Source of the DNA: Roseinatronobacter ekhonensis
Lineage (GTDB): Bacteria > Pseudomonadota > Alphaproteobacteria > Rhodobacterales > Rhodobacteraceae
NCBI RefSeq assembly: GCF_900499075.1
Contig: NZ_UIHC01000008.1
Location: forward strand, 62,001 to 126,000
Length of the DNA: 64,000 nucleotides
Direction: 5' to 3'
The notes beneath the pieces are model-generated. The model had not been told where the DNA came from, did not search any database, and was given only the letters and a program-made list of their open reading frames with translations. A program made the translations under genes and the position numbers. Below, in pieces: positions 1-64,000 of the stretch; positions within the stretch are counted from its first letter, which is position 1, and every line of letters starts with the position of its first letter.

Positions 1-228
1 GTCCACCACAAGGTTTTCGAACCAGTGCTGCACCACGAGAGTTATCTCTTCGGGGTAGCGGTCGCGCAGCCAGTCGGCCATCTGCACGTCGGGATGGCCG
101 GTATCGACAGTAATGAAGAAATGATGCTCGCCGGGCAAACCATCTTCCGCCACACGGTCCATCACGGACCGGATCAGACCGCGCATGGCGTCATGCATCA
201 GGTTGCCATAGTCGATTTCACCACTCAT
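1..228 (-). CDS. sspB: SspB family ClpXP adaptor, N-terminal part (runs off window)
   Basis: Only the first 76 codons are present; the gene continues beyond base 1. The protein begins MSGEIDYGNLMHDAMRG and contains the segment LPGEHHFFITVDT followed by RYPEEITLVVQHWF, which matches the start of the alphaproteobacterial SspB family. SspB tethers ssrA-tagged proteins to ClpXP and speeds their degradation. The ATG is preceded by a purine-rich AGAGAAGGCAAG stretch. The next gene upstream on the same strand is the tmRNA gene that makes the tag SspB recognises, so tag synthesis and tag recognition lie side by side. Identification is from remembered family sequence; the C-terminal ClpX-binding tail is outside the window. 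Confidence 0.88.
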   Translation of the reverse strand, partial: MSGEIDYGNLMHDAMRGLIRSVMDRVAEDGLPGEHHFFITVDTGHPDVQMADWLRDRYPEEITLVVQHWFENLVVD

Positions 229-328
229 GCCGATCTTGCCTTCTCTCTCGCTATGCGCACCAACATAACCGAGTCGGACCCAAATGAAAGGGGCGCAATC
301 GGGTTCGGTCACAAAATGCGGGGAAAGT

Positions 329-637
329 GCAGGCTTCTGTTGCCAGGTGCCTGCGAACCCCGCCTTACGCGGCTAAGCGCAAGGGCTTAAGTTTCGGTTT
401 GGTTACTGCTTACGCAGCAACTGCTACCGGAGCACGGTTGTCATTTGCAACTGTACGTTTTGCACCGATAACGGTGGTGGCTCACCGAGGCAAAGCATAA
501 CCCCTTTACACGTTCGTCGATCCTGTTTCGGCCCCATGATCCCCAAATGAAGGATGTTGGTGGAGCCGCCGGGTACCGCCCCCGGGTCCGATCCGCTTAT
601 TCCGAGCGCGTTTATGCCCATAGTCCCTTGCGAGACA
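329..637 (-). ncRNA. ssrA: Circularly permuted two-piece tmRNA
   Basis: Read on the minus strand, the acceptor piece comes first and ends in CGGCTCCACCA (CCA at 560-558), with a T-arm stem CCGGG/CCCGG. After a 22-base spacer the coding piece begins GGGGCCG at 535; GGGGCCG pairs with CGGCUCC with the G-U at the third pair that AlaRS recognises. The tag reading frame lies at 448-410 and encodes ANDNRAPVAVAA followed by TAA, a clear ssrA tag. This order (acceptor piece, spacer, coding piece) is the permuted form known from alphaproteobacteria; processing yields two RNAs that pair. A hairpin GCAGGC...GCCTGC at 354-329 closes the 3' side. The outer ends are estimates: the 5' end from the promoter, the 3' end from that hairpin. 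Confidence 0.95.
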
Positions 638-642
638 TGACA

Positions 643-671
643 GATGTAAGCGCCTCGGGCGACCAGTGCAA
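643..671 (-). promoter_or_regulatory. Probable tmRNA promoter
   Basis: On the minus strand TTGCAC (671-666) and TACATC (648-643) are separated by 17 bases, a good housekeeping sigma arrangement. It predicts a transcript start near 636, just before the acceptor piece of the tmRNA. Seen directly; activity is inferred. Confidence 0.6.
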
Positions 672-769
672 GGGGGCGCGCAAACGGGCCATGCGTCGGC
701 TGCCCTTGGATTATGCGCCAAGCCCCGCTCCGGGGTTTGTGATCGTTGCGTGATCGGGTTGCGCTTGTT

Positions 770-789
770 TATGAGAATGATTTGCATTT
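770..789. promoter_or_regulatory. Possible Fur/Mur-family site upstream of sitA
   Basis: The stretch ATGAGAATGATTTGCATTT just upstream of the sitA promoter is an imperfect dyad resembling Fur-family boxes (half-sites TGAGAAT and ATTTGCA). Fur-type repressors (Mur) commonly control sit operons in this order. The assignment is by resemblance only. Confidence 0.4.
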
Positions 790-792
790 ACG

Positions 793-821
793 TTGACGTT
801 GCGACTTATTCGCAATAGATA
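793..821 (+). promoter_or_regulatory. sitA promoter with operator filling the spacer
   Basis: TTGACG (793-798) and TAGATA (816-821) stand exactly 17 bases apart, and those 17 bases are the perfect palindrome TTGCGA-N5-TCGCAA (799-815). A repressor dimer there would block polymerase directly. The predicted start is near 828, followed by a strong AAGGAG site at 834-839. Mn(II)/Fe(II)-responsive Mur is the natural candidate given the transporter downstream, but the regulator cannot be named from sequence. Confidence 0.65.
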
Positions 822-849
822 TCATCCAAGATCAAGGAGAACTGTTTCG

Positions 850-1809
850 ATGCGTGCCATGACACGTTTTTTCAAAGGCCTGACGCTCGCCGCTGCCGCT
901 GCCCTGTTTTCGGCCCCTCTGGCGGCGCAAGACCGGGTGCAAGTGGTGGCCACCACGGGAATGATCGCCGACACCGCCCGCGCCGTGGGCGGCGACTTGG
1001 TCGAGTTGCAAGCGCTGATGGGTCCGGGCGTGGACCCGCATGCTTTCCGCCAGACCCGCACCGACATTGTCGCACTGGCCCGTGCCGATCTGGTGCTGTG
1101 GAACGGCCTGTTTCTGGAAGCGCAGATGGAAGATTTCCTTCTGGAACTTGGGGAAACCGGAAATGTCGTGGCCGTGACAGAGGCATTGGCGCAAGATCGC
1201 CTTCTGGCCTCTGAGGATTACGAGGGCCGCTTCGACCCGCATGTCTGGATGGACCCGGCGCTCTGGGCAGATGTGACACTGGCAATACGCGACGCGCTGA
1301 GTGTGACACTGCCCGAGGGCGCCGACACATTCGCTGCCAACGCCGATGCTTACCTGCAAGAGCTTGCGCAGCTGGCAAGCTATTCGGACGAGGTTCTGGC
1401 CAGCGTGCCGCAGGATGCGCGCATTCTTCTGACATCGCATGACGCATTCGGCTATTTCGGGGCAGCTTACGGGTTCGAGGTGGTTGGCATTCAGGGCCTG
1501 TCCACCGCGTCAGAAGCCGGTCTGCGGCGCATTGCCGATCTGGTCGATATGCTGGTTGCGCGCGACATCGGCGCGGTGTTTGTCGAAACCTCTGTCAGCG
1601 ACCGCAACATTCGCGCGCTGATCGAAGGGGCGGCGGCACAGGGCCACGAAGTCATCATCGGCGGCGAATTGTTTTCCGACGCCATGGGCGAAACCGGCAG
1701 CTATGAAGGAACCTATATCGGGATGATCGACCATAACGTGACCACCATCGCGCGCGCGCTTGGCGGCAGCGCCCCTGAACGCGGAATGAACGGACAGCTT
1801 GCCCAATGA
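850..1809 (+). CDS. sitA: Manganese/iron ABC transporter, periplasmic binding protein
   Basis: A 319-residue cluster A-I metal-binding protein. Residues 1-26 are a Sec signal peptide ending in LAAQ. The four expected metal ligands are visible: His64 (VDPHAF), His131 (DPHVW), Glu246 (FVETSVSD) and Asp294 (GMIDHN). There is no His-rich loop of the kind that marks zinc-binding ZnuA, and the operon has two permeases, which favours Mn(II)/Fe(II) uptake of the SitABCD/MntABCD type. The ATG at 850 was chosen because AAGGAG lies 9 bases upstream; 859 is an alternative. The stop overlaps the ATPase gene by four bases. Metal preference is inferred. Confidence 0.9.
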   Translation: MRAMTRFFKGLTLAAAAALFSAPLAAQDRVQVVATTGMIADTARAVGGDLVELQALMGPGVDPHAFRQTRTDIVALARADLVLWNGLFLEAQMEDFLLELGETGNVVAVTEALAQDRLLASEDYEGRFDPHVWMDPALWADVTLAIRDALSVTLPEGADTFAANADAYLQELAQLASYSDEVLASVPQDARILLTSHDAFGYFGAAYGFEVVGIQGLSTASEAGLRRIADLVDMLVARDIGAVFVETSVSDRNIRALIEGAAAQGHEVIIGGELFSDAMGETGSYEGTYIGMIDHNVTTIARALGGSAPERGMNGQLAQ

Positions 1810-2573
1810 CGGATTTGCCCGCTCATAGCCCCCTTGCGGTGCGCGGCCTGAGCGTGACCTATGGCGACAAACCCGCCGTGCAGGCGGTGGACGCCACCTT
1901 CCCACGCGCGGCCCTGTCTGCGATTATCGGGCCGAACGGGGCGGGCAAATCTACCTTTCTAAAGGCCTGCCTTGGCATAATCCCGCGCCTGTCGGGCGAG
2001 GTGTCGATCTTTGGACAACCCTTTGCACAAGCGCGCGGGCGCGTGGCCTATGTGCCGCAACGCGCCAGTGTCGACTGGGATTTTCCGACAACCGCGCTGG
2101 AGGTGGTCCAGATGGGCCAATACCGCCGTGCGGGGCTGTGGGGTCGGCTGTCGGGCAGCGCCCGCGCGCAGGCGTTGGACTGTTTGAACCGCGTTGGCAT
2201 GGCAGATTTCGCCACCCGCCAGATCGGACAATTATCGGGCGGACAGCAACAACGCGTGTTTCTGGCCCGTGCCCTGGCCCAAGAGGCCGATCTTTATCTG
2301 CTCGACGAGCCGTTCGCCGGGGTGGATGCCGCGACAGAGCGCGCGATTGTCGATGTGCTGCGCGGGCTGCGCGCCGAGGGGAAATCGGTCATCGCCGTGC
2401 ATCATGACCTGTCCACGGTCGAAGACTATTTCGACCATGTGTTCCTTATCAACCAGCGTGCGATGGCCGAAGGGCCGGTTGCCCGTGCCTTCACCCCCGA
2501 TGCATTGCACGCCACGTATGGCGGTCGGCTCGGTCTGGCAGCCGCCCCGCAGACGGTGCAGGCAGCGGAATGA
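1806..2573 (+). CDS. sitB: Manganese/iron ABC transporter, ATP-binding protein
   Basis: 255 residues, usual length for the family. The Walker A motif GPNGAGKST is at 42-50, the ABC signature LSGGQQQR at 143-150 and Walker B LLDEP at 165-169, followed by the H-loop histidine in AVHHDLS. It powers the permeases encoded directly downstream. The ATG overlaps the sitA stop (ATGA), and its own stop overlaps the next gene in the same way, so the four genes are translationally coupled. Confidence 0.93.
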   Translation: MTDLPAHSPLAVRGLSVTYGDKPAVQAVDATFPRAALSAIIGPNGAGKSTFLKACLGIIPRLSGEVSIFGQPFAQARGRVAYVPQRASVDWDFPTTALEVVQMGQYRRAGLWGRLSGSARAQALDCLNRVGMADFATRQIGQLSGGQQQRVFLARALAQEADLYLLDEPFAGVDAATERAIVDVLRGLRAEGKSVIAVHHDLSTVEDYFDHVFLINQRAMAEGPVARAFTPDALHATYGGRLGLAAAPQTVQAAE

Positions 2574-3493
2574 GCCTGGTTCTGGATGCGCTGACTTTGC
2601 AAGCGGGCTATAACGCCGCGCTGGTCGCCACAGGTGCGGCGCTGCTTGGTGTGGCCGCCGGAGCGTCGGGCAGCTTCTTGCTGTTGCGCAAGCGGGCACT
2701 TGTGTCGGACGCGGTCGCGCATGCTGCGTTGCCGGGCATTGTTCTGGCCTTCATGGTGATGGTGGCCTTTGGCGGTGCGGGCCGGTCGCTGGCGGGGCTG
2801 TTGCTGGGTGCGGCCCTAAGCGGCGGCGTGGGCCTGCTGGCCATGACATGGATCACCAAGCGCACCCGGCTGGCCGAAGATGCCGCCATCGGCGCGGTTC
2901 TGGGCGTGTTTTTCGGCGCGGGCGTGGTGTTGCTGACACTGGTGCAGACCATGCAGGCCGGGCGTCAGGCCGGGCTGGAAGGGTTTTTGCTGGGGTCCAC
3001 CGCAGGGATGCTGCGCGAGGATGCGATCCTGATTGCGCTTGGCGGCGCGGTGGTGCTGGCGTTGTGCTGGCTTATGCGCCGCCCCATGACGCTGGTGGCG
3101 TTTGACCCCGCCTATGCCGCCACGCTTGGCTATAACACGCGCGCGATTGACCTTGCGATGATGGGTCTGGCAACAGCGGTCACGGTCATCGGGCTGAAGC
3201 TGGTCGGGCTTGTGCTGATCGTGGCGCTGCTGATCATCCCGCCCGCCGCCGCCCGCTTCTGGACCGAACGCACCGGCGTCATGGTCTGGGTTGCGGGCGG
3301 TATCGGCGGGGCGGGTGCCTATCTTGGGGCGGCCATCTCGGCCACCGCGCCCGCCCTGCCCACCGGCCCGATCATCGTGCTGGTTCTGGCGGCGGGGTTC
3401 ACATTGTCGATGCTGTTTGCCCCCGCGCGCGGCATCCTGGGCGGGGCGCTGCGCCATGCGAGGCTGCGCCGCCAGATGCAAAGGGGCGAATAA
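2570..3493 (+). CDS. sitC: Manganese/iron ABC transporter, permease 1
   Basis: A 307-residue ABC-3 family integral membrane protein with about eight hydrophobic segments. It carries the family hallmarks RKRALVSDAVAHAALPG near residues 40-57 (the cytoplasmic coupling region) and a late LVGLVLIVALLIIPPAAAR segment. The presence of two consecutive permeases is typical of Sit/Mnt systems, whereas Znu systems have one. Both ends overlap neighbours by 1-4 bases. Assignment of the letter C rather than D follows gene order only. Confidence 0.9.
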   Translation: MSLVLDALTLQAGYNAALVATGAALLGVAAGASGSFLLLRKRALVSDAVAHAALPGIVLAFMVMVAFGGAGRSLAGLLLGAALSGGVGLLAMTWITKRTRLAEDAAIGAVLGVFFGAGVVLLTLVQTMQAGRQAGLEGFLLGSTAGMLREDAILIALGGAVVLALCWLMRRPMTLVAFDPAYAATLGYNTRAIDLAMMGLATAVTVIGLKLVGLVLIVALLIIPPAAARFWTERTGVMVWVAGGIGGAGAYLGAAISATAPALPTGPIIVLVLAAGFTLSMLFAPARGILGGALRHARLRRQMQRGE

Positions 3494-4410
3494 TGGGGGC
3501 GGAATTCGTTCAATTCTCGCTGACCCCCATCCTGATCGGGATGTTTGCGGCCATGGCCTGCGCCCTGCCCGGCAACTTCCTGATCCTGCGCCGACAGGCC
3601 CTGATCGGCGACGCAATCAGCCATGTCGTCTTGCCCGGCATCGTCGTGGGCTTTCTGGTCAGCGGCACGATCGCGGCGGGACCGATGGGGCTTGGCGCGG
3701 CAGGCGCGGCCCTTGTCGCCGTGGTACTGATAGAGGCGATCCGCCGCTTTGGCAGGGTCGAACCGGGCGCTGCGATGGGCGTTGTGTTCACAACCATGTT
3801 CGCCGCCGGCGTGCTTTTGCTGGAACAAACCGGAAGCGCGCAGGTGCATCTGGACGTGGAACATGCGCTGATGGGCAATCTTGAACAGTTGATCTGGCTG
3901 CGCGCGTCTGGCTGGGCGTCACTGACCGACCCTGCGGCACTGGCCACCCTGCCCCCCGAATTGACGCGCATGGCGCTGGCTTGCGCGGTTATCACTGGTC
4001 TGGTGCTGGCCTTCTGGCGCTGGCTGAAAATTGCGACCTTTGACGAAGGCTTCGCGCAGTCGCTGGGCATTCCCACGGGCGCTTTGGGCTTTGGGTTGGT
4101 GATTGCCGCCGCCCTTGCCGCCGTGGCCGCGTTTCAGGCGGTGGGGTCCATTCTGGTCATCGCCATGTTCATCTGCCCGCCCGCCGCGGCACGGTTGATG
4201 ACCAACTCTCTGACATCCCAAGTCTGCTGGTCGCTGCTATTCGCCGCGCTCTCGGCCATCTTCGGCTATGTGCTGGCAGGCTACGGCCCACTCTGGCTGG
4301 GCGGGCAGCACGCGGTGTCCGCCGCCGGCATGATTGCCGTGGTGTCAGGCATAATTCTTGGGCTGGCGGCGCTGCTCGGACCGTGCCGCAAGGGCGCACA
4401 GGCAATCTGA
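3493..4410 (+). CDS. sitD: Manganese/iron ABC transporter, permease 2
   Basis: 305 residues, homologous to the preceding permease: RRQALIGDAISHVVLPG near residues 33-49 and VGSILVIAMFICPPAAAR late in the protein. It starts within the stop of sitC (TAATG). About eight membrane segments are visible. The gene is the last of the operon and ends five bases from the convergent stop of the His-rich protein gene; no clear hairpin terminator fits between them. Confidence 0.9.
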   Translation: MGAEFVQFSLTPILIGMFAAMACALPGNFLILRRQALIGDAISHVVLPGIVVGFLVSGTIAAGPMGLGAAGAALVAVVLIEAIRRFGRVEPGAAMGVVFTTMFAAGVLLLEQTGSAQVHLDVEHALMGNLEQLIWLRASGWASLTDPAALATLPPELTRMALACAVITGLVLAFWRWLKIATFDEGFAQSLGIPTGALGFGLVIAAALAAVAAFQAVGSILVIAMFICPPAAARLMTNSLTSQVCWSLLFAALSAIFGYVLAGYGPLWLGGQHAVSAAGMIAVVSGIILGLAALLGPCRKGAQAI

Positions 4411-4415
4411 CCGGA

Positions 4416-5006
4416 TCAGCCGCCCTGCATCATCTTTTCATGCACCGCTTGCATGCCGCGCTCGGCCATGTCGCTGACCTCGGCCGCATGGACATGCAAA
4501 GCTGCCACCATTTCGGGATCGTCAGAGGTCTGCACCACGACGATTCCTGCCTCTGTCATCTCGATCTCTGTCTCGATCGCGTCGGGACGTTCGAAGAAAA
4601 TGTCTAGCGTCCGGCTTTGGATAGCGATCTGCGGATCGCGCCCCTCTTCCACCCACGCGATCATGCCGACAACATGGCTGATAAGAGCGGCCATCACATC
4701 GGGATCGGTCGCGCTTGTGACGGTGCGAATTCCATTGGGAAGCAGGTCGACCTCGCGGCGCAGGGTCTGGAAGTTGCGGAACATCACTGCGAGTTCTTCG
4801 CTTTCCAGCTCCGTCGCATCAAGGCCGCGCAAACCGGGCATGGCCGCCTCGTCATGGCCGGTGCCGTCCGCTCCGTGCCTATGCGCATGGATTCCGCCAT
4901 GCCCTATCATCTGCGCAATGGCGCGGTGGTCGGACAGGTAAAAGGCCGCTCCAAGCGCGCCTGCTCCAAGCAGAACACCGGCGATCACGGCCTGTTTCAG
5001 ATGCAT
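4416..5006 (-). CDS. Membrane-anchored His-rich protein of unknown function
   Basis: 196 residues; I do not recognise a named family. Residues 4-22 form an uncleaved-looking hydrophobic anchor or signal, followed by a His-rich linker (HGGIHAHRHG, then GTGHDEAAM). The rest is a soluble alpha/beta-looking domain with an acidic strand-rich end and a C-terminal helix HVHAAEVSDMAERGMQAVHEKMM. The His/Met content suggests a periplasmic metal ligand. Its end faces the end of sitD with five bases between. The ATG at 5006 follows GGAAGAGAG; a longer in-frame start at 5033 lacks a site. Metal binding is an inference from composition and neighbourhood. Confidence 0.7.
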   Translation of the reverse strand: MHLKQAVIAGVLLGAGALGAAFYLSDHRAIAQMIGHGGIHAHRHGADGTGHDEAAMPGLRGLDATELESEELAVMFRNFQTLRREVDLLPNGIRTVTSATDPDVMAALISHVVGMIAWVEEGRDPQIAIQSRTLDIFFERPDAIETEIEMTEAGIVVVQTSDDPEMVAALHVHAAEVSDMAERGMQAVHEKMMQGG

Positions 5007-5099
5007 GTCTCTCTTCCACTCACATGTCGCCATATTGCACGGCTTTGGGGCTGGGACACGCGCAATCTATGGCCGTCACACGATTGTGCGGGCAGCGCG

Positions 5100-5765
5100 C
5101 TAGCTCGGCAGTTTGTCGCGCAGAAACGACAAAGCCAGTGACAGCCCGTCATGCGCGATGCCATGCGCCGTGCCTTTGGAAATGTGGCTGTAGGTCTCGA
5201 ACCCTTCGGCGACCAGCGCGTCGGCGGCCTCGGGCAAAGAGGCAACCGGCACCACGTCGTCCTGATCGCCATGGACCAGCAACACTGGCGGGCGGCTGAC
5301 GGTTTCGGCCTCTAGCAACTCTGGCGCAAGCAAACGGCCCGAAAAACCGACAATGGCCGCTACGGGCGCGGCGCGGCGTGGCGCGACATGCAGGCTTAGC
5401 ATCGTGCCTTGGGAGAAACCAACCAGCGCCAGCGCCTCGGGGGCAAGCCCCTCGGTTTCCAGAATACCGTCCAGAAAGGCGTTGAAATCCTCCGCAGCCG
5501 CGACAAGCCCCGCGCGCGCCTGCTCTTCGGATGAGCCGTCGATCCACGGGATCGGGAACCATTGGAACCCCATGGGGTTTGCGGCGCTGCGCTCTGGCGC
5601 GTCGGGCGCGTAGAACACAGTATTCGGCATGTGTGGCCCCAACGGATCGGCCAGCCCCAACAGGTCGGACCCATCCGCGCCATAGCCATGCACGAACACC
5701 ACCGCAGAGCTTGCTTTGCCCCCGTTTGCCGGTCCGCGCTTTTCCGATTGCAATACCCGTGTCAT
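5100..5765 (-). CDS. Phospholipase/carboxylesterase family alpha/beta hydrolase
   Basis: 221 residues of the Abhydrolase_2 family. Visible are the oxyanion-side motif VFVHGYGADGSDL, the nucleophile elbow LVGFSQGTM (Ser), the acid in LLVHGDQDDVVP (Asp) and the histidine in KGTAHGIAHDG. Such enzymes hydrolyse short esters or lysophospholipids in the cytoplasm; no signal peptide is present. The start overlaps the stop of the DNA glycosylase gene (ATGA), so the two are co-transcribed. Exact substrate is unknown. Confidence 0.88.
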   Translation of the reverse strand: MTRVLQSEKRGPANGGKASSAVVFVHGYGADGSDLLGLADPLGPHMPNTVFYAPDAPERSAANPMGFQWFPIPWIDGSSEEQARAGLVAAAEDFNAFLDGILETEGLAPEALALVGFSQGTMLSLHVAPRRAAPVAAIVGFSGRLLAPELLEAETVSRPPVLLVHGDQDDVVPVASLPEAADALVAEGFETYSHISKGTAHGIAHDGLSLALSFLRDKLPS

Positions 5766-6409
5766 ATGACGCCTTCCCTGTCGGTTTCCACCCGGTAATA
5801 GGCCCACAATAGCCCCGCCGCAACCGTGCGCCACGGCGACCACGCCTCGGCCATGCGGCGCATGGGGGCCTCTCGCGGGCGGTCGGGCAACTCGAACAGG
5901 CGGCGCGCGGATTCTTGCAGCGCCAGATCGTTGGGCGCGAAGACATCGGCGCGGCCAAGGCTGAACATCGCGTAGATCTCGGCGGTCCAGCGGCCAATGC
6001 CGGTGACTTGCACCAAGGTCGCCGTCACCTCGGCATCGGGCGCGTGGCGCAGCGCGTCAAAATCGATCCCCGCCTCTGCCAGCGCCCTTGCATAGCGGAT
6101 TTTCTGGCGCGACAGGCCGGGGGCGCGCAACGTCTCGTCATCGGAGGCCAGAACGGCCTCTGGCGTGGTCAGGCCCGCCGCCTCCATCCGCTCCCAGATG
6201 GCGCGCGCGGCATGGGTGCTGACCTGCTGGCCAATGATCGCCCCCAAGAGATGCGCGAACCCCTCGGGCCTGCGCCGCAGCGGCGGAGTGCCTGTCAGCG
6301 CCAACGCATGGGCAAAACGCGGCTCGCGCGCGGCCAGCCATTCCGCCCCTTCGGCCATGCAATCCTCTGTGGTCAGGATGCGGCCAATCGGCGCCGGTTC
6401 ATTGCACAT
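5762..6409 (-). CDS. alkA: DNA-3-methyladenine glycosylase II (HhH-GPD family)
   Basis: 215 residues. The HhH-GPD core is clear: LLGAIIGQQVSTHAA near residue 53, the hairpin VTGIGRWTAEIYAMF, and the catalytic aspartate in FAPNDLALQ. It removes alkylated purines to start base-excision repair. It lacks the N-terminal domain of the longer E. coli AlkA, as is normal for the short form. The gene symbol is by family rather than strict orthology. The start ATG at 6409 gives the ordinary length; longer in-frame extensions run through the promoter of the divergent MFS gene. Confidence 0.87.
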   Translation of the reverse strand: MCNEPAPIGRILTTEDCMAEGAEWLAAREPRFAHALALTGTPPLRRRPEGFAHLLGAIIGQQVSTHAARAIWERMEAAGLTTPEAVLASDDETLRAPGLSRQKIRYARALAEAGIDFDALRHAPDAEVTATLVQVTGIGRWTAEIYAMFSLGRADVFAPNDLALQESARRLFELPDRPREAPMRRMAEAWSPWRTVAAGLLWAYYRVETDREGVI

Positions 6410-6457
6410 GTAAAACACCTCTTCCAAACGGGCCAGAGCCGCGCTAATCCTGCGCGC

Positions 6458-7675
6458 ATGACAGATACGATTGCAACCCCCGCCAATGCCCGCGCAAAAC
6501 GCAACGTCCTCGTGCTTGTGGCCGCGCAGGCCGTGGTCGGGGCGCAACTGCCGGTCATGTTCATCATCGGCGGGCTTGCAGGGCAGATGCTGGCTCCCAA
6601 CCCGTGTTGGGCCACGCTGCCCATTTCGATGATCGTGCTCGGGTCCATGCTGGCCGCGACGCCGCTTGCGGGCATTATGCAAGCCTACGGTCGGCGCGCC
6701 GGGTTCTGGCTGGCTTGTGCCTGCGGTGCGGCGGGCGCGATGCTGGCGGCGTATGGGTTGTATCAGGGGGCGTTCCTGATCTTTCTGGCCGGCAGCTTGC
6801 TGTCGGGCGTCTACATGTCCGCCAACGGGTTCTACCGCTTTGCCGCGACAGACACCGCCACCCCGGAATTCCGCCCCAAGGCGATTTCCTATGTTATGGC
6901 GGGCGGGTTGTTTTCAGCGATCTTCGGGCCTCAACTGGTTTCGGCCACCTCCGATTCCATGGCGATCCCCTTTCTGGGCACCTATCTGGCGGTCATCGTG
7001 CTGAACGTCGCGGGCGCGGCGCTGCTGGGGTTTCTGGACATCCCGACACCCCCCAAAGCCGAAGAGGGCGCCTTTTCTGGCCGCCCTGTGCGCGAATTGC
7101 TGTCCAGCCCGGTGATCGCGGTCGCGATCATCTGTGGCACGGTGTCGTATGCACTGATGAACCTTGTCATGACCTCTACCCCTTTGGCGGTGGTCGGCTG
7201 CGGGTTTGAAACCGGCGACGCGGCCAATATCGTCTCTGCGCATGTTCTGGCGATGTATGCGCCGTCATTCTTTACCGGCCATCTGATCGCGCGGTTCGGC
7301 TCGCGGGTTATCGTGGCGGCGGGACTGGTCATCCTGGCACTGGCGGGCGCAGTTGCCATGTCGGGGGTAGAGCTGGAGCAGTTCTACATCGCCCTGATCC
7401 TGCTGGGGATTGGCTGGAATTTCGGCTTTATCGGTGCAACCACAATGCTGACCGCTGCCTATTCGGTGGAAGAGCGTGGGCGCGTTCAGGGGTTGAACGA
7501 CATGATCGTGTTCGGCGGCGTGTTTCTGGCCTCGCTCAGTTCGGGCAGCCTGATGAATTGCTCTGGCGGGACCACGCAAACCGGATGGCAACTGGTCAAC
7601 ATGGCGATGGTGCCGTTTCTGGTGCTGGCGGGGTCTGCGCTGATCTGGCTTGCGGCACGCCCCAAGGACGCCTGA
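6458..7675 (+). CDS. Major facilitator superfamily transporter
   Basis: 405 residues with about 12 hydrophobic segments and the characteristic cytoplasmic loop between helices 2 and 3 (AYGRRAGFW). Residues 1-15 are a short cytoplasmic tail. A repeat of the loop motif appears in the second half (ARFGSRVIV). The gene is divergent from the glycosylase with 48 bases between starts. Substrate cannot be told from sequence; drug or metabolite export is the usual default. Confidence 0.85.
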   Translation: MTDTIATPANARAKRNVLVLVAAQAVVGAQLPVMFIIGGLAGQMLAPNPCWATLPISMIVLGSMLAATPLAGIMQAYGRRAGFWLACACGAAGAMLAAYGLYQGAFLIFLAGSLLSGVYMSANGFYRFAATDTATPEFRPKAISYVMAGGLFSAIFGPQLVSATSDSMAIPFLGTYLAVIVLNVAGAALLGFLDIPTPPKAEEGAFSGRPVRELLSSPVIAVAIICGTVSYALMNLVMTSTPLAVVGCGFETGDAANIVSAHVLAMYAPSFFTGHLIARFGSRVIVAAGLVILALAGAVAMSGVELEQFYIALILLGIGWNFGFIGATTMLTAAYSVEERGRVQGLNDMIVFGGVFLASLSSGSLMNCSGGTTQTGWQLVNMAMVPFLVLAGSALIWLAARPKDA

Positions 7676-7776
7676 AACCCGCCTGACGCAACGTGATATA
7701 CCTGTTTCACTTGCGCGCCCTCCGTGCCGGTGCTTTTCTGTGCGCTACAAAAACGCCGGAACGGGAGGGGGAAGGC

Positions 7777-9657
7777 ATGCGGGATTTCAGATCACCCGAG
7801 GATGTGCGCACGGTCGAGGCCGAAAGCACATGGGATACGCGCGACTTGCCTGTGTCGGTCTATGACGCGCTGACCCGCGCGCGCGACCGCTTCGGGGACC
7901 GCCCGGCGATCTCGTTTCAGCTATTCTCTGACCCAAAGGCCAAGGCCGAAACCTACACATGGTCGCAGCTTCACAACCGCGTCACGCAGGCAGCGAACTT
8001 GTTTCGCAGCCTTGGCGTGCAAGAGGATGACACGGTCGCCTATGTCCTGCCCACGCTGAACGACACGGCGATCGCGCTGTTGGGCGGCATGACCGTGGGG
8101 CGCGTGAACCCCATCAACCCCTTGCTGGAGCCGGACAAGATCTCTGCCATCCTGCGAGAAACGGGCGCGAAAGTGGTGGTCACGCTCAAGGCGTTTCCGA
8201 AAACCGATGTCGCGCAGAAAGTGGCAGAGGCGGTCGCCCATGCCCCCGATGTGAAACATGTTCTGGAAGTGGATCTGCTGCGCCACCTGTCACCGCCCAA
8301 AAGCTGGATCGTGCCGTTCATCCGTCCCAAGGTGACGGTGCATCACCACGCCAAGGTGCAGGATTTCCACGCCGCGATGTTCGAATGCAGCAAGGCGCTA
8401 TCCTTCGCCGCGCCCGATGCCGACCGCGTGGCAGCCTTTTTCCACACCGGCGGCACAACCGGCACACCGAAAGTGGCGCAGCACCGCTTTGGCGGCATGA
8501 TCTACAATGGATGGCTGGGTGCGGAGTTGTTGTTCACCGAAAAGGATGTGCTGCTCTGCCCCTTGCCGCTATTCCATGTCTTTGCCGCCTACCCGATCCT
8601 GATGTGTTGCATCATGTCCGGCGCGCATGTGGTCTTTCCGACCCCGCAAGGCTACCGCGGCGAGGGCGTGTTCGACAATTTCTGGAAACTGATCGAACGC
8701 TGGGGCGTGACCTTCATGATCACCGTGCCCACGGCGCTCTCGGCGCTGATGCAGCGCCCGGTCGATGCGGATGTGTCGAGCTTGCGCACCGGGATATCCG
8801 GGTCCGCGCCGCTGCCAAAGGAGCTGTATCGCCGGTTCGAAGAGGCGACAGGTGTGCAGATTTCCGAAGGCTACGGGCTGACAGAGGCCACATGCCTTGT
8901 GTCCTGCAACCCGGTGGACGGGCTGAAAAAGGTCGGCTCTGTCGGCATCCCGCTGCCTTATACAGAGGTGAAGATCCTGCGCGCCGGACCGGATGGTTTC
9001 AGCGAATGTGCAACCGACGAGGTGGGCGAGATCTGCATTTCCTCGCCCGGCGTGTTCGAACGGTCCACCTATACAGAGGCCGACAAGAACCACGACCTGT
9101 TCGCGCATGACCGCTTTTTGCGCACGGGCGATCTGGGGCGCATCGACGCCGACGGTTACTTGTGGATCACGGGACGCGCGAAAGACCTGATCATTCGCGG
9201 CGGCCACAACATTGACCCCGCAGAGATTGAAGAAGCGCTGCTGACCCATCCCGCCGTCGCCTTTGCCGGTGCAATCGGCCAGCCCGACCCTGTGGCGGGC
9301 GAAATGCCCTGCGCCTATGTCGAACTGGTGGACGGGGCAGAAGCCAGCGCCAGCGACCTGCTGGCCCATGCGACACCCCGCATTTCGGAACGTGCGGCCA
9401 TTCCCAAACATATCGAAGTGCTGGATGAGCTGCCCAAAACCGCCGTCGGCAAGGTTTTCAAACCCGATCTGCGCAAACGCGCGATCACCCGGGTTCTGGA
9501 TGGCGCGCTGTCCGGCGCGGAGCTGGATGCCCATGTATCAGAGGTTGTCGAGGACAAGAAACGCGGACTTGTGGCGCAGATTGCGGGGCCCGATGCCGCA
9601 GACCCGCGGCTTGCCGCCCTGATGGACAGGTTTACCGTCGCGTTTGACCCGAAATAG
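7777..9657 (+). CDS. Acyl-CoA synthetase (AMP-binding)
   Basis: 626 residues. ANL superfamily motifs in order: P-loop-like FHTGGTTGTPKVAQH, the acid in YGLTEATCLVSCNP, the aspartate in FLRTGDLGRIDADGYLW, hinge GRAKDLIIRGGHNIDPAEIEE, and the catalytic lysine in PKTAVGKVFKPDLR. It activates a carboxylic acid, probably a medium- or long-chain fatty acid, to its CoA thioester through an acyl-AMP. The ATG at 7777 follows GGGAGGGGGAAGG; a farther upstream start would run into the preceding intergenic region. A single gene, not obviously in an operon. Confidence 0.88.
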   Translation: MRDFRSPEDVRTVEAESTWDTRDLPVSVYDALTRARDRFGDRPAISFQLFSDPKAKAETYTWSQLHNRVTQAANLFRSLGVQEDDTVAYVLPTLNDTAIALLGGMTVGRVNPINPLLEPDKISAILRETGAKVVVTLKAFPKTDVAQKVAEAVAHAPDVKHVLEVDLLRHLSPPKSWIVPFIRPKVTVHHHAKVQDFHAAMFECSKALSFAAPDADRVAAFFHTGGTTGTPKVAQHRFGGMIYNGWLGAELLFTEKDVLLCPLPLFHVFAAYPILMCCIMSGAHVVFPTPQGYRGEGVFDNFWKLIERWGVTFMITVPTALSALMQRPVDADVSSLRTGISGSAPLPKELYRRFEEATGVQISEGYGLTEATCLVSCNPVDGLKKVGSVGIPLPYTEVKILRAGPDGFSECATDEVGEICISSPGVFERSTYTEADKNHDLFAHDRFLRTGDLGRIDADGYLWITGRAKDLIIRGGHNIDPAEIEEALLTHPAVAFAGAIGQPDPVAGEMPCAYVELVDGAEASASDLLAHATPRISERAAIPKHIEVLDELPKTAVGKVFKPDLRKRAITRVLDGALSGAELDAHVSEVVEDKKRGLVAQIAGPDAADPRLAALMDRFTVAFDPK

Positions 9658-9711
9658 AGTCTTTCGCGCCACATTCGCCGACTCATCGCCCATGCGCGCC
9701 CGCCTGATCGC

Positions 9712-9740
9712 TTGACAAGACGGGGGCACGGTTGGATTCT
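9712..9740 (+). promoter_or_regulatory. Possible promoter of the lipoprotein gene
   Basis: TTGACA at 9712-9717 is a perfect -35 element; GATTCT at 9735-9740, 17 bases on, is a weak -10. It lies 34 bases before the lipoprotein start. Confidence 0.45.
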
Positions 9741-9773
9741 TGTGTCAAAACAAAGAACTGATCGAGGCAGATA

Positions 9774-10592
9774 ATGAGCAGGCACGCAAAAACCGCAGGC
9801 GCGGTATTGTCCGTTGGCGTTCTGGCCGCTTGCGGTGGCGGCGGCGGAACAGCACAGATCGACCCGCCCAACAGTTTCACACTGGGCACCAGTGGAAATG
9901 TCAGCGCGTCGCGCGCGGATGTATCCCGTAACTCGGATGGGCGCATCGTTCTGAACATGACCGAAGGCGAGATGTCCGGCATGACGGTTCTGTGCGAAGA
10001 CCAAACCATGGGGCGCTGTCAGGTCGTCGGCGGCCCAGCGGGCACCAGCGCGGATGGCACCTTGGTCCAGCGATTGGCCGGAAGCTACGCCTTTGTCGGC
10101 AACTTCGCCGTTTTGCAAATGGTCGATGGCGTTTTGGTCAGCAACAACCAGCTTGTGCATGCGGCTTTGCCGGAAACGTCCAGCATCACCCCGACATTGC
10201 CCGCAGCGCAAGCAAGCTATACGGGCGCGTTTCAGGCCGGATACGGGCTGGAAAGCGGCGAATCCGGTCTGATGTCGGGTAGCGCGCAATTGATCGCCGA
10301 TTTCAACACCGGCCAGTTGTCGGGCGCAATCGACGGCGCGACCGAAGGCGGCACCGGCATCACCGCAAGCTTCAACAACATCACCATAAACGCCACAAAT
10401 GGCGAGTTCACCTCGACCGATGATACGTTGATCCTGTTTCAGGGGGCAGAGGCTGGCGGCGACATTCACGGCGCGTTTTACGGGCCAAATGCAAATGAAG
10501 CGGCTGGCATCTTCAACTTCGGCAATGCCGCGGGCGGCATGAGCGGGTTGTTCCTGACCTGCCACGGCAACAGCGCCGACTGCCTGAACTGA
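9774..10592 (+). CDS. Lipoprotein with transferrin-binding-protein-like beta-barrel
   Basis: 272 residues. Residues 1-20 are a lipoprotein signal ending in the lipobox LAAC, followed by the flexible linker GGGGGTAQIDPP. The rest is rich in Gly, Ser, Thr and Asn and ends with a strand-rich section in which GAFYGPNANEAAGIFNF matches the repeated signature of TbpB/factor-H-binding-protein type barrels (often annotated as Slam-dependent surface lipoproteins). Two cysteines near the end (LTCHGNSADCLN) may form a disulfide. Function is unknown; surface exposure and a role in ligand binding are inferences from fold family. It stands alone before the tRNA gene. Confidence 0.72.
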   Translation: MSRHAKTAGAVLSVGVLAACGGGGGTAQIDPPNSFTLGTSGNVSASRADVSRNSDGRIVLNMTEGEMSGMTVLCEDQTMGRCQVVGGPAGTSADGTLVQRLAGSYAFVGNFAVLQMVDGVLVSNNQLVHAALPETSSITPTLPAAQASYTGAFQAGYGLESGESGLMSGSAQLIADFNTGQLSGAIDGATEGGTGITASFNNITINATNGEFTSTDDTLILFQGAEAGGDIHGAFYGPNANEAAGIFNFGNAAGGMSGLFLTCHGNSADCLN

Positions 10593-10657
10593 TCCAAAAT
10601 TGCGCGCCGTGGCCGATCAGTCGGCCCGGCGCATCCCAAGTCTGCAAATTTGAAAGA

Positions 10658-10734
10658 TGGTCGGGGCGATAGGATTCGAACCTACGACCTACGGTACCCA
10701 AAACCGTCGCGCTACCAGGCTGCGCCACGCCCCG
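10658..10734 (-). tRNA. tRNA-Pro (anticodon UGG)
   Basis: The minus strand gives a complete cloverleaf: acceptor CGGGGCG/CGCCCCG, D-arm with GCAGCCTGGTAGCGC, anticodon stem ACGGT/ACCGT with loop TTTGGGT (UGG), T-arm AGGTTCGAATCCT region, discriminator A and an encoded CCA (10660-10658). Length 77 with CCA. Confidence 0.97.
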
Positions 10735-10801
10735 ACAAGGTTGCTTTACTCGGCCCTGCCAGCAGAGGAAAGAGCGAATTCGCCGCCCGCGCTGATTTCT
10801 T

Positions 10802-11302
10802 TCATTCGCTGGCGGCAGGCGGGCAAGGCCAAAGCGCCTCGTCTTGATCCAGCCGCGGGTGACGCAGCGTGCTGCCCGTTTCGATGCCGAAAGTCTGGGA
10901 CAGCCCGCCGTTGATTTCCAACACCATCAACACGTTATCTCCGCCGGGGATCGGCGTTTCGTCCAAAGGGCGCGCGTTATGGTGTATATGCGTGATCTCG
11001 CCATCGGGCTCGACAAACAGCATATCCAGAGGGATGAGCGTGTTTCGCATCCAGAAAGAGGCATTGGTCGGCGCCTCATAGATGAACAGCATTCCCGCAG
11101 AGCGCGGCAGGCTTTCACGATTCATCAAGCCTTGGGCACGGGTAGCAGGCGTGTCGACCACTTCGACCGAAAACCGCGCCTGCCCCCACGGGCCACGCAG
11201 GTCCACGCGGTCGGGCGCGCATTGCGCGCCGGCCTGCGCCGCAAAGACCGCCACCATGGCACCAGCGGCCATGACCGCCCTGCCCCAAAGCCTAGCTTTC
11301 AT
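10802..11302 (-). CDS. DUF192 family secreted protein
   Basis: 166 residues. Residues 1-26 are a signal peptide ([16 protein letters not shown], ending AGA-Q). The rest is a DUF192 domain with the usual features: [34 protein letters not shown] and MVLEINGG. The domain is widespread but without an agreed function. The start lies 11 bases inside the end of the cold-shock gene, so the two are one transcript. No RNA or metal ligand is obvious. Confidence 0.88.
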
Positions 11303-11819
11303 GCAGCGCGACCTCCCACGGTTCAATGACCACCGCCATACGACCGCGTTCGCCATCGACCACACGAATGGCGATAGCTTCACCCGGCATCAACTCTGCC
11401 AGACCGGCCCGGCGCAGGGTTTCCATATGGACAAAGACATCTTCGGGCTTGCCGAAGCAATTGGCAAAACCAAAGCCCTTGACCTTGTCGAACCATTTGA
11501 CTCGCGCGGCCTGCAACGGAACGGAACGGTCTATTTCCGGCGTCGCGCTGTCGGGGTCATCGGATTGCCCAACGCTGTCCACAGGCGGCAACACAGCGAA
11601 CACCTCTGTGACCTGCAACCCGCGCGCGGTGCGCTGCACGGTGACGGTCATGCGCGCATTATCGCAAACAGAGCTCAGTCCGAAATTGCGCAACGCATTG
11701 GCGTGTAACAAAATATCGGGCCCGTCATCTTCGGCCACAATAAACCCAAACCCCTTGGACGGGTCGAACCACTTCACGGTTCCCTGAACCTTTTGGTCTG
11801 GATCATAGTCAGATGCCAT
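11292..11819 (-). CDS. Cold-shock protein with two CSD domains
   Basis: 175 residues with two cold-shock domains. The first (about residues 10-75) has [27 protein letters not shown], the second (about 105-170) has [27 protein letters not shown]; both keep the aromatic RNA-binding RNP1/RNP2 motifs. An acidic linker joins them. Such double-domain proteins are common in alphaproteobacteria and act as RNA chaperones, often in stationary phase. The ATG at 11819 is the only start that gives a normal N-terminus. Confidence 0.92.
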
Positions 11820-11908
11820 GCTGTCTCTCGCTCGTCTTCGTGGCGCTCTGTGGCGCAATTTTGTGAGATAGCCGGAACTTTGGCCAGTACAAACCCGTGC
11901 ACGTCCCG

Positions 11909-12514
11909 CTAGGGAGCAAGCCGTGTGATCGCCCAGTCGGCGGCGGGATCCGCTCTGCGCCATTGAAAGCGGTCATGCAAGCGAAAAGCACCATCTGCCC
12001 AGAACTCTACTTCGCTCGGCACAATGCGCACACCCCCCCAGAATGGGGGGCGTGGCGGGTTCGTGCCGTGCTTTGCCGTCTGTCGCGCAACCTCTGCCAT
12101 CAAGCTGGCGCGCGAGGCGATCGGCTGCGATTGCGGAGAGGACCATGCTCCGAGCCTGCTTTTCAGAGAGCGGGACGCGTAATAGGCATCCGCTTCGGGC
12201 CCCTCAAAGCGCGTCGCCTGACCACGCACGCGGATCTGGCGGCGCAGCGATTTCCAGTGCAGGACAAATGCTGCCGATCCGCTGGCGCTGATTTCTTGGC
12301 CCTTGGCGCTGGTGTAGTTGGTGTAGAACACGAAAGAGTCGTCCAGAATGTCCTTCAACAACACCATCCGCGCGTTTGGCAGACCATCCGCGTCCACGGT
12401 GGCCAGCGCGATTGCGTTTGGATCATTCGGTTCCAGCGGTTCCGCCTCTGCCAGCCATCTCCGCGCAATCTCGAATGGACTATTTCCGGCAAATATGCCG
12501 TCCCGTTCGGTCAC
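11909..12514 (-). CDS. pdxH: Pyridoxamine 5'-phosphate oxidase
   Basis: 201 residues, normal length. It oxidises pyridoxine or pyridoxamine 5'-phosphate to pyridoxal 5'-phosphate using FMN. Family landmarks: [20 protein letters not shown] (FMN binding), [46 protein letters not shown], and the C-terminal [18 protein letters not shown] motif in which R and H contact the substrate. Single gene; the next gene, fabI, is divergent across 195 bases. Confidence 0.95.
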
Positions 12515-12709
12515 TCGTCTACCACTTTCGCGTGTGTTTCAAAGGTCAACTAAAGCAATGCGTGCGCAGCGACCCGGTTGAAAATAATATGTATCATTAA
12601 AGTCAGATGATGCAAGCGCAGCGCCGCGACCAGATGTTCCTGCGTGCAGTCGCTTGCAGCGTTCGGGCCGATAGCCTAAACCATGTGCAACGGGTTTAGG
12701 AGCAAGATC

Positions 12710-13531
12710 ATGTCCCTTTTGATGAGCGGCAAACGTGGCCTTATTATGGGCGTCGCCAATGACAAGTCCATCGCATGGGGCATTGCCAAGGCCCTGGGCC
12801 AGCACGGGGCCGAACTGGCCTTCAGTTACCAAGGCGAGGCCCTGAAGAAACGCGTGTTGCCGTTGGCTGAAAGCCTGGGCACAGCGCATCTGTTTGAATG
12901 CGACGTGACCGACATGGACTCCGTCGACGGATTGTTCGCCGCTCTGGAGGCGCAGTGGGGCACGATTGATTTCGTCGTCCATGCCATAGGGTTTTCGGAC
13001 AAGGCCGAATTGCGCGGACGCTATGTCGATACCAGCCGCGACAATTTCAACATGACGATGGACATCTCGGTCTATTCCTTCACCGCCGTGTGCCAGCGCG
13101 CGGCCAAGCTGATGCCCGAGGGCGGCAGCTTGCTGACCATGACCTATTACGGCGCCGAACAGGTCATGCCGCATTACAACGTCATGGGGGTGGCGAAAGC
13201 GGCCTTGGAAGCGTCGGTAAAGTATATCGCCGAAGACCTTGGTAAAGACGGCATCCGCTGCAACGCCATCAGTGCCGGGCCGATCAAGACGCTCGCGGCC
13301 TCTGGCATCGGGGATTTCCGCTATATCATGAAATGGAACGAGCTGAACTCTCCGCTGCGCCGCAACGTCACGCAAGATGAGGTCGGCAAGGCTGCGGTCT
13401 ACCTGCTGTCGGACCTTGGCACCGGCACCACGGGCGAGAACCTGCATGTCGATGCGGGCTACCATGTCGTGGGCATGAAAGCCGTGGACGCGCCCGATAT
13501 CGACGTTGTCACCGGCAAGAAGGACGCCTGA
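12710..13531 (+). CDS. fabI: Enoyl-[acyl-carrier-protein] reductase (NADH)
   Basis: 273 residues. Final reduction of each fatty-acid elongation cycle. The NAD-binding start GLIMGVANDKSIAWGIAKAL is typical of FabI, as is the catalytic Tyr-x6-Lys pair Tyr156/Lys163 (YNVMGVAK) with the auxiliary Tyr146. The start at 12710 follows TTTAGGAGC; an upstream in-frame ATG at 12683 has no site. The gene is followed after three bases by gpt, an unexpected functional pairing that is probably only transcriptional. Confidence 0.95.
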   Translation: MSLLMSGKRGLIMGVANDKSIAWGIAKALGQHGAELAFSYQGEALKKRVLPLAESLGTAHLFECDVTDMDSVDGLFAALEAQWGTIDFVVHAIGFSDKAELRGRYVDTSRDNFNMTMDISVYSFTAVCQRAAKLMPEGGSLLTMTYYGAEQVMPHYNVMGVAKAALEASVKYIAEDLGKDGIRCNAISAGPIKTLAASGIGDFRYIMKWNELNSPLRRNVTQDEVGKAAVYLLSDLGTGTTGENLHVDAGYHVVGMKAVDAPDIDVVTGKKDA

Positions 13532-13534
13532 GCC

Positions 13535-14038
13535 ATGAATGACCGCCTGCCGCATGAAAAAGGCTTTCACATCAGCTGGGACCAGATCCACCGCGACAGC
13601 CGCGCGCTGGCGTGGCGGCTGGACAAGCATGGCCCCGATGGCGGCGACTGGCGCGCAGTGGTTGCGATCACACGCGGCGGGCTGGCCCCGGCCATGATCA
13701 TCGCCCGCGAACTGGACATCCGCGTGGTCGATACGATCAGCGTGAAATCCTACGATCATCAGACGCAGGCAGAGGCCACGGTGCTGAAAGCCCCGCAAGC
13801 CGGGATCATGGGCGATGACGGCGAGGGTATCTTGATTATCGACGATCTTGTCGATACGGGCAAAACGCTGGAACTGGTCCGCCGCATGTTCCCCAAAGCG
13901 CATTTCGCCACCGTCTACGCCAAGCCGCAAGGGCGCGAGATGGTCGACAGCTTCATCACCGAGGTCAGCCAGGACACATGGATTTTCTTTCCGTGGGACA
14001 TGGCGCTGCAATATGTCGAACCCTATCGCGGAACCTAA
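13535..14038 (+). CDS. gpt: Xanthine-guanine phosphoribosyltransferase
   Basis: 167 residues. Salvages guanine and xanthine to their monophosphates with PRPP. The PRPP-binding motif [15 protein letters not shown] is at about residues 106-120, and [11 protein letters not shown] near the C-terminus is characteristic of bacterial XGPRT. It follows fabI at a distance of three bases. Confidence 0.93.
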
Positions 14039-14126
14039 GATTCAAGCTTCGTAAACCTTATGTGACTAGACTCCGCGAGGATTGCGGCCAACTGTCGTGG
14101 GTAGCAATTTCGCAGAAAGCCAATCT

Positions 14127-14891
14127 ATGCCTGTCATGCGCCATATCGCCATCGCGTTCGCTGCGTTCGCCTCCGCCGCGCCTGCTGCGGCGCAAGACTC
14201 TGCTCTGGCCTTTTCGCTGACGGGCGGCGCACGGGTTGCGCCCAGCTATTTCGGTGCCAGTGGTACAAGCACGACGCCCACTTTCGGCTTCGGGTTTGGC
14301 GGTCTACGGTTTGGCGGCGTTGAACTGGGCGATCCAGATGCGCCTATGCTGTTTGCGCCCGGTGCCGGGCTGCGTGGCGCGTTCCGCTATATTCCGGAAC
14401 GTGAAGGGCGGAACGAACTTGCGGGCCTGAACGATGTGGACGCGGCGCTGGAATTGGGCCTTGGCCTGCATTACACGGCGGATCTGTGGCAGGTCTATGC
14501 CGACCTGCGCTACGGCGCGGTCGGGCACAAGGGGCTGACCGCAGAGGCGGGCGCAAACCTGATTTACCGCACCGATAGCGGCTTGGTGCTGCATGGCGGG
14601 CCGCGCGCCGAATTCGGCTCCAGCCAATTTACCAACAGCTATTTCGGGGTCACGGGCGCAGAATCACTGGCCTCTGGCTTGGGGGCTTTCACGGCTTCGG
14701 GGGGCGTCTATTCCGTCGGTCTGGAACTGGGTGCCTACCAGCCGCTGGGCGACACATGGGGCATAACCGGCCTGTTGCGCTATGACCGCCTGCGCGGGGA
14801 TGCCGCGCAATCGCCGATCACCCAACAAGGCAGCCGCGACCAGATCAGTGCCGAAATCGGGCTGACGCGGCATTTCAACTTGCGATTCTGA
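14127..14891 (+). CDS. MipA/OmpV family outer-membrane protein
   Basis: 254 residues. Residues 1-25 are a signal peptide (start MPVMRHIAIAF, end APAAAQD). The mature part has alternating-pattern strands with Gly/Tyr/Phe-rich turns (APSYFGASG, FGFGFGGLRF), ends in the outer-membrane signature phenylalanine (HFNLRF), and fits the MipA/OmpV family. Members are outer-membrane barrels or scaffolds for murein enzymes; the role here is not known. ATG at 14136 is an alternative start. Confidence 0.82.
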   Translation: MPVMRHIAIAFAAFASAAPAAAQDSALAFSLTGGARVAPSYFGASGTSTTPTFGFGFGGLRFGGVELGDPDAPMLFAPGAGLRGAFRYIPEREGRNELAGLNDVDAALELGLGLHYTADLWQVYADLRYGAVGHKGLTAEAGANLIYRTDSGLVLHGGPRAEFGSSQFTNSYFGVTGAESLASGLGAFTASGGVYSVGLELGAYQPLGDTWGITGLLRYDRLRGDAAQSPITQQGSRDQISAEIGLTRHFNLRF

Positions 14892-14923
14892 GGGCTTGGC
14901 CCGCATCCCGGTACGGGCAACGC

Positions 14924-14952
14924 TTGCCCCCGCCCGACGCATTCTCTAGACA
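14924..14952 (+). promoter_or_regulatory. Possible ppiD-trpE promoter
   Basis: TTGCCC (14924-14929), 17 bases, TAGACA (14947-14952), ending 39 bases before the ppiD start. The elements are moderate matches to the housekeeping promoter. Confidence 0.42.
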
Positions 14953-14991
14953 GTCGGAAACGTCTTTCCCCTGCTGAACGAGAGTGGCCGC

Positions 14992-16839
14992 ATGTCATCG
15001 AACAAGAATTCCACAGGTAAGAAACTTGGGGCCGGTTTGCTAATGGGCCTGCTGGCACTCAGCCTGTTGGGGTTCGGGGTCGAAGGGTTTGGCACCGCGC
15101 GCCAAACAATCGGCACAGTGGGCAGCCGCGACATCACCGCCGATGAATACGCCCGCACGCTGCGCAACGATATGCAGGCGTTGCAGGGCCAGCTTGGCCA
15201 GCCTGTCACGATGGAACAGGCACGCCTGTTCGGTTTGGACCAGCGCGCGCTGGAACAACTGATCGACCGTGCGGCGCTCGACACCGAAGCAGAGCGGCTT
15301 GGCGTCTCGGTGGGTGATCCGACAGTGCAGGCCGAAATTCTGGCCATCCCGAATTTTCAGGGGTTGAATGGCGGCTTCGACCGCGAATCCTACCGCTTCG
15401 CACTGGAAAATGCGGGGCTGTCGGAATCGGAATTCGAAACCTCTATCCGCGAGGAAATCGCCCGGTCCATCCTGCAACTGGCCGCCGTCGGCGGTGCCAG
15501 CGCTCCAGATGGGCTGGTGGACCCTTTGTTGAACTATCAGGCGCAAACCCGCGATTTCACCATGGTCACGCTAGGACCGGATGACCTTGAAACCCCTGTC
15601 GGCCAGCCCGATGACGGCGCGCTGACCGCGTATTACGAGGACAATCTGGACCGCTACACCCTGCCCGCCGGGAAACGGTTGGACTACGCATGGATCACAC
15701 CGGAAATGCTGCTGGATACGCTGGAGGTGGACGAGGATGAGTTGCGCGAGGCTTACGAAGCCCGCAGCGCCCAATACCGCCAGCCAGAACGCCGCCTTGT
15801 AGAGCGGCTGATCATGCCCGACATGACCGCCGCCGAGGACGCGATTGCGCGCATCAATGCCGGAGAGACTACCTTTGAAGAGGTCGTCGAGGCGCGCGGC
15901 CTGTCGCTGGAAGATACCGATCTGGGCGACGTGACCCAAGACGCGCTTGACGCCGCCGGGAATGCCGTTTTCGCGCTGTCAGAGCCCGGCATGGCCGGAC
16001 CGGTCGAGACCAGTCTTGGCCCCGCGATCTTTCGGATGAACGCCATTCTGGCTGCGCGCGAAACCCCGTTTGAGGACGCCCGCGAGGAATTGCGCGACGA
16101 GGTCGCGCTGGACCGCGCCCGCCGGATATTGGGGGATAACCTTGATCTCTATGAAGATCTGCTCGCAGGCGGAGCCACCGTCACGCAACTGGCCGACGAA
16201 ACAGAGATGCAGGCGGGCCAGATTGACTGGCGCCCCGACACCCAAAGCGGCATTGCGGCCTACGAGGAATTTCGCGACGCCGCCCGCGCCGTCGAAGCCG
16301 GGGATTTCGCAGAAATCACCATCCTTGAAGATGGCGGCATGTTCGCGCTGGAATTGGTCGAAGAGATCCCGGCCGCCCCGCGCCCGCTGGACGAGATTCG
16401 CACGCAGGTCGTGCGCGACTGGCAGACCGAGGAAATCCAGTCGCGGCTACAGGCACAGGCGGATGACCTGATCGCAGAGGTCAATTCGGGGACCGCGATT
16501 GACGCCCTCGGCCTTGATAGCCTGCGGTTTGCCGATCTGTCGCGCTCTGACCCCGTGCCCGACCTGCCGCGCGCCGTTCTGACCCGTGCATTCGAACTGA
16601 ACACAGGCGCGCTGGACACCGTGGCGAATGGTGCGCAGGTCTATCTGGTGCAACTGCACGACGTGGCCGCCCCCGCCCCGGACGAAGACAGCACCCAGCA
16701 AATTCGCAGCGCGCTGGAAACGCAGATCACACAAAGCTATACGCAAGACCTGTTCGGCTATTTCGGGTCCGCATTGCGTCAGAACATGCAGATCCAGATC
16801 AATCAGCCGATGATTGACGCGGTTCAGCAGAGCTTCTGA
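14992..16839 (+). CDS. ppiD: PpiD-like periplasmic peptidyl-prolyl isomerase/chaperone
   Basis: 615 residues. A short basic cytoplasmic tail (KNSTGKK) precedes one membrane anchor at about 13-30, then a SurA/PpiD N-terminal chaperone domain (to about 175), and a central parvulin-like region (about 255-355) with the weakly conserved ERRLVERLIMPDMTAAEDA start. It assists folding of secreted proteins at the translocon exit. Strongly acidic overall. trpE follows after three bases, an arrangement recurrent in Rhodobacterales. Symbol is by architecture. Confidence 0.85.
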   Translation: MSSNKNSTGKKLGAGLLMGLLALSLLGFGVEGFGTARQTIGTVGSRDITADEYARTLRNDMQALQGQLGQPVTMEQARLFGLDQRALEQLIDRAALDTEAERLGVSVGDPTVQAEILAIPNFQGLNGGFDRESYRFALENAGLSESEFETSIREEIARSILQLAAVGGASAPDGLVDPLLNYQAQTRDFTMVTLGPDDLETPVGQPDDGALTAYYEDNLDRYTLPAGKRLDYAWITPEMLLDTLEVDEDELREAYEARSAQYRQPERRLVERLIMPDMTAAEDAIARINAGETTFEEVVEARGLSLEDTDLGDVTQDALDAAGNAVFALSEPGMAGPVETSLGPAIFRMNAILAARETPFEDAREELRDEVALDRARRILGDNLDLYEDLLAGGATVTQLADETEMQAGQIDWRPDTQSGIAAYEEFRDAARAVEAGDFAEITILEDGGMFALELVEEIPAAPRPLDEIRTQVVRDWQTEEIQSRLQAQADDLIAEVNSGTAIDALGLDSLRFADLSRSDPVPDLPRAVLTRAFELNTGALDTVANGAQVYLVQLHDVAAPAPDEDSTQQIRSALETQITQSYTQDLFGYFGSALRQNMQIQINQPMIDAVQQSF

Positions 16840-16842
16840 CCG

Positions 16843-18369
16843 ATGGCCCGGCTGACCCCCGATTTCGAGCAATTCGAGGCCGCATGGGCGCGCGGTGAGA
16901 ACCAGCTTGTCTATATGCGCTTGGCGGCTGATCTGGATACGCCGGTGTCGCTATATCTGAAGCTGGCGGGGGCGGCGCGTGATAGCTTTATCCTTGAATC
17001 CGTCACCGGCGGAGAGGTGCGCGGGCGCTATTCCATCATCGGGATGAAGCCCGATCTGGTTTGGCAATGCCGCGATGGCAAGGCCAGCCTGAACCGTCAG
17101 GCGCGCTTTGATCCCGACGCATGGGACGCGCAGCAGGCCCCGCCATTGGATGCCCTGCGCGCGCTTCTGGCGGAATCGCGCATGGATATTCCCGAAGACC
17201 TGCCCGCCGCCTGCGCGGGTTTGTTCGGCTATCTGGGCTATGACATGATCCGGCTGGTCGAACACCTGCCCGATGTGAACCCCGACCCGATCGGTGCGCC
17301 CGATGCGCTGATGCTGCGCCCCTCTGTCGTGGCGGTGCTGGACGGGGTGAAGGGCGAAGTGATCGTGGTTTCGCCCGCATGGGTCGCGGGCGGTCTGCCC
17401 GCGCGCGCAGCCTATGCCCAAGCCGCCGAACGGGTGATGGATGCGGTCCGCGATCTGGAACGCGGTCTGCCAAGCGCCCCGCGCGAGCTGACAGAGACCG
17501 ATGCCCCCATTGGCGCGCCGGTGTCGAATTTCGCGCTGGATGACTATCTGGCAGCGGTCGAGACCGCCAAGGACTACATCCGCGCAGGCGATATTTTTCA
17601 GGTCGTGCCCTCGCAGCGCTGGTCGCAGCGGTTCAAACTACCTCCATTCGCGTTATACCGGTCCTTGCGGCGGATGAACCCTTCGCCCTTCATGTTCTAT
17701 TTCGACTTTGCCCTGTCCGAAGGGCCGTTTCAGGTGATCGGCGCGAGCCCCGAAATTCTGGTGCGCTTGCGCGATGGCGAGGTGACGATCCGGCCGATTG
17801 CGGGCACGCGCCCCCGTGGCGCGACCCCCGAGGAAGACCGCGCGCATGAGCAAGACCTGCTGGCCGATGAAAAGGAACTGTCCGAGCATCTGATGCTGCT
17901 GGACCTTGGCCGCAACGATGTCGGGCGCGTGGCCCGCATTGGCACTGTGCGCCCGACAGAGGAATTCGTGATCGAGCGCTACAGCCATGTCATGCATATC
18001 GTGTCGAACGTGGTGGGCGAATTGGCGGACGGTCAGGACGCGCTCTCTGCGCTGTTGGCGGGGCTGCCCGCAGGCACCGTTTCGGGCGCGCCGAAGGTTC
18101 GGGCCATGCAGATCATTGACGAGCTGGAGCCGGAGAAACGCGGCGTCTATGGCGGCGGCGCGGGGTATTTTTCCGCCAATGGCGAGATGGATATGTGCAT
18201 CTGCCTGCGCACCGCCGTTTTGAAGGATGAGACGCTCTATATTCAGGCCGGTGGCGGCGTGGTGTATGACAGCGACCCGCAGGCCGAATATGAGGAAACC
18301 GTCAACAAATCCCGCGCGCTAAGGCGTGCCGCCGAAGAAGCCGGGCGTTTCGCGCGCGGCAACGGCTAA
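16843..18369 (+). CDS. trpE: Anthranilate synthase component I
   Basis: 508 residues, full length. Converts chorismate with ammonia from TrpG to anthranilate, first step of tryptophan synthesis. Chorismate-binding motifs: IRPIAGTRPRG, DEKELSEHLMLLDLGRNDVGRV, GTVSGAPKVRAMQII and YGGGAGYF. The N-terminal domain has the tryptophan feedback-site element LESV and RGRYSIIG. No trpG lies in the window; the next gene is a methyltransferase. No leader-peptide attenuator is visible since the gene sits three bases behind ppiD. Confidence 0.95.
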   Translation: MARLTPDFEQFEAAWARGENQLVYMRLAADLDTPVSLYLKLAGAARDSFILESVTGGEVRGRYSIIGMKPDLVWQCRDGKASLNRQARFDPDAWDAQQAPPLDALRALLAESRMDIPEDLPAACAGLFGYLGYDMIRLVEHLPDVNPDPIGAPDALMLRPSVVAVLDGVKGEVIVVSPAWVAGGLPARAAYAQAAERVMDAVRDLERGLPSAPRELTETDAPIGAPVSNFALDDYLAAVETAKDYIRAGDIFQVVPSQRWSQRFKLPPFALYRSLRRMNPSPFMFYFDFALSEGPFQVIGASPEILVRLRDGEVTIRPIAGTRPRGATPEEDRAHEQDLLADEKELSEHLMLLDLGRNDVGRVARIGTVRPTEEFVIERYSHVMHIVSNVVGELADGQDALSALLAGLPAGTVSGAPKVRAMQIIDELEPEKRGVYGGGAGYFSANGEMDMCICLRTAVLKDETLYIQAGGGVVYDSDPQAEYEETVNKSRALRRAAEEAGRFARGNG

Positions 18370-18381
18370 CGAGAGCCGCCC

Positions 18382-19344
18382 ATGCCGCACGCCAAAACAA
18401 CCCCGTTCGCCATGCCCTTGCCCGACGCACTGGCCCATGTCGACCGCGTGTTCGGCATAGGCACGATACTGGCCGACGAAGGGCAGGACATTGTCGCGCC
18501 CTATTATGTGCAGTCAGAGCCGGGCTATAAACGCGTGCATTCCGAGAAGGGCTGCATGCATATGGCGCTGAACACTGACGGGGTTTACACCGCCGACGGG
18601 TATTTCACGCAAATCCGCGAAGTGGCCGACCAGATCCGGCAGGTTCAGGCAACCCGTGTTCTGGAATTGGGCAGCGGCATGGGGTTCAACACCATCGCGC
18701 TGGCCCCGGATCATGGGCAGGTGACCTTCACGGGTCTTGACCTGATGGCGCATCATGTCAGCACCGCGCGCAACGATGCCGGTCATCTGCCCAATGCCAG
18801 CTTTCGGCAGGGCAGCTATACGGAGATTCCGGAGGATCTGCGCGGGGCAGATGTCGTGTTCGGCTTTGAAACCTTGTGCTATGCCGCCGATCTGGATGCC
18901 GTAGCAGACCAGATCGCCGCCGCGCTGGCGCCGGGCGGGCGGTTCGTGATGTATGACGGATTTCGCCGCGCCGATTTCGCCGCAGCGCCCCAAGATGTCC
19001 AGACCGCCGCGCGCCTGTTCGAGGTGACGACGGCCGTGACCAACGGGTTTCACACCATCGAAGCCTGGGACGCAGCGCTTCGCCGTGCGGGGCTTGTGGT
19101 GCTGCGCTCGCAAGACCTGACCGATGCCTCTATCGCGGGGCTGCGCTATCTTCACAACCGCTCTGCGCGGTTCTTCCGGTCGTGGAAATACCGGCTGTTG
19201 CGCCATGTCATGCCGAAATACCTGATCCGAAACGCAGTGGCCGGGCTGGTTGGGCCATATATGATCGAAGGGGCCGGACCGCGCTCTGGCGACACGATGG
19301 GCGCGATCACCTATTCGGTGCTGGTCGTGGAAAAACCACGCTGA
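18382..19344 (+). CDS. Class I SAM-dependent methyltransferase
   Basis: 320 residues. The SAM-binding motif [16 protein letters not shown] is at about residues 93-107, the acidic residue of motif II in [10 protein letters not shown], and motif post-I/III around [13 protein letters not shown] and [12 protein letters not shown]. The region following looks like the small-molecule or lipid methyltransferases of the sterol/tocopherol type (the phrase [15 protein letters not shown]). The C-terminal basic stretch ([17 protein letters not shown]) might touch the membrane. It lies 12 bases behind trpE, but nothing ties it to tryptophan; substrate unknown. Confidence 0.8.
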
Positions 19345-19378
19345 TTTAGCACTTTTCCGAAGGGCCACGCGCGCGTAT

Positions 19379-20773
19379 ATGGCGGATATGTCCCAGAACC
19401 CGCCCCAGCTTCGCCCCGATCTCGCCCCGCGCGCGCAACTGCGCGATGCCGCCCCCCGTCCCGATCAGCCCACCATCGGCATGGTCAGCCTTGGCTGCCC
19501 CAAGGCACTGGTCGATAGCGAGCGCATCCTGACGCGGCTGCGGGCCGAAGGGTATGCGATTTCGCCCGATTACACGGGCGCGGATGCGGTGATCGTGAAC
19601 ACCTGCGGGTTTCTGGACAGTGCCAAGGCCGAAAGCCTGGATGCGATTGGCGAGGCGTTGACCGAAAATGGCCGCGTGATCGTCACCGGCTGTCTGGGGG
19701 CGGAACCCGACTACATCACCGGCGCGCATCCGCGCGTGCTGGCGGTGACCGGCCCGCACCAGTATGAACAGGTGCTGGATGCGGTGCACCGCGCCGTGCC
19801 GCCCAAGCCCGACCCGTTCATAGACCTTTTGCCGGAAAGCAGCGTCAGCCTGACACCGCGGCACTACAGTTACCTCAAGATTTCAGAGGGCTGTAACCAC
19901 AAATGCAAGTTCTGCATTATCCCCGACATGCGCGGGCGGCTGGTCAGCCGTCCGGCCCATGCGGTGGTTCGGGAAGCTGAAAAACTGGTTGCGGCGGGCG
20001 TGCGCGAATTGCTGGTCATCAGCCAGGATACCTCGGCCTATGGCGTCGATATCAAACATGGCGAAGACAGGGGCCACCGCGCGCATATCACCGATCTGGC
20101 GCGCGACCTTGGGTCTTTGGGCGCTTGGGTGCGGTTGCACTACGTCTACCCCTACCCGCATGTGCGTGATCTAATTCCGCTGATGGCCGATGGGCTGGTG
20201 CTGCCTTACTTGGACATTCCGTTTCAACACGCCCATCCCGATACACTGAAACGCATGGCGCGCCCTGCCCATGGGGAACGCACGCTGGACCATATCGCGG
20301 CATGGCGCGACATCTGCCCCGAAATCGCGCTGCGCTCGACCTTTATCGTCGGCTATCCCGGTGAGACCGAAGAAGAATTCCAGACCCTGCTGGATTGGCT
20401 GGACGAAGCACAGTTGGACCGTGTCGGCTGTTTTCAATATGAAAACGTCGCCGGTGCCCGCGCCAATGCCCTGCCCGACCATGTGCCCGACGCGGTCAAG
20501 GCCGAGCGCTGGGAGCGCTTCATGCACAAGGCCCAAGCCATTTCAGAGGCGAAACTGGCCGCCAAAGTCGGACAGGTGATGCAGGTGATTGTCGATGACG
20601 TGGACAGCGATGGCATTGCCACCTGCCGTACCAAGGCGGATGCGCCGGAAATCGACGGCAACCTGTTCATAGACGAGGGCGCGGGTGGGCTGACGCCGGG
20701 CGATATTGTCACCGTAGAGGTGGACGAGGCTGGCGAGTATGACCTTTGGGGCAAACTGCACGCGCCGAGCTGA
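19379..20773 (+). CDS. rimO: Ribosomal protein S12 methylthiotransferase
   Basis: 464 residues. Radical-SAM enzyme that adds a methylthio group to the conserved aspartate of S12. The N-terminal UPF0004 domain has its three cluster cysteines Cys40, Cys76 and Cys105; the radical-SAM motif CNHKCKFC gives Cys172, Cys176 and Cys179; a TRAM domain ends the protein. [24 protein letters not shown] is typical of RimO rather than MiaB. ATG at 19388 is an alternative start; neither has a strong ribosome site. Confidence 0.94.
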
Positions 20774-20777
20774 GGTG

Positions 20778-20801
20778 GCGGCGCGGAATGCTCCGCGCCG
20801 C
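20778..20801. terminator. Inverted repeat after rimO, possible terminator
   Basis: GCGGCGCGGA-atgc-TCCGCGCCGC is a perfect 10-base-pair hairpin between the convergent ends of rimO and the next gene. There is no immediate T-run on either side, so intrinsic termination is uncertain. Confidence 0.4.
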
Positions 20802-20809
20802 GATACCGT

Positions 20810-21178
20810 TTACGGCACGATTTTTTGCGCCGTCTCCAGATAATCCAGGCCGTATTCGCGCAGCCGCGCGCCATTGCTGCCCTCGGATGCCTGATGCACA
20901 TATTCCAGCCTGACAGCCAGATCTTCGCTATCCGCGATCAGCTTGGCCAGTGCAACTTCAAGCGTATAGCTTAGCTGGTGCACATCTTCCATGTCATTGG
21001 GGGTCAGGCTGTCCTTGGCAAGAATCGTCGCCATGATCTGGTTATACTCGGAAAAGTTGGACAACGCCTGTTCCAGCGCTTCCGAGGGCTGCGGTGCGTA
21101 ATGATCGACAGCGTCTTGAGACAGCGCAGGCGTGGCCGCGAGCAAGGCGGCAAAAGCCAGCGGGGCAAGATATTTCAT
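20810..21178 (-). CDS. Small secreted protein, possibly DUF6746
   Basis: 122 residues: a signal peptide (1-20, cut after ALS-Q), then an all-helical, acidic domain beginning DAVDHYAPQPSEALEQALSNFSEYN. The DHY...F.EYN opening resembles proteins grouped as DUF6746, recalled from memory. No catalytic motif or cysteine. Periplasmic location is inferred. It converges with rimO and is separated from the next minus-strand gene by about 120 bases, so it may share its transcript. Confidence 0.72.
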   Translation of the reverse strand: MKYLAPLAFAALLAATPALSQDAVDHYAPQPSEALEQALSNFSEYNQIMATILAKDSLTPNDMEDVHQLSYTLEVALAKLIADSEDLAVRLEYVHQASEGSNGARLREYGLDYLETAQKIVP

Positions 21179-21300
21179 AGGTTTGGTCCTTCAGCCATGA
21201 GTTTGCGAATGGTCAGGAATGGCTTTGACCGCAATTGCGCATGGCTTGCCCTAACCCGAGTATTATTATCGGGTATTTGGACAACAGGCAAGACCCGCAG

Positions 21301-22341
21301 TCAGTTTTCTGCGGCGGGAATGGCGCGGGGGGTATGCGCCTCGTATTGGGTGCCCAGCCAATCGGTTGCGCAGCTATCGACCGCCGAAAGCTTCTCGCGG
21401 TCGGCCTCGCGCATGCGTGTGGACCGCATCAGCATGATCCGCCGCGCCAATGCGGCCCGTCCGCGCGGGCTGGCGGCAAACACCTCGTCAGGAATAAGCG
21501 CGTTGGCAGGCGTGCCATGGGTCAGCAACGCCTGATAATCCCCCAGCGCATGATACAGCGCCATAACGCAGTGCTCTTGGGTGGCAGGGCAGACCGCTTC
21601 GCAGGTGGCGCGCAAATGCAGCGCGGCAGGGGCCTGCGCCAGCCAGTCGGCCAAGTCGGCCTTGGTGGGCCGTGCGCCCTTGTGATAGCGGTGTTGCGGG
21701 TCGCCCGGGTGCAGCGCGGCGGCGCGTGCCTGCGTCAAAGTGCGATCCCGCCCCAGAAACAGCAGCGTGTCTGGATACCAGTCTTGCGCAATCACGCTGT
21801 CCTTGAATCCGTGTTCCTGACGCTTTGCCAAGCTTGTCAGGGCAAGCGCCAAGGCGCGCGGCTCTGACATCGCTGCGAATTGCGCCGCGGTGTCCAGATC
21901 GGCACCGGGCCGGAACACAGATGTCCAAGCCTGCGCAAGCGGATCCCCCTCTTTAGCCGCAAGATGCAACCAGTTTTGCCCCGATATGCCGCCGGGCGCG
22001 CGCAACAGCGCGATACGCCCGTCGCGGGGCAACGCCAACACAGCCGGTCCCTGCAAGGCGGCGTGCTTGTCGATCAGACCCAACAAGACCTGCGCCGTAA
22101 CATCGCCCGCTTGCGCCAGACCGGCCAGCGTCTGCAACCCTGCCAATTCGTCATCCGAAAGCCACGCGTCAATCGCGGCATCAAGACGCGCCGAGGACAT
22201 GCCAGAGGTCTGCGCCTGCGCCGCTTGGTAGGGCGCGAAACCAGCGATAGCCATAAGCCCCAGAACCGCCACAAGCCCGAAGAGCAAGGGTCGTTTCCCC
22301 GCCCCTTGCGTTGCTGCCAATGGACGCCTGCGTGTTGTCAT
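21301..22341 (-). CDS. Secreted or anchored helical repeat protein, function unknown
   Basis: 346 residues; not recognised. Residues 19-45 form a hydrophobic signal/anchor after a basic start (MTTRRRPLAATQGAGKR). The body is alanine- and leucine-rich helices arranged like Sel1/TPR-type repeats (AGDVTAQVLLGLIDKHAAL, KEGDPLAQAW). Cysteines in ATCEAVCPATQEHC and DSCATDW suggest disulfides. The start at 22341 (MTTRRR) gives the best signal; the segment upstream holds a terminator hairpin that may act as leader attenuator. Confidence 0.65.
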   Translation of the reverse strand: MTTRRRPLAATQGAGKRPLLFGLVAVLGLMAIAGFAPYQAAQAQTSGMSSARLDAAIDAWLSDDELAGLQTLAGLAQAGDVTAQVLLGLIDKHAALQGPAVLALPRDGRIALLRAPGGISGQNWLHLAAKEGDPLAQAWTSVFRPGADLDTAAQFAAMSEPRALALALTSLAKRQEHGFKDSVIAQDWYPDTLLFLGRDRTLTQARAAALHPGDPQHRYHKGARPTKADLADWLAQAPAALHLRATCEAVCPATQEHCVMALYHALGDYQALLTHGTPANALIPDEVFAASPRGRAALARRIMLMRSTRMREADREKLSAVDSCATDWLGTQYEAHTPRAIPAAEN

Positions 22342-22427
22342 GCCACGACTATGACGCGCACCATGCCGCGCGACAAGCACCTAGATGAAAAAAGCCATAG
22401 CACCCGGACAGACCCAGACCGCGCCAG

Positions 22428-22454
22428 AAAAAACCCGCCCTTCGCAGGGCGGGT
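22428..22454 (-). terminator. Strong intrinsic terminator on the minus strand
   Basis: On the minus strand ACCCGCCCT-gcga-AGGGCGGGT, a perfect 9-base-pair stem with a 4-base loop, is followed by TTTTTT (22433-22428). It terminates a transcript arriving from higher coordinates, yet no protein gene on that strand ends here. Confidence 0.85.
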
Positions 22455-22515
22455 CACTCACCCGCGTGTCGGCGGGACAGGGAGGAAAGTGTTTCCGACC
22501 CGATCGCCGAAAACA
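22428..22515 (-). ncRNA. Predicted FNR-controlled small RNA (or attenuator leader)
   Basis: Between a perfect FNR box (22550-22563) and the intrinsic terminator lies about 88 bases with no good reading frame. Placing the box at -41.5 predicts a start near 22515 and a transcript of about 88 nucleotides. It would contain a small hairpin GGAAA-cac-UUUCC, an unpaired C-rich stretch CCUCCCUGUCCCGCC able to pair with Shine-Dalgarno sequences, and a second stem GCGGGU-gagug-ACCCGC that competes with the terminator. The competing stems also fit a leader attenuator of the gene starting at 22341. The remaining intergenic bases to 22777 show nothing else. Predicted from layout only. Confidence 0.55.
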
Positions 22516-22549
22516 TATATATGACTATGATGTTTGACGCGCATCCACC

Positions 22550-22563
22550 TTGATCTGGATCAA
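22550..22563. promoter_or_regulatory. FNR/FixK-type binding site
   Basis: TTGATCTGGATCAA is a perfect match to the TTGAT-N4-ATCAA consensus of FnrL/FixK/Dnr regulators. It lies 35 bases before the predicted small-RNA start on the minus strand and 214 bases before the gene at 22778 on the plus strand. The minus-strand reading is preferred because of the terminator, but the plus-strand gene may also respond. Confidence 0.8.
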
Positions 22564-22777
22564 GGAGATTTGGGCAAGACCCCGATTGCGCGTAAAAATG
22601 CGCGAACAATAGACGCCGAAACACCGAATATGGGCAATATTGAGAACAATTATTTCTTCCCGCCATGTTTTTGCCCGATTTCTGCCGCGTCCCGGCCATG
22701 TCTCGTTTGCCAGCCCCATAGGCGGGCTGTAGTTTGGGCGCCACACATGCCTTCATCCATGACCCGGCAGGACACAG

Positions 22778-23677
22778 ATGACAGATATTGATCTTTCCAC
22801 CGCGCGCACAGACGCCGAATGGCTGGCCCGCCTGGACGAACTGGGCGATGAGCTGGGCGCATTCACACCCTTGGGCGCGCATCATGCGGCGTTTTATGCT
22901 GATGGCGACGACACACTGGTCGTCAGCTTTGAAACCGTGGCCGAATGCCGTGCAACCGGCCCCGAGCACAAGCCCTTGGGGCTGCTGGTCGCTCAAGCCA
23001 ATGGCTGGTCGAACCTGAGCGTGATCGCCCGCGCCCCGCGCTGGTTTCGCGACACCGAAGTGCTGGATTTCTTCGACGCGCAGATTGACGAGGGTTTTTT
23101 CGAGAGCTTCAAGCGCGTGCTGTTCTACGGCGCGGGCATGTCCGGCTATGCCGCCTGTGCCTTCAGCCTGACCGCACCGGGCGCTACCGTGCTGGCAATT
23201 GCCCCGCATGCCACGCTCGACCCGAAAATCGCACCGTGGGAGCGGCGGTTCAAATGGGCCCGGCGGCTGGACTTCCGGTCGCGCTTCGGCTTTGCGCCAG
23301 ACATGCTGGACGGCAGCCGCAACGCGTTTGTTCTGTATGATCCGTCGCAGCGCGCCGACAGCATGCATGCCACGCTGTTCCGTCGCCCGTTTGTGCATCT
23401 GCTGCGGACACCCCGCCTGTATGCCCCAACGCAAGAAGCGCTGGCACGGATGGACCTGCTGGCCCCCATGATCGAACTGGCCGCAACCGGACACCTGAAC
23501 GGCCAAAAGGCGGCGGCGCTGCTGCGCACTCGCCAGACCGATCAGGGCTATCTGCACGCCCTGACCCGCAAGATGGCCCGCAGCGGCCGCCCCACCCTGA
23601 CCGCCATCGCGGCCCGACACGCGCTGGCGCTGGCCCGACCAAAAGCCAAGCACAAACAGGCCGAACCCGTGGCGTGA
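22778..23677 (+). CDS. Conserved alpha/beta-hydrolase-like protein
   Basis: 299 residues. The centre has VLFYGAGMSGYAACAFSL, an elbow-like G-x-S-G-Y reminiscent of alpha/beta hydrolases, then VLAIAPHATLDPKIAPWE. Similar roseobacter proteins are often labelled phosphoadenosine phosphosulfate reductase, but no PAPS-reductase motif is present and I would not carry that name over. The C-terminus is basic (ARPKAKHKQ). Cytoplasmic, no signal. A perfect FNR box lies 214 bases upstream. Function unknown. Confidence 0.68.
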   Translation: MTDIDLSTARTDAEWLARLDELGDELGAFTPLGAHHAAFYADGDDTLVVSFETVAECRATGPEHKPLGLLVAQANGWSNLSVIARAPRWFRDTEVLDFFDAQIDEGFFESFKRVLFYGAGMSGYAACAFSLTAPGATVLAIAPHATLDPKIAPWERRFKWARRLDFRSRFGFAPDMLDGSRNAFVLYDPSQRADSMHATLFRRPFVHLLRTPRLYAPTQEALARMDLLAPMIELAATGHLNGQKAAALLRTRQTDQGYLHALTRKMARSGRPTLTAIAARHALALARPKAKHKQAEPVA

Positions 23678-23835
23678 CCCATCCCCGCCTGTCGCGGCGG
23701 ACAACGGTCAGCCATGAGTATTTTTGGCAAGATGAAATAGGCGTTTCAGCCCCAAACAGGCTCTGTGCAGGGGCGAACATGACATCGCGGGCGGTTCGGG
23801 CTAGTGTTATGGCACCGTCAGACACGAGGCCCGCC

Positions 23836-24432
23836 ATGACCGACACGACCCTTCGCAAGATCCAGACCCAAGGCGTACACCATATCACGCTGATCGGGGC
23901 AGACCGGGACAGCTCCATTGCCTTTTGGGAAGGGGTGTTGGGGATGCCGTTCATCTTCGACCAGCCCAATCTGGACGACCCGGATGAGGGGCACCTGTAT
24001 TTCGACCCGGGCGACGGGCGGTTGATCACGATTTTCACCAACGAGACCCGCAAGCCCGACCCCGCTGCCGTGCCAGAGGCGACGGGCAGCCTGCACCATC
24101 TGGCCTTCAACGTCTCTCAGGCGAGTTTCTGGCAAATCGCGGCGCGGCTGGATGCGCGCGGGGTGCGGCATTCGGGGCCGGTGGATCGCGGGTTTATGGA
24201 CTCGATCTATTTCCGTGACCCGCTGGGCCTGCGCATTGAATTGGCCAGCTACCGGTTCGAGCCGCCCGAAGGCTGCCGCCACGCCGATGTGATGATAGAG
24301 GCGCACCGCGTCCGCGTGGCAAACGGCGACCGCAACATCCAACGCGAACATCTGGCCGATGCGATAGAGGCGCTGGTGGAGCGACGGCAGGACTCGCTGA
24401 GTGCGGATCGGAGCGCGAAGAAGGGGTATTGA
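23836..24432 (+). CDS. VOC (glyoxalase/dioxygenase) family protein
   Basis: 198 residues. A single vicinal-oxygen-chelate module pair: GVHHITLIGADRDSSIAFWEGVLGMPFIF opens the first half and GSLHHLAFNVSQASFWQIAARL the second, with metal-ligand candidates His (VHHI, LHHLAF) and Glu (LRIELASYRFEP). This resembles ring-cleaving or glyoxalase-like enzymes of unknown substrate. The start at 23836 precedes the family's normal N-terminus; an earlier in-frame ATG at 23809 is possible. Confidence 0.82.
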   Translation: MTDTTLRKIQTQGVHHITLIGADRDSSIAFWEGVLGMPFIFDQPNLDDPDEGHLYFDPGDGRLITIFTNETRKPDPAAVPEATGSLHHLAFNVSQASFWQIAARLDARGVRHSGPVDRGFMDSIYFRDPLGLRIELASYRFEPPEGCRHADVMIEAHRVRVANGDRNIQREHLADAIEALVERRQDSLSADRSAKKGY

Positions 24433-24491
24433 GGGCGCTGGACAGATGACCACCTTGAGGTCAGACTGCTTGTACAATTTGAGCAGGCAGC

Positions 24492-25964
24492 ATGATTTCA
24501 AATATCCTTTCAAAACTCGAAGAAGAAGCAACATTGGTGCAAGCACTGGCGGCAATGGCCGCGCTTGCTCTGTTTGGTTTTGGCATCTTCAAGGGCATGA
24601 TCTGGCTTTGGAATAGGCTGTTCGCACAGCCCAAACCCGCAAAAGTAGAAGCCAGGGTTACCTTCGCTGACGAGCAAACCCGGCTGACCATGCCGGAGTT
24701 TCTGCGCATGCGAAAATTGCTGCGCGACGATATCATCGCCGAACTCGACCGCGCGGATGATGAGGAACGCAAGCGCCTGCAAGCGCGCATCAACGACCTG
24801 ACCGCACAGATCAATGACCCCGAAGGCGCGTTCGAGGCAGAGCGCAAGCGCTTGGCCGATCTGGAAGACAAGCTGTTGCGCGAGGGCAATGAACTGGGCG
24901 CGGAGCGGCTGAATTCTGCCATTGCGAAGCTGCGCGCGGGCAACACGGATGAGGCGGAAGCGATCTTTTTGGAAATCGCCGCACGCGAGGCCATGGCCGT
25001 GCAAGGCGCCGCGCGGGCCGAATTCGGCTTGGGCGAAATCGCGGAATCGCGGGTGGAGTGGCGGGCGGCGGCGCAGCACTACGCACGGGCGGCGGAGCTG
25101 GACCCAAGCTATGACACGCTGATCAAGGCCGGGGATTTGTTGTGGCGAGCGGGGCAGTATGAGGCGGCTTTTGAAAAGAACAAACGCCTTGTCGAATTGT
25201 CAAAGCAGGACTTCGGCGCGCGCGACCCGAAAACAGCGACGGCTTTGAACAACTACGCAGAATCACTCCGCGCTGCTGGCCAATATGCAGAGGCAGAGCC
25301 GCTTTACCGCGAGGCGTTGGAGATCGGGCGCGAAACGCTCGGCGACCGGCATCCCTCTTTAGCCATCCGCCTCAACAACCTCGCCGGGCTGCTGCGCGCC
25401 ACCGGGCGGCTTGCAGAGGCAGAGCCGCTTTACCGAGAGGCGTTGGAGATCAGGCGCGACACGCTCGGCGACCGGCACCCCGACACGGCCCAAAGCCTCA
25501 ACAACCTCGCCGGGATGCTGCACGCCACTGGACAGCATGCAGAGGCAGAGCCGCTTTTCCGAGAGGCGTTGGAGATCGGGCGCGACACGCTCGGCGACCG
25601 GCACCCCGATGTGGCGAGCAGCCTCAACAACCTCGCCGCGTTGCTGGAAGACACCGGGCGATATGGAGAGGCGGAGCCGCTTTCCCGAGAGGCGTTGGAG
25701 ATCGGGCGCGACACGCTTGGCGACCGGCACCCCGATGTGGCGATCTGGACCAACAACCTCGCCTTTTTGCTAGAAGCCACCGGGCGGGCTGACGCGGCGA
25801 CGCCGCTTTTTCTGCAAGCGACCGCGATTTTCCGCGCCGCGTTGGGCGATGACCACCCCAACACGCAAACAGTCGCCCGCAACACGCTGATCCACCTGCG
25901 CGAGCACGCCCCCGCCCACCCCGACCGGGCGGCGCTCGACGCCGTGTTCGGCGCGGCGGAGTAA
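24492..25964 (+). CDS. Membrane-anchored TPR protein (kinesin-light-chain type repeats)
   Basis: 490 residues. A hydrophobic segment at about 17-40 anchors the protein, followed by a charged coiled coil (about 70-145, [21 protein letters not shown]). From residue 155 the protein is built of TPRs; five 42-residue units at 259-468 share [31 protein letters not shown]...LNNLA, the kinesin-light-chain/TPR_12 type. Such proteins are protein-binding scaffolds. The tandem repeats are near identical in DNA, showing recent expansion. Partner unknown. The ribosome site is weak. Confidence 0.8.
25266..25895 (+). repeat. Five tandem 126-base TPR-coding units
   Basis: Units start at 25266, 25392, 25518, 25644 and 25770, each 126 bases (42 codons). 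Units 2-4 are nearly identical over long stretches (shared GACACGCTCGGCGACCGGCA core and surrounding bases), unit 5 is the most diverged. Copy number is likely to vary between strains. Confidence 0.85.
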
Positions 25965-25976
25965 GCACAACCCGCC

Positions 25977-26005
25977 TTGCCCCTGCCCGCGTCACCCCTT
26001 ACACC
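25977..26005 (+). promoter_or_regulatory. Possible proS promoter
   Basis: TTGCCC (25977-25982), 17 bases, TACACC (26000-26005), 33 bases before the proS start. Moderate match only. Confidence 0.33.
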
Positions 26006-26038
26006 TGCGGCGAAACGCCCGCTGCCAAAGGACCCACC

Positions 26039-27379
26039 ATGCGCCTGACCCGCTATTTCCTGCCCGTGTTGAAGGAAACTCCGTCCGAGGCGCAGATCGT
26101 CAGCCACCGGCTGATGCTGCGCGCCGGTATGATCAAGCAGGCCAGCGCCGGGATCTATTCGTGGCTGCCCTTGGGCTACAAGGTTCTCAAACGCATCGAG
26201 CAGATTGTGCATGAAGAACAGATCCGCGCGGGGCATATCCCGATGCTGATGCCGACGTTGCAATCGGCGGACCTGTGGCGCGAATCCGGGCGGTATGACG
26301 CGTTCGGGGCCGAAATGCTGCGCATCACCGACCGGCACGGGCGCGACATGCTGTATGGGCCGACGAATGAGGAATTGATCACGGATATTTTCCGTTCCCA
26401 TGTCGGCAGCTACAAGGATTTGCCGCTGACGCTGTATCACATCCAGTGGAAATTCCGCGACGAGGTGCGCCCGCGTTTCGGCGTGATGCGGGGTCGCGAG
26501 TTCCTGATGAAGGACGGGTATAATTTCGACCTGACCAAAGAAGACGCGCTGCACGCCTATAACCGCCACCTGGTCAGCTATCTGCGCAGCTACGAGCGGA
26601 TGGGGCTGCAAGCCATCCCGATGCGGGCGGATAGCGGCGCAATGGGCGGCGACAACACGCATGAATTTCTGGTGCTGGCCGAAACGGGCGAGTCGGAAGT
26701 GTTCTATGACAGCGCGATCACCGACCGGACATTCGGCGACCGCGCGGTGGATTACGACAGCGTGCCAGAGTGCCAAGCGGTGCTGGAAGAGTTCACCAGC
26801 CGCTACGCGCGCACGGATGAAACCCATGACGAATCCGCGTTCCACCAGCAGGTGCCAGAAGAGCGCCGCCGCGTAGCGCGCGGGATAGAGGTGGGGCAGA
26901 TCTTCTATTTCGGCACCAAGTATTCCGAGGCGATGGGCGCGACCGTCGTGACCCCCGATGGCGGCCGCGTGCCGGTGCATATGGGCAGCCACGGGATTGG
27001 CGTGTCGCGTCTGCTGGGCGCGATCATCGAAGCGAGCCATGACGACCGCGGAATCATCTGGCCCGAAGGTGTGACGCCGTTCCATTGCGGGATCGTGAAC
27101 CTGAAGCAAGGCGATGCGGCGGCGGATGCGGCGTGCGAGAGCCTGTATAAGGCGTTGACTGCCAAGGGGTTGGAGCCGCTTTACGACGACCGGTCCGAGC
27201 GCGCGGGCGCGAAATTCGCCACGATGGACCTGATCGGCCTGCCATGGCGCATGACCGTCGGGCCACGCGGGCTGCAAAAAGGTGTGGTCGAACTGACCTC
27301 GCGCCGCACGGGCGACAGCGAGGAACTGACGCCAGAAGCGGCAGTGGACCGGATTGCGCAGATTTACGCGCAAATATAG
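26039..27379 (+). CDS. proS: Prolyl-tRNA synthetase (short alphaproteobacterial form)
   Basis: 446 residues, the length of the form without the editing INS domain. Class II motifs are visible: motif 1 around [23 protein letters not shown], motif 2 [26 protein letters not shown], motif 3 [16 protein letters not shown], and a C-terminal anticodon-binding domain ending in the helix [13 protein letters not shown]. It charges tRNA-Pro, one of which (UGG) is also in this window. Absence of the insertion domain means mischarged Ala-tRNA-Pro must be cleared elsewhere. Confidence 0.95.
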
Positions 27380-27501
27380 CCGGCGGTCTGCCCCGGCCCA
27401 GCGATAACGCCGATGTTATGCGGTGTTATCTGCGTGGCGATTGCCACAATCGCGCGCGATACACAGATGTTAGTTACCTTAACATGAAAGGACTTACATC
27501 A

Positions 27502-27861
27502 ATGTATCGCGCGGCTTTCCTGCCTGCACTTACAACCGCTGCCCTGATTGCGCTGCCCTTTGTCGGGATGGCCGGATCAGCGATGGCCGACACCGTCATC
27601 CCCATATCAGAGGCCAAGCGCGGCATGATGGTGACGGTCGCCGGCACGGTCGAGCAGATTACCGATGAGGATGAATTCATCCTATCGGACCCCAGCGACA
27701 GTATTCGCGTTTATGTCGGGCCAAACTGGGTGCCCGCCGATGTGGGCGAGGCCGTGACGGTGCACGGCTTTATCGACAATGACCTGCTGCGCGAGCTTTA
27801 TGCCCGCACGATCACCGTGGCCAATGGCGAGATTGTCACCTTCGAGCGCATTTACGAGTAA
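27502..27861 (+). CDS. Secreted OB-fold (BOF/YgiW-like) protein
   Basis: 119 residues: signal peptide 1-30 (ending AGSAMAD), then a small beta-rich domain with VTVAGTVEQITDEDEFILSDPSDSIRVYVGP followed by GEAVTVHGFIDND, which matches bacterial OB-fold (YgiW/YdeI/NirD-type) proteins. Probably periplasmic; role unknown, sometimes linked with stress. The ATG at 27502 is preferred because AAAGGA lies nine bases upstream; 27484 is in frame but lacks a site. Confidence 0.75.
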   Translation: MYRAAFLPALTTAALIALPFVGMAGSAMADTVIPISEAKRGMMVTVAGTVEQITDEDEFILSDPSDSIRVYVGPNWVPADVGEAVTVHGFIDNDLLRELYARTITVANGEIVTFERIYE

Positions 27862-27918
27862 CACGAACGGGTCAGCCGCCTGCGGTAGCTGGCCCGCACC
27901 AATTGGGTGGCGTAGCCC

Positions 27919-29082
27919 TTAGCTGGCAGCGACCTTTCGCGCGGACATGGCGTCGGCGAAGCGTTCGAACAGGTAGAAGCTGTCTTGCGGGCCGGGGCTG
28001 GCTTCTGGGTGGTGCTGAACGGAAAACACCGGCTTGCCTTGCAAACGAATGCCGCAATTCGACCCGTCAAAGAGCGAGATATGGGTTTCCTCGACACCTT
28101 CGGGCAAGGTCTGGCTATCCACGGCAAACCCGTGGTTCATCGAGGTGATCTCGACCTTGCCAGTTGTGTGATCCTTGACCGGATGGTTCGCGCCGTGATG
28201 CCCATGGCTCATCTTGATGGTGCGCGCGCCAAGCGCCAGCGCCAGCATCTGGTGGCCAAGGCAGATGCCGAACACGGGCAGATCGGCTTTCAGCACGTCG
28301 CGGATCATCGGGACGGCATAGTCGCCCGTTGCAGCAGGGTCGCCCGGCCCGTTGGACAGGAACACCCCATCCGGGTTCAAAGCCAGCACATCTTGGGCGG
28401 TGGCCGTCGCAGGCAGCACGGTCACATCGCAGCCGGCAGATGCCAGACAGCGCAGGATGTTGCGTTTCGCGCCGTAGTCGATGGCGACAACCTTGTGCTG
28501 CGGGTCTGTCTGGCGGGTATAGCCCTCGGGCCAGGCCCACCGCATTTCATCCCAACGGTAGGATTGCGCGCAAGTCACCTCGCGCGCCAGATCAAGGCCG
28601 ACAAGCCCTTTCCATGCGCGCGCTTTGGCGACCAGAGCTTCCAGATCGAACACACCATCGGGATTGTGCGCGAGCGCAACATGTGGCGCGCCTTGCAGGC
28701 GGATCGCGCGGGTCAGGCGGCGGGTATCCACACCGCCCATGCAGATGCGCCCGCGCCGTTCCAGCCACGCAACCAGATTTTCCTGTGCCCGCCAGTTGGA
28801 TGGCGATGTCGGGTCCCATTTTACCACCATCCCGGCGGCGACGGGATCGGCGGTTTCGTCATCTTCTGCCGTCACGCCGGTATTGCCGATATGCGGGAAG
28901 GTAAAGGTCACGATCTGTCCGGCATAGGACGGGTCCGTCATGATCTCCTGATAGCCGGTCATCGCGGTGTTGAAACACAGTTCCGCCACCGTCTCGCCGG
29001 TCGCGCCGAACCCGTGCCCGTAAAAAATGGTGCCATCGGCGAGTGCAAGGCATGCGGTGGGTTTGAGTGGCTGGGCACACAT
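27919..29082 (-). CDS. carA: Carbamoyl-phosphate synthase, small (glutaminase) subunit
   Basis: 387 residues. Supplies ammonia from glutamine to CarB for pyrimidine and arginine synthesis. The class I amidotransferase triad is intact: Cys274 (GICLGHQ), His358 and Glu360 (QHHPEASPGP). The N-terminal CPSase domain has GYQEIMTDPSYAGQIVTFT. carB is not in the window. The start at 29082 is divergent from the YqeY gene across 193 bases, which carry AT-rich promoter-like sequence but no feature I can name. Confidence 0.95.
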   Translation of the reverse strand: MCAQPLKPTACLALADGTIFYGHGFGATGETVAELCFNTAMTGYQEIMTDPSYAGQIVTFTFPHIGNTGVTAEDDETADPVAAGMVVKWDPTSPSNWRAQENLVAWLERRGRICMGGVDTRRLTRAIRLQGAPHVALAHNPDGVFDLEALVAKARAWKGLVGLDLAREVTCAQSYRWDEMRWAWPEGYTRQTDPQHKVVAIDYGAKRNILRCLASAGCDVTVLPATATAQDVLALNPDGVFLSNGPGDPAATGDYAVPMIRDVLKADLPVFGICLGHQMLALALGARTIKMSHGHHGANHPVKDHTTGKVEITSMNHGFAVDSQTLPEGVEETHISLFDGSNCGIRLQGKPVFSVQHHPEASPGPQDSFYLFERFADAMSARKVAAS

Positions 29083-29275
29083 TGCGACACGACTCCGGGC
29101 TGGTCTGAATTTGGCGCAACCTATTGACCGGGACGGAAAGAATCAAGCGAAACCGGCCAAGGGCGGAAATCTTGCTATGCTATTGTTTTATGATGTTTTA
29201 ATACCCGTTGCCGCCGCCACGCCGTGCGCCTAGTATGCCAGCCTTAGCACCGCTTACCACAGGAAGGGACCGCGC

Positions 29276-29731
29276 ATGTCCATGCGGGACAAGATTACGA
29301 CCGCGCTGAAAACCGCGATGAAAACGCGCGACACCGACCGCCTTGCCGCGTTGCGGTTGATAAATGCGGCGATCAAGGACCGTGATATCGCCGCGCGCGG
29401 CGAGGGCGGGGCCGAGATTTCGGACGCGGAAATCATCACCGTGCTGACCCGTATGGTCAAGCAACGCCGCGAATCGGCCCGCGCCTATGAAGAAGCCGCA
29501 CGGCTGGATCTGGCAGAGAAGGAAGCCGCCGAAATTTCGGTGATCGAGGATTTCCTGCCCCGCCAGATGAGCGAAGATGAAATCGAGGCTGCCGTCGCCG
29601 CCGTCGTGGCAGAGACCGGCGCCGCCAGTGTGCGTGATATCGGCAAGGTCATGGGCCTCTTGAAAACCCGCCATGCCGGAGAGATGGATTTCGCCAAGGC
29701 AGGCGCCGCGGTGAAAGCACGGCTGGGCTGA
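29276..29731 (+). CDS. GatB/YqeY domain protein
   Basis: 151 residues. Free-standing YqeY domain: MSMRDKITTALKTAMKTRD, LAALRLINAAIKDRDIAARG, VLTRMVKQRRESARAYEEA, EISVIEDFLPRQMSEDEIE, and the C-terminal helix GKVMGLLKTRHAGEMDFAKA. The domain resembles the tRNA-binding tail of GatB but its own role is unproved. Divergent from carA, as in many Rhodobacterales. The epimerase gene follows after one base. Confidence 0.92.
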   Translation: MSMRDKITTALKTAMKTRDTDRLAALRLINAAIKDRDIAARGEGGAEISDAEIITVLTRMVKQRRESARAYEEAARLDLAEKEAAEISVIEDFLPRQMSEDEIEAAVAAVVAETGAASVRDIGKVMGLLKTRHAGEMDFAKAGAAVKARLG

Positions 29732-29732
29732 G

Positions 29733-30968
29733 ATGGCCGCAGAGATGGCCCCTTTGCTGCACCATCCGTCGCATCGCGCAGCACTTGCTGCCGACGCGCG
29801 GGCGCTGCTGGCTTTTCACCGCACAAGCCTGTCGGCCGATGGCGGGTTTGTCCCGTTGGGCGTGGACGGAACCCGCCACCACGGCGCGGCGCAAGAACTG
29901 CATGCCACCACGCGCATGGTGCACGCCTATGCGCTGGGGCAGGCTTGGGGCGCGCCTGATTGCGCGCCGCTGATAGATGCCGGAATGCGCGCGCTTTGGA
30001 ACTGGCACCGCGACCCTGACCATGGTGGCTACATTTGGGCCGTGCAGGGGCCGCGCGTGTCTGACAGCCGCAAGCTGGCTTACGGGCATGTCTTTGTGCT
30101 GCTGGCCGCCAGCAGTGCGACAGAGGTCGACCATGAAGATGCGCCGCACCTGCTGGCCGACATTACCACGGTGATCGAGCGCCTTTTCTGGGACGAGGAT
30201 GCGGGCCGCCTGCGCGAGGAATTCGCGCGCGACTGGCAGCCCTTGTCGCACTATCGCGGTATGAACGCCAATATGCACGGGGTAGAGGCGTTTCTGGCCG
30301 CATATGAGGCCACCGGGCAGGAACAATGGCTTGACCGTGCGGGCCGTATCCTTGGCTTTTTTACCGGCGATATGGCGCAGGCCCACGGCCACCGCATTCC
30401 CGAACACTACACCGAAAGCTGGCAGGTCGATCCCGAGTTTCAAGGCGATCCGGTGTTTCGCCCGCCCGGCACCACGCCCGGCCATTCGCTCGAATTCGCC
30501 CGCCTGCTGTTGCAGCATTGGGATCTGACAGGGCGCGCGGATGCAACCGCCCTGCCCCGCGCCCGTGCACTGATCGAGACGGCATTGGCGGATGCGTGGC
30601 AATCGGGCGGCGGCTTGGCCTATACGCTTGCAACAGATGGCGCGGTGGATCGTGACATTCGGCTGTGGTGGCCCGTGGCAGAAGGTTTGGGCGCCTTGGC
30701 CATGCTGCAAAAGATTGAACCGCGCCCACAAGACATGGCGTGGTATGCCCGCCTGCACGATTTCGCGCGCGCCCATTTCACGGATGCGCGCCATGGCGGC
30801 TGGTTTCCCGAACTTGGGCCAGACGGGCTGCCCGCAGAAACCCTCTTTTCCGGCAAGCCCGACATTTACCACGCGCTTCAGGCCGATCTGCTGGCGCTGG
30901 TGCCGGGGGTGTCACGGGTGTTTGACGGGCTGCGTGGCCTGAACAATGCCGCGCAGGACACGCATTAG
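29733..30968 (+). CDS. AGE family sugar epimerase/isomerase
   Basis: 411 residues, (alpha/alpha)6-barrel family of N-acylglucosamine 2-epimerase. Landmarks: HATTRMVHAYALG (Arg and His), LAYGHVFVLLAASS, MNANMHGVEAFLAAYEAT (His), PGHSLEFARLLL (catalytic His) and WPVAEGLGAL. Members interconvert N-acetylglucosamine/N-acetylmannosamine or isomerise mannose to fructose; the length and motifs fit the mannose-isomerase branch as well. It follows yqeY by one base, so the pair is co-transcribed without an obvious functional link. Confidence 0.85.
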   Translation: MAAEMAPLLHHPSHRAALAADARALLAFHRTSLSADGGFVPLGVDGTRHHGAAQELHATTRMVHAYALGQAWGAPDCAPLIDAGMRALWNWHRDPDHGGYIWAVQGPRVSDSRKLAYGHVFVLLAASSATEVDHEDAPHLLADITTVIERLFWDEDAGRLREEFARDWQPLSHYRGMNANMHGVEAFLAAYEATGQEQWLDRAGRILGFFTGDMAQAHGHRIPEHYTESWQVDPEFQGDPVFRPPGTTPGHSLEFARLLLQHWDLTGRADATALPRARALIETALADAWQSGGGLAYTLATDGAVDRDIRLWWPVAEGLGALAMLQKIEPRPQDMAWYARLHDFARAHFTDARHGGWFPELGPDGLPAETLFSGKPDIYHALQADLLALVPGVSRVFDGLRGLNNAAQDTH

Positions 30969-32150
<1,182 letters not shown>

Positions 32151-32160
32151 CAGGTAGGGC

Positions 32161-33225
32161 TTGGCCTTGGCCAGCGAACGCCAGACAGATACGGATTATG
32201 TCCGCCCGCTGCGGCGCATCGTGGTCGGTGTGTTGGCCGTTGTGCTATTGTTGGTGTTTCTGGTCTGGCGGATCGACAGCCCACGGGTGGAACGCTTCCG
32301 TATGGCGGTGATCGACCGCGTTGTGCCATCGTTTGATTGGGCGTTGGCGCCGGTCACACAAGTGACCGCGCTGGCCGATGATTTCCGGTCTTATGCCCGC
32401 ATCATGGAACAGAACCAGCAACTTCGCCGCGAATTGCAGCAAATGCGCGCGTGGCGCGAGGCCGCGTTGCAACTGGAACAGCGCAATGCCGAATTGCTCG
32501 ACCTCAATCAGGTGCGGCTTGACCCGCAACTGACGCATGTGACCGGCGTGGTCATGGCCGATAGCGGTTCGCCGTTTCGCAATTCGGTGCTGCTGAATGT
32601 CGGCGCGCGCGATGGCGTGGTCGATGGCTGGGCGGTGATGGACGGGTTGGGCCTTGCGGGCCGTATTTCGGGTGTGGGCAATCGCACGGCGCGGGTTGTC
32701 CTGCTGACCGACAGCGCCAGCCGCGTGCCCGTGGTGGTACAACCCTCGGGCCAGCGCGCCATGCTTTCAGGCGATAACAGTGCCTTTCCGCTGCTGGATT
32801 TTGTCGAAGACCCCGACGATCTGCGCCCCGGCGACCGCGTGGTCAGTTCCGACGATGGCGGTGTCTTTCCGGCCGGGTTGCTGGTGGGCGAAGTCGTGAT
32901 GTCACGCGACCGCCGCCTGCGTGTGCGGCTGGCGGCCGATTACGGAAGGCTCGAATTTCTGCGGGTGCTGCGCTCACGCCCGATGGAGCAGATCACCTCT
33001 ACCGGCGATCTGGTTCTTCCGCAGCCCGAAGGCCCCGATCCCGCGCCAGAGGCTGCGGCGGATCGGGCATCGGGCTCGGAGACAGAGTCCGGACCGGACA
33101 CACTACCCGATCAAACCGCCGACGGCCCCGCCCCCCGTGCCATCCCGGCCATGCCAGGGATCGTGGCGCCGAATACTGCGCCTCCGTTGGCCCCCGTTCC
33201 CGATGCGGCGCTGACAGATGGCTGA
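32161..33225 (+). CDS. mreC: Rod-shape-determining protein MreC
   Basis: 354 residues. One membrane segment at about 17-37 (IVVGVLAVVLLLVFLVW), then a coiled coil (EQNQQLRRELQQMRAWREAALQLEQRN, about 82-108) and the beta-rich MreC domain, with a Pro/Ala/Glu-rich C-terminal extension from about 280. Periplasmic scaffold binding PBP2 and MreB/MreD. The only upstream start is TTG at 32161, ten bases after mreB; AGG precedes it. The last seven bases overlap mreD. Confidence 0.93.
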   Translation: MALASERQTDTDYVRPLRRIVVGVLAVVLLLVFLVWRIDSPRVERFRMAVIDRVVPSFDWALAPVTQVTALADDFRSYARIMEQNQQLRRELQQMRAWREAALQLEQRNAELLDLNQVRLDPQLTHVTGVVMADSGSPFRNSVLLNVGARDGVVDGWAVMDGLGLAGRISGVGNRTARVVLLTDSASRVPVVVQPSGQRAMLSGDNSAFPLLDFVEDPDDLRPGDRVVSSDDGGVFPAGLLVGEVVMSRDRRLRVRLAADYGRLEFLRVLRSRPMEQITSTGDLVLPQPEGPDPAPEAAADRASGSETESGPDTLPDQTADGPAPRAIPAMPGIVAPNTAPPLAPVPDAALTDG

Positions 33226-33796
33226 ACGCAGTCTGTCGGGACGCTTGTGGTTTGCCGCGCTGTTTCTTGGGATCGGGGCACTGATCTGGCTGTTTCGTCT
33301 GCTGCCGCTGGAGGGTCTTGGCGATCCAAGCCTTGCCCCCGGCGAGACCGGCCTGACGCTGGCGCGCTGGCCCGCGCCCGATATCATGCTGGCACTGACA
33401 CTGGCATGGGTGGTGCGCCGCCCCGACCTTTTGCCAGCGCCGGTAATCGTGGCGTATTTCTTTATCGAAGATATTCTGATGATGCGACCGCCCGGTCTTT
33501 GGGCGTTGATCATGCTGGGCGCGACCGAATTCCTGCGCCGCCGCAATCCGACGTTGCGGGGGCTTGTTTTCTGGCTGGAATTCGCGCTTGTCTCGGCAAT
33601 GATGCTGGGCATGTTCCTGCTGAACCGCATGGTGCTCGGAATTGTGATGGTGCCGCAGGCACCGCTCGGCTTGAGCCTTGCGCAATTTGTCGGCACTGTG
33701 GGGGTGTATCCGGTCATGGTGGCCTGCCTGCATTTCGGTCTGGGCCTGCGCAAACCGGCAACCGGCGAGGTTGATGATCTGGGGCAGAAATTGTGA
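33218..33796 (+). CDS. mreD: Rod-shape-determining protein MreD
   Basis: 192 residues with five or six hydrophobic segments and little soluble sequence, the standard MreD pattern (ARWPAPDIMLALTLAWVVRRPD, PPGLWALIMLGATEFLRRRN). Inner-membrane part of the elongasome. Overlaps mreC by eight bases and the PBP2 gene by four (GTGA). Confidence 0.9.
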   Translation: MAERSLSGRLWFAALFLGIGALIWLFRLLPLEGLGDPSLAPGETGLTLARWPAPDIMLALTLAWVVRRPDLLPAPVIVAYFFIEDILMMRPPGLWALIMLGATEFLRRRNPTLRGLVFWLEFALVSAMMLGMFLLNRMVLGIVMVPQAPLGLSLAQFVGTVGVYPVMVACLHFGLGLRKPATGEVDDLGQKL

Positions 33797-35730
33797 AACG
33801 CTCTGACCGCGAAAAGGAACTCAGCCGCCGCATGATAACGCGGCGTGCCTTGGGCTTGGGCGCGCTCCAGCTTGCTGTAACCGGCACGCTGCTCTGGCGG
33901 CTGCGCGACATGCAGTTGGAACAGGCCGACGCGTTTCGCCTGCTGGCAGAGGAAAACCGCATCAACCTGCGCCTGTTGCCGCCGACCCGCGGGCTGATCC
34001 ATGACCGCAACGGGGTTTTGCTGGCGGGCAACGAGCAGAATTACCGTGTGGTCATGACCCGTGACGATGCGGGCGATATCGACCTTGTGCTGGCGCGGCT
34101 GTCGCGCCTGATCGCGCTGGACGATGCCGCGATTGCCCGCGCCCGCGAGGATATGTTGCGCAACCGTCCCTTTGTGCCCGTGACCGTCGCAGAGCGGTTG
34201 AGCTGGGAAGAAATCAGCCGTGTCGCCACCAATGCGCCTGCCCTTCCCGGTGTCACACCCGAAATGGGCCTGTCGCGGCTTTACCCGCTGAAAGCCGATT
34301 TTGCGCATGTTGTGGGATATGTCGGGCCGGTGTCAGAGCGTGACTTGCAGCGCGAGGAAACGCCTGACCCCGTATTGATGATCCCGCGCTTTCAGATCGG
34401 CAAGAGCGGGGTCGAGCGCGAGGCCGAAAGCCTGTTGCGCGGCAAGGCCGGGTCGCAGCGGGTCGAGGTGAACTCTGTCGGCCGTGTCATGCGAGAGTTG
34501 GACCGGGTCGAGGGAGAGCCGGGCGAGAACCTGCACCTGACGATTGATGCGCGTTTGCAGAATTACGCGCTGGAACGGCTGGCCGGCCAAAGTGCTGCCG
34601 CTGTCGTCATCGACATCCCCACCGGCGATGTGCTGGCCGCCGCATCCGCCCCAAGCTATGATGCGAACCTGTTCGTACGCGGCATTTCCAGCAAGGATTA
34701 CAACGGCCTACTGGAAAACGACTATCGCCCACTGGTGAATAAATGCGTCCAAGGCATGTATCCGCCGGGATCGACCTTCAAGATGGTGACGGCGCTGGCC
34801 GCGCTAGAAGCCGCCGAGACCGACGGGCTGGAGCGCGTGTTTTGTCCCGGTCATATGGATGTGTCCGGCAACCGCTTTCACTGCTGGAAGCGCAGCGGAC
34901 ATGGCCGGGTCGATCTGGAAACCGCGCTGGCCGAAAGCTGCGACGTCTATTTCTACGAGATGTCGCAGCGCTGCGGGATCGACCGGATAAATGCCATGTC
35001 CGAGCGTCTTGGCCTGGGTATTCGCTATGACCTGCCGATGACCTCTGTCGCATCGGGCCTGAACCCGTCGCGCGAGTGGAAAAAGCGTGCCCGCGACGCC
35101 GACTGGCGTATCGGCGACACGGTCAATGTGTCTATCGGGCAGGGCTATGTGCTGACCACGCCCCTGCAACTGGCCGTGATGACCGCGCGGCTGGCCAGCA
35201 ATCGCGCGGTGCTGCCGCGTCTGCTGCGCGACCCGCTGGAACGAGCCGTGCCACAGGCCACCAGCCTTGATCTGCGCCCCGAATGGCTGGCGATGATCCG
35301 TCGTGGCATGTCGAATGTGGTCAATGACCGGCGCGGGACGGCCTATTCCTCGCGCGTGGTAGACCCGACCATGGTGATGGCAGGCAAGACGGGCACCAGC
35401 CAAGTGTTCCGGATTACCCAAGCCGAGCGCGATTCCGGCATCCGCCGGCAAGAAGACCTGCCTTGGAACCGTCGCAACCATGCGCTGTTCGTCAATTACG
35501 CACCGCTCGACAACCCGCAGGTCGCCGTGGCCGTGATCGTGGAGCATGGCGGCGGTGGGTCCAGTGCCGCAGCCCCCATCGGGCGCGACATTCTGCTGGC
35601 GGCACTGAACGAGGGGCGGCCGCCGCTTGCAGCCTACCCGACCTCTCAGCGCAACCGCATCAGCGCAGAGCAAGACCTGCTGGAAGAACGGTTGCGCGAT
35701 CTGGGATCCTACCGGGTCAGCCGCGCATGA
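33793..35730 (+). CDS. mrdA: Penicillin-binding protein 2 (elongation transpeptidase)
   Basis: 645 residues. One N-terminal membrane segment (about 20-38), a PBP dimerisation domain, then the transpeptidase with catalytic Ser327 (PPGSTFK, S327-K330), the SxN motif in the region LAESCDVYFY, and KTG in MAGKTGTSQ. It cross-links lateral wall peptidoglycan together with RodA. Starts at GTG 33793 within the mreD stop and ends overlapping rodA by four bases. Full family length. Confidence 0.95.
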   Translation: MKRSDREKELSRRMITRRALGLGALQLAVTGTLLWRLRDMQLEQADAFRLLAEENRINLRLLPPTRGLIHDRNGVLLAGNEQNYRVVMTRDDAGDIDLVLARLSRLIALDDAAIARAREDMLRNRPFVPVTVAERLSWEEISRVATNAPALPGVTPEMGLSRLYPLKADFAHVVGYVGPVSERDLQREETPDPVLMIPRFQIGKSGVEREAESLLRGKAGSQRVEVNSVGRVMRELDRVEGEPGENLHLTIDARLQNYALERLAGQSAAAVVIDIPTGDVLAAASAPSYDANLFVRGISSKDYNGLLENDYRPLVNKCVQGMYPPGSTFKMVTALAALEAAETDGLERVFCPGHMDVSGNRFHCWKRSGHGRVDLETALAESCDVYFYEMSQRCGIDRINAMSERLGLGIRYDLPMTSVASGLNPSREWKKRARDADWRIGDTVNVSIGQGYVLTTPLQLAVMTARLASNRAVLPRLLRDPLERAVPQATSLDLRPEWLAMIRRGMSNVVNDRRGTAYSSRVVDPTMVMAGKTGTSQVFRITQAERDSGIRRQEDLPWNRRNHALFVNYAPLDNPQVAVAVIVEHGGGGSSAAAPIGRDILLAALNEGRPPLAAYPTSQRNRISAEQDLLEERLRDLGSYRVSRA

Positions 35731-36875
35731 GCTATCTGGAATACAACACCTCGCGCATGCCCAAGGGGCTGGCAAAGGTGCTGCACCTGAACTGGGCGCT
35801 CGTGGTGCTGCTGATCGCGGTGGCCTGCTACGGCTTTGTCATGCTCTATTCCGTCGCGGGTGGCAGCGCGCAACCGTGGATGGAGCCGCAATTGCAGCGC
35901 TTCGTTGCCGGGCTGGGTGTGATGTTCCTCGTCGCCATGGTCCCGATCTGGTTCTGGCGCTCGGTCGCGGGCTTGGGCTACGCACTCTCGACCGTGCTGT
36001 TGCTGGGGGTAGAGTTTTTCGGCGCCGTCGGCATGGGCGCGCAACGCTGGCTGGAAATCGGGCCCTTGCGGCTGCAACCCTCCGAACTGGCCAAGATCAC
36101 CACCATCATGGCGCTGGCCGCGTTCTACGACTGGGCCGACATCAAGAAAATCTCGCGCCCCGTCTTTGTGCTGGTGGCGGCGGTGATCGTGCTTTTTCCG
36201 GTGTTTCTGGTGGTGCGCCAGCCCGATCTGGGCACGTCTTTGCTGATCGCAGCGGCGGGTGGCGCGGTGATTTTCGCGGCAGGCGTGCATTGGGGCTATT
36301 TCGCAGGCGTTATCGGGTCCGTTGCGGGGCTGGTTGTGGCGGTGTTCACGTCACGCGGGACCGATTGGCAATTGTTGCAAGACTACCAATACCGCCGGAT
36401 CGACGCCTTTCTGGACCCCACGCTGGACCCGCTGGGCGCGGGCTACCACATCAACCAAGCCATGATCGCGCTGGGGTCTGGCGGCTGGTCGGGGCGCGGG
36501 TTCATGGAAGGAACGCAATCGCGGCTGAACTTCCTGCCCGAAAAGCACACCGACTTCATTTTCACCACGCTGGCAGAGGAATTCGGCTTTATCGGTGCGG
36601 GATCGCTTCTGGTGCTGTATGTGATGATTATCGGGTTTTGCCTGCTGACCGTCCTGCGGTCCTCCAACCGGTTTGCCGCGCTTCTGACGGTCGGGGTTAC
36701 GGCCAATTTCTTTCTGTATTTCGCGGTCAACACCGCGATGGTCATGGGGCTGGCCCCCGTTGTGGGCGTGCCCCTGCCGCTGATCAGCTATGGCGGCTCT
36801 GCGATGATGGTGTTGATGGTCGGCTTTGGCCTGTTGCAATCGGCACATATCCATCGCCCAAGGCTGCCGACATGA
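35727..36875 (+). CDS. rodA: Rod-shape peptidoglycan glycosyltransferase RodA
   Basis: 382 residues, SEDS family with about ten hydrophobic segments. Signature stretches: GAQRWLEIGPLRLQPSELAKI, VRQPDLGTSLL, GWSGRGFMEGTQSRLNFLPEKHTDFIF and GVPLPLISYGGSAM. Polymerises lipid II in partnership with PBP2. The symbol mrdB is a synonym. Starts in the PBP2 stop (ATGA) and its own stop overlaps the dehydrogenase gene. Confidence 0.95.
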   Translation: MSYLEYNTSRMPKGLAKVLHLNWALVVLLIAVACYGFVMLYSVAGGSAQPWMEPQLQRFVAGLGVMFLVAMVPIWFWRSVAGLGYALSTVLLLGVEFFGAVGMGAQRWLEIGPLRLQPSELAKITTIMALAAFYDWADIKKISRPVFVLVAAVIVLFPVFLVVRQPDLGTSLLIAAAGGAVIFAAGVHWGYFAGVIGSVAGLVVAVFTSRGTDWQLLQDYQYRRIDAFLDPTLDPLGAGYHINQAMIALGSGGWSGRGFMEGTQSRLNFLPEKHTDFIFTTLAEEFGFIGAGSLLVLYVMIIGFCLLTVLRSSNRFAALLTVGVTANFFLYFAVNTAMVMGLAPVVGVPLPLISYGGSAMMVLMVGFGLLQSAHIHRPRLPT

Positions 36876-37792
36876 GCCTGACAGCACTCTTTGCCGCAGG
36901 TGACGGGGTGTTCGCTGAGTATGACGCGCCTTTGCGCGCCGCGTTTGCGCGGGCCGGGCTGGATGTGACGGTGGTCACACAAGCCGCGCCCGACACCGTG
37001 GATTACATCATCTACACCCCGTCCAGCCCGTTGCAGGATTTCGCGCCCTTCACACGCTGCAAGGCCGTGCTGAGCCTGTGGGCGGGGGTGGAGCGTATCG
37101 TCGGCAACCCGACGCTGACGCAGCCGCTTGCCCGCATGGTCGACCCAAGCCTGACGCAAGGCATGATCGAATATGTCACCGGCCATGTGCTACGCTACCA
37201 CCTTGCGCTGGACCGGCCCGCGACCGAATGGGTGCCTGTGGTGCCGCCCTTGGCGCAGGATCGCAAGGTCGGGTTCCTGGGCCTGGGTGCTTTGGGGCGC
37301 GCCTGCGCGGTGGCACAAGCGGCCATCGGGTTCGATGTCGCCGGCTGGTCGCGTACCCCCCGAGAGGTGGCAGGCGTGCAGTGCCATAGCGGCGCGGACG
37401 GGTTGGCGGCGGTGCTGGAACGCTCTGACATCCTTGTCACGCTCTTGCCCGATACGCCCGCGACCACGAATATCCTGAACGCCACCACGCTGGCGCAAAT
37501 GCCGCGCGGTGCCTATGTCATCAATCCTGGGCGGGGCACGCTGATTGACGATGCGGCCCTGCTGTCGGCGCTCGATCAAGGGCAGATTGCCGCCGCCACG
37601 CTGGACGTCTTTCGCACAGAGCCCCTGCCCGCAGACCATGCCTATTGGCACCACCCGCGCGTGACCGTGACGCCGCATATCGCAGCCGCCACGCGGGCCG
37701 AAACCGCATCGGACGTGATCGCCGCCAACATCGCGCGGGTGCAGGCAGGACAGGGCTTGCTGCACGAAGTGTCGCGCGCGGCTGGGTATTAG
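36872..37792 (+). CDS. ghrA: D-2-hydroxyacid dehydrogenase (glyoxylate/hydroxypyruvate reductase A-like)
   Basis: 306 residues. NAD(P)-binding motif VGFLGLGALGRACAVAQ (about residues 131-147), followed by GWSRTPRE; substrate and catalytic parts LWAGVERI, INPGRGTLIDDAAL (Arg), TLDVFRTEPLP (Glu) and HHPRVTVTPHIAAAT (His). It reduces glyoxylate or hydroxypyruvate. The start overlaps the rodA stop (ATGA), so it is translationally coupled to the cell-shape operon although its chemistry has no known link with elongation. Confidence 0.9.
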   Translation: MSLTALFAAGDGVFAEYDAPLRAAFARAGLDVTVVTQAAPDTVDYIIYTPSSPLQDFAPFTRCKAVLSLWAGVERIVGNPTLTQPLARMVDPSLTQGMIEYVTGHVLRYHLALDRPATEWVPVVPPLAQDRKVGFLGLGALGRACAVAQAAIGFDVAGWSRTPREVAGVQCHSGADGLAAVLERSDILVTLLPDTPATTNILNATTLAQMPRGAYVINPGRGTLIDDAALLSALDQGQIAAATLDVFRTEPLPADHAYWHHPRVTVTPHIAAATRAETASDVIAANIARVQAGQGLLHEVSRAAGY

Positions 37793-37874
37793 GCCCGACA
37801 TTCAAGGAATCGTAACGCGCGTGCGCTAAGCTGTCGCTATCGCGCGGGGTGGTGTTCTGCGCTATTGTCCTGCC

Positions 37875-38474
37875 ATGAAAGCGCGCCGCCATATGCGACA
37901 GCCCTCGCAGCCTTTGCCAGAGCATCTGCGCCCGCTGCCGCCTGAACGCGGCGGCGGCGGCGCTTGGCTGTGGCAGGTGCCGGTCGCCGTGGCGCTGACA
38001 CTGGGCCTGCTTTATCTGGCGTCGGGGCGCATCGACCATTGTGCGGCGGATGGCAGGTTTTGCCCACCGACCGATGAGCTTGCCGAATCCCAGTCCCCCT
38101 TGGTCGCATCCGCGCCCCCCGAGGCGCAAGCCCCCGCCATGCCAGAGCGGCCTGTGATGAGCCTTGCATTCGCCCCGTTGCCGTTAAGCATGGGGGACGG
38201 ACCGCCCGCCCAAGGCTACAGCCTGCCCCCCGGTATGACAGTGCAGGACGCCGCTACAAGCCCGCGCGCCATCGCGCTGGACGAAATGAACCTGATTGCC
38301 GTTGTCGAAGCCGACGGGCACCGTCACGCGCTGGTGCGACTGCCCGACGGGCGCATTCTGCGCGTGCGCGAAGGCGACCGGCTGGACGGCGGCACAGTTG
38401 CCGCCATCGGTGCAGACACGCTCTACATGCTGCGCGCCAATAACACCCCGCACGCGCTGGTGCTGGGGGGCTAG
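37875..38474 (+). CDS. Membrane-anchored protein with PilP/GspC-like C-terminus
   Basis: 199 residues. A basic, proline-rich cytoplasmic tail (1-30), one membrane segment (about 31-50), a Pro/Ala-rich periplasmic linker, then a small beta domain from about 135: MNLIAVVEADGHRHALVRLPDGRILRVREGDRLDGGTVAAIGADTLYML. That phrase is like pilus-assembly PilP or type II secretion GspC homology domains. No pilus or secretion genes are nearby, so the role is open. Confidence 0.65.
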   Translation: MKARRHMRQPSQPLPEHLRPLPPERGGGGAWLWQVPVAVALTLGLLYLASGRIDHCAADGRFCPPTDELAESQSPLVASAPPEAQAPAMPERPVMSLAFAPLPLSMGDGPPAQGYSLPPGMTVQDAATSPRAIALDEMNLIAVVEADGHRHALVRLPDGRILRVREGDRLDGGTVAAIGADTLYMLRANNTPHALVLGG

Positions 38475-38512
38475 CCGGCGCAGGGCAAGCGTCTTGGACG
38501 GCGGCGCGCGCC

Positions 38513-39112
38513 CTAACCCTCGCCGCCCGCAACAGTCAGCCCCAGCATCCGCCAGCCCTGCATGCCCCAGCGGTAATAGGCAATCTTCTCAACCGGATAG
38601 CCCGCGTCGATAATGCGCCGGATGGCAGCAGGCGATTGCCCGCACCATGGGCCGTTGCAGAACATCACAAGGTCCGGCACCACATCCGCGTCGCAGATAA
38701 AGCCCTCGAAATCGGGCTCGCAGCCCAGTTCGTGCAACTCATCCGCCATCTCTGTATAGGGCATGTTGACCGCACCGGGTATCGTGCCCGTCTGCCAGTC
38801 AGGGCGCACGCGCCCATCAACGACCAAAGTGTTTTCGTCCTGCAACGCGGCCAGCACATCCAATTCGCCCACCGTGCGGACACCCTCGGCAGGGCTCATC
38901 GGCTGGACGCAAAATTCGGGACAGGGGCGCGCGATGCGGGCAAATTCGCCCTCGATTACGGCGCTTTCATCCTGCTCGCGCGTAATCACGACAGGGCCGG
39001 ACGGGGTTGTCACCGTCACACTGGCCATATCGGGGGTAATATTCACGCCTTCGGCCAGCGCGGGCGCGGCCAACAGGGCGGCAAAAGCGGTCATTGTGGC
39101 GATGCGGGTCAT
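38513..39112 (-). CDS. Secreted rhodanese-like sulfurtransferase
   Basis: 199 residues. Signal peptide 1-20 (MTRIATMTAFAALLAAPALA-E). The rhodanese domain (about 80-190) has VVDGRVRPDWQTGTIPGAVNMPY and the active-site loop with cysteine in FCNGPWCGQSP, giving an intact CxxxxC-type loop. Residues 20-75 form a separate beta-rich section. Periplasmic; physiological sulfur acceptor unknown. It is divergent from rplU across 250 bases. Confidence 0.82.
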   Translation of the reverse strand: MTRIATMTAFAALLAAPALAEGVNITPDMASVTVTTPSGPVVITREQDESAVIEGEFARIARPCPEFCVQPMSPAEGVRTVGELDVLAALQDENTLVVDGRVRPDWQTGTIPGAVNMPYTEMADELHELGCEPDFEGFICDADVVPDLVMFCNGPWCGQSPAAIRRIIDAGYPVEKIAYYRWGMQGWRMLGLTVAGGEG

Positions 39113-39195
39113 GGTCTCTCCTCGGGTCTTCGATAAATGCAGCCTAGCGCAGAACCAAAGCCGCGCAACACCCGGATTCGGGGCATGCACAGCGC

Positions 39196-39224
39196 TTGAC
39201 ACCGCAAGCCCGCTGCCGCATAGA
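39196..39224 (+). promoter_or_regulatory. rplU-rpmA promoter
   Basis: Perfect -35 TTGACA (39196-39201), 17-base spacer, -10 CATAGA (39219-39224), typical for ribosomal genes of this group. It predicts a start near 39231 and a leader of about 130 bases; the leader is GC-rich with inverted repeats such as GAGCGGCTTCCG surroundings, and might hold a ribosomal-protein regulatory fold. Confidence 0.7.
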
Positions 39225-39362
39225 GCGGCTTCCGTTCGGGCATTCGGCCCGCGCGGATATTCGGCTATGCCCCTCAGCGGGCACGCAGCCCGACGGCACC
39301 AAACGCCTGCGCCATGTCGCAGGGGCCACAGGGCGCGGCAGAAAGACAAAGGAATGACCGAT

Positions 39363-40094
39363 ATGTTCGCGGTCCTGAAAACAGGTGGCAAGCAATACCG
39401 GGTGCAGGCGGGTGACGTTCTGCGCGTGGAACGCATTGCTGCACAAGCTGGTGAAAAAGTCCAGTTCAACGAGATTCTGATGGTCGGCGGCGACAGCCCC
39501 GTCATCGGCACCCCCACCGTGGACGGTGCGGGCGTGCAGGCCGAAGTGATCGACCAGATCAAGGCCGATAAGGTTATCCACTATGTCAAGCGCCGCCGCA
39601 AGCACAGTTCGCAGCGCACCAAGGGCCACCGCCAGAAACTGACGCTGCTGCGTGTCACCGACATTCTGGCCTCTGGCGCGGATGCATCGGGCGTGCAAGC
39701 GGCCGTCGGCACCGGCTCTGTGTCTGGCTTCGCGATCGAGGCGGCTGCCCCTGCGGCCAAGCCCGCTGCCAAGAAGAAAGCGGCACCCAAAGCCGCAGCA
39801 AAAGCAGACGCTGCGCCCGCCGAGGCTCCAGCTGATTCGGTTGACGCCACCAAGCCCTCCAACCTGCTGACCGAAGCGCGCGACGGCAAGGCCGACGATC
39901 TGAAAAAGATCTCTGGCGTCGGTCCCAAGCTGGAAGGGCTGCTGCACGAAAACGGCGTGTTCCATTTCGACCAGATCGCCGCTTGGGGTCCGTCCGAGAT
40001 TGCCTATATGGATGACCGTCTGTCGTTCAAAGGCCGGATCGAGCGTGATGGCTGGATCGACCAGGCCAAGCAATTCGCATCTGAACAGGAGTAA
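39363..40094 (+). CDS. rplU: Ribosomal protein L21 with C-terminal helix-hairpin-helix extension
   Basis: 243 residues, more than twice normal L21 (about 103). Residues 1-103 are ordinary L21 (MFAVLKTGGKQYRVQAGD, YVKRRRKHSSQRTKGHRQ). Residues 118-165 are an Ala/Lys/Pro linker, and 172-240 a compact domain (KADDLKKISGVGPKLEGLL, FHFDQIAAWGPSEIAYMDD, LSFKGRIERDGWIDQAK) that is also found at the end of NuoE in related bacteria. ATG at 39363 lies nine bases after AAAGGA. The extension is probably family-wide in Rhodobacterales; its use is unknown. Confidence 0.92.
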   Translation: MFAVLKTGGKQYRVQAGDVLRVERIAAQAGEKVQFNEILMVGGDSPVIGTPTVDGAGVQAEVIDQIKADKVIHYVKRRRKHSSQRTKGHRQKLTLLRVTDILASGADASGVQAAVGTGSVSGFAIEAAAPAAKPAAKKKAAPKAAAKADAAPAEAPADSVDATKPSNLLTEARDGKADDLKKISGVGPKLEGLLHENGVFHFDQIAAWGPSEIAYMDDRLSFKGRIERDGWIDQAKQFASEQE

Positions 40095-40100
40095 CACCTC

Positions 40101-40370
40101 ATGGCACACAAAAAAGCAGGCGGTTCCTCCCGCAACGGTCGCGACTCTGCCGGACGCCGCCTTGGCGTCAAACTCTATGGCGGTCAGCACGCGATCCCCG
40201 GCAATATTATCGTGCGTCAGCGCGGCACCAAGCACTTCGCCGGTGAGGGCGTCGGCATGGGCCGCGACCATACGCTGTTTGCGCTGACCGAAGGGCGCGT
40301 GTCTTTCAGCAAGGGTCTGAAAGGGCGCAGCTTTGTATCGGTCCTGCCAATGGCGGATGCTGCCGAATAA
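40101..40370 (+). CDS. rpmA: 50S ribosomal protein L27
   Basis: 89 residues starting [20 protein letters not shown], whose N-terminus reaches the peptidyl-transferase centre. [27 protein letters not shown] is typical. It follows rplU by six bases and ends before an intrinsic terminator. There is no N-terminal extension to be cleaved, as expected outside Firmicutes. Confidence 0.97.
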
Positions 40371-40399
40371 GCCGAACTGTAACATTTCGCATGTACATC

Positions 40400-40434
40400 A
40401 GGGTCGGCAGAAATGCCGGCCCTGTTTCGTTTTC
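40400..40434 (+). terminator. rplU-rpmA intrinsic terminator
   Basis: AGGGTCGGCA-gaaa-TGCCGGCCCT (one T-G pair) followed by GTTTCGTTTT, 30 bases after rpmA. Confidence 0.7.
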
Positions 40435-40515
40435 GCGCGCCATGACGATTGGAGGAGCAAGCGTCGGGCGCTGAAACCGCGAAAGCACCGGGTGAGGGCC
40501 CGATTGGAGGACGTA

Positions 40516-41058
40516 ATGACATTGGACACCACAGTGACCACCGGTCAGCCGGTCTTGACCGGCGCGCGGCTTGTTCTGCGCCCGTTGCAGCCATCGGACG
40601 AGGGGCTGCTGGAGTTCTACACCCGCGACGCGCGTGTGGCCGAGGGCACACGGTCCATCCCGCATCCGTTGCCACCGGGGGCGACGGCGCAATTCATCGC
40701 GCGCGCGACATCGGCCGAGCGCGCAGAGGATGTCTGGGTCATGGACGGCGCTGGCCATGACAAGGCGTCGGTTCTGGGGCTGGTCTCGCTCAAACCGCTG
40801 GACAGGCAACAAAGCCAGATCGGCTACTGGGTCGCGCCCGCCTTCTGGAACGCGGGTTATGCGTCTGAAGCGGTCGCCACCCTCATAAAGGCTAACCCGC
40901 ACAAGGCCCGGACCCTGTTTGCAGAGGTATTCCAGGACAACACCGCATCGGCCCATGTGCTGACCAACGCAAGCTTTGACTATCTGGGCGATGCCGAGGC
41001 CTATTCGGTGGCCCGCCGCGCAACCGTTCCAACATGGACGTATATCCGGCGGATGTAG
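40516..41058 (+). CDS. GNAT family N-acetyltransferase (RimJ/RimL type)
   Basis: 180 residues. Begins with the TGARLVLRPLQPSDEGLLEFY motif of the Acetyltransf_3 branch; the acetyl-CoA region is IGYWVAPAFWNAGYASEAVATLI, and the end has FQDNTASAHVLTNASFDYLG. The start follows TTGGAGGACGTA. It could modify a ribosomal protein or a small molecule; the target is not known. A bidirectional terminator separates it from infC. Confidence 0.85.
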   Translation: MTLDTTVTTGQPVLTGARLVLRPLQPSDEGLLEFYTRDARVAEGTRSIPHPLPPGATAQFIARATSAERAEDVWVMDGAGHDKASVLGLVSLKPLDRQQSQIGYWVAPAFWNAGYASEAVATLIKANPHKARTLFAEVFQDNTASAHVLTNASFDYLGDAEAYSVARRATVPTWTYIRRM

Positions 41059-41066
41059 TGCCTATG

Positions 41067-41097
41067 AAAAAGCCCGGCAGAAAATGCCGGGCTTTTT
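41067..41097. terminator. Bidirectional intrinsic terminator
   Basis: AAAAAGCCCGGCA-gaaaa-TGCCGGGCTTTTT, a perfect stem flanked by A-run and T-run, serving the acetyltransferase gene (plus) and infC (minus). Confidence 0.9.
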
Positions 41098-41117
41098 CAT
41101 GTCAGCAATGCTCGGTC

Positions 41118-41657
41118 TTAGCGCGGCGCGATCATCATGATCATTTGCCGCCCTTCCATCTTGGGCATGTTCTCGACCTTGCCGATCTCTTCAACATCGG
41201 CGGCCACACGGTGCAGCAGGTCCGACCCAAGGTTCTGGTGCGCCATCTCGCGCCCGCGGAAGCGCAATGTGACTTTCACCTTGTCGCCACCTTCCAGAAA
41301 CCGCATCACGTTGCGCATTTTGACATCGTAATCATGCGTATCGGTGTTGGGGCGGAATTTGACTTCCTTGATCTCGATGATGTGCTGCTTCTTGCGGGCC
41401 TCAGCCTCGCGCTTTTGCTGCTCATACTTGAACTTGCCGAAATCCATGATCTTGCAGACCGGCGGGGTCGCGTTGGGCGAAATTTCGACCAGATCAAGTC
41501 CGGCCTCTTCGGCCAGCATCATGGCTTGAGACGGTTTTACCACGCCCAGATTTTCCCCTTCCGCGCCGATCAGGCGTATTTCCGGCGCACGAATGCGGTC
41601 ATTTACGCGGGGTCCGGTATCGCGGGGGGGCGGGGCATTGTGCGGTCTGCGGGCTAT
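41118..41657 (-). CDS. infC: Translation initiation factor IF-3, predicted AUA start
   Basis: 179 residues if translation begins at ATA (41657-41655). Read from there the protein opens with [21 protein letters not shown], the usual alphaproteobacterial IF-3 N-terminus, and continues through [19 protein letters not shown] and [13 protein letters not shown]. The first ATG, GTG or TTG in frame near the start is GTG at 41543, which would remove the N-terminal domain. AAGGAA sits seven bases before the ATA, and a strong promoter lies just upstream. IF-3 rejects non-standard start codons, so such a start gives autoregulation, as known for the AUU start of E. coli infC. Confidence 0.93.
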
Positions 41658-41694
41658 GGCTGAATTCCTTGTCAGTGGCTGTTACGTCGCGCGC

Positions 41695-41723
41695 AATCTA
41701 AGGGCAGGACATGCGTGTTTCAA
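41695..41723 (-). promoter_or_regulatory. infC promoter
   Basis: On the minus strand TTGAAA (41723-41718), 17 bases, TAGATT (41700-41695). Predicted start near 41688 gives a leader of about 31 bases that contains the AAGGAA site and reaches the ATA start codon. Confidence 0.65.
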
Positions 41724-41730
41724 GCGCGAA

Positions 41731-41759
41731 TTGGCCCGGCTATCACGATGGTTTATGCT
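41731..41759 (+). promoter_or_regulatory. Possible promoter of the acidic repeat protein
   Basis: TTGGCC (41731-41736), 17 bases, TATGCT (41754-41759), placing a start near 41766, 67 bases before the coding start. It is back to back with the infC promoter. Confidence 0.45.
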
Positions 41760-41832
41760 GCACCCGCTTTGCAAGGTCGCAAATATCTGGCATACGCGCG
41801 CCAGTAGTAACAAGGTTTGAGAGGACCGTGAC

Positions 41833-42684
41833 ATGAACAAGATGGTTTTGACATTGATCGCCATTGCCGTTGCCGCTGTTGGCATCTGGCTGGGCGTTCA
41901 GTCGCGCACACCGACAGAGGTGACTGCGCCGATCGAGGCCCCCGCTGAAGAGGCCGTCGAGACGACCGAAGCCCCTGACGCCGACGTGGACGCGATGGAA
42001 GAGGCCATGTCAGAGGCCGAAACCGCCGTTGAAGAGGCCACCGACGCTGCGGAGAGCGCTGTCGACGAGGCCGTGACCGCCGCCGAGACCGCTGTCGAGG
42101 ATGCGACCAACGCAGCGCAAGACGCAATGAACGACGCCGCCGAGGGCGCAGAGAACATGGTCAACGACATGATGGGCGCGGGCGACGAGGCCGCAACCGA
42201 TGCCGCGGACATGGCCGAGGATGCCGCAGACGCGACCACCGACGCCGCGACCGATGCCGTTGATGCGACCGAAGATATGGCCGAGGATGCCGCAGACGCA
42301 ACGACAGATGCCGCAACTGACGCGGTCGATGCGACCGAGGATATGGCCGATGATGCGGCAGAGGTGACAACAGACGCTGTCGATGCGACCGCCGACATGG
42401 CTGATGATGCGGCAGAGGCAACGACCGACGCAGCAACTGACGCCGCCGATATGGCAGAAGATGCCGCAGAAGCGACAACTGATGCAGCAACAGACGCTGT
42501 CGATGCAACCGCCGACATGGCCGATGATGCGGCAGAGGCGACAACCGACGCTGCAACAGACGCTGGCGATGCAACCGCCGACATGGCTGATGATGCGGCA
42601 GAGGCAACTACCGAGACGCCTGCCGACGGTAGCGATGCGGCAGAAGAAATCCTCGAAGAGGGCGAAGGCGCGACCACGGAATAA
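41833..42684 (+). CDS. Membrane-anchored acidic hendecad-repeat protein
   Basis: 283 residues; family not recognised. Residues 4-21 (MVLTLIAIAVAAVGIWLG) form an anchor or signal. After Arg25 there is no Lys or Arg at all: the tail is almost wholly Ala, Asp, Glu, Thr, Val and Met. Residues 127-260 fall into 11-residue units of the form MADDAAEATTD and AATDAVDATAD, with occasional 7-residue units, a pattern of LEA-like or apolipoprotein-like amphipathic helices and right-handed coiled coils. Periplasmic location is inferred. The ribosome site is GAGAGGACC, and a terminator follows. Possible roles: envelope spacer, desiccation or osmotic protectant, membrane-surface helix. Confidence 0.8.
   Translation: MNKMVLTLIAIAVAAVGIWLGVQSRTPTEVTAPIEAPAEEAVETTEAPDADVDAMEEAMSEAETAVEEATDAAESAVDEAVTAAETAVEDATNAAQDAMNDAAEGAENMVNDMMGAGDEAATDAADMAEDAADATTDAATDAVDATEDMAEDAADATTDAATDAVDATEDMADDAAEVTTDAVDATADMADDAAEATTDAATDAADMAEDAAEATTDAATDAVDATADMADDAAEATTDAATDAGDATADMADDAAEATTETPADGSDAAEEILEEGEGATTE
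42211..42612 (+). repeat. DNA encoding 11-residue (33-base) repeats
   Basis: Degenerate 33-base units, paired into 66-base units, run from 42211 to 42612. Two 66-base pairs (from 42211 and 42277) and later units from about 42403 share codon for codon phrases such as GACATGGCCGATGATGCGGC, so part of the array is recently duplicated. Confidence 0.8.
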
Positions 42685-42742
42685 GCAGCGGCCCGCTATT
42701 GCGGTCAGAGCGGCCGCGCTGCACTATCCGATAGACAAAATA

Positions 42743-42776
42743 AAACCCCCGGCACGTTCGCGCGTGCCGGGGGTTT
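42743..42776. terminator. Bidirectional intrinsic terminator
   Basis: AAACCCCCGGCACG-ttcgcg-CGTGCCGGGGGTTT, a 14-base-pair stem between the convergent ends of the acidic repeat gene and the SPOR gene. Confidence 0.82.
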
Positions 42777-42803
42777 CGCGTTGCGACCGATCAGCACAAG
42801 CTG

Positions 42804-43733
42804 TCAGCGTCGCAAAAACGCGTCACCGAAGCCCATGGCCTTCACCGTTGACAGCGCGCCATGCGCGGCACCAGCGCTGGCGAATGGGCCGACCGTGACC
42901 ACGTTCAGCCCGCGCGAGCGATAGGTTCCAGCCGCCAAGCCGCGCGCGTTCAGACGGGCCACAAGCCGCTGCGCATTGCCCGGAACGGCGAAACTACCCA
43001 CCTGAATGCGGGCACCATGCCCTGCCGATGCGCGCGGGGTATGGGCGACCTGTTGCGGTGGACTGTTCACATATTCGTCCAGAAACAGCGACGGGCTGGT
43101 CACGCAGCGCACCATCTTGCGGCCCAATTCGGTGTCAACCAACTGGCCATAAGGCGCACTGCCGGGGCAGGATGGGTGACGCCCCGACGCGTCTGCGTGT
43201 TGCAGGCGGGGTTTGGACGCGGCGCGCCGGACCTGTTGGCGGGGCGCGACACTGGATACCGTCTGTTCCTTGCCCAGATAGCTGGGCGCAGGGCGGCGTA
43301 CAGGGTCGTCAACCGCGCCAACCACCTCGATCCGGCCACGCGCGGGCTCGGCGGCGGCCGCAGGCTCTGGCGCATTGGCGTCGGCCACGTCCTGCTCCGA
43401 CGACATGGGTTCCATATCATCGTCCGCGCCGGTTGCATCCGCCTGATCCGTCATGCCAGCGTCCGGGTTTTGCGCTGGTTGCGATGCCGCGAAATCCGTC
43501 GGTGTCTGGTCGCAGATCGGGTTGCGATCGGGACCGTAGCGCGGCACCCATGTCACCTCGCCACCAAAGGTGGAGCGCAGAAACGCACAGCCCGCGCTAT
43601 CGGTGAATTCGCGCCCTTCAAACCCGGCGGGTGGCAGGTTGGCCGGGTCCAGCCCGTTGGTCTGCGCCAGAGCGCCCTGTGCCATCCCCAATGACAGCGC
43701 GGCCATGCTTGCGGCCTTCAAAAATTTATTCAT
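42804..43733 (-). CDS. Secreted SPOR-domain protein
   Basis: 309 residues. Signal peptide 1-23 (MNKFLKAASMAALSLGMAQGALA-Q); a cysteine-containing N-terminal region (AGCAFLRSTFGGEVTWVPRYG, then NPICDQTP); an acidic, Pro/Ala-rich linker; and a C-terminal SPOR domain (about 235-309, ARIQVGSFAVPGNAQRLVARL to GFGDAFLRR) that binds denuded glycan at division sites. Such proteins act in septal wall remodelling. Standard start with a ribosome site GGGGTTACG upstream. Confidence 0.87.
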   Translation of the reverse strand: MNKFLKAASMAALSLGMAQGALAQTNGLDPANLPPAGFEGREFTDSAGCAFLRSTFGGEVTWVPRYGPDRNPICDQTPTDFAASQPAQNPDAGMTDQADATGADDDMEPMSSEQDVADANAPEPAAAAEPARGRIEVVGAVDDPVRRPAPSYLGKEQTVSSVAPRQQVRRAASKPRLQHADASGRHPSCPGSAPYGQLVDTELGRKMVRCVTSPSLFLDEYVNSPPQQVAHTPRASAGHGARIQVGSFAVPGNAQRLVARLNARGLAAGTYRSRGLNVVTVGPFASAGAAHGALSTVKAMGFGDAFLRR

Positions 43734-43809
43734 CGTAACCCCCCGGTTATCTGGCACAAGTTTGCCGCTGCAAGCCTTGGAAAGTAAAGCCGATTCGCCC
43801 CTGCCCCGC

Positions 43810-44445
43810 TTAAACTGTGCCGAAAATGCGGTCGCCCGCATCGCCCAGGCCTGGCACGATATAGCCTTTTTCGTTCAAATGGCTGTCAAGCGAGGCTGTG
43901 ACGATCCGAACATCGGGGTGATGTTCGGCCATCACCGCAACCCCCTCGGGCGCGGCCAGCAGGCATATGAAACAGATGTGCGCAGCGCCCGCGCGTTTCA
44001 GAAGGTCAATCGCGGCGGCGGCGGAATGGCCGGTGGCCAGCATCGGGTCGACGGCGATGGTAAAACGGCCCGGCATGTCCTTGGGCAGCTTGTTGTAATA
44101 TTCGATCGGGCGCAGCGTTTCCTCGTCACGGTAAAGCCCGACAAAGCCGACTTTCGCGGTCGGCACCACATCCAGAACACCGTCCAGCAAGCCATTGCCC
44201 GCGCGCAGGATCGACACCACGGCCGGGTCGGGGCCGGCCAGCATTGGCGCATCCATCGCCGTAAGCGGCGTGTCGATGCGCTGCGTGGCGATTGGCAGAT
44301 CGCGCGTGGCCTCGTAGCTCAGCAATAGGGCGATTTCGCGCAGCAGGCGGCGAAATTCGGGGCTGGGCGTGCGATTGTCGCGCATCAGGCTCAGCTTGTG
44401 CTGCACAAGCGGATGGTCGATCACGGTCAGGTCGGGATGGGTCAT
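43810..44445 (-). CDS. upp: Uracil phosphoribosyltransferase
   Basis: 211 residues. Converts uracil and PRPP to UMP. PRPP motif [18 protein letters not shown], uracil-binding end [16 protein letters not shown], and [30 protein letters not shown] at the start. The ATG overlaps the stop of the adenosine deaminase gene (ATGA), making it last in the salvage operon. Confidence 0.95.
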
Positions 44446-45434
44446 GCCGCCTCCAGTCTTTTGGCAAGGGTGTCGCGGGTGACGGCGTCGCAAAACGCCG
44501 CACGCAGGGCCGTCTGCGCCAGCGTGTCAAATTCGGGTTGATCCCAGCCAAAGCTGCGGTGCAACCCCGCGTATTCCGCACTCATATCGGTATGAAAGAA
44601 CGGCGGATCATCGGTCGAGACGGTCAACGCCACACCCGCGGCGCGCAACCGCTCGACAGGGTGATCGCGCAGGCTGCGATAGACGCCAAGCGCGATATTG
44701 GAGCCGGGGCACACCTCCAGCACCGTGCCGCGTTCGGCCAGATCCTCGACCAGCGCCGGGTCTTCGATGGCGCGCACACCGTGGCCGATGCGGCTCACGC
44801 GCAAGTGCTTTAGCGCCGCGCGCAGCTCGTCCGGCCCGCGCCATTCGCCTGCATGCGCAGTCAGGCCCAGCCCGGCCTCGCGTGCTGCATCAAAACTATA
44901 GATGAAATCCGCCAGTTCGCCCGCATTCTCGTCACCCGCAATACCGAAGCCCGTGATGAAATCGCCCGCTGTTTCCTGCGCGCAAGCCGCGACCCTGCGC
45001 GCTTGCTCTGGCCCGAAATGGCGAATGCAGGTGATGCAGCCGCGCAGGGTGATGCCCATTTGCGCCTCGGCTGTTGCCCCAGCGGTCTGGATCGCCGCCA
45101 GATAGTCGCGCCACGCCGACAGATCGCCGCCGCCGCAGAAATCGGGCGACAGGAACGCCTCGGAGTAGATCACGCCATGGGCCGCCGATTGCTCCAGAAC
45201 CGCCAGCGTCAGGTCGTGAAAATCCTGCGGAGTGGTCAGCACGGTGCACGCGGCCTCGTAGACGCGTAGGAAATCCACGAAGCCGGTGTATTTATACGCG
45301 CCCTGCTCATCGAAAATGCCCGACAGGTCCACGCCTTTGCGTTTGGCCAAGGCGCGGATAAAGGCAGGCGGCGCGGCCCCTTCCAGATGCAGGTGCAATT
45401 CCAGCTTGGGGGTTTTGGCGAAATCAACGCTCAT
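44442..45434 (-). CDS. add: Adenosine deaminase
   Basis: 330 residues. Zinc amidohydrolase turning (deoxy)adenosine into (deoxy)inosine. Metal and catalytic motifs: [10 protein letters not shown] (HxH), [19 protein letters not shown] and [24 protein letters not shown] places it in the bacterial Add group. Starts in the stop of deoB (ATGA) and ends in the start of upp. Confidence 0.92.
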
Positions 45435-46633
45435 GTCAGAAAGCTCCGTCCCGGCCCTTGGGCAGGCACGCCCAAGTGATGCGCGACACTTGCCGCGACA
45501 TCGACAAAACCGCAATGCCCGATTTCACCTGCACCCAGACCCGCCACCAGCACCGGCACCCGTTCGCGGGTGTGGTCCGATCCGGGGGCGGTCGGGTCAT
45601 TGCCGTGGTCCGCCGTGATGACCAGCATGTCGCCCGCGCGCATCCGCGCCAGCACCTGCCCGATCACGCCATCGACCCGTTCCAGCGCACGCGCATAGCC
45701 CGCCACATCGCGCGGGTGGCCATATAGGCTGTCGAACTCGACAAGGTTGCAAAGGGTCAGCGCGCCGTCTTCGGCCACATCCACCAGCCGCAGCAGATGG
45801 TCGCACAGCGCCGCGTCATCCGGTCCCTTGTGACTATGGCTGATTCCGCGACCCGAAAAGATATCGGAAATCTTGCCAATGCCATGCACCATGCGGCCCG
45901 CGTCCGACACCCAGTCGCACAAGGTGGGCGCAGGCGGGGCGATGGCGTAGTCGCGCCGGTTATATGTGCGGCGAAAGCCGTCCTTTTCGCTGCCCACAAA
46001 CGGACGGGCGATCACCCGGCCCACGCGCATATCATGCAAAACAGGTGCCAGATCGGCGCAGAGCCGTTGCAGGCGGTCCAGACCGAACGCGTCTTCATGC
46101 GCGGCAATCTGGAACACACTGTCGGCGGATGTGTAGCAGATGGGCCAGCCCGTGCGCAGATGCTCTGCCCCGAACTGGTCGATAATCGCAATCCCGCCGG
46201 CGTGGCAATTGCCCAAGATGCCGTCGGTTCCGGCCAGTTCGCAGACCTTCGCTGTCAGCTCATCGGGAAAGGCGGGGGTTTGGCGGGGGAAATATGTCCA
46301 GTCCCACGGCACCGGCACGCCCGCCAGTTCCCAATGCCCCGACGGCGTATCCTTGCCCCGGGAGATTTCGGTCGCAGCCCCCCACAGCCCTGTCGGCGCG
46401 GCACCCAACCCCGGCGCATCCATCCCAGAGGCCAGCTTGATCGCAGCCCCCAGCCCAAGGCCGTCCAGCACCGGCACGCGCAAAGGCCCGGAGCGTCCGC
46501 GCTCTGCCCGCCCCTCTGCACACGCCTGCGCGATATGGCCCAGCGTATTCGCGCCGGTATCACCAAACTCCGCCGCGTCGGGCGCACCCCCGCAGCCCAC
46601 GGAATCGAGCACAAGCACGAAAGCGCGGGGCAT
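45431..46633 (-). CDS. deoB: Phosphopentomutase
   Basis: 400 residues. Interconverts (deoxy)ribose 1- and 5-phosphate. Alkaline-phosphatase superfamily metal sites LDSVGCGGAPDA and ITADHGNDPTAPGSDHTRE; the phosphothreonine is in GKDTPSGHWE. It overlaps cdd by one base at its start and add at its end. deoC and deoA/punA are not in the window. Confidence 0.95.
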   Translation of the reverse strand: MPRAFVLVLDSVGCGGAPDAAEFGDTGANTLGHIAQACAEGRAERGRSGPLRVPVLDGLGLGAAIKLASGMDAPGLGAAPTGLWGAATEISRGKDTPSGHWELAGVPVPWDWTYFPRQTPAFPDELTAKVCELAGTDGILGNCHAGGIAIIDQFGAEHLRTGWPICYTSADSVFQIAAHEDAFGLDRLQRLCADLAPVLHDMRVGRVIARPFVGSEKDGFRRTYNRRDYAIAPPAPTLCDWVSDAGRMVHGIGKISDIFSGRGISHSHKGPDDAALCDHLLRLVDVAEDGALTLCNLVEFDSLYGHPRDVAGYARALERVDGVIGQVLARMRAGDMLVITADHGNDPTAPGSDHTRERVPVLVAGLGAGEIGHCGFVDVAASVAHHLGVPAQGPGRSFLT

Positions 46634-47025
46634 TACCCGCGCTCCATATGATCCGCGCCAAAGGCTCCGGGCAGAAGCGCGGCAACAGTGGTGTCCAGCC
46701 GCGCGCCGTTCATCGACAGCAGCGTGACCGGCACGTCACCTGCCGCAAATTCCGCGATCTTCTGACGGCAACCGCCACAAGGCGGCACCGGCGTTGGGCT
46801 ATCCGCAATGACAACGAGTTCCTTGATCTGACGCGCGCCGCCCGCGATCATGGCGGCAATCGCACCCGCCTCGGCGCAGGTGCCTTCGGGGTACGCGACA
46901 TTTTCCACGTTGCAGCCGACGAAAACCGCGCCCGTATCCGCGCGCAATGCCGCCCCGACCTTGAAGTTGGAATACGGCACATAGGCCATTTCGCGCACAT
47001 CGCGCGCCGCATCTTCCAGTGACAT
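46633..47025 (-). CDS. cdd: Cytidine deaminase
   Basis: 130 residues, tetrameric short form. Zinc site TCAEAGAI (Cys and catalytic Glu) and PPCGGCRQ; substrate part YSNFKVGAAL and NVENVAYPEG. Two adjacent ATGs (47028 and 47025): the second has better spacing from AGGGG. First gene of the operon cdd-deoB-add-upp. The 160 bases up to maeB hold both divergent promoters. Confidence 0.94.
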   Translation of the reverse strand: MSLEDAARDVREMAYVPYSNFKVGAALRADTGAVFVGCNVENVAYPEGTCAEAGAIAAMIAGGARQIKELVVIADSPTPVPPCGGCRQKIAEFAAGDVPVTLLSMNGARLDTTVAALLPGAFGADHMERG

Positions 47026-47189
47026 CATTCACCCCTGTTTTGACCCCAAGTTTGCGCTGCACTGCAAGACGATGCAAGCCTTGGCCATTGCGATCTTCAA
47101 GACTTGGGCACAACAGCTAAAGCCCGACAATGGCTTGCAGCGATCCGGCATTTGTTTAAGGGTAAACCAAATTTCGGCAGGAGGGACAG

Positions 47190-49469
47190 ATGACCGAGCA
47201 GACCCATGATGACAATCGCCACCCTGCCCTGTTGTATCATGAATACCCACGTCCGGGGAAACTGGAGATCCGCGCGACGAAGCCTTTGGCCAATGGGTAT
47301 GACCTGTCGCGCGCCTATTCGCCCGGCGTGGCCGAAGCCTGTATGGAGATCAAGGCAAACCCCGACACCGCCGCCCGCTACACAACGCGCGGCAACCTTG
47401 TGGCGGTTGTCACCAACGGCACGGCGGTTCTGGGCTTGGGCAATATCGGGGCGCTCGCGTCAAAACCCGTGATGGAAGGCAAGGCCGTCCTGTTCAAGAA
47501 ATTCGCCAATATCGACTGTTTCGACATTGAACTGAACGAACCCGACCCGGTCAAACTGGCAGAGATCGTCTGCGCGATGGAACCGACATTCGGTGCCATC
47601 AACCTAGAAGATATCAAAGCTCCCGATTGCTTTATTGTGGAAAAAATCTGCCGTGAGCGGATGGGCATTCCGGTGTTCCATGACGACCAGCACGGCACGG
47701 CGATCGTAGTAGGTGCTGCGGCGACCAATGCGTTGCGCGTGGCGGGAAAGCGGTTCGAGGATATCAAGATTGTCAGCACCGGCGGGGGCGCGGCGGGAAT
47801 TGCCTGTCTGAACATGCTGCTGAAGCTGGGGGTGCAACGTGAAAACGTGTTCCTGTGCGACATTCACGGGCTGGTTCATGCGGGCCGTGAGGTGGATATG
47901 AACCCGCAAAAAGCCGCCTTCGCGCAAGCAACCGACGCGCGCAATCTGGATGACGTGATCGACGGGGCCGACCTGTTTCTGGGCCTGTCCGGCCCCGGCG
48001 CGCTAACGGTCGAGCATGTCGCCCGCATGGCCAAACGACCGATTATCTTTGCACTGGCCAACCCAACGCCAGAGATTTTGCCCGATCAAGTCCGCGAGAT
48101 CGCACCCGATGCGATCATCGCCACGGGCCGCTCGGATTTTCCCAATCAGGTCAATAACGTGCTGTGCTTTCCCTTCATCTTTCGCGGCGCGCTGGACGTG
48201 GGCGCAACGGAGATCAACGACGCCATGCAGATCGGCTGTGTCGAAGGGATCGCGGCGCTGGCGCGCGCGACCACCAGCGCCGAAGCCGCCGCCGCCTACA
48301 AAGGCGAGCAACTGAGTTTCGGCGCGGATTACCTGATCCCCAAGCCGTTCGACCCGCGCCTGATGGGTATTGTCGCCAGTTCGGTGGCGCGCGCGGCGAT
48401 GGACTCTGGCGTGGCGAAACGCCCCATGGCCGACCTGGATGCCTACAAGGCGGGGCTGGATGCGTCGGTCTTCCGGTCCGCCATGATCATGCGCCCGGTG
48501 TTCGAGGCCGCGCGCGCCGCCTCGCGCCGGATTGTCTTTGCCGAGGGCGAGGATGAACGCGTATTGCGCGCCGCCAGCGCCATGCTCGAAGAAACCACCG
48601 AAGTCCCGATCCTGATCGGGCGGCCAGAGGTGATCGCCAGCCGTCTGGAACGCGCGGGGCTGTCCATTCAGCCGGGACGTGATTTCGAACTGGTCAACCC
48701 GCAGGATGACCCGCGCTACCGCGATTATTGGCGCAGCTATCACCAGATCATGCAGCGGCGCGGCGTGACCCCCGATCTGGCGCGCGCGATTCTGCGCACC
48801 AACACCACCGCGATTGGCGCGATCATGGTGCATCGGGGCGATGCCGACAGCCTGATCTGCGGCACGTTCGGGCAATATCTGTGGCACCTGAACTATATTA
48901 CCCAAATTCTGGGCACGCCCGAACGGCACCCTGTGGGCGCGCTGTCTTTGCTGATCCAGCAAGAAGGCAACCTGTTCGTCGCCGACACGCAGGTCCACCC
49001 CAACCCGACCCCAGAGCAGATTGTCGAAACGACCATCGCCGCCGCGCGCCATGTGCGCCGCTTTGGTCTGGACCCGAAAATCGCGCTGTGTTCGCATAGC
49101 CAATTCGGCAATCTGGACACGCCATCAGGCCGCAATATGCGCGGCGCGCTGGAAATTCTGGACCAGATGGGGCTGGATTTCGATTACGAGGGCGAGATGC
49201 ATGTCGATGCCGCGCTGGATACCGATCTGCGCGCACGGCTTTTGCCCGACGCGCGGTTCAGCGGGCCGGCCAATGTGCTGATCTTTGCCAATACCGATGC
49301 CGCGAGCGGGGTGCGCAACATTCTGAAAACCCGCGCCGATGCGCTGGAAGTGGGGCCGACCCTGATGGGGATGGGCAACACCGCGCATATCGTGACCTCG
49401 TCGATCACGGCGCGAGGGCTGCTGAACATGGCAGCACTGGCAGGCACGCCGGTGGCGCAATACGGGTAG
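47190..49469 (+). CDS. maeB: NADP-dependent malic enzyme with phosphotransacetylase-like domain
   Basis: 759 residues. The N-terminal malic domain (about 1-165) has RAYSPGVAEACMEI and PVFHDDQHGTAIVV; the NAD(P)-binding domain (about 165-400) has STGGGAAGIACLNML; residues 430-759 are the phosphotransacetylase-like regulatory domain (FAEGEDERVLRAASAM, NPTPEQIVETTIAAARHVRR). Oxidatively decarboxylates malate to pyruvate with NADPH; the tail is thought to sense acetyl-CoA. The site CAGGAGGGACAG precedes the start. Confidence 0.95.
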   Translation: MTEQTHDDNRHPALLYHEYPRPGKLEIRATKPLANGYDLSRAYSPGVAEACMEIKANPDTAARYTTRGNLVAVVTNGTAVLGLGNIGALASKPVMEGKAVLFKKFANIDCFDIELNEPDPVKLAEIVCAMEPTFGAINLEDIKAPDCFIVEKICRERMGIPVFHDDQHGTAIVVGAAATNALRVAGKRFEDIKIVSTGGGAAGIACLNMLLKLGVQRENVFLCDIHGLVHAGREVDMNPQKAAFAQATDARNLDDVIDGADLFLGLSGPGALTVEHVARMAKRPIIFALANPTPEILPDQVREIAPDAIIATGRSDFPNQVNNVLCFPFIFRGALDVGATEINDAMQIGCVEGIAALARATTSAEAAAAYKGEQLSFGADYLIPKPFDPRLMGIVASSVARAAMDSGVAKRPMADLDAYKAGLDASVFRSAMIMRPVFEAARAASRRIVFAEGEDERVLRAASAMLEETTEVPILIGRPEVIASRLERAGLSIQPGRDFELVNPQDDPRYRDYWRSYHQIMQRRGVTPDLARAILRTNTTAIGAIMVHRGDADSLICGTFGQYLWHLNYITQILGTPERHPVGALSLLIQQEGNLFVADTQVHPNPTPEQIVETTIAAARHVRRFGLDPKIALCSHSQFGNLDTPSGRNMRGALEILDQMGLDFDYEGEMHVDAALDTDLRARLLPDARFSGPANVLIFANTDAASGVRNILKTRADALEVGPTLMGMGNTAHIVTSSITARGLLNMAALAGTPVAQYG

Positions 49470-49548
49470 GGGCAAGCTGCGTCTGCATCGGCAGGCCGAG
49501 AGACGGCCCTTCGATGCTGCCCTGGACAGCGTCCCTGTCCCACACTAA

Positions 49549-49626
49549 TTTGCAAACCCGCTATCGCCGCTCAGATTCCTGCAAGCGGACACCTCTATTT
49601 GCAAACTCTGGCAGAATAATTGCAAA
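49549..49626 (+). promoter_or_regulatory. Three TTTGCAAA boxes upstream of prpE
   Basis: TTTGCAAA at 49549-49556 and 49598-49605 and ATTGCAAA at 49619-49626; the last two start 21 bases apart, two helical turns. A partial TTTGCATT sits at 49697. TTTGCAAA palindromes are, to my recollection, the target of ScfR-family propionyl-CoA regulators (PccR of Rhodobacter sphaeroides). That fits the gene downstream. The scfR gene is not in the window. Confidence 0.6.
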
Positions 49627-49719
49627 CTTTCCGCACCGCATACCCCATGTTGCCGGTAACACCCATTGCGCAGGCGTCCTGCGCTCGGCTAAGCCATTTG
49701 CATTCTGAGGAGGATGACC

Positions 49720-51618
49720 ATGGCCTATGCCGACCTTTACCGCGCGTCACTGGACGACCCGAATGCATTCTGGATGGAACAAGCCAAATCCATCGACTGG
49801 ATAACCCCGCCAACCAAAGCGCTGTTCGACGAGGCCGCACCGCTTTTTGAGTGGTTCAAGGATGCACAGGTCAACACCTGCTGGAACGCGGTTGACCGCC
49901 ATGTCGAGGCAGGGCGCGGCGAGCAGACGGCCATCATCCATGACAGTCCAATAACCCACACCAAGCGGGAAATCAGCTATGTCGAGCTGCGCAACCGCGT
50001 GGCCAATCTGGCCGGTGCCTTGCGCGCCAAGGGCGTGGAAAAGGGCGACCGCGTCATCATCTACATGCCGATGATCCCCGAAGCGTTGGAAGCGATGCTG
50101 GCCTGCGCGCGGCTGGGCGCGGTGCATTCGGTTGTGTTCGGGGGGTTTGCGGCCAACGAACTGGCCGTGCGGATTGACGACGCGACGCCAAAGGCCATCA
50201 TTGCCGCCAGTTGCGGGCTGGAACCGGGGCGCGTGGTCCATTACAAACCGCTGCTGGATGCCGCGATTGACGCGGCTAGTCACAAACCCGATTTCTGCGT
50301 CATCTTGCAGCGCGAGCAGGAGGTCGCCAAGCTGATAGACGGGCGCGATGTCAACTGGCACGGGTTTCAATACGGCGTTGCCCCGGCGGAATGCGTGCCC
50401 GTGTCGGGCGATCATCCGGCCTATATCCTTTACACCTCTGGCACGACGGGCCAGCCGAAGGGCGTTGTGCGGCCAACCGCAGGCCATCTGGTCGCACTGA
50501 ACTGGACGATGAAGGCCATTTACAATGTCGATCCCGGCGATGTGTTCTGGGCGGCAAGCGATGTGGGCTGGGTCGTAGGCCACAGCTATATCTGCTACGC
50601 GCCGCTGCTGGCGGGCAACACCACCATCGTATTCGAAGGCAAACCCATCGGCACCCCCGATGCGGGCACGTTCTGGCGAGTAATTTCCGAGCATAAGGTG
50701 AAAAGCTTCTTCACCGCACCAACCGCCTTCCGCGCCGTCAAGCGCGAAGACCCGAAGGGCGAATTCGTCAAGAAATACGACCTGTCCTGCCTGAAGCACG
50801 TTTACCTTGCCGGCGAGCGCGCCGACCCCGACACGATCACATGGGCGCAAAACCAGCTTAAAGTGCCGATCATCGACCATTGGTGGCAAACCGAAACCGG
50901 CTGGGCGATTGCCGCAAACCCTGTGGGCATCGAGCCGCTTCCGGTCAAGATCGGCTCCCCCGCCGTGCCGATGCCGGGCTATGATGTGCAAGTGCTGGAC
51001 GAAGGCGGCCACCCGCTGGCCGCGGGCGAACTGGGCGCGATTGCGATCAAGCTGCCCTTGCCGCCCGGCACATTGCCCACGCTGTGGAACGCCGAAGCAC
51101 GGTTCCGCAAGAGCTATCTGGAACAGTTCCCCGGCTACTACGCCTCTGGCGATGCGGGGTATATGGACGACGACGGCTATGTCTACATCATGGCGCGCAC
51201 CGATGACGTGATCAACGTGGCCGGCCACCGCTTGTCCACCGGCGGTATGGAAGAAGTGCTGGCCAGCCACCCCGATGTGGCCGAATGCGCGGTGATCGGC
51301 GTGTCGGACGCGCTGAAAGGGCAAGCGCCGCTGGGGTTCTTGTGCTTGAACAACGGTGCCGACCGCGACTCTGCCGAAGTGGTCGCCGAATGTGTTTCGC
51401 TGGTGCGCGACAAGATCGGGCCGGTCGCGGCGTTCAAGCTGGCCGTGGTCGTCGACCGGCTGCCGAAAACCCGCTCGGGCAAGATATTGCGCGCCACAAT
51501 GGTCAAGATCGCGGATGGCGAAGAGTTCAAAATGCCCGCCACGATTGATGACCCGGCCATCTTGGACGAGGTGGCGCAAGCGCTCGCCACGCTGGGGCTA
51601 CCTGCGGCAAAACCCTGA
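49720..51618 (+). CDS. prpE: Propionate--CoA ligase
   Basis: 632 residues. Activates propionate to propionyl-CoA. ANL motifs: YILYTSGTTGQPKGVVRPTAGHL, DVGWVVGHSYICYAPLL, HWWQTETGW, YASGDAGYMDDDGYVYIMARTDDVINVAGHRLSTGGMEE and KTRSGKILR with the catalytic lysine. The phrase PKGVVRPTAG is typical of PrpE rather than acetyl-CoA synthetase. The ATG at 49720 lies seven bases after GAGGAGG; the ATG six bases earlier is too close to it. Confidence 0.93.
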   Translation: MAYADLYRASLDDPNAFWMEQAKSIDWITPPTKALFDEAAPLFEWFKDAQVNTCWNAVDRHVEAGRGEQTAIIHDSPITHTKREISYVELRNRVANLAGALRAKGVEKGDRVIIYMPMIPEALEAMLACARLGAVHSVVFGGFAANELAVRIDDATPKAIIAASCGLEPGRVVHYKPLLDAAIDAASHKPDFCVILQREQEVAKLIDGRDVNWHGFQYGVAPAECVPVSGDHPAYILYTSGTTGQPKGVVRPTAGHLVALNWTMKAIYNVDPGDVFWAASDVGWVVGHSYICYAPLLAGNTTIVFEGKPIGTPDAGTFWRVISEHKVKSFFTAPTAFRAVKREDPKGEFVKKYDLSCLKHVYLAGERADPDTITWAQNQLKVPIIDHWWQTETGWAIAANPVGIEPLPVKIGSPAVPMPGYDVQVLDEGGHPLAAGELGAIAIKLPLPPGTLPTLWNAEARFRKSYLEQFPGYYASGDAGYMDDDGYVYIMARTDDVINVAGHRLSTGGMEEVLASHPDVAECAVIGVSDALKGQAPLGFLCLNNGADRDSAEVVAECVSLVRDKIGPVAAFKLAVVVDRLPKTRSGKILRATMVKIADGEEFKMPATIDDPAILDEVAQALATLGLPAAKP

Positions 51619-51766
51619 CAACACAACCTCTGGCACTTCGCGGCGCGCAAAATACACGCAAGACCAAGAAAAGCGCTTGTTGCGGGAACGGGCTTCGGAC
51701 TAAGCTGAACGCGGGTGGGCTCTGGCCTGCCCGTGTTTGCAGTTAACGGTGGTTTTACGTCGCGCA

Positions 51767-52129
51767 ATGGCAGAAAAAAGCCTCGATTCCAAAGTCTTGT
51801 CAGAGCTTCTTGACATGGTCGGGCCAGAGCATCAGATGGCCCTTCTTGAACAGGTGCGTGCCGATCTGCGCCGCTGTTCGGAGGTGTTCGACACGTCGCT
51901 TGAACGCGCTCCCGCCGACCGCGAATTGCCTCTTTTGTGCAGTGCCGCGCATGAGGTGAAGGGCCTTGCGGCGACGATTGGCGCATCCGGGCTTGTCGAT
52001 ATTGCCAAACAGGTAGAGCGCGCCTGCACCGACCAAGACGCAACGGCGCTGAGCCTGTTGCTGCCAGACATTGCGCAGCGCACAGGCCTGACCGCACAGA
52101 GCATAGCCGATATGGTGCAGGCCACCTGA
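51767..52129 (+). CDS. Histidine phosphotransfer (HPt) protein
   Basis: 120 residues, a single all-helical HPt domain with phosphoacceptor His62 in SAAHEVKGLAATIGA. No kinase domain. It passes phosphate between a hybrid kinase and a receiver; the natural partner is the response regulator whose start overlaps its stop by one base (TGATG). An upstream in-frame start would add ten residues without a ribosome site. Confidence 0.88.
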   Translation: MAEKSLDSKVLSELLDMVGPEHQMALLEQVRADLRRCSEVFDTSLERAPADRELPLLCSAAHEVKGLAATIGASGLVDIAKQVERACTDQDATALSLLLPDIAQRTGLTAQSIADMVQAT

Positions 52130-53526
52130 TGCCGCAGTCTTCAACAATATCGGGCGATGGCTTGCTTCTGGTCGAAGACACGCCCTCTTTGCAGATGCTG
52201 TATGCCACGGTGCTGCGCAAGGCAGGCTACAAGCCCATGCTGGCCTCTAGCGGGGCAGAGGCCCTGACCAAATTCGCCGAACACCGCCCAAGCGTGGTGT
52301 TGCTGGACCTGATGCTGCCGGATGCCGACGGGCTGATGGTGATGCGCGAGATTCTGGCGCTGCGGCAGGAAACGCGGGTCATCGTGATTACCGCGAACGG
52401 ATCGGTCAACAACGCGATCGACGCGACCCGCGAGGGCGCGCATGATTTCCTTGTCAAACCCTTGGGCGATATCCGGATGATCGGCGCAGTCGCCAGCGCC
52501 TTTGCCGAAATGCACCAAGAGGTCGCGCTGACGGTCGATGACATCAGCCGCAGCGACGCGCTGGACCGCGCTTTCATGGGGCGTTCAGAGGCGATGCAAG
52601 AGGTGCATTCCCGCATTGCCGCTGTCGCAGGCAGCACGGCGCCGGTGTTCATCTTGGGCGAAAGCGGGACGGGCAAGGAGCTTTGCGCGCGCGCGGTGCA
52701 TCTGAAATCCACCCGAGCCGCGCAGCGCTTCGTCACGCTCAATTGCAGCGCCGCCGACCCCGAGCAGCTGGAAATAGAACTGTTCGGGCAGGCAGGCCCC
52801 AAGCCGGGGCGCGCGCAATCGCAGGTACAGGCGCGGGCGGGGGCAATCGCGCAGGCGGATGGCGGCACGCTGTTTGTGCAGAACATTCAGGATATGAGCT
52901 CTGATCTGCAGGCCGCGTTCCTGCGGTTCAAGCAACGCGCCAGCTTTGCGCCCGTGGGCGATTCCCGCCAGATCAAGGTCGATGTGCGGCTGATCTGCAC
53001 CGCCAGTCGCGACCCGACAGAAGACATGCGCGCGGGCCGGCTGCGCGAAGACCTGTATTACCGGCTGTTCGTCATTCCCATCACCATGCCGCCCTTGCGC
53101 GAACGCGGCACGGATGTGCATTTGCTGGCGCAACACTATCTGGCCCAGATCGTGGCGGAAGAAGGCAAGGCTTTCAGCCGGTTCCACCCGGAGGTGCTGG
53201 ACCTGTTCCTGCACTTGCCATGGCGGGGAAATGTGCGCGAGATGATCAATGTGTTACGCCATGCCGTTGTGTTGCATGATGGCGAGATGGTCACGCGCGA
53301 GATGCTGCCACCGGGACTGGCACAAATGGACGTGCCGACCGCCACGGCAAGCGGGATGCCCGAGGGTGCCGACCCGTTGGCAGGCATGACCATGGCGGAA
53401 ATCGAGGAGCGCGCGATCACTGCGGCCATTGCCCGTCATCACGGGTCAGTGCCGCGCGCCGCGCGCGAGCTGGACATCGCCCCGTCGACCATCTACCGCA
53501 AGCGCGAGCAATGGGACAAACGCTAG
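52129..53526 (+). CDS. NtrC-family response regulator with degenerate AAA+ domain
   Basis: 465 residues. Receiver 1-125 with Asp60 (LLDLMLPDADG), Thr88 and Lys110 intact. AAA+ domain about 145-375: Walker A GESGTGKE (177-184) is present, but the GAFTGA sigma-54 contact loop is absent (the region after ELFG reads QAGPKPGRAQ) and the Walker B acids are replaced (GGTLFVQNI, Gln251-Asn252 for Asp-Glu). The later LREDLYYRL and PPLRER motifs remain. A Fis-type helix-turn-helix ends the protein (PRAARELDIAPSTIYRKR). It probably regulates with the housekeeping polymerase, or as a non-hydrolysing switch. Target unknown. Confidence 0.85.
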   Translation: MPQSSTISGDGLLLVEDTPSLQMLYATVLRKAGYKPMLASSGAEALTKFAEHRPSVVLLDLMLPDADGLMVMREILALRQETRVIVITANGSVNNAIDATREGAHDFLVKPLGDIRMIGAVASAFAEMHQEVALTVDDISRSDALDRAFMGRSEAMQEVHSRIAAVAGSTAPVFILGESGTGKELCARAVHLKSTRAAQRFVTLNCSAADPEQLEIELFGQAGPKPGRAQSQVQARAGAIAQADGGTLFVQNIQDMSSDLQAAFLRFKQRASFAPVGDSRQIKVDVRLICTASRDPTEDMRAGRLREDLYYRLFVIPITMPPLRERGTDVHLLAQHYLAQIVAEEGKAFSRFHPEVLDLFLHLPWRGNVREMINVLRHAVVLHDGEMVTREMLPPGLAQMDVPTATASGMPEGADPLAGMTMAEIEERAITAAIARHHGSVPRAARELDIAPSTIYRKREQWDKR

Positions 53527-53535
53527 GGGGCGGCG

Positions 53536-54360
53536 GTGCGCAGTGTTTTGATCACCGGGTGCAGCTCTGGGATTGGCCATCATGCGGCACGGACACTGGC
53601 CGCGCGTGGCTGGCAGGTCTTGGCCACCTGCCGCAACCCCGAGGATTGCGCACGACTGAGGTCAGAAGGGCTGGACAGCTTTGCGCTCGACCTGACCGAC
53701 GCAGGCAGCATCCGGGCTGCGGTCGCGACCACGCTGGACCGTACCGACGGGCGGCTGGACGCGCTGTTCAACAATGGCGCTTTCGCCCTGCCCGGCGCAG
53801 TTGAAGACCTGCCCACGGACGGCCTGCGCACGCTGTTCGAGACAAACCTGTTTGGCTGGCACGAACTGACCCGCGCCGTGCTGCCGGTCATGCGCGCCCA
53901 AGGGCATGGGCGGATCGTGCAGAATTCCTCTGTTCTGGGGCTGGCCGCGCTGAAATGGCGTGGGGCCTATGTGGCCAGCAAGTTCGCGCTTGAAGGGCTG
54001 TCGGACGTGATGCGGCTGGAACTGGCGGGCACGGGCATTCATGTTGTTCTGATAGAGCCGGGGCCGATCACGTCGCGCATCAGGCAAAATTCCATCCCGC
54101 ATTTCGAACGGTGGATCGACTGGGAAGCAAGCCCGCGCGCGGAGCAGTACCGCGAAAGCCTCCTGTCGCGGCTCTACGAGGACCGCGCGCCAGATTTCTT
54201 TGAACTGCCGCCCGACGCCGTGACCAAACGGCTGATCCACGCGCTGGAATCGCGCCGCCCGCGTGCGCGCTATGCCGTGACCACGCCCACCTACTTGCTG
54301 GGTGGTCTGCGCCGGATACTGCCGACCCGCCTGCTGGACATGATCTTGCAACGGCTGTAA
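53536..54360 (+). CDS. Short-chain dehydrogenase/reductase
   Basis: 274 residues. Classical SDR: cofactor motif TGCSSGIG (about 7-14), NNGAF in place of NNAG, catalytic Ser (VQNSSVLGL) and Tyr-x3-Lys (AYVASKFALEG), then IEPGPITSRI. The Arg in ATCRNPEDC suggests NADP. Substrate unknown. Starts at GTG 53536, nine bases after the regulator gene, so possibly in the same transcript. Confidence 0.86.
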   Translation: MRSVLITGCSSGIGHHAARTLAARGWQVLATCRNPEDCARLRSEGLDSFALDLTDAGSIRAAVATTLDRTDGRLDALFNNGAFALPGAVEDLPTDGLRTLFETNLFGWHELTRAVLPVMRAQGHGRIVQNSSVLGLAALKWRGAYVASKFALEGLSDVMRLELAGTGIHVVLIEPGPITSRIRQNSIPHFERWIDWEASPRAEQYRESLLSRLYEDRAPDFFELPPDAVTKRLIHALESRRPRARYAVTTPTYLLGGLRRILPTRLLDMILQRL

Positions 54361-54442
54361 GCGGGCGACGAAAATTAAGGGTCGCAACCGGTGCCAGACG
54401 GGTTAAGTTGCACGCCAAGAAACGGCGACAAAGGGACAGGCC

Positions 54443-54652
54443 ATGCTTTCAAGCGATCCACTTTTTATTGCGGCGGTGATTGCCTGCCTTGTGGTGCTGG
54501 GTGTGCTTGCGGTTGGCATTGGCGGCTTTGGCAAGGGCGGGGCCTTTAACCAGAAACACGGCAACCGGATGATGCGCTGGCGGCTATATGCCCAGTTTAT
54601 CGCGGTCATCCTGATCGTCGCTTTCGTCTATTTCCGGCAAAAAGGGGCCTGA
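54443..54652 (+). CDS. Twin-transmembrane HIG1-domain protein
   Basis: 69 residues with two membrane segments (about 9-27 and 46-63) joined by a loop FGKGGAFNQKHGNRMMRWRL. The QKHGNRMMRWRLYAQ phrase is the HIG1 signature; in mitochondria and alphaproteobacteria such proteins associate with cytochrome oxidase complexes. It precedes the adenosyltransferase gene by one base, a pairing also known in relatives. Confidence 0.85.
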   Translation: MLSSDPLFIAAVIACLVVLGVLAVGIGGFGKGGAFNQKHGNRMMRWRLYAQFIAVILIVAFVYFRQKGA

Positions 54653-54653
54653 C

Positions 54654-55226
54654 ATGGTTGTTCTGAACAAGATCTACACACGCACCGGCGACGCGGGCGA
54701 AACCGCACTGGGCAACGGCGCGCGCGTGGCCAAGCATTCGCAGCGCGTGACCGCCTACGGCACGGTGGACGAGCTGAACGCGGTGATGGGTATGGCCCGC
54801 CTGCACGCCACGGGCGACATGGCCGCCGCGATGGCGCGGATCCAGAACGACCTGTTCGATCTGGGCGCGGACCTGTGCCGCCCCGATATGGAGCGCGATG
54901 CAGATGCCGAATACACGCCGCTGCGCATGATGCCTGAACAGATCGCGCGGCTGGAGACAGAGATCGACGCGGCAAATGCCGATCTGCAACCCCTGCGCAG
55001 CTTCATCCTGCCCGGTGGCACGCCGCTGGCCGCGCATTTCCACCTGTGCCGGACCGTCGCGCGCCGCGCTGAACGTGAAACCATCTCGCTGGCGGCGATC
55101 GAAACGGTGAATGAATCGGCCGTCAAATACCTTAACCGATTGTCGGACTGGTTTTTCGTGATGGGCCGGGTGGCCAACAACAACGGCGCGGATGATATTC
55201 TTTGGGTGCCGGGCGCGAACCGGTAA
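54654..55226 (+). CDS. pduO: Cob(I)alamin adenosyltransferase (PduO type)
   Basis: 190 residues. Makes adenosylcobalamin from ATP and reduced cobalamin. ATP site NKIYTRTGDAGETALGNG, cobalamin side VTAYGTVDELNAVMG, LPGGTPLAAHFHLCRTVARRAER and NRLSDWFFVMGR. Such enzymes often serve methylmalonyl-CoA mutase, which would link to the propionate ligase in this window, but no mutase gene is present here. Starts one base after the HIG1 gene. Confidence 0.92.
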   Translation: MVVLNKIYTRTGDAGETALGNGARVAKHSQRVTAYGTVDELNAVMGMARLHATGDMAAAMARIQNDLFDLGADLCRPDMERDADAEYTPLRMMPEQIARLETEIDAANADLQPLRSFILPGGTPLAAHFHLCRTVARRAERETISLAAIETVNESAVKYLNRLSDWFFVMGRVANNNGADDILWVPGANR

Positions 55227-55229
55227 CGG

Positions 55230-55631
55230 TTACGCGCCGACCTGCGGTGCCTGCAATATCTGGACCCCATTGATCTGCCAGCCCATATCGGACGGCACCA
55301 TCTGGTAGTCCAGAAAATGCAGGCGTCCCGCACCGTCACGGATCATCACGCGCTGCACACGGGCCGCGCCCATATCGCGTTGCTCCAGCATGCTGATCTC
55401 GGCGGGACGATAGACCATCGGATAGCCGTTTTGCACCATCTGACCAAAACGCTCGGGCGTGCCGAACAGCCGTTTTATGGTGGGGCTGGCCAAGTCGAAC
55501 GCCGCGGTGAAATCATCCGTCTGAAACGCGGTGATCTGCTCGCGGATGACATCGGGGATGGCATTGTCCTGCGCACGCAGGCTGGAAGGGGCAAGGGAAA
55601 CGGCAAGCAACAGGGCAATAACAAAACGCAT
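55230..55631 (-). CDS. Secreted DUF4864 protein
   Basis: 133 residues: signal peptide 1-20 (ending LRA-Q), then a compact alpha+beta domain, IREQITAFQTDDFTAAFDLASPTIKRLFGTPERFGQMVQNGYPMVYRP and the strand part GRLHFLDYQMVPSDMGWQINGVQIL, a recognised DUF4864 pattern resembling the NTF2 fold. Function unknown; periplasmic by inference. Converges with the adenosyltransferase gene with three bases between. Confidence 0.85.
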   Translation of the reverse strand: MRFVIALLLAVSLAPSSLRAQDNAIPDVIREQITAFQTDDFTAAFDLASPTIKRLFGTPERFGQMVQNGYPMVYRPAEISMLEQRDMGAARVQRVMIRDGAGRLHFLDYQMVPSDMGWQINGVQILQAPQVGA

Positions 55632-55771
55632 GGCATGTCCTTTCGCATATTGGCTAATACGCGACAAAGGCGCTGCCGGATCAGTTTGAACGGCCACGCC
55701 ACGGATCGGCCCTGCCCGCGCCATATTCGGCGGTCAGGATATGGATCAAAGTTTACCGAGTGCCGATTGCC

Positions 55772-56641
55772 ATGAAACTGTCCTACCCGCCCGAGCGCCC
55801 CAAGCTGCAGCCCGCCTTGCGCCAAACGCTTGTCGCGCGCGCCAATATGGCCTGCGATGCTGTTGCGGCGCATGGTTCCGGCGCCAGTGTGTTCGAGCTG
55901 CGCAAACGCGCCAAGGAAATCCGCGGCCTGCTGCGACTGCTGCGCGGCGGATGGGAGGGCGCGCGCGACTGGAATGCGCGCATCCGCGATGCCGCCGCAA
56001 AGCTTGCCCCCGCCCGCGATGCAGAGGTGATGTTCGCCACCTTCGACAGTCTGACGGCCAAACGCCGCGCCCCTGCCGAGTTTGACAGTTTGCGCGACAT
56101 GCTGCTGGACGAAATCGACATCTGCGATGCCGCGTTGCAGGAAGATGCGCTCGAGCAATTCGCCGCGACCATGAACGCTTTCGCAACCGACGCAAAAGCG
56201 CTGCACGTGCCTGACAAGACCGCACCCGTGGTCTGGCATAATCTGGGCCGGACATGGGCCAAAGGGCAGCTTGCCCATGCGCAGGCCGCGCAGGCGGGTC
56301 AGGACGCGACGGCCTTTCACGACTGGCGCAAGCGGCTGAAACAGCACTGGTATCAGGCGCGGTTTTTCAAACCCATCGACCGCGCCGGTCTGGGCGAGCA
56401 CATCGCGCAGGTCGATGCATTGGGCAAAACCCTTGGCGCGCATAATGATCTGGACGTGCTGCACATGTTCCTGCGCGCCACCTGCCCCGCCGATCCGGCC
56501 CTTGGGCGGTTGGAACCCGACCTGTTGGCCGCCCGCGCCAAGCTGGCAACGCAGACACTTTCCATGGGCCGCAGGCTATATGCGGCACCGGACCCGGCGC
56601 AGGATTGGCCCGCCCGCTGGCAGACGTGGCGCAACGGTTAA
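55772..56641 (+). CDS. CHAD domain protein
   Basis: 289 residues, all helical with the regularly spaced conserved His, Arg and Lys of CHAD domains: SVFELRKRAKEIRGLLRLLR, DAEVMFATFDSL, FHDWRKRLKQHWYQARFF, LGKTLGAHNDLDVL. CHAD domains bind inorganic polyphosphate; the polyphosphate kinase gene lies six kilobases away in this window. The N-terminus is uncertain (ATG 55772 or GTG 55760); neither has a clear ribosome site. Its stop overlaps the convergent ZIP gene stop. Confidence 0.87.
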   Translation: MKLSYPPERPKLQPALRQTLVARANMACDAVAAHGSGASVFELRKRAKEIRGLLRLLRGGWEGARDWNARIRDAAAKLAPARDAEVMFATFDSLTAKRRAPAEFDSLRDMLLDEIDICDAALQEDALEQFAATMNAFATDAKALHVPDKTAPVVWHNLGRTWAKGQLAHAQAAQAGQDATAFHDWRKRLKQHWYQARFFKPIDRAGLGEHIAQVDALGKTLGAHNDLDVLHMFLRATCPADPALGRLEPDLLAARAKLATQTLSMGRRLYAAPDPAQDWPARWQTWRNG

Positions 56642-57366
56642 CCGCCAATCAGCATTTGCCCAAGCATACCCAGCATGAACCCCAGCACCGCGCCCAAAGG
56701 CGGGCCCCAGCGGTTTTCCAGCCGGACCTGTGGCGCGATATCCTGAAACAGCAGATACAGAATGCCCCCTGCCGCAAACAGCATGATCGCGCCGACCACA
56801 ACCATCGCGTCGGCCAGCAAGTAGAACCCGGCCAACCCAAGCACCGGCCCCAGCAGTGCGACCAGCGCAAAGCTGGCGATGATGCGGGCGGGTGATTGGT
56901 TGCCAGACGCCCGCAATTCGCGAAAGGCATTGAACCCTTCGGGCAGGTTCTGCATGGCGATAATCAGCGCCAAAAGCGGCGCGGCCTTGCCGCCCGTGGC
57001 AACCGTTGCCCCAAGCGCCAGCGCTTCGGGCAGGTAATCTGCCAGCATGGCAACAAGCTGGCTTGCCGGTGTCCCTTTGCGCGCCAGTACGATGTCGAGC
57101 GCCATGAAACTCACCGCCCCGGCCAGAAATGCAGCACAGGCGGCCAGAGGCGGCAGGTGATGCGTGCCTTCGGGGATGAGCACCAGCGCCACCGCTGCCA
57201 GAAGCGCACCGCCGCCAAAGGCGATGACACCATGGCGGAATTCGTTTTCCATCCATTGCGGGCGCAAGTCTTGCCATCGGCCCAAAGCGGCCCCGAGGGG
57301 CATGGTCACGCCCGCGCCCAAGGTCAGGACAATCACCGCCAACCAATCGGGCAGACCGGTCAGCAC
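56638..57366 (-). CDS. ZIP family metal transporter
   Basis: 242 residues with eight hydrophobic segments. The metal-binding helices are visible: GVIAFGGGALLAAVALVLIPEGTHH (with Glu) and ALIIAMQNLPEGFNAF (Asn, Pro-Glu). ZIP proteins import Zn(II) or other divalent metals. The first part shows VTLGAGVTMPLGAALG. GTG at 57366 is chosen because it directly follows the lysS stop; TTG at 57390 would overlap lysS by 20 bases. Co-transcribed with lysS. Confidence 0.85.
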   Translation of the reverse strand: MLTGLPDWLAVIVLTLGAGVTMPLGAALGRWQDLRPQWMENEFRHGVIAFGGGALLAAVALVLIPEGTHHLPPLAACAAFLAGAVSFMALDIVLARKGTPASQLVAMLADYLPEALALGATVATGGKAAPLLALIIAMQNLPEGFNAFRELRASGNQSPARIIASFALVALLGPVLGLAGFYLLADAMVVVGAIMLFAAGGILYLLFQDIAPQVRLENRWGPPLGAVLGFMLGMLGQMLIGG

Positions 57367-57370
57367 CGGA

Positions 57371-59002
57371 TCAGGCCAACTCGCCCGCAAGCGCGCGGTC
57401 GATCAGCGCGACGGTTTCGGCCAGCCCGTATAGCGCGATGAAGCTGCCCCAGCGCGGCCCTTGGTCAGAGCCCAGAAGCACCTCATACAGCACCTTGAAC
57501 CAAGCGCGCAGATTGTCGAAGCCGTGCGCCTTTCCGGTGTCGCGCACAACCGACATGAACAACTCCTCGGTGAAGCTGTCATACTCGGCTTTGAGCGCAT
57601 CGGGCACCGCGCCGGTTTCGGCCATCTGCGCCAGCGTGGCCGACAGGTCCACAAGCGCCGCGCGCTCTGCCGCGTCTGGCGCGCGAGGCTGCAAGGTGGG
57701 CGCCACGAAATCCTGAAAGTAGCGCACGGCAAACCCCGCGGCCTGGTCCAGATCGGGATGGGTTTCGGGCGCGGCATCCGGCGCGTAACGGCGGATAAAG
57801 CCCCACAGCGTGTCCTTGTCCTGCGCCCGCGCGACAGAGGCAAGGTTCAGCAACAAAGAGAAGCTGACCACCATGCCGGATGCAGGCACCTGCCCACCAT
57901 GGATATGCCAGACCGGGTTTGCCGCCTGCTGGTCCGGCGTCTGTCCGACAAAAGCGCGCAACTGCTGGTGATATTCATCCACCGCCTTGGGGATCACATC
58001 CCACGACAGGCGCTTGGCGGTGCGCGGCTTCAGGAACATGTAGTAGGACAGCGATTCCGTGCTGGCATAGCTCAGCCATTCGTCAATGCTGATGCCGTTG
58101 CCCTTGGATTTGCTGATCTTCTCGCCATTCTCGTCCAGGAACAGTTCGTAGATGTAATGCTCCGGCGCTTTGCCACCCAGAATGGTGCAAATCCGGTCAT
58201 AGATCGGCGTGTTGGCGGCGTGGTCCTTGCCATACATCTCGAAATCCACGCCAAGCCCCGCCCAACGCGCACCGAAATCGGGCTTCCATTGCAGTTTGAC
58301 CTGCCCGCCCGTGACCGGAAGCGTCCATTCGCGCCCGTCCTCGTCGTCGAAGGTGATCTCACCTTTCGCGCCGTCCACATGCTTCATCGGCACATACAGC
58401 ACGCGGCCGGTTTCGGGGTGGATGGGCAGGAACACCGAATAGGTCTGCTGGCGTTCCTCGCGCAACGACTTCAGCATGACCGCCATCAGGTCGTCATAGC
58501 GTTCTGCGGCGCGCAACAGCACCGGGTCGAACTGGTCTGATCTGTAATACTCGGTCGCCGAGATGAATTCATACTCAAAGCCAAACGTATCCAGAAACCG
58601 GCGCAGCATGGCGTTGTTATGCGCGCCAAAGCTGTCATGCGTGCCGAACGGGTCGGGCACGGATGTCAGCGGCTTTTGCAAATGCGCGGCCAGTGCGCTC
58701 GGGTCGGGCACGTTGTCGGGCACCTTGCGCATGCCGTCCATATCGTCGGAAAAGCAGATCATCCGGGTCGGGATGTCACTGATCGCCTGAAACGCGCGTC
58801 GGATCATCGTGGTGCGCGCCACTTCGCCAAAGGTGCCGATATGCGGCAGGCCCGAGGGGCCGTAGCCGGTCTCGAACAGCACATGGCCCTTGGTGGGCGG
58901 GCCGTCCTTGTAGCGCGCGGCCAGTTTGCGGGCCTCCTCGAAAGGCCATGCTTTCGAGGTGAGGGCCGCATCGCGCAGGCTGGACAGGGGCGTGCTGGAC
59001 AT
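57371..59002 (-). CDS. lysS: Class I lysyl-tRNA synthetase
   Basis: 543 residues. The HIGH-type motif is [14 protein letters not shown] (about 49-62) and the KMSKS motif KISKSKGN (about 294-301), which makes this the archaeal-type class I enzyme used by many alphaproteobacteria instead of class II Lys[17 protein letters not shown] is also typical. The symbol lysK is used for this class by some. The gene is divergent from the TerB gene. Confidence 0.94.
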
Positions 59003-59127
59003 GTGCTTGGGTCACTTCCTTGTGGGGGGTGCGGGTCTGGGCTTGGTTCCTATTGCGGCGGGACGCCCGCGTCAATATTATGCGCCTGCACCCTACCCAA
59101 AGGGCCTTTTGGAAACAGGAAAGACAC

Positions 59128-59550
59128 ATGCCCCCCCTTCCCCAGCCGATGTCACCCCAAGACAGCCTTGTTGCGGTGATGATCGCGGTCTCTGCCGCCG
59201 ACCAGAGTATACGCACATCCGAACTGGTCGCCATTCAGGCGCTGGTCAACCATTTGCCGATCTTTGCCGATTATGATGGCGACCGGATCCGCACCGTTGC
59301 GCAGACCGTGTTTGACCTGTTCGAAGAAGATGACGGGCTGGATGCGCTGTTCGGCATGATCCGCGACAGCCTGCCGGAAAAGCTGTACGAATCCGCCTAT
59401 GCGCTGGCCTGCGATATTGCCGCCTCGGACGGATTGCTGGCGCAGACGGAATTGCGTTTGCTGGAAGAAATCCGGTATGAGTTGCGCATTGACCGGTTGC
59501 ACGCGGCGGCTATCGAACGCGGCGCGCGTGCCCGCCACATGACACTTTAG
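59128..59550 (+). CDS. TerB-like (tellurite resistance) family protein
   Basis: 140 residues, helical TerB fold: DSLVAVMIAVSAADQSIRTSEL and YALACDIAASDGLLAQTELRLLEEI, two repeats with acidic metal-ligand-type residues. TerB-like proteins bind divalent metal, but here no other ter gene is present and most such alphaproteobacterial copies have no known link to tellurite. The site CAGGAAAGACAC precedes the ATG. Next gene after 18 bases. Confidence 0.85.
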   Translation: MPPLPQPMSPQDSLVAVMIAVSAADQSIRTSELVAIQALVNHLPIFADYDGDRIRTVAQTVFDLFEEDDGLDALFGMIRDSLPEKLYESAYALACDIAASDGLLAQTELRLLEEIRYELRIDRLHAAAIERGARARHMTL

Positions 59551-59568
59551 ACCGAAAGGATTTTCGCC

Positions 59569-60630
59569 TTGGCCATGCCCATAGACCAGCAGTTGCGCTA
59601 TTGGGGCATTGCAGGGGTGGTGTTCATCGCCCTGCTATGGGTGATGGGGGACGTGCTGTTGCCCTTCATCACCGGCATGGCGATTGCCTATTTCCTGAAC
59701 CCGGTCGTCACCAAGCTGCAAAACCGCGGAATGCCGCGCGCCCTGGCGGTCTCTGCGCTGATGGCGCTGGCGATTGGCGTGGTCGTTCTGGCCGGGGTTC
59801 TGGTCATTCCGGCAGTGGTCAGTCAGGCGGTGCAGTTTTCCGAAACCGCGCCCGACTTGCTGGCCCGCCTGCAAGAGTTCCTGAGCGCGCGCTTCCCCGA
59901 TATTGCCCAGTTGGAAGAAACCCTGCGCAACTCGCTCTCCTCTATCGGAGAGGCGATCCGCGACCGTGGCGCGGCGCTGGCACAAGGGGTGTTGCGCTCT
60001 GTCTCGGGGCTGGTCAGCGCGCTCGTTTTCATGGTCGTCACACCCGTTGTCGCCTTTTACCTGCTGCTGGACTGGGAACGCCTTGTGCGACAGATAGACG
60101 ATCTGTTGCCGCGCCAGCACGCCCCCGTGCTGCGCCATCTGGCCGGAGAGATTGACGCAAGCATCGCCGGGTTCGTGCGCGGACAGGTAACAGTGTGTTT
60201 CATCCTTGCGGCGTATTACGCCACCGCCCTTGGCCAGATCGGGCTGCAATTCGGGCTGGCGATTGGCGTGACGGCGGGGCTGATCTCGTTCATCCCGTAT
60301 ATCGGCGCTATCCTTGGCGGCGTGCTTGCCATTGGCGTCGGCCTTTGGCAGTTCTGGGGTAGCCCGTTGGAAATCGGGCTGGTGCTGGCGGTCTTCGCCT
60401 TTGGTCAGGTGTTGGAAGGCAACATCCTTGTGCCGCGCATTGTCGGCAATTCGGTGCGGTTGCATCCGGTCTGGCTGCTGTTTGCCGTCTCTGCCTTCGG
60501 CGCGCTCTTGGGCTTTACCGGCATGTTGATCGCGGTGCCGCTGGCGGCCAGCATCGGGGTGTTGGTGCGCTTCGGTGTGGGGCAATACATGGACAGCAAG
60601 CTTTACGGCAAGGGCAGCGGCAAGCCATGA
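59569..60630 (+). CDS. AI-2E/PerM family transporter
   Basis: 353 residues with seven or eight hydrophobic segments and the family end ISFIPYIGAILGGVLAIGVGLWQFW, QVLEGNILVPRIVGNSVRLHPVWLLFAV, GFTGMLIAVPLAA. The middle soluble section (about 80-150) is amphipathic. Named AI-2 exporter in some bacteria; ion exchange or permease in others. TTG at 59569 has AAAGGA eight bases upstream; ATG 59575 is an alternative. Coupled to hdaA by ATGA. Confidence 0.87.
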   Translation: MAMPIDQQLRYWGIAGVVFIALLWVMGDVLLPFITGMAIAYFLNPVVTKLQNRGMPRALAVSALMALAIGVVVLAGVLVIPAVVSQAVQFSETAPDLLARLQEFLSARFPDIAQLEETLRNSLSSIGEAIRDRGAALAQGVLRSVSGLVSALVFMVVTPVVAFYLLLDWERLVRQIDDLLPRQHAPVLRHLAGEIDASIAGFVRGQVTVCFILAAYYATALGQIGLQFGLAIGVTAGLISFIPYIGAILGGVLAIGVGLWQFWGSPLEIGLVLAVFAFGQVLEGNILVPRIVGNSVRLHPVWLLFAVSAFGALLGFTGMLIAVPLAASIGVLVRFGVGQYMDSKLYGKGSGKP

Positions 60631-61298
60631 GCACACGGCAAGTCGCGCTGCCCCTGTCCCTGCCTGCGCGCATGGGCCGGACCGATTTCGTGCCAAGCGC
60701 GTGCAATTCCGCCGCCTTGGGGCTGCTGGGCGGCCCGCTGCCCGGCGGCCGGCTGGTGCTGCATGGGCCGGAAGGGTCAGGCAAAACCCATCTGGGGCAT
60801 ATCTGGGCCGCGGCAGAGGGCGCGCTGCAACTGGATGGCGCGGACCTTGTCGGGCAGGACCTGCCCGCCGTGGTGGCGCAGGGTGCGATCTGGCTGGACA
60901 ATGCCGCGCAGGTGGCGAAAGACGCCGACGCGCAGACCGCGCTCTTTCACCTGCTGAACCTTGCACAGGCGCATGGCGCCGAAATCCTGCTCGCCGCGCG
61001 CACGCCCGCCCGCGACTGGGACGTCACGCTGCCCGATCTGGCCTCTCGGCTCGGGGCCTGCGCGCATGTGGCTCTGGCGCCACCCGATGACGCGCTTCTG
61101 GCCGCTGTGCTGGCCAAACTGTTTGCCGACCGGCAGGTTGTAGTATCAGACCGGCTGATCCCTTACCTTGTGCCACGGATGGAGCGCTCGCTCGCCGCCG
61201 CGCAAGCACTTGTCGCAAGGCTTGATGCCGAAGCGTTGGCGCGGGGCAAGCCCATAGGGCGGGCCTTGGCGGCAGAATTGCTGCAAGAGGACGGCTAG
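60627..61298 (+). CDS. hdaA: DnaA-related regulator Hda
   Basis: 223 residues. DnaA-like AAA+ without the DNA-binding domain; with the sliding clamp it stimulates ATP hydrolysis by DnaA. The N-terminal clamp-binding peptide is QVALPLSLP (residues 5-13), Walker A GPEGSGKT (47-54), Walker B AIWLDNA, sensor 2 MERSLAAAQALVARLDAEAL. The arrangement PerM, hda, then ppk is conserved in relatives. Starts within the preceding stop. Confidence 0.9.
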   Translation: MSTRQVALPLSLPARMGRTDFVPSACNSAALGLLGGPLPGGRLVLHGPEGSGKTHLGHIWAAAEGALQLDGADLVGQDLPAVVAQGAIWLDNAAQVAKDADAQTALFHLLNLAQAHGAEILLAARTPARDWDVTLPDLASRLGACAHVALAPPDDALLAAVLAKLFADRQVVVSDRLIPYLVPRMERSLAAAQALVARLDAEALARGKPIGRALAAELLQEDG

Positions 61299-61443
61299 CG
61301 GCCACTGCGCATGCGCAATTGCCTTTGCAGCCGCACGCGCACACGCAAAACCTGCCCGCATTCATATGCCGTCTGCCTTGTAGCACCGCTGTCGTAGGCT
61401 TACTGTATTCGAAATGCATTACAGACCATAGAGGCTCATTCCC

Positions 61444-62400
61444 GTGACACCCCGCTTTCTTCTTGTCCTCGGCCTTGCGCTGGCAACCCTGCCCGCGCTT
61501 GCGCAGACCGCATTTTCCCAGAGCACCCGCCAGATCACTGGCGAGGTGATGCTGCTGGAACGCATCGCGCTGCCGTTCGGAACCAGTTTCATGGTCGATC
61601 TGGTCGATGCCGATGACAGGTCTGTTGCCGAAACGCGGTTGACGGTGGGCGACACGCAAAGCCCCTTTCCGTTCACGCTGGAGGCACCCACCGACCGCGC
61701 ATTGGTCCTACGGACGGGTTTACGCGCGCCGGGCGGACAGTTCTGGCTGACCGAACCCTACGCGATTGCCCCCGGCACAGACGACATCTCGCTGCCACCC
61801 CTGCGGGCCATTGCAACGCCCGCCATGGGCTTTGCCAGCCTTTTGCAATGCGGTGGCCAGTATGTCGAAATCGGCTTTCTGCCAGAGGAATTGCGCCTGC
61901 GCTTCAACGAGCAGGTCTTGACCATGGTGCCCCGCCCCGCAGCATCTGGGGTCTATTACGAGCAGGCTAGCAACGCCGCCACCTCGATCCATCTGAAAGA
62001 CGACAGCGCCATGCTCAGCATCGACGGGGCGCAACTGGCCGAATGCCGCGTCATCGCCGCCAACGAGGAACTGGCACGCGGGGTCTGGAACCTGACGCAG
62101 ATCGACGGCACGGCCGCGCTCTTTCCCTCGCGCACCGAACTGGTGTTTTTTCCCGACGGGCGCATGTCCGCAACGGTCGGCTGCAACAGGATGATCGGCG
62201 GGTTCCAGCGCCACGGCGGGATATTGGTTTTCGGGCGCATGGCCAGCACGATGATGGCCTGCACCGAACCCACGATGGCGCAGGAAAACCGCTTCGCCCG
62301 TGCGCTGGACCGGGTTGATGGCTACCGCCTGTCACCAGAGTCGGGGCGGCTGGTTCTGACCTCGGGCGGGGCGGCAGTCATCGAAGCCCGCCGACAATAA
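61444..62400 (+). CDS. Secreted YbaY-MliC-META three-domain protein
   Basis: 318 residues, start GTG 61444. Signal peptide 1-21 (ending PALA-Q). Residues about 28-115: RQITGEVMLLERIALPFGTSF, a YbaY/YscW-type beta domain. About 135-205: CGGQYVEIGFLPEELRLRF, SGVYYEQ and DGAQLAEC, matching the lysozyme-inhibitor domain MliC. About 210-315: GVWNLTQIDG, GCNRMIGGF, MACTEPTMAQENRFARALDRVDGY, a META/HslJ domain. All three are envelope-stress domains, so a protective role is inferred. No lipobox. Domain calls are from motif recall. Confidence 0.75.
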   Translation: MTPRFLLVLGLALATLPALAQTAFSQSTRQITGEVMLLERIALPFGTSFMVDLVDADDRSVAETRLTVGDTQSPFPFTLEAPTDRALVLRTGLRAPGGQFWLTEPYAIAPGTDDISLPPLRAIATPAMGFASLLQCGGQYVEIGFLPEELRLRFNEQVLTMVPRPAASGVYYEQASNAATSIHLKDDSAMLSIDGAQLAECRVIAANEELARGVWNLTQIDGTAALFPSRTELVFFPDGRMSATVGCNRMIGGFQRHGGILVFGRMASTMMACTEPTMAQENRFARALDRVDGYRLSPESGRLVLTSGGAAVIEARRQ

Positions 62401-62456
62401 CTGCAATGCGCCTGCGCCGTTACAAAACCGACATGAAATCTGGCTATGCGAACCCT

Positions 62457-64000
62457 ATGACCCACACGACACCTTCGGCAGATTTTCTGTCCAGCCCCTT
62501 CGCCACACCCGTCACCCTGCCCGATTTCGATCCGGCTGGACCGGACCGCTTTTTCAACCGCGAAATGTCGTGGCTGGCCTTTAACTGGCGCGTGCTGGAA
62601 GAGGCCATGAACCCGCGCGTGCCGCTGCTGGAGCGGGTGCGCTTCCTGTCCATTTCAGCGGCCAATCTGGACGAGTTCTACACGGTGCGCGTTGCGGGCC
62701 TGCGCGAACTGGCGCGCGCCGGACATGTCACCCCGTCCGATGACGGCAAGACACCCGCCGAACAGCTTGTCCTGATCGATGCCGATGCGCGCCGCCTGAT
62801 GGATTACCAGCAAGAGGTCTGGGCCAGCCTGCGTCCGCTTCTGGCCGACGAAGGCATCACCATCCTGTCGCGCCATGACCTGACCGACGCGGATCGCGTC
62901 TGGTTGCAGGAATGGTATCTGGACAATGTGTTTCCGGTGCTCTCGCCGCTCGCGATTGACCCGGCGCACCCGTTTCCGTTCATCCCCAATGCAGGTTTCT
63001 CATTGGCGTTGGAGCTGGAGGATACCACCGGCCGCCAGTTGGACGCGCTTGTGCCCGTTCCCAGCCAGATCGACCGGTTTGTCCGCGTCGGCACCAACCC
63101 GATCCGTCTGCTGCCGCTGGAAGAGCTGATCCTCGCCGAACTCGACAGCCTGTTTCCCGGCTACGGGTTGCGCGGGTCGTGCACTTTCTCGGTGCTGCGC
63201 GACAGCGATCTGGAGGTTGAGGAAGAAGCCGAAGACCTTGTGCGCGAATTCGAAGTGGCGCTGAAACGCCGCCGTCGGGGCGAAGTGGTACGGCTGAAAG
63301 TCTCGCAAGGGGCCCCGGCCGATCTGCGCGATCTGGTCATGGACAAGCTGCGTGTCGATGCCGGCGAAGTGGTCGAGGTGCGCGGCATCATGGGTATCTC
63401 CACGCTCAAGGAACTGGTGCTGGACGAGCGCCCGGACCTGCTGTGGCCCAGCTTCAGCCCGCGCGTGCCCGAACGCGTGCAGGACCATGACGGCGACATG
63501 TTCGCCGCGATCCGCCAGAAGGACATGCTGCTGCACCACCCGTATGAGACCTTCGACATGGTGGTGCGCTTTCTGGAACAGGCCGCGCGCGACCCCGATG
63601 TGCTGGCCATTCGGCAAACGCTGTATCGCACCTCGCGCAACAGCCCCATCGTGGCGGCGCTGTGCGAGGCGGCCGAAGACGGCAAATCCGTCACCGCGCT
63701 GGTCGAGCTGAAAGCGCGCTTCGACGAGGCCGCGAATATCCGCCAGTCCCGCCGGCTGGAGCGCGCGGGCGCGCATGTCGTCTACGGTTTCGTGAACTAC
63801 AAGACCCATGCCAAGATCAGCACCGTGGTGCGCCGCGAAGGCGACCGGCTTGTGACCTATACCCATTGGGGCACCGGCAATTACCATCCCATTACCGCGC
63901 GCATTTATACCGACCTGTCGCTGTTCACCTGCGATGCGGCACTGGGGCGCGATGCGGCGCGGGTGTTCAACTATGTCTCGGGCTATGCCGAACCGGCAAA
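62457..64000 (+). CDS. ppk1: Polyphosphate kinase, 5' part (runs off window)
   Basis: 514 codons are present, about two thirds of a normal PPK1. RFFNREMSWLAFNWRVLEEA opens the N domain; DPAHPFPFIPNAGFSL starts the head domain; HHPYETFDMVVRFLEQAARDPDVLAIRQTLYRTS and LVELKARFDEAANI begin the catalytic part; NYKTHAKI carries the phosphoaccepting histidine and HWGTGNYHPITARIYTD follows. Polymerises ATP phosphate into polyphosphate. An earlier in-frame ATG at 62433 is possible; neither has a good ribosome site. Confidence 0.93.
   Translation, partial: MTHTTPSADFLSSPFATPVTLPDFDPAGPDRFFNREMSWLAFNWRVLEEAMNPRVPLLERVRFLSISAANLDEFYTVRVAGLRELARAGHVTPSDDGKTPAEQLVLIDADARRLMDYQQEVWASLRPLLADEGITILSRHDLTDADRVWLQEWYLDNVFPVLSPLAIDPAHPFPFIPNAGFSLALELEDTTGRQLDALVPVPSQIDRFVRVGTNPIRLLPLEELILAELDSLFPGYGLRGSCTFSVLRDSDLEVEEEAEDLVREFEVALKRRRRGEVVRLKVSQGAPADLRDLVMDKLRVDAGEVVEVRGIMGISTLKELVLDERPDLLWPSFSPRVPERVQDHDGDMFAAIRQKDMLLHHPYETFDMVVRFLEQAARDPDVLAIRQTLYRTSRNSPIVAALCEAAEDGKSVTALVELKARFDEAANIRQSRRLERAGAHVVYGFVNYKTHAKISTVVRREGDRLVTYTHWGTGNYHPITARIYTDLSLFTCDAALGRDAARVFNYVSGYAEPA

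Follow-up and report, generated by a model that had tools for sequence, protein, structure and literature searches.

Between a minus-strand gene of 346 aa (21301-22341) and a divergent plus-strand gene of 299 aa (22778-23677), the 64,000-nucleotide stretch of Roseinatronobacter ekhonensis DNA that was analysed (the window) contained a short minus-strand unit at 22428-22516, a putative small RNA (sRNA) of about 89 nt. The downstream gene could be assigned to no family, and the divergent gene to none in Pfam or NCBIfam. An FNR/FnrL box (TTGATCCAGATCAA in the minus-strand reading) occupied 22550-22563 and was followed by a -10 element (TAGTCA, 22522-22527) and by a predicted transcription start at 22515-22516, relative to which the box centre was at -41.5 or -40.5. 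Within the RNA, a 5' hairpin (stem-loop 1, 22490-22515) preceded the anti-Shine-Dalgarno core UUUCCUCCCUGU (22477-22488), which was mostly unpaired and held the 10-mer of the alpha-R8 sRNAs. A second stem-loop (CCCGC-CGACAC-GCGGG, 22461-22476) lay between the core and a GAGU (22456-22459), placed where most homologues and SorX-type RNAs have a GACU/AACU motif. The unit ended in an intrinsic terminator (22428-22455), with a hairpin of 10 pairs at 22455-22432 according to the terminator scan and T6 at 22433-22428.

An earlier note on this DNA had pointed to the same interval. The perfect FNR box that it claimed was there, TTGATCTGGATCAA at 22550-22563 being the only exact TTGATNNNNATCAA in the window, and its RNA of about 88 nt with the box at -41.5 agreed with the 89 or 88 nt obtained from a box centre at -40.5 or -41.5. 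The terminator and its T6 were also found, but the hairpin was of 10 rather than 9 pairs. The absence of a gene from the interval held in that no reading frame was conserved, although mechanical open frames did overlap it (e.g., 22454-23704 on the minus strand, antisense through the conserved gene 22778-23677). Exposure of the anti-Shine-Dalgarno-like stretch CCUCCCUGUCCCGCC was correct for CCUCCCUGU, which was mostly unpaired, but not for its CCCGC, which was paired in the second hairpin.

Judged by single-window statistics, box and terminator were not rarer than chance. FNR-like sites with at most one mismatch numbered 2 in the window against 1.16 expected, and terminator-like sites numbered 5 in 20000-25000 against 4.6 expected. 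The second FNR-like site, TTGATCTCTATGAA, was at 16142-16155 with one mismatch. The locus stood far above chance because it was conserved across genomes. At gathering thresholds, Rfam models matched only a tmRNA and a tRNA in the window, and the sRNA unit was without a match. The tmRNA (326-675, minus) was of the alphaproteobacterial type and was matched by the permuted-tmRNA model too; the tRNA was at 10661-10734 (minus).

A DNA search of 60 genomes with 22600-22400 (minus) found the region at 79-82% identity in 4 of the 59 others, the matches extending almost exactly from box to terminator, with further matches on the core; matches at E ≤ 1 occurred in 54/60 genomes, and were left out of the count as mostly short and weak. 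The core pattern TTCCTCCCTGTNCCG occurred once per genome in 24/37 genomes of the genus, and the reversed control pattern gave 0 matches. With a covariance model, the sRNA was found in 25/37 genomes of the Roseinatronobacter/Roseibaca/Natronohydrobacter group (E ≤ 2.4e-5), 16 of these members having been used to build the model and the other 9 lying outside the build. The model did not find it in the remaining 12 genomes of the genus, 5 of which were 71-87% complete. Two genomes were left out as members (G029, E 0.13; G035, E 0.5), as were second matches in G034, G353, G015 and G027 (E 0.01-0.4); of the five left-out matches that were read, L162, L164, L165 and L166 contained SorX-like RNAs, and none was seen in L163.

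Outside the genus, the combined box and core pattern occurred in 2/295 Rhodobacteraceae genomes (294 genera), both belonging to the genus of the window. In the same 295 genomes the covariance model (E ≤ 0.01) matched 8, namely the same two plus six weak ones from other genera, with E values between 1.8e-4 and 5.6e-3; all six were without a box and were hit by the Rfam SorX or suhB models at E ≤ 1, below gathering scores. Weak relatives may have been missed in this search because it used strict filters and scored 13 candidates per genome. In six other Rhodobacteraceae genera (L033-L038), SorX/suhB-like RNAs near position 1540 carried TTCCTCCCTGT, an ACTGGCC-type motif and a terminator; they scored below Rfam gathering, were without an FNR box, and three of the six (L033, L036, L037) had TTAACC within 100 nt upstream.

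A collection scan returned 40 stretches, of which, by eye, 16 were this sRNA unit, 1 was a Tateyamaria SorX and 1 was an unclear Rhodobacteraceae unit (L060); among the remaining stretches, 8 were one Alcanivorax/Alcanivoracaceae block and 14 were scattered and chance-like. Carriers named by the scan were Roseinatronobacter thiooxidans (cultured strain ALG1), Roseibaca domitiana (cultured strain V10) and Roseibaca sp. Y0-43, along with Natronohydrobacter and Roseinatronobacter MAGs and other Rhodobacteraceae or alphaproteobacterial MAGs. In L060 (Rhodobacteraceae MAG Clear-D3, 3291-3392), an FNR-like box, a hairpin, TTCCTCCCTGT and a GC-rich terminator followed one another in the same order as in the window, and the unit had no Rfam match at E ≤ 1. 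The Alcanivoracaceae block, of 161 nt with TTGACCTCCATCAA and TTCCTCCCTGT, was letter-identical in eight records (L042, L046, L047, L054, L059, L061, L065, L069) and ended in an apparent gene start; this conservation was unusually strong for an apparently intergenic stretch.

The predicted fold of the 89-nt RNA, at -43.2 kcal/mol, was more stable than that of any of 200 shuffles (z = -3.51). On the 25 homologues, in an alignment fitted to the structure of the model and therefore biased in its favour, 95.9% of cells were paired (81.7% in shuffles), the covariation score was 0.455 (vs 0.190 in shuffles; slid controls did not exceed 0.124), and cells with changes on both sides numbered 76 vs 21.3. 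Covariation was found in helices 1 and 3 of the three: 6 of the 7 modelled pairs of stem-loop 1 had changed on both sides, and 5 of the 8 modelled pairs of the terminator covaried. In helix 2, 3 of 4 pairs never varied. Between the first two helices, CCUCCCUGU was invariant in 25/25 homologues, UUCCUCCCU was present in 24/25, and the exact 10-mer UUUCCUCCCU in 18/25. The GACU/AACU motif was present in 22/25, the window having GAGU. The earlier note had made its reading depend on the conservation of box and hairpin, and box, 5' hairpin, C-rich core and terminator did occur together in 23/25 homologues.

The box was at the same place in those 23 homologues, 22 of them fitting TTGAYNNNNRTCAA, including 18 that fit the strict TTGATNNNNATCAA, and L093 having one mismatch; no box was found in G020 and G022. 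The A of the conserved ATG lay 40.5 nt from the box centre in 18/23 and 39.5-42.5 nt from it in 23/23 (L104 having ATC in place of ATG, and L088 being counted to ATGCTG). The distance from box to core varied from 73 to 117 nt, a span of 44 nt; the spacing was fixed to the conserved 5' end instead. Between box and ATG most columns of the box-anchored profile of 23 promoters varied, those kept being G 15, AA 28-29, T 33, TA 36-37 (T in 19/23 and A in 21/23) and A 43. The TA at columns 36-37, kept across homologues, fits positions -12 and -11 of a -10 element that would place the start at the ATG. Such a geometry of box, -10 element and start is that of a class II FNR promoter, and the palindrome near -41.5 and the -10 element were both present in the sequence, with the start itself predicted.

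A predicted start at an ATG that is present in most members could also mean a leaderless message for a small peptide. The window has a frame of 20 aa from this ATG, and L081, L098 and L099 have similar frames of 19-20 aa. Across the 23 boxed members, however, frame lengths ranged from 2 aa to 50 aa or more and the frames used were different ones, L082 and L097, although from one close group, were read in another frame, and the U and G of the AUG were paired within stem-loop 1 in the fold, all of which makes a peptide message extremely doubtful.

The surroundings of the unit were compared at 24 loci. The divergent gene was of the same unknown family as in the window in 21/24 and, presumably, PyrC-like in 3/24. 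On the downstream side, the same-strand gene of unknown family adjoined the sRNA in 16/24, a convergent gene taken to be KsgA-like did so in 7/24, and none was found in 1/24. In L084, L086, L088, L089, L095, L100 and L104, the 3' end of the convergent KsgA-like gene was 48-111 nt from the core, so near that the sRNA terminator may serve both genes.

Because the same-strand downstream gene is so often the next in line, the unit could be its 5' leader, an attenuator or riboswitch for 21301-22341. The RNA was kept in the 7/24 loci where the next downstream gene is convergent, and none of the Rfam cis-regulatory models reached threshold in the window; a leader is thus very improbable. It is extremely improbable, too, that the box controls the divergent gene, of which it lies about 215 bp upstream, with the minus-strand unit being incidental. 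That gene is the neighbour in most loci, but the three loci with the PyrC-like gene kept both RNA and box (one mismatch in one of them), and the box spacing was fixed to the 5' end of the RNA while the distance to the divergent gene varied. Moreover, in genomes that have the divergent gene and lack the RNA, the 450 nt ahead of the gene contained neither the box (≤1 mismatch; 0/10) nor the core (≤2 mismatches; 0/10). These were 10 of the 12 sRNA-less genomes, G032 and G029 being left out. Box and RNA were thus absent together at all the sRNA-less loci compared, which agrees with the conservation expected in the earlier note, and their joint presence and absence gave a Fisher p = 3.6e-7, with kinship ignored.

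When placed on a 30-row tree of the divergent protein, the sRNA label needed 7 changes, at least 3 of them forced by well-supported branches; 87/500 shuffles were as low, so the label was not clearly clustered. Given these changes, the joint loss (or gain) of box and RNA is likely to have happened on more than one occasion.

Over the whole genome (3.9 Mb), 20 sites fitted TTGAYNNNNRTCAA, vs 4 for the reversed pattern. The genome encodes a protein with the cysteine cluster CSDCPIRHRAVCARC, which is taken to be FnrL-like, and an FNR box was found between its gene and an adjoining, presumably hemN-like gene. An Hfq gene was also present. An alternative that keeps the RNA as an alpha-R8/SorX-type sRNA would assign the box to another protein of the CRP/FNR family (e.g., CrpK- or NnrR-like), and the signal would therefore not be oxygen alone. 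The genome had 3 CRP-type helix-turn-helix matches over the Pfam cut-off, of 11 matches, and in R. sphaeroides CrpK has binding determinants in common with FnrL (PMC4263372, excerpt). Another regulator is nevertheless unlikely, given that the box fits the FNR pattern in 22/25 homologues and that the genome has an FnrL-like protein whose own promoter carries a similar box.

The preferred reading of the locus, given a probability of roughly 0.82 from sequence and comparison, is that of a trans-acting, alpha-R8/SorX-type sRNA activated by FnrL, about 89 nt long and transcribed from the minus strand by a class II FNR-dependent promoter. The sRNA is very probably real, conserved and FNR-activated, and represents a variant within a known class of anti-Shine-Dalgarno sRNAs. 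An oxygen-responsive trans-acting sRNA, proposed in the earlier note, is thus supported as still the simplest reading. As oxygen falls, FnrL would bind the box near -41.5 and recruit RNA polymerase, as sequence and conservation suggest. The core UUUCCUCCCUGU, with Hfq, would then pair with GGGAGG-type Shine-Dalgarno sequences, and a set of mRNAs would thereby be translationally repressed at low oxygen; this second step is proposed by resemblance to the known sRNAs.

Ahead of start codons in the own genome, ACAGGGAGG had 5 sites vs 1 and 1 for the reversed pattern, and none of the five was a conserved or convincing target. Two (L135, L136) were the complements of the window sRNA and of a sibling sRNA, one (L138, near 273; C185) fell within a short tandem repeat that has ACAGGGAGG in its unit, and one (L134) lay ahead of a doubtful short frame before a gene presumed to be CobQ-like. 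The fifth (L137) lay ahead of a real-looking gene, taken to be GcvT/DmdA-like. It was not a conserved target because the site was exact in 3/20 homologues, one of them without the sRNA (G000 and G004 with it, G032 without); in proportion, it was exact in 2/14 sRNA-carrying vs 1/6 sRNA-less genomes.

Among known sRNAs, the window RNA shares its layout with the alpha-R8 group (MmgR of S. meliloti, SisA-D of Caulobacter), described in the available part of PMC12559287 as a weak 5' hairpin, single-stranded UUUCCUCCCU and an intrinsic terminator. In the window, UUUCCUCCCU followed stem-loop 1 and was mostly unpaired, and a Rho-independent terminator was present. MmgR is Hfq-dependent, with a predicted anti-Shine-Dalgarno motif and three stem-loops (PMC7143759, excerpt); the number of hairpins alone therefore does not separate the window RNA from it. 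The window RNA differs from MmgR and SisA-D in its FNR-type promoter. The Caulobacter siblings are under independent transcriptional control, and alpha-R8 siblings may control overlapping targets while being made under different conditions (PMC12559287, excerpt). The Rfam suhB model, which covers MmgR (RF00519, gathering 41 bits), matched nothing in the window region at E ≤ 10, nor anything at E ≤ 1 in the homologue loci scanned (20 of 24).

With SorX of R. sphaeroides, the window RNA shares the CCUCCCUGU core, a GACU-type motif and the terminator; it differs in that a hairpin separates the core from the GACU place, where the SorX consensus has none. Identity with SorX (RF02784, gathering 46.6 bits) was rejected, as the model was unmatched in the window RNA and the genome has a separate SorX elsewhere (L112; 65.4 bits), which is without an FNR box. 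The SorX model matched 37/37 genomes of the genus at E ≤ 1, 27 of them over the cut-off, and 10/14 controls, 0 of them over the cut-off. Further CCUCCCUGU-NNGACU sRNA candidates were seen in the same genome in L115 (minus, near 1542) and L117 (plus, near 731), so that it totals SorX, the window RNA and at least two more RNAs of this form. An FNR box was found in 1 of 22 SorX-type RNAs examined, that of Tateyamaria, itself found through the box pattern. This SorX homologue of Tateyamaria sp. Alg231-49 (L072, about 6413-6547) scored 59.8 bits, above gathering, and its box TTGACCCAGATCAA starts 92 nt before the CCUCCCUGU core. SorX is processed from the ompR-1 3' UTR in R. sphaeroides (PMC8625941, excerpt), where an FnrL ChIP-seq site is in the putative promoter of RSs2461 (PMC4263372, excerpt), which is SorX (PMC5036791, excerpt).

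The best Rfam match of the window RNA was anti-hemB of Burkholderia (RF02837), rejected at 25.9 bits against a gathering score of 49.5. The match spanned CCUCCCUG and the terminator, lacked the first hairpin of the model, and was seen again in 12 of the 20 homologue loci scanned, at 22.3-29.6 bits.

PcrZ of R. sphaeroides, which the earlier note had named as a known FnrL-dependent sRNA while claiming no sequence identity, is induced by low oxygen and depends on PrrA and FnrL; its promoter has a PrrA site, which points to PrrA as a direct regulator, and control by FnrL may be indirect (PMC8139620, excerpt). It differs in length too, its 136 nt being cut down to about 55 nt (PMC6238624, excerpt), vs about 89 nt in the window. 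PcrZ is probably not the right relative, the alpha-R8/SorX-type sRNAs being nearer.

The kind of sRNA is known, and there seems to be no earlier description of its oxygen-controlled variant: no account of the window sRNA was found in the open-licence literature searched, which is not proof of absence, and the matching literature found was a lake-community study. The variant would add an oxygen-controlled sRNA to the group. As the likely signal of one sibling can be read from the DNA, the scheme of one core under different regulators is directly testable. With the genus of the window, the Tateyamaria SorX and the ChIP-seq site of R. sphaeroides SorX as cases, it may tentatively be suggested that in Rhodobacteraceae direct FNR control of an alpha-R8/SorX-type anti-Shine-Dalgarno sRNA has arisen more than once, the genus having a dedicated extra sibling that would shut down a set of aerobic functions as oxygen falls. 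FnrS of enterobacteria is an FNR-activated sRNA that represses its targets under anaerobic conditions (PMC4263372, excerpt); the analogy is one of control only, in different bacteria, and the Rhodobacteraceae sRNAs, if so controlled, would be its counterpart made from an unrelated RNA.
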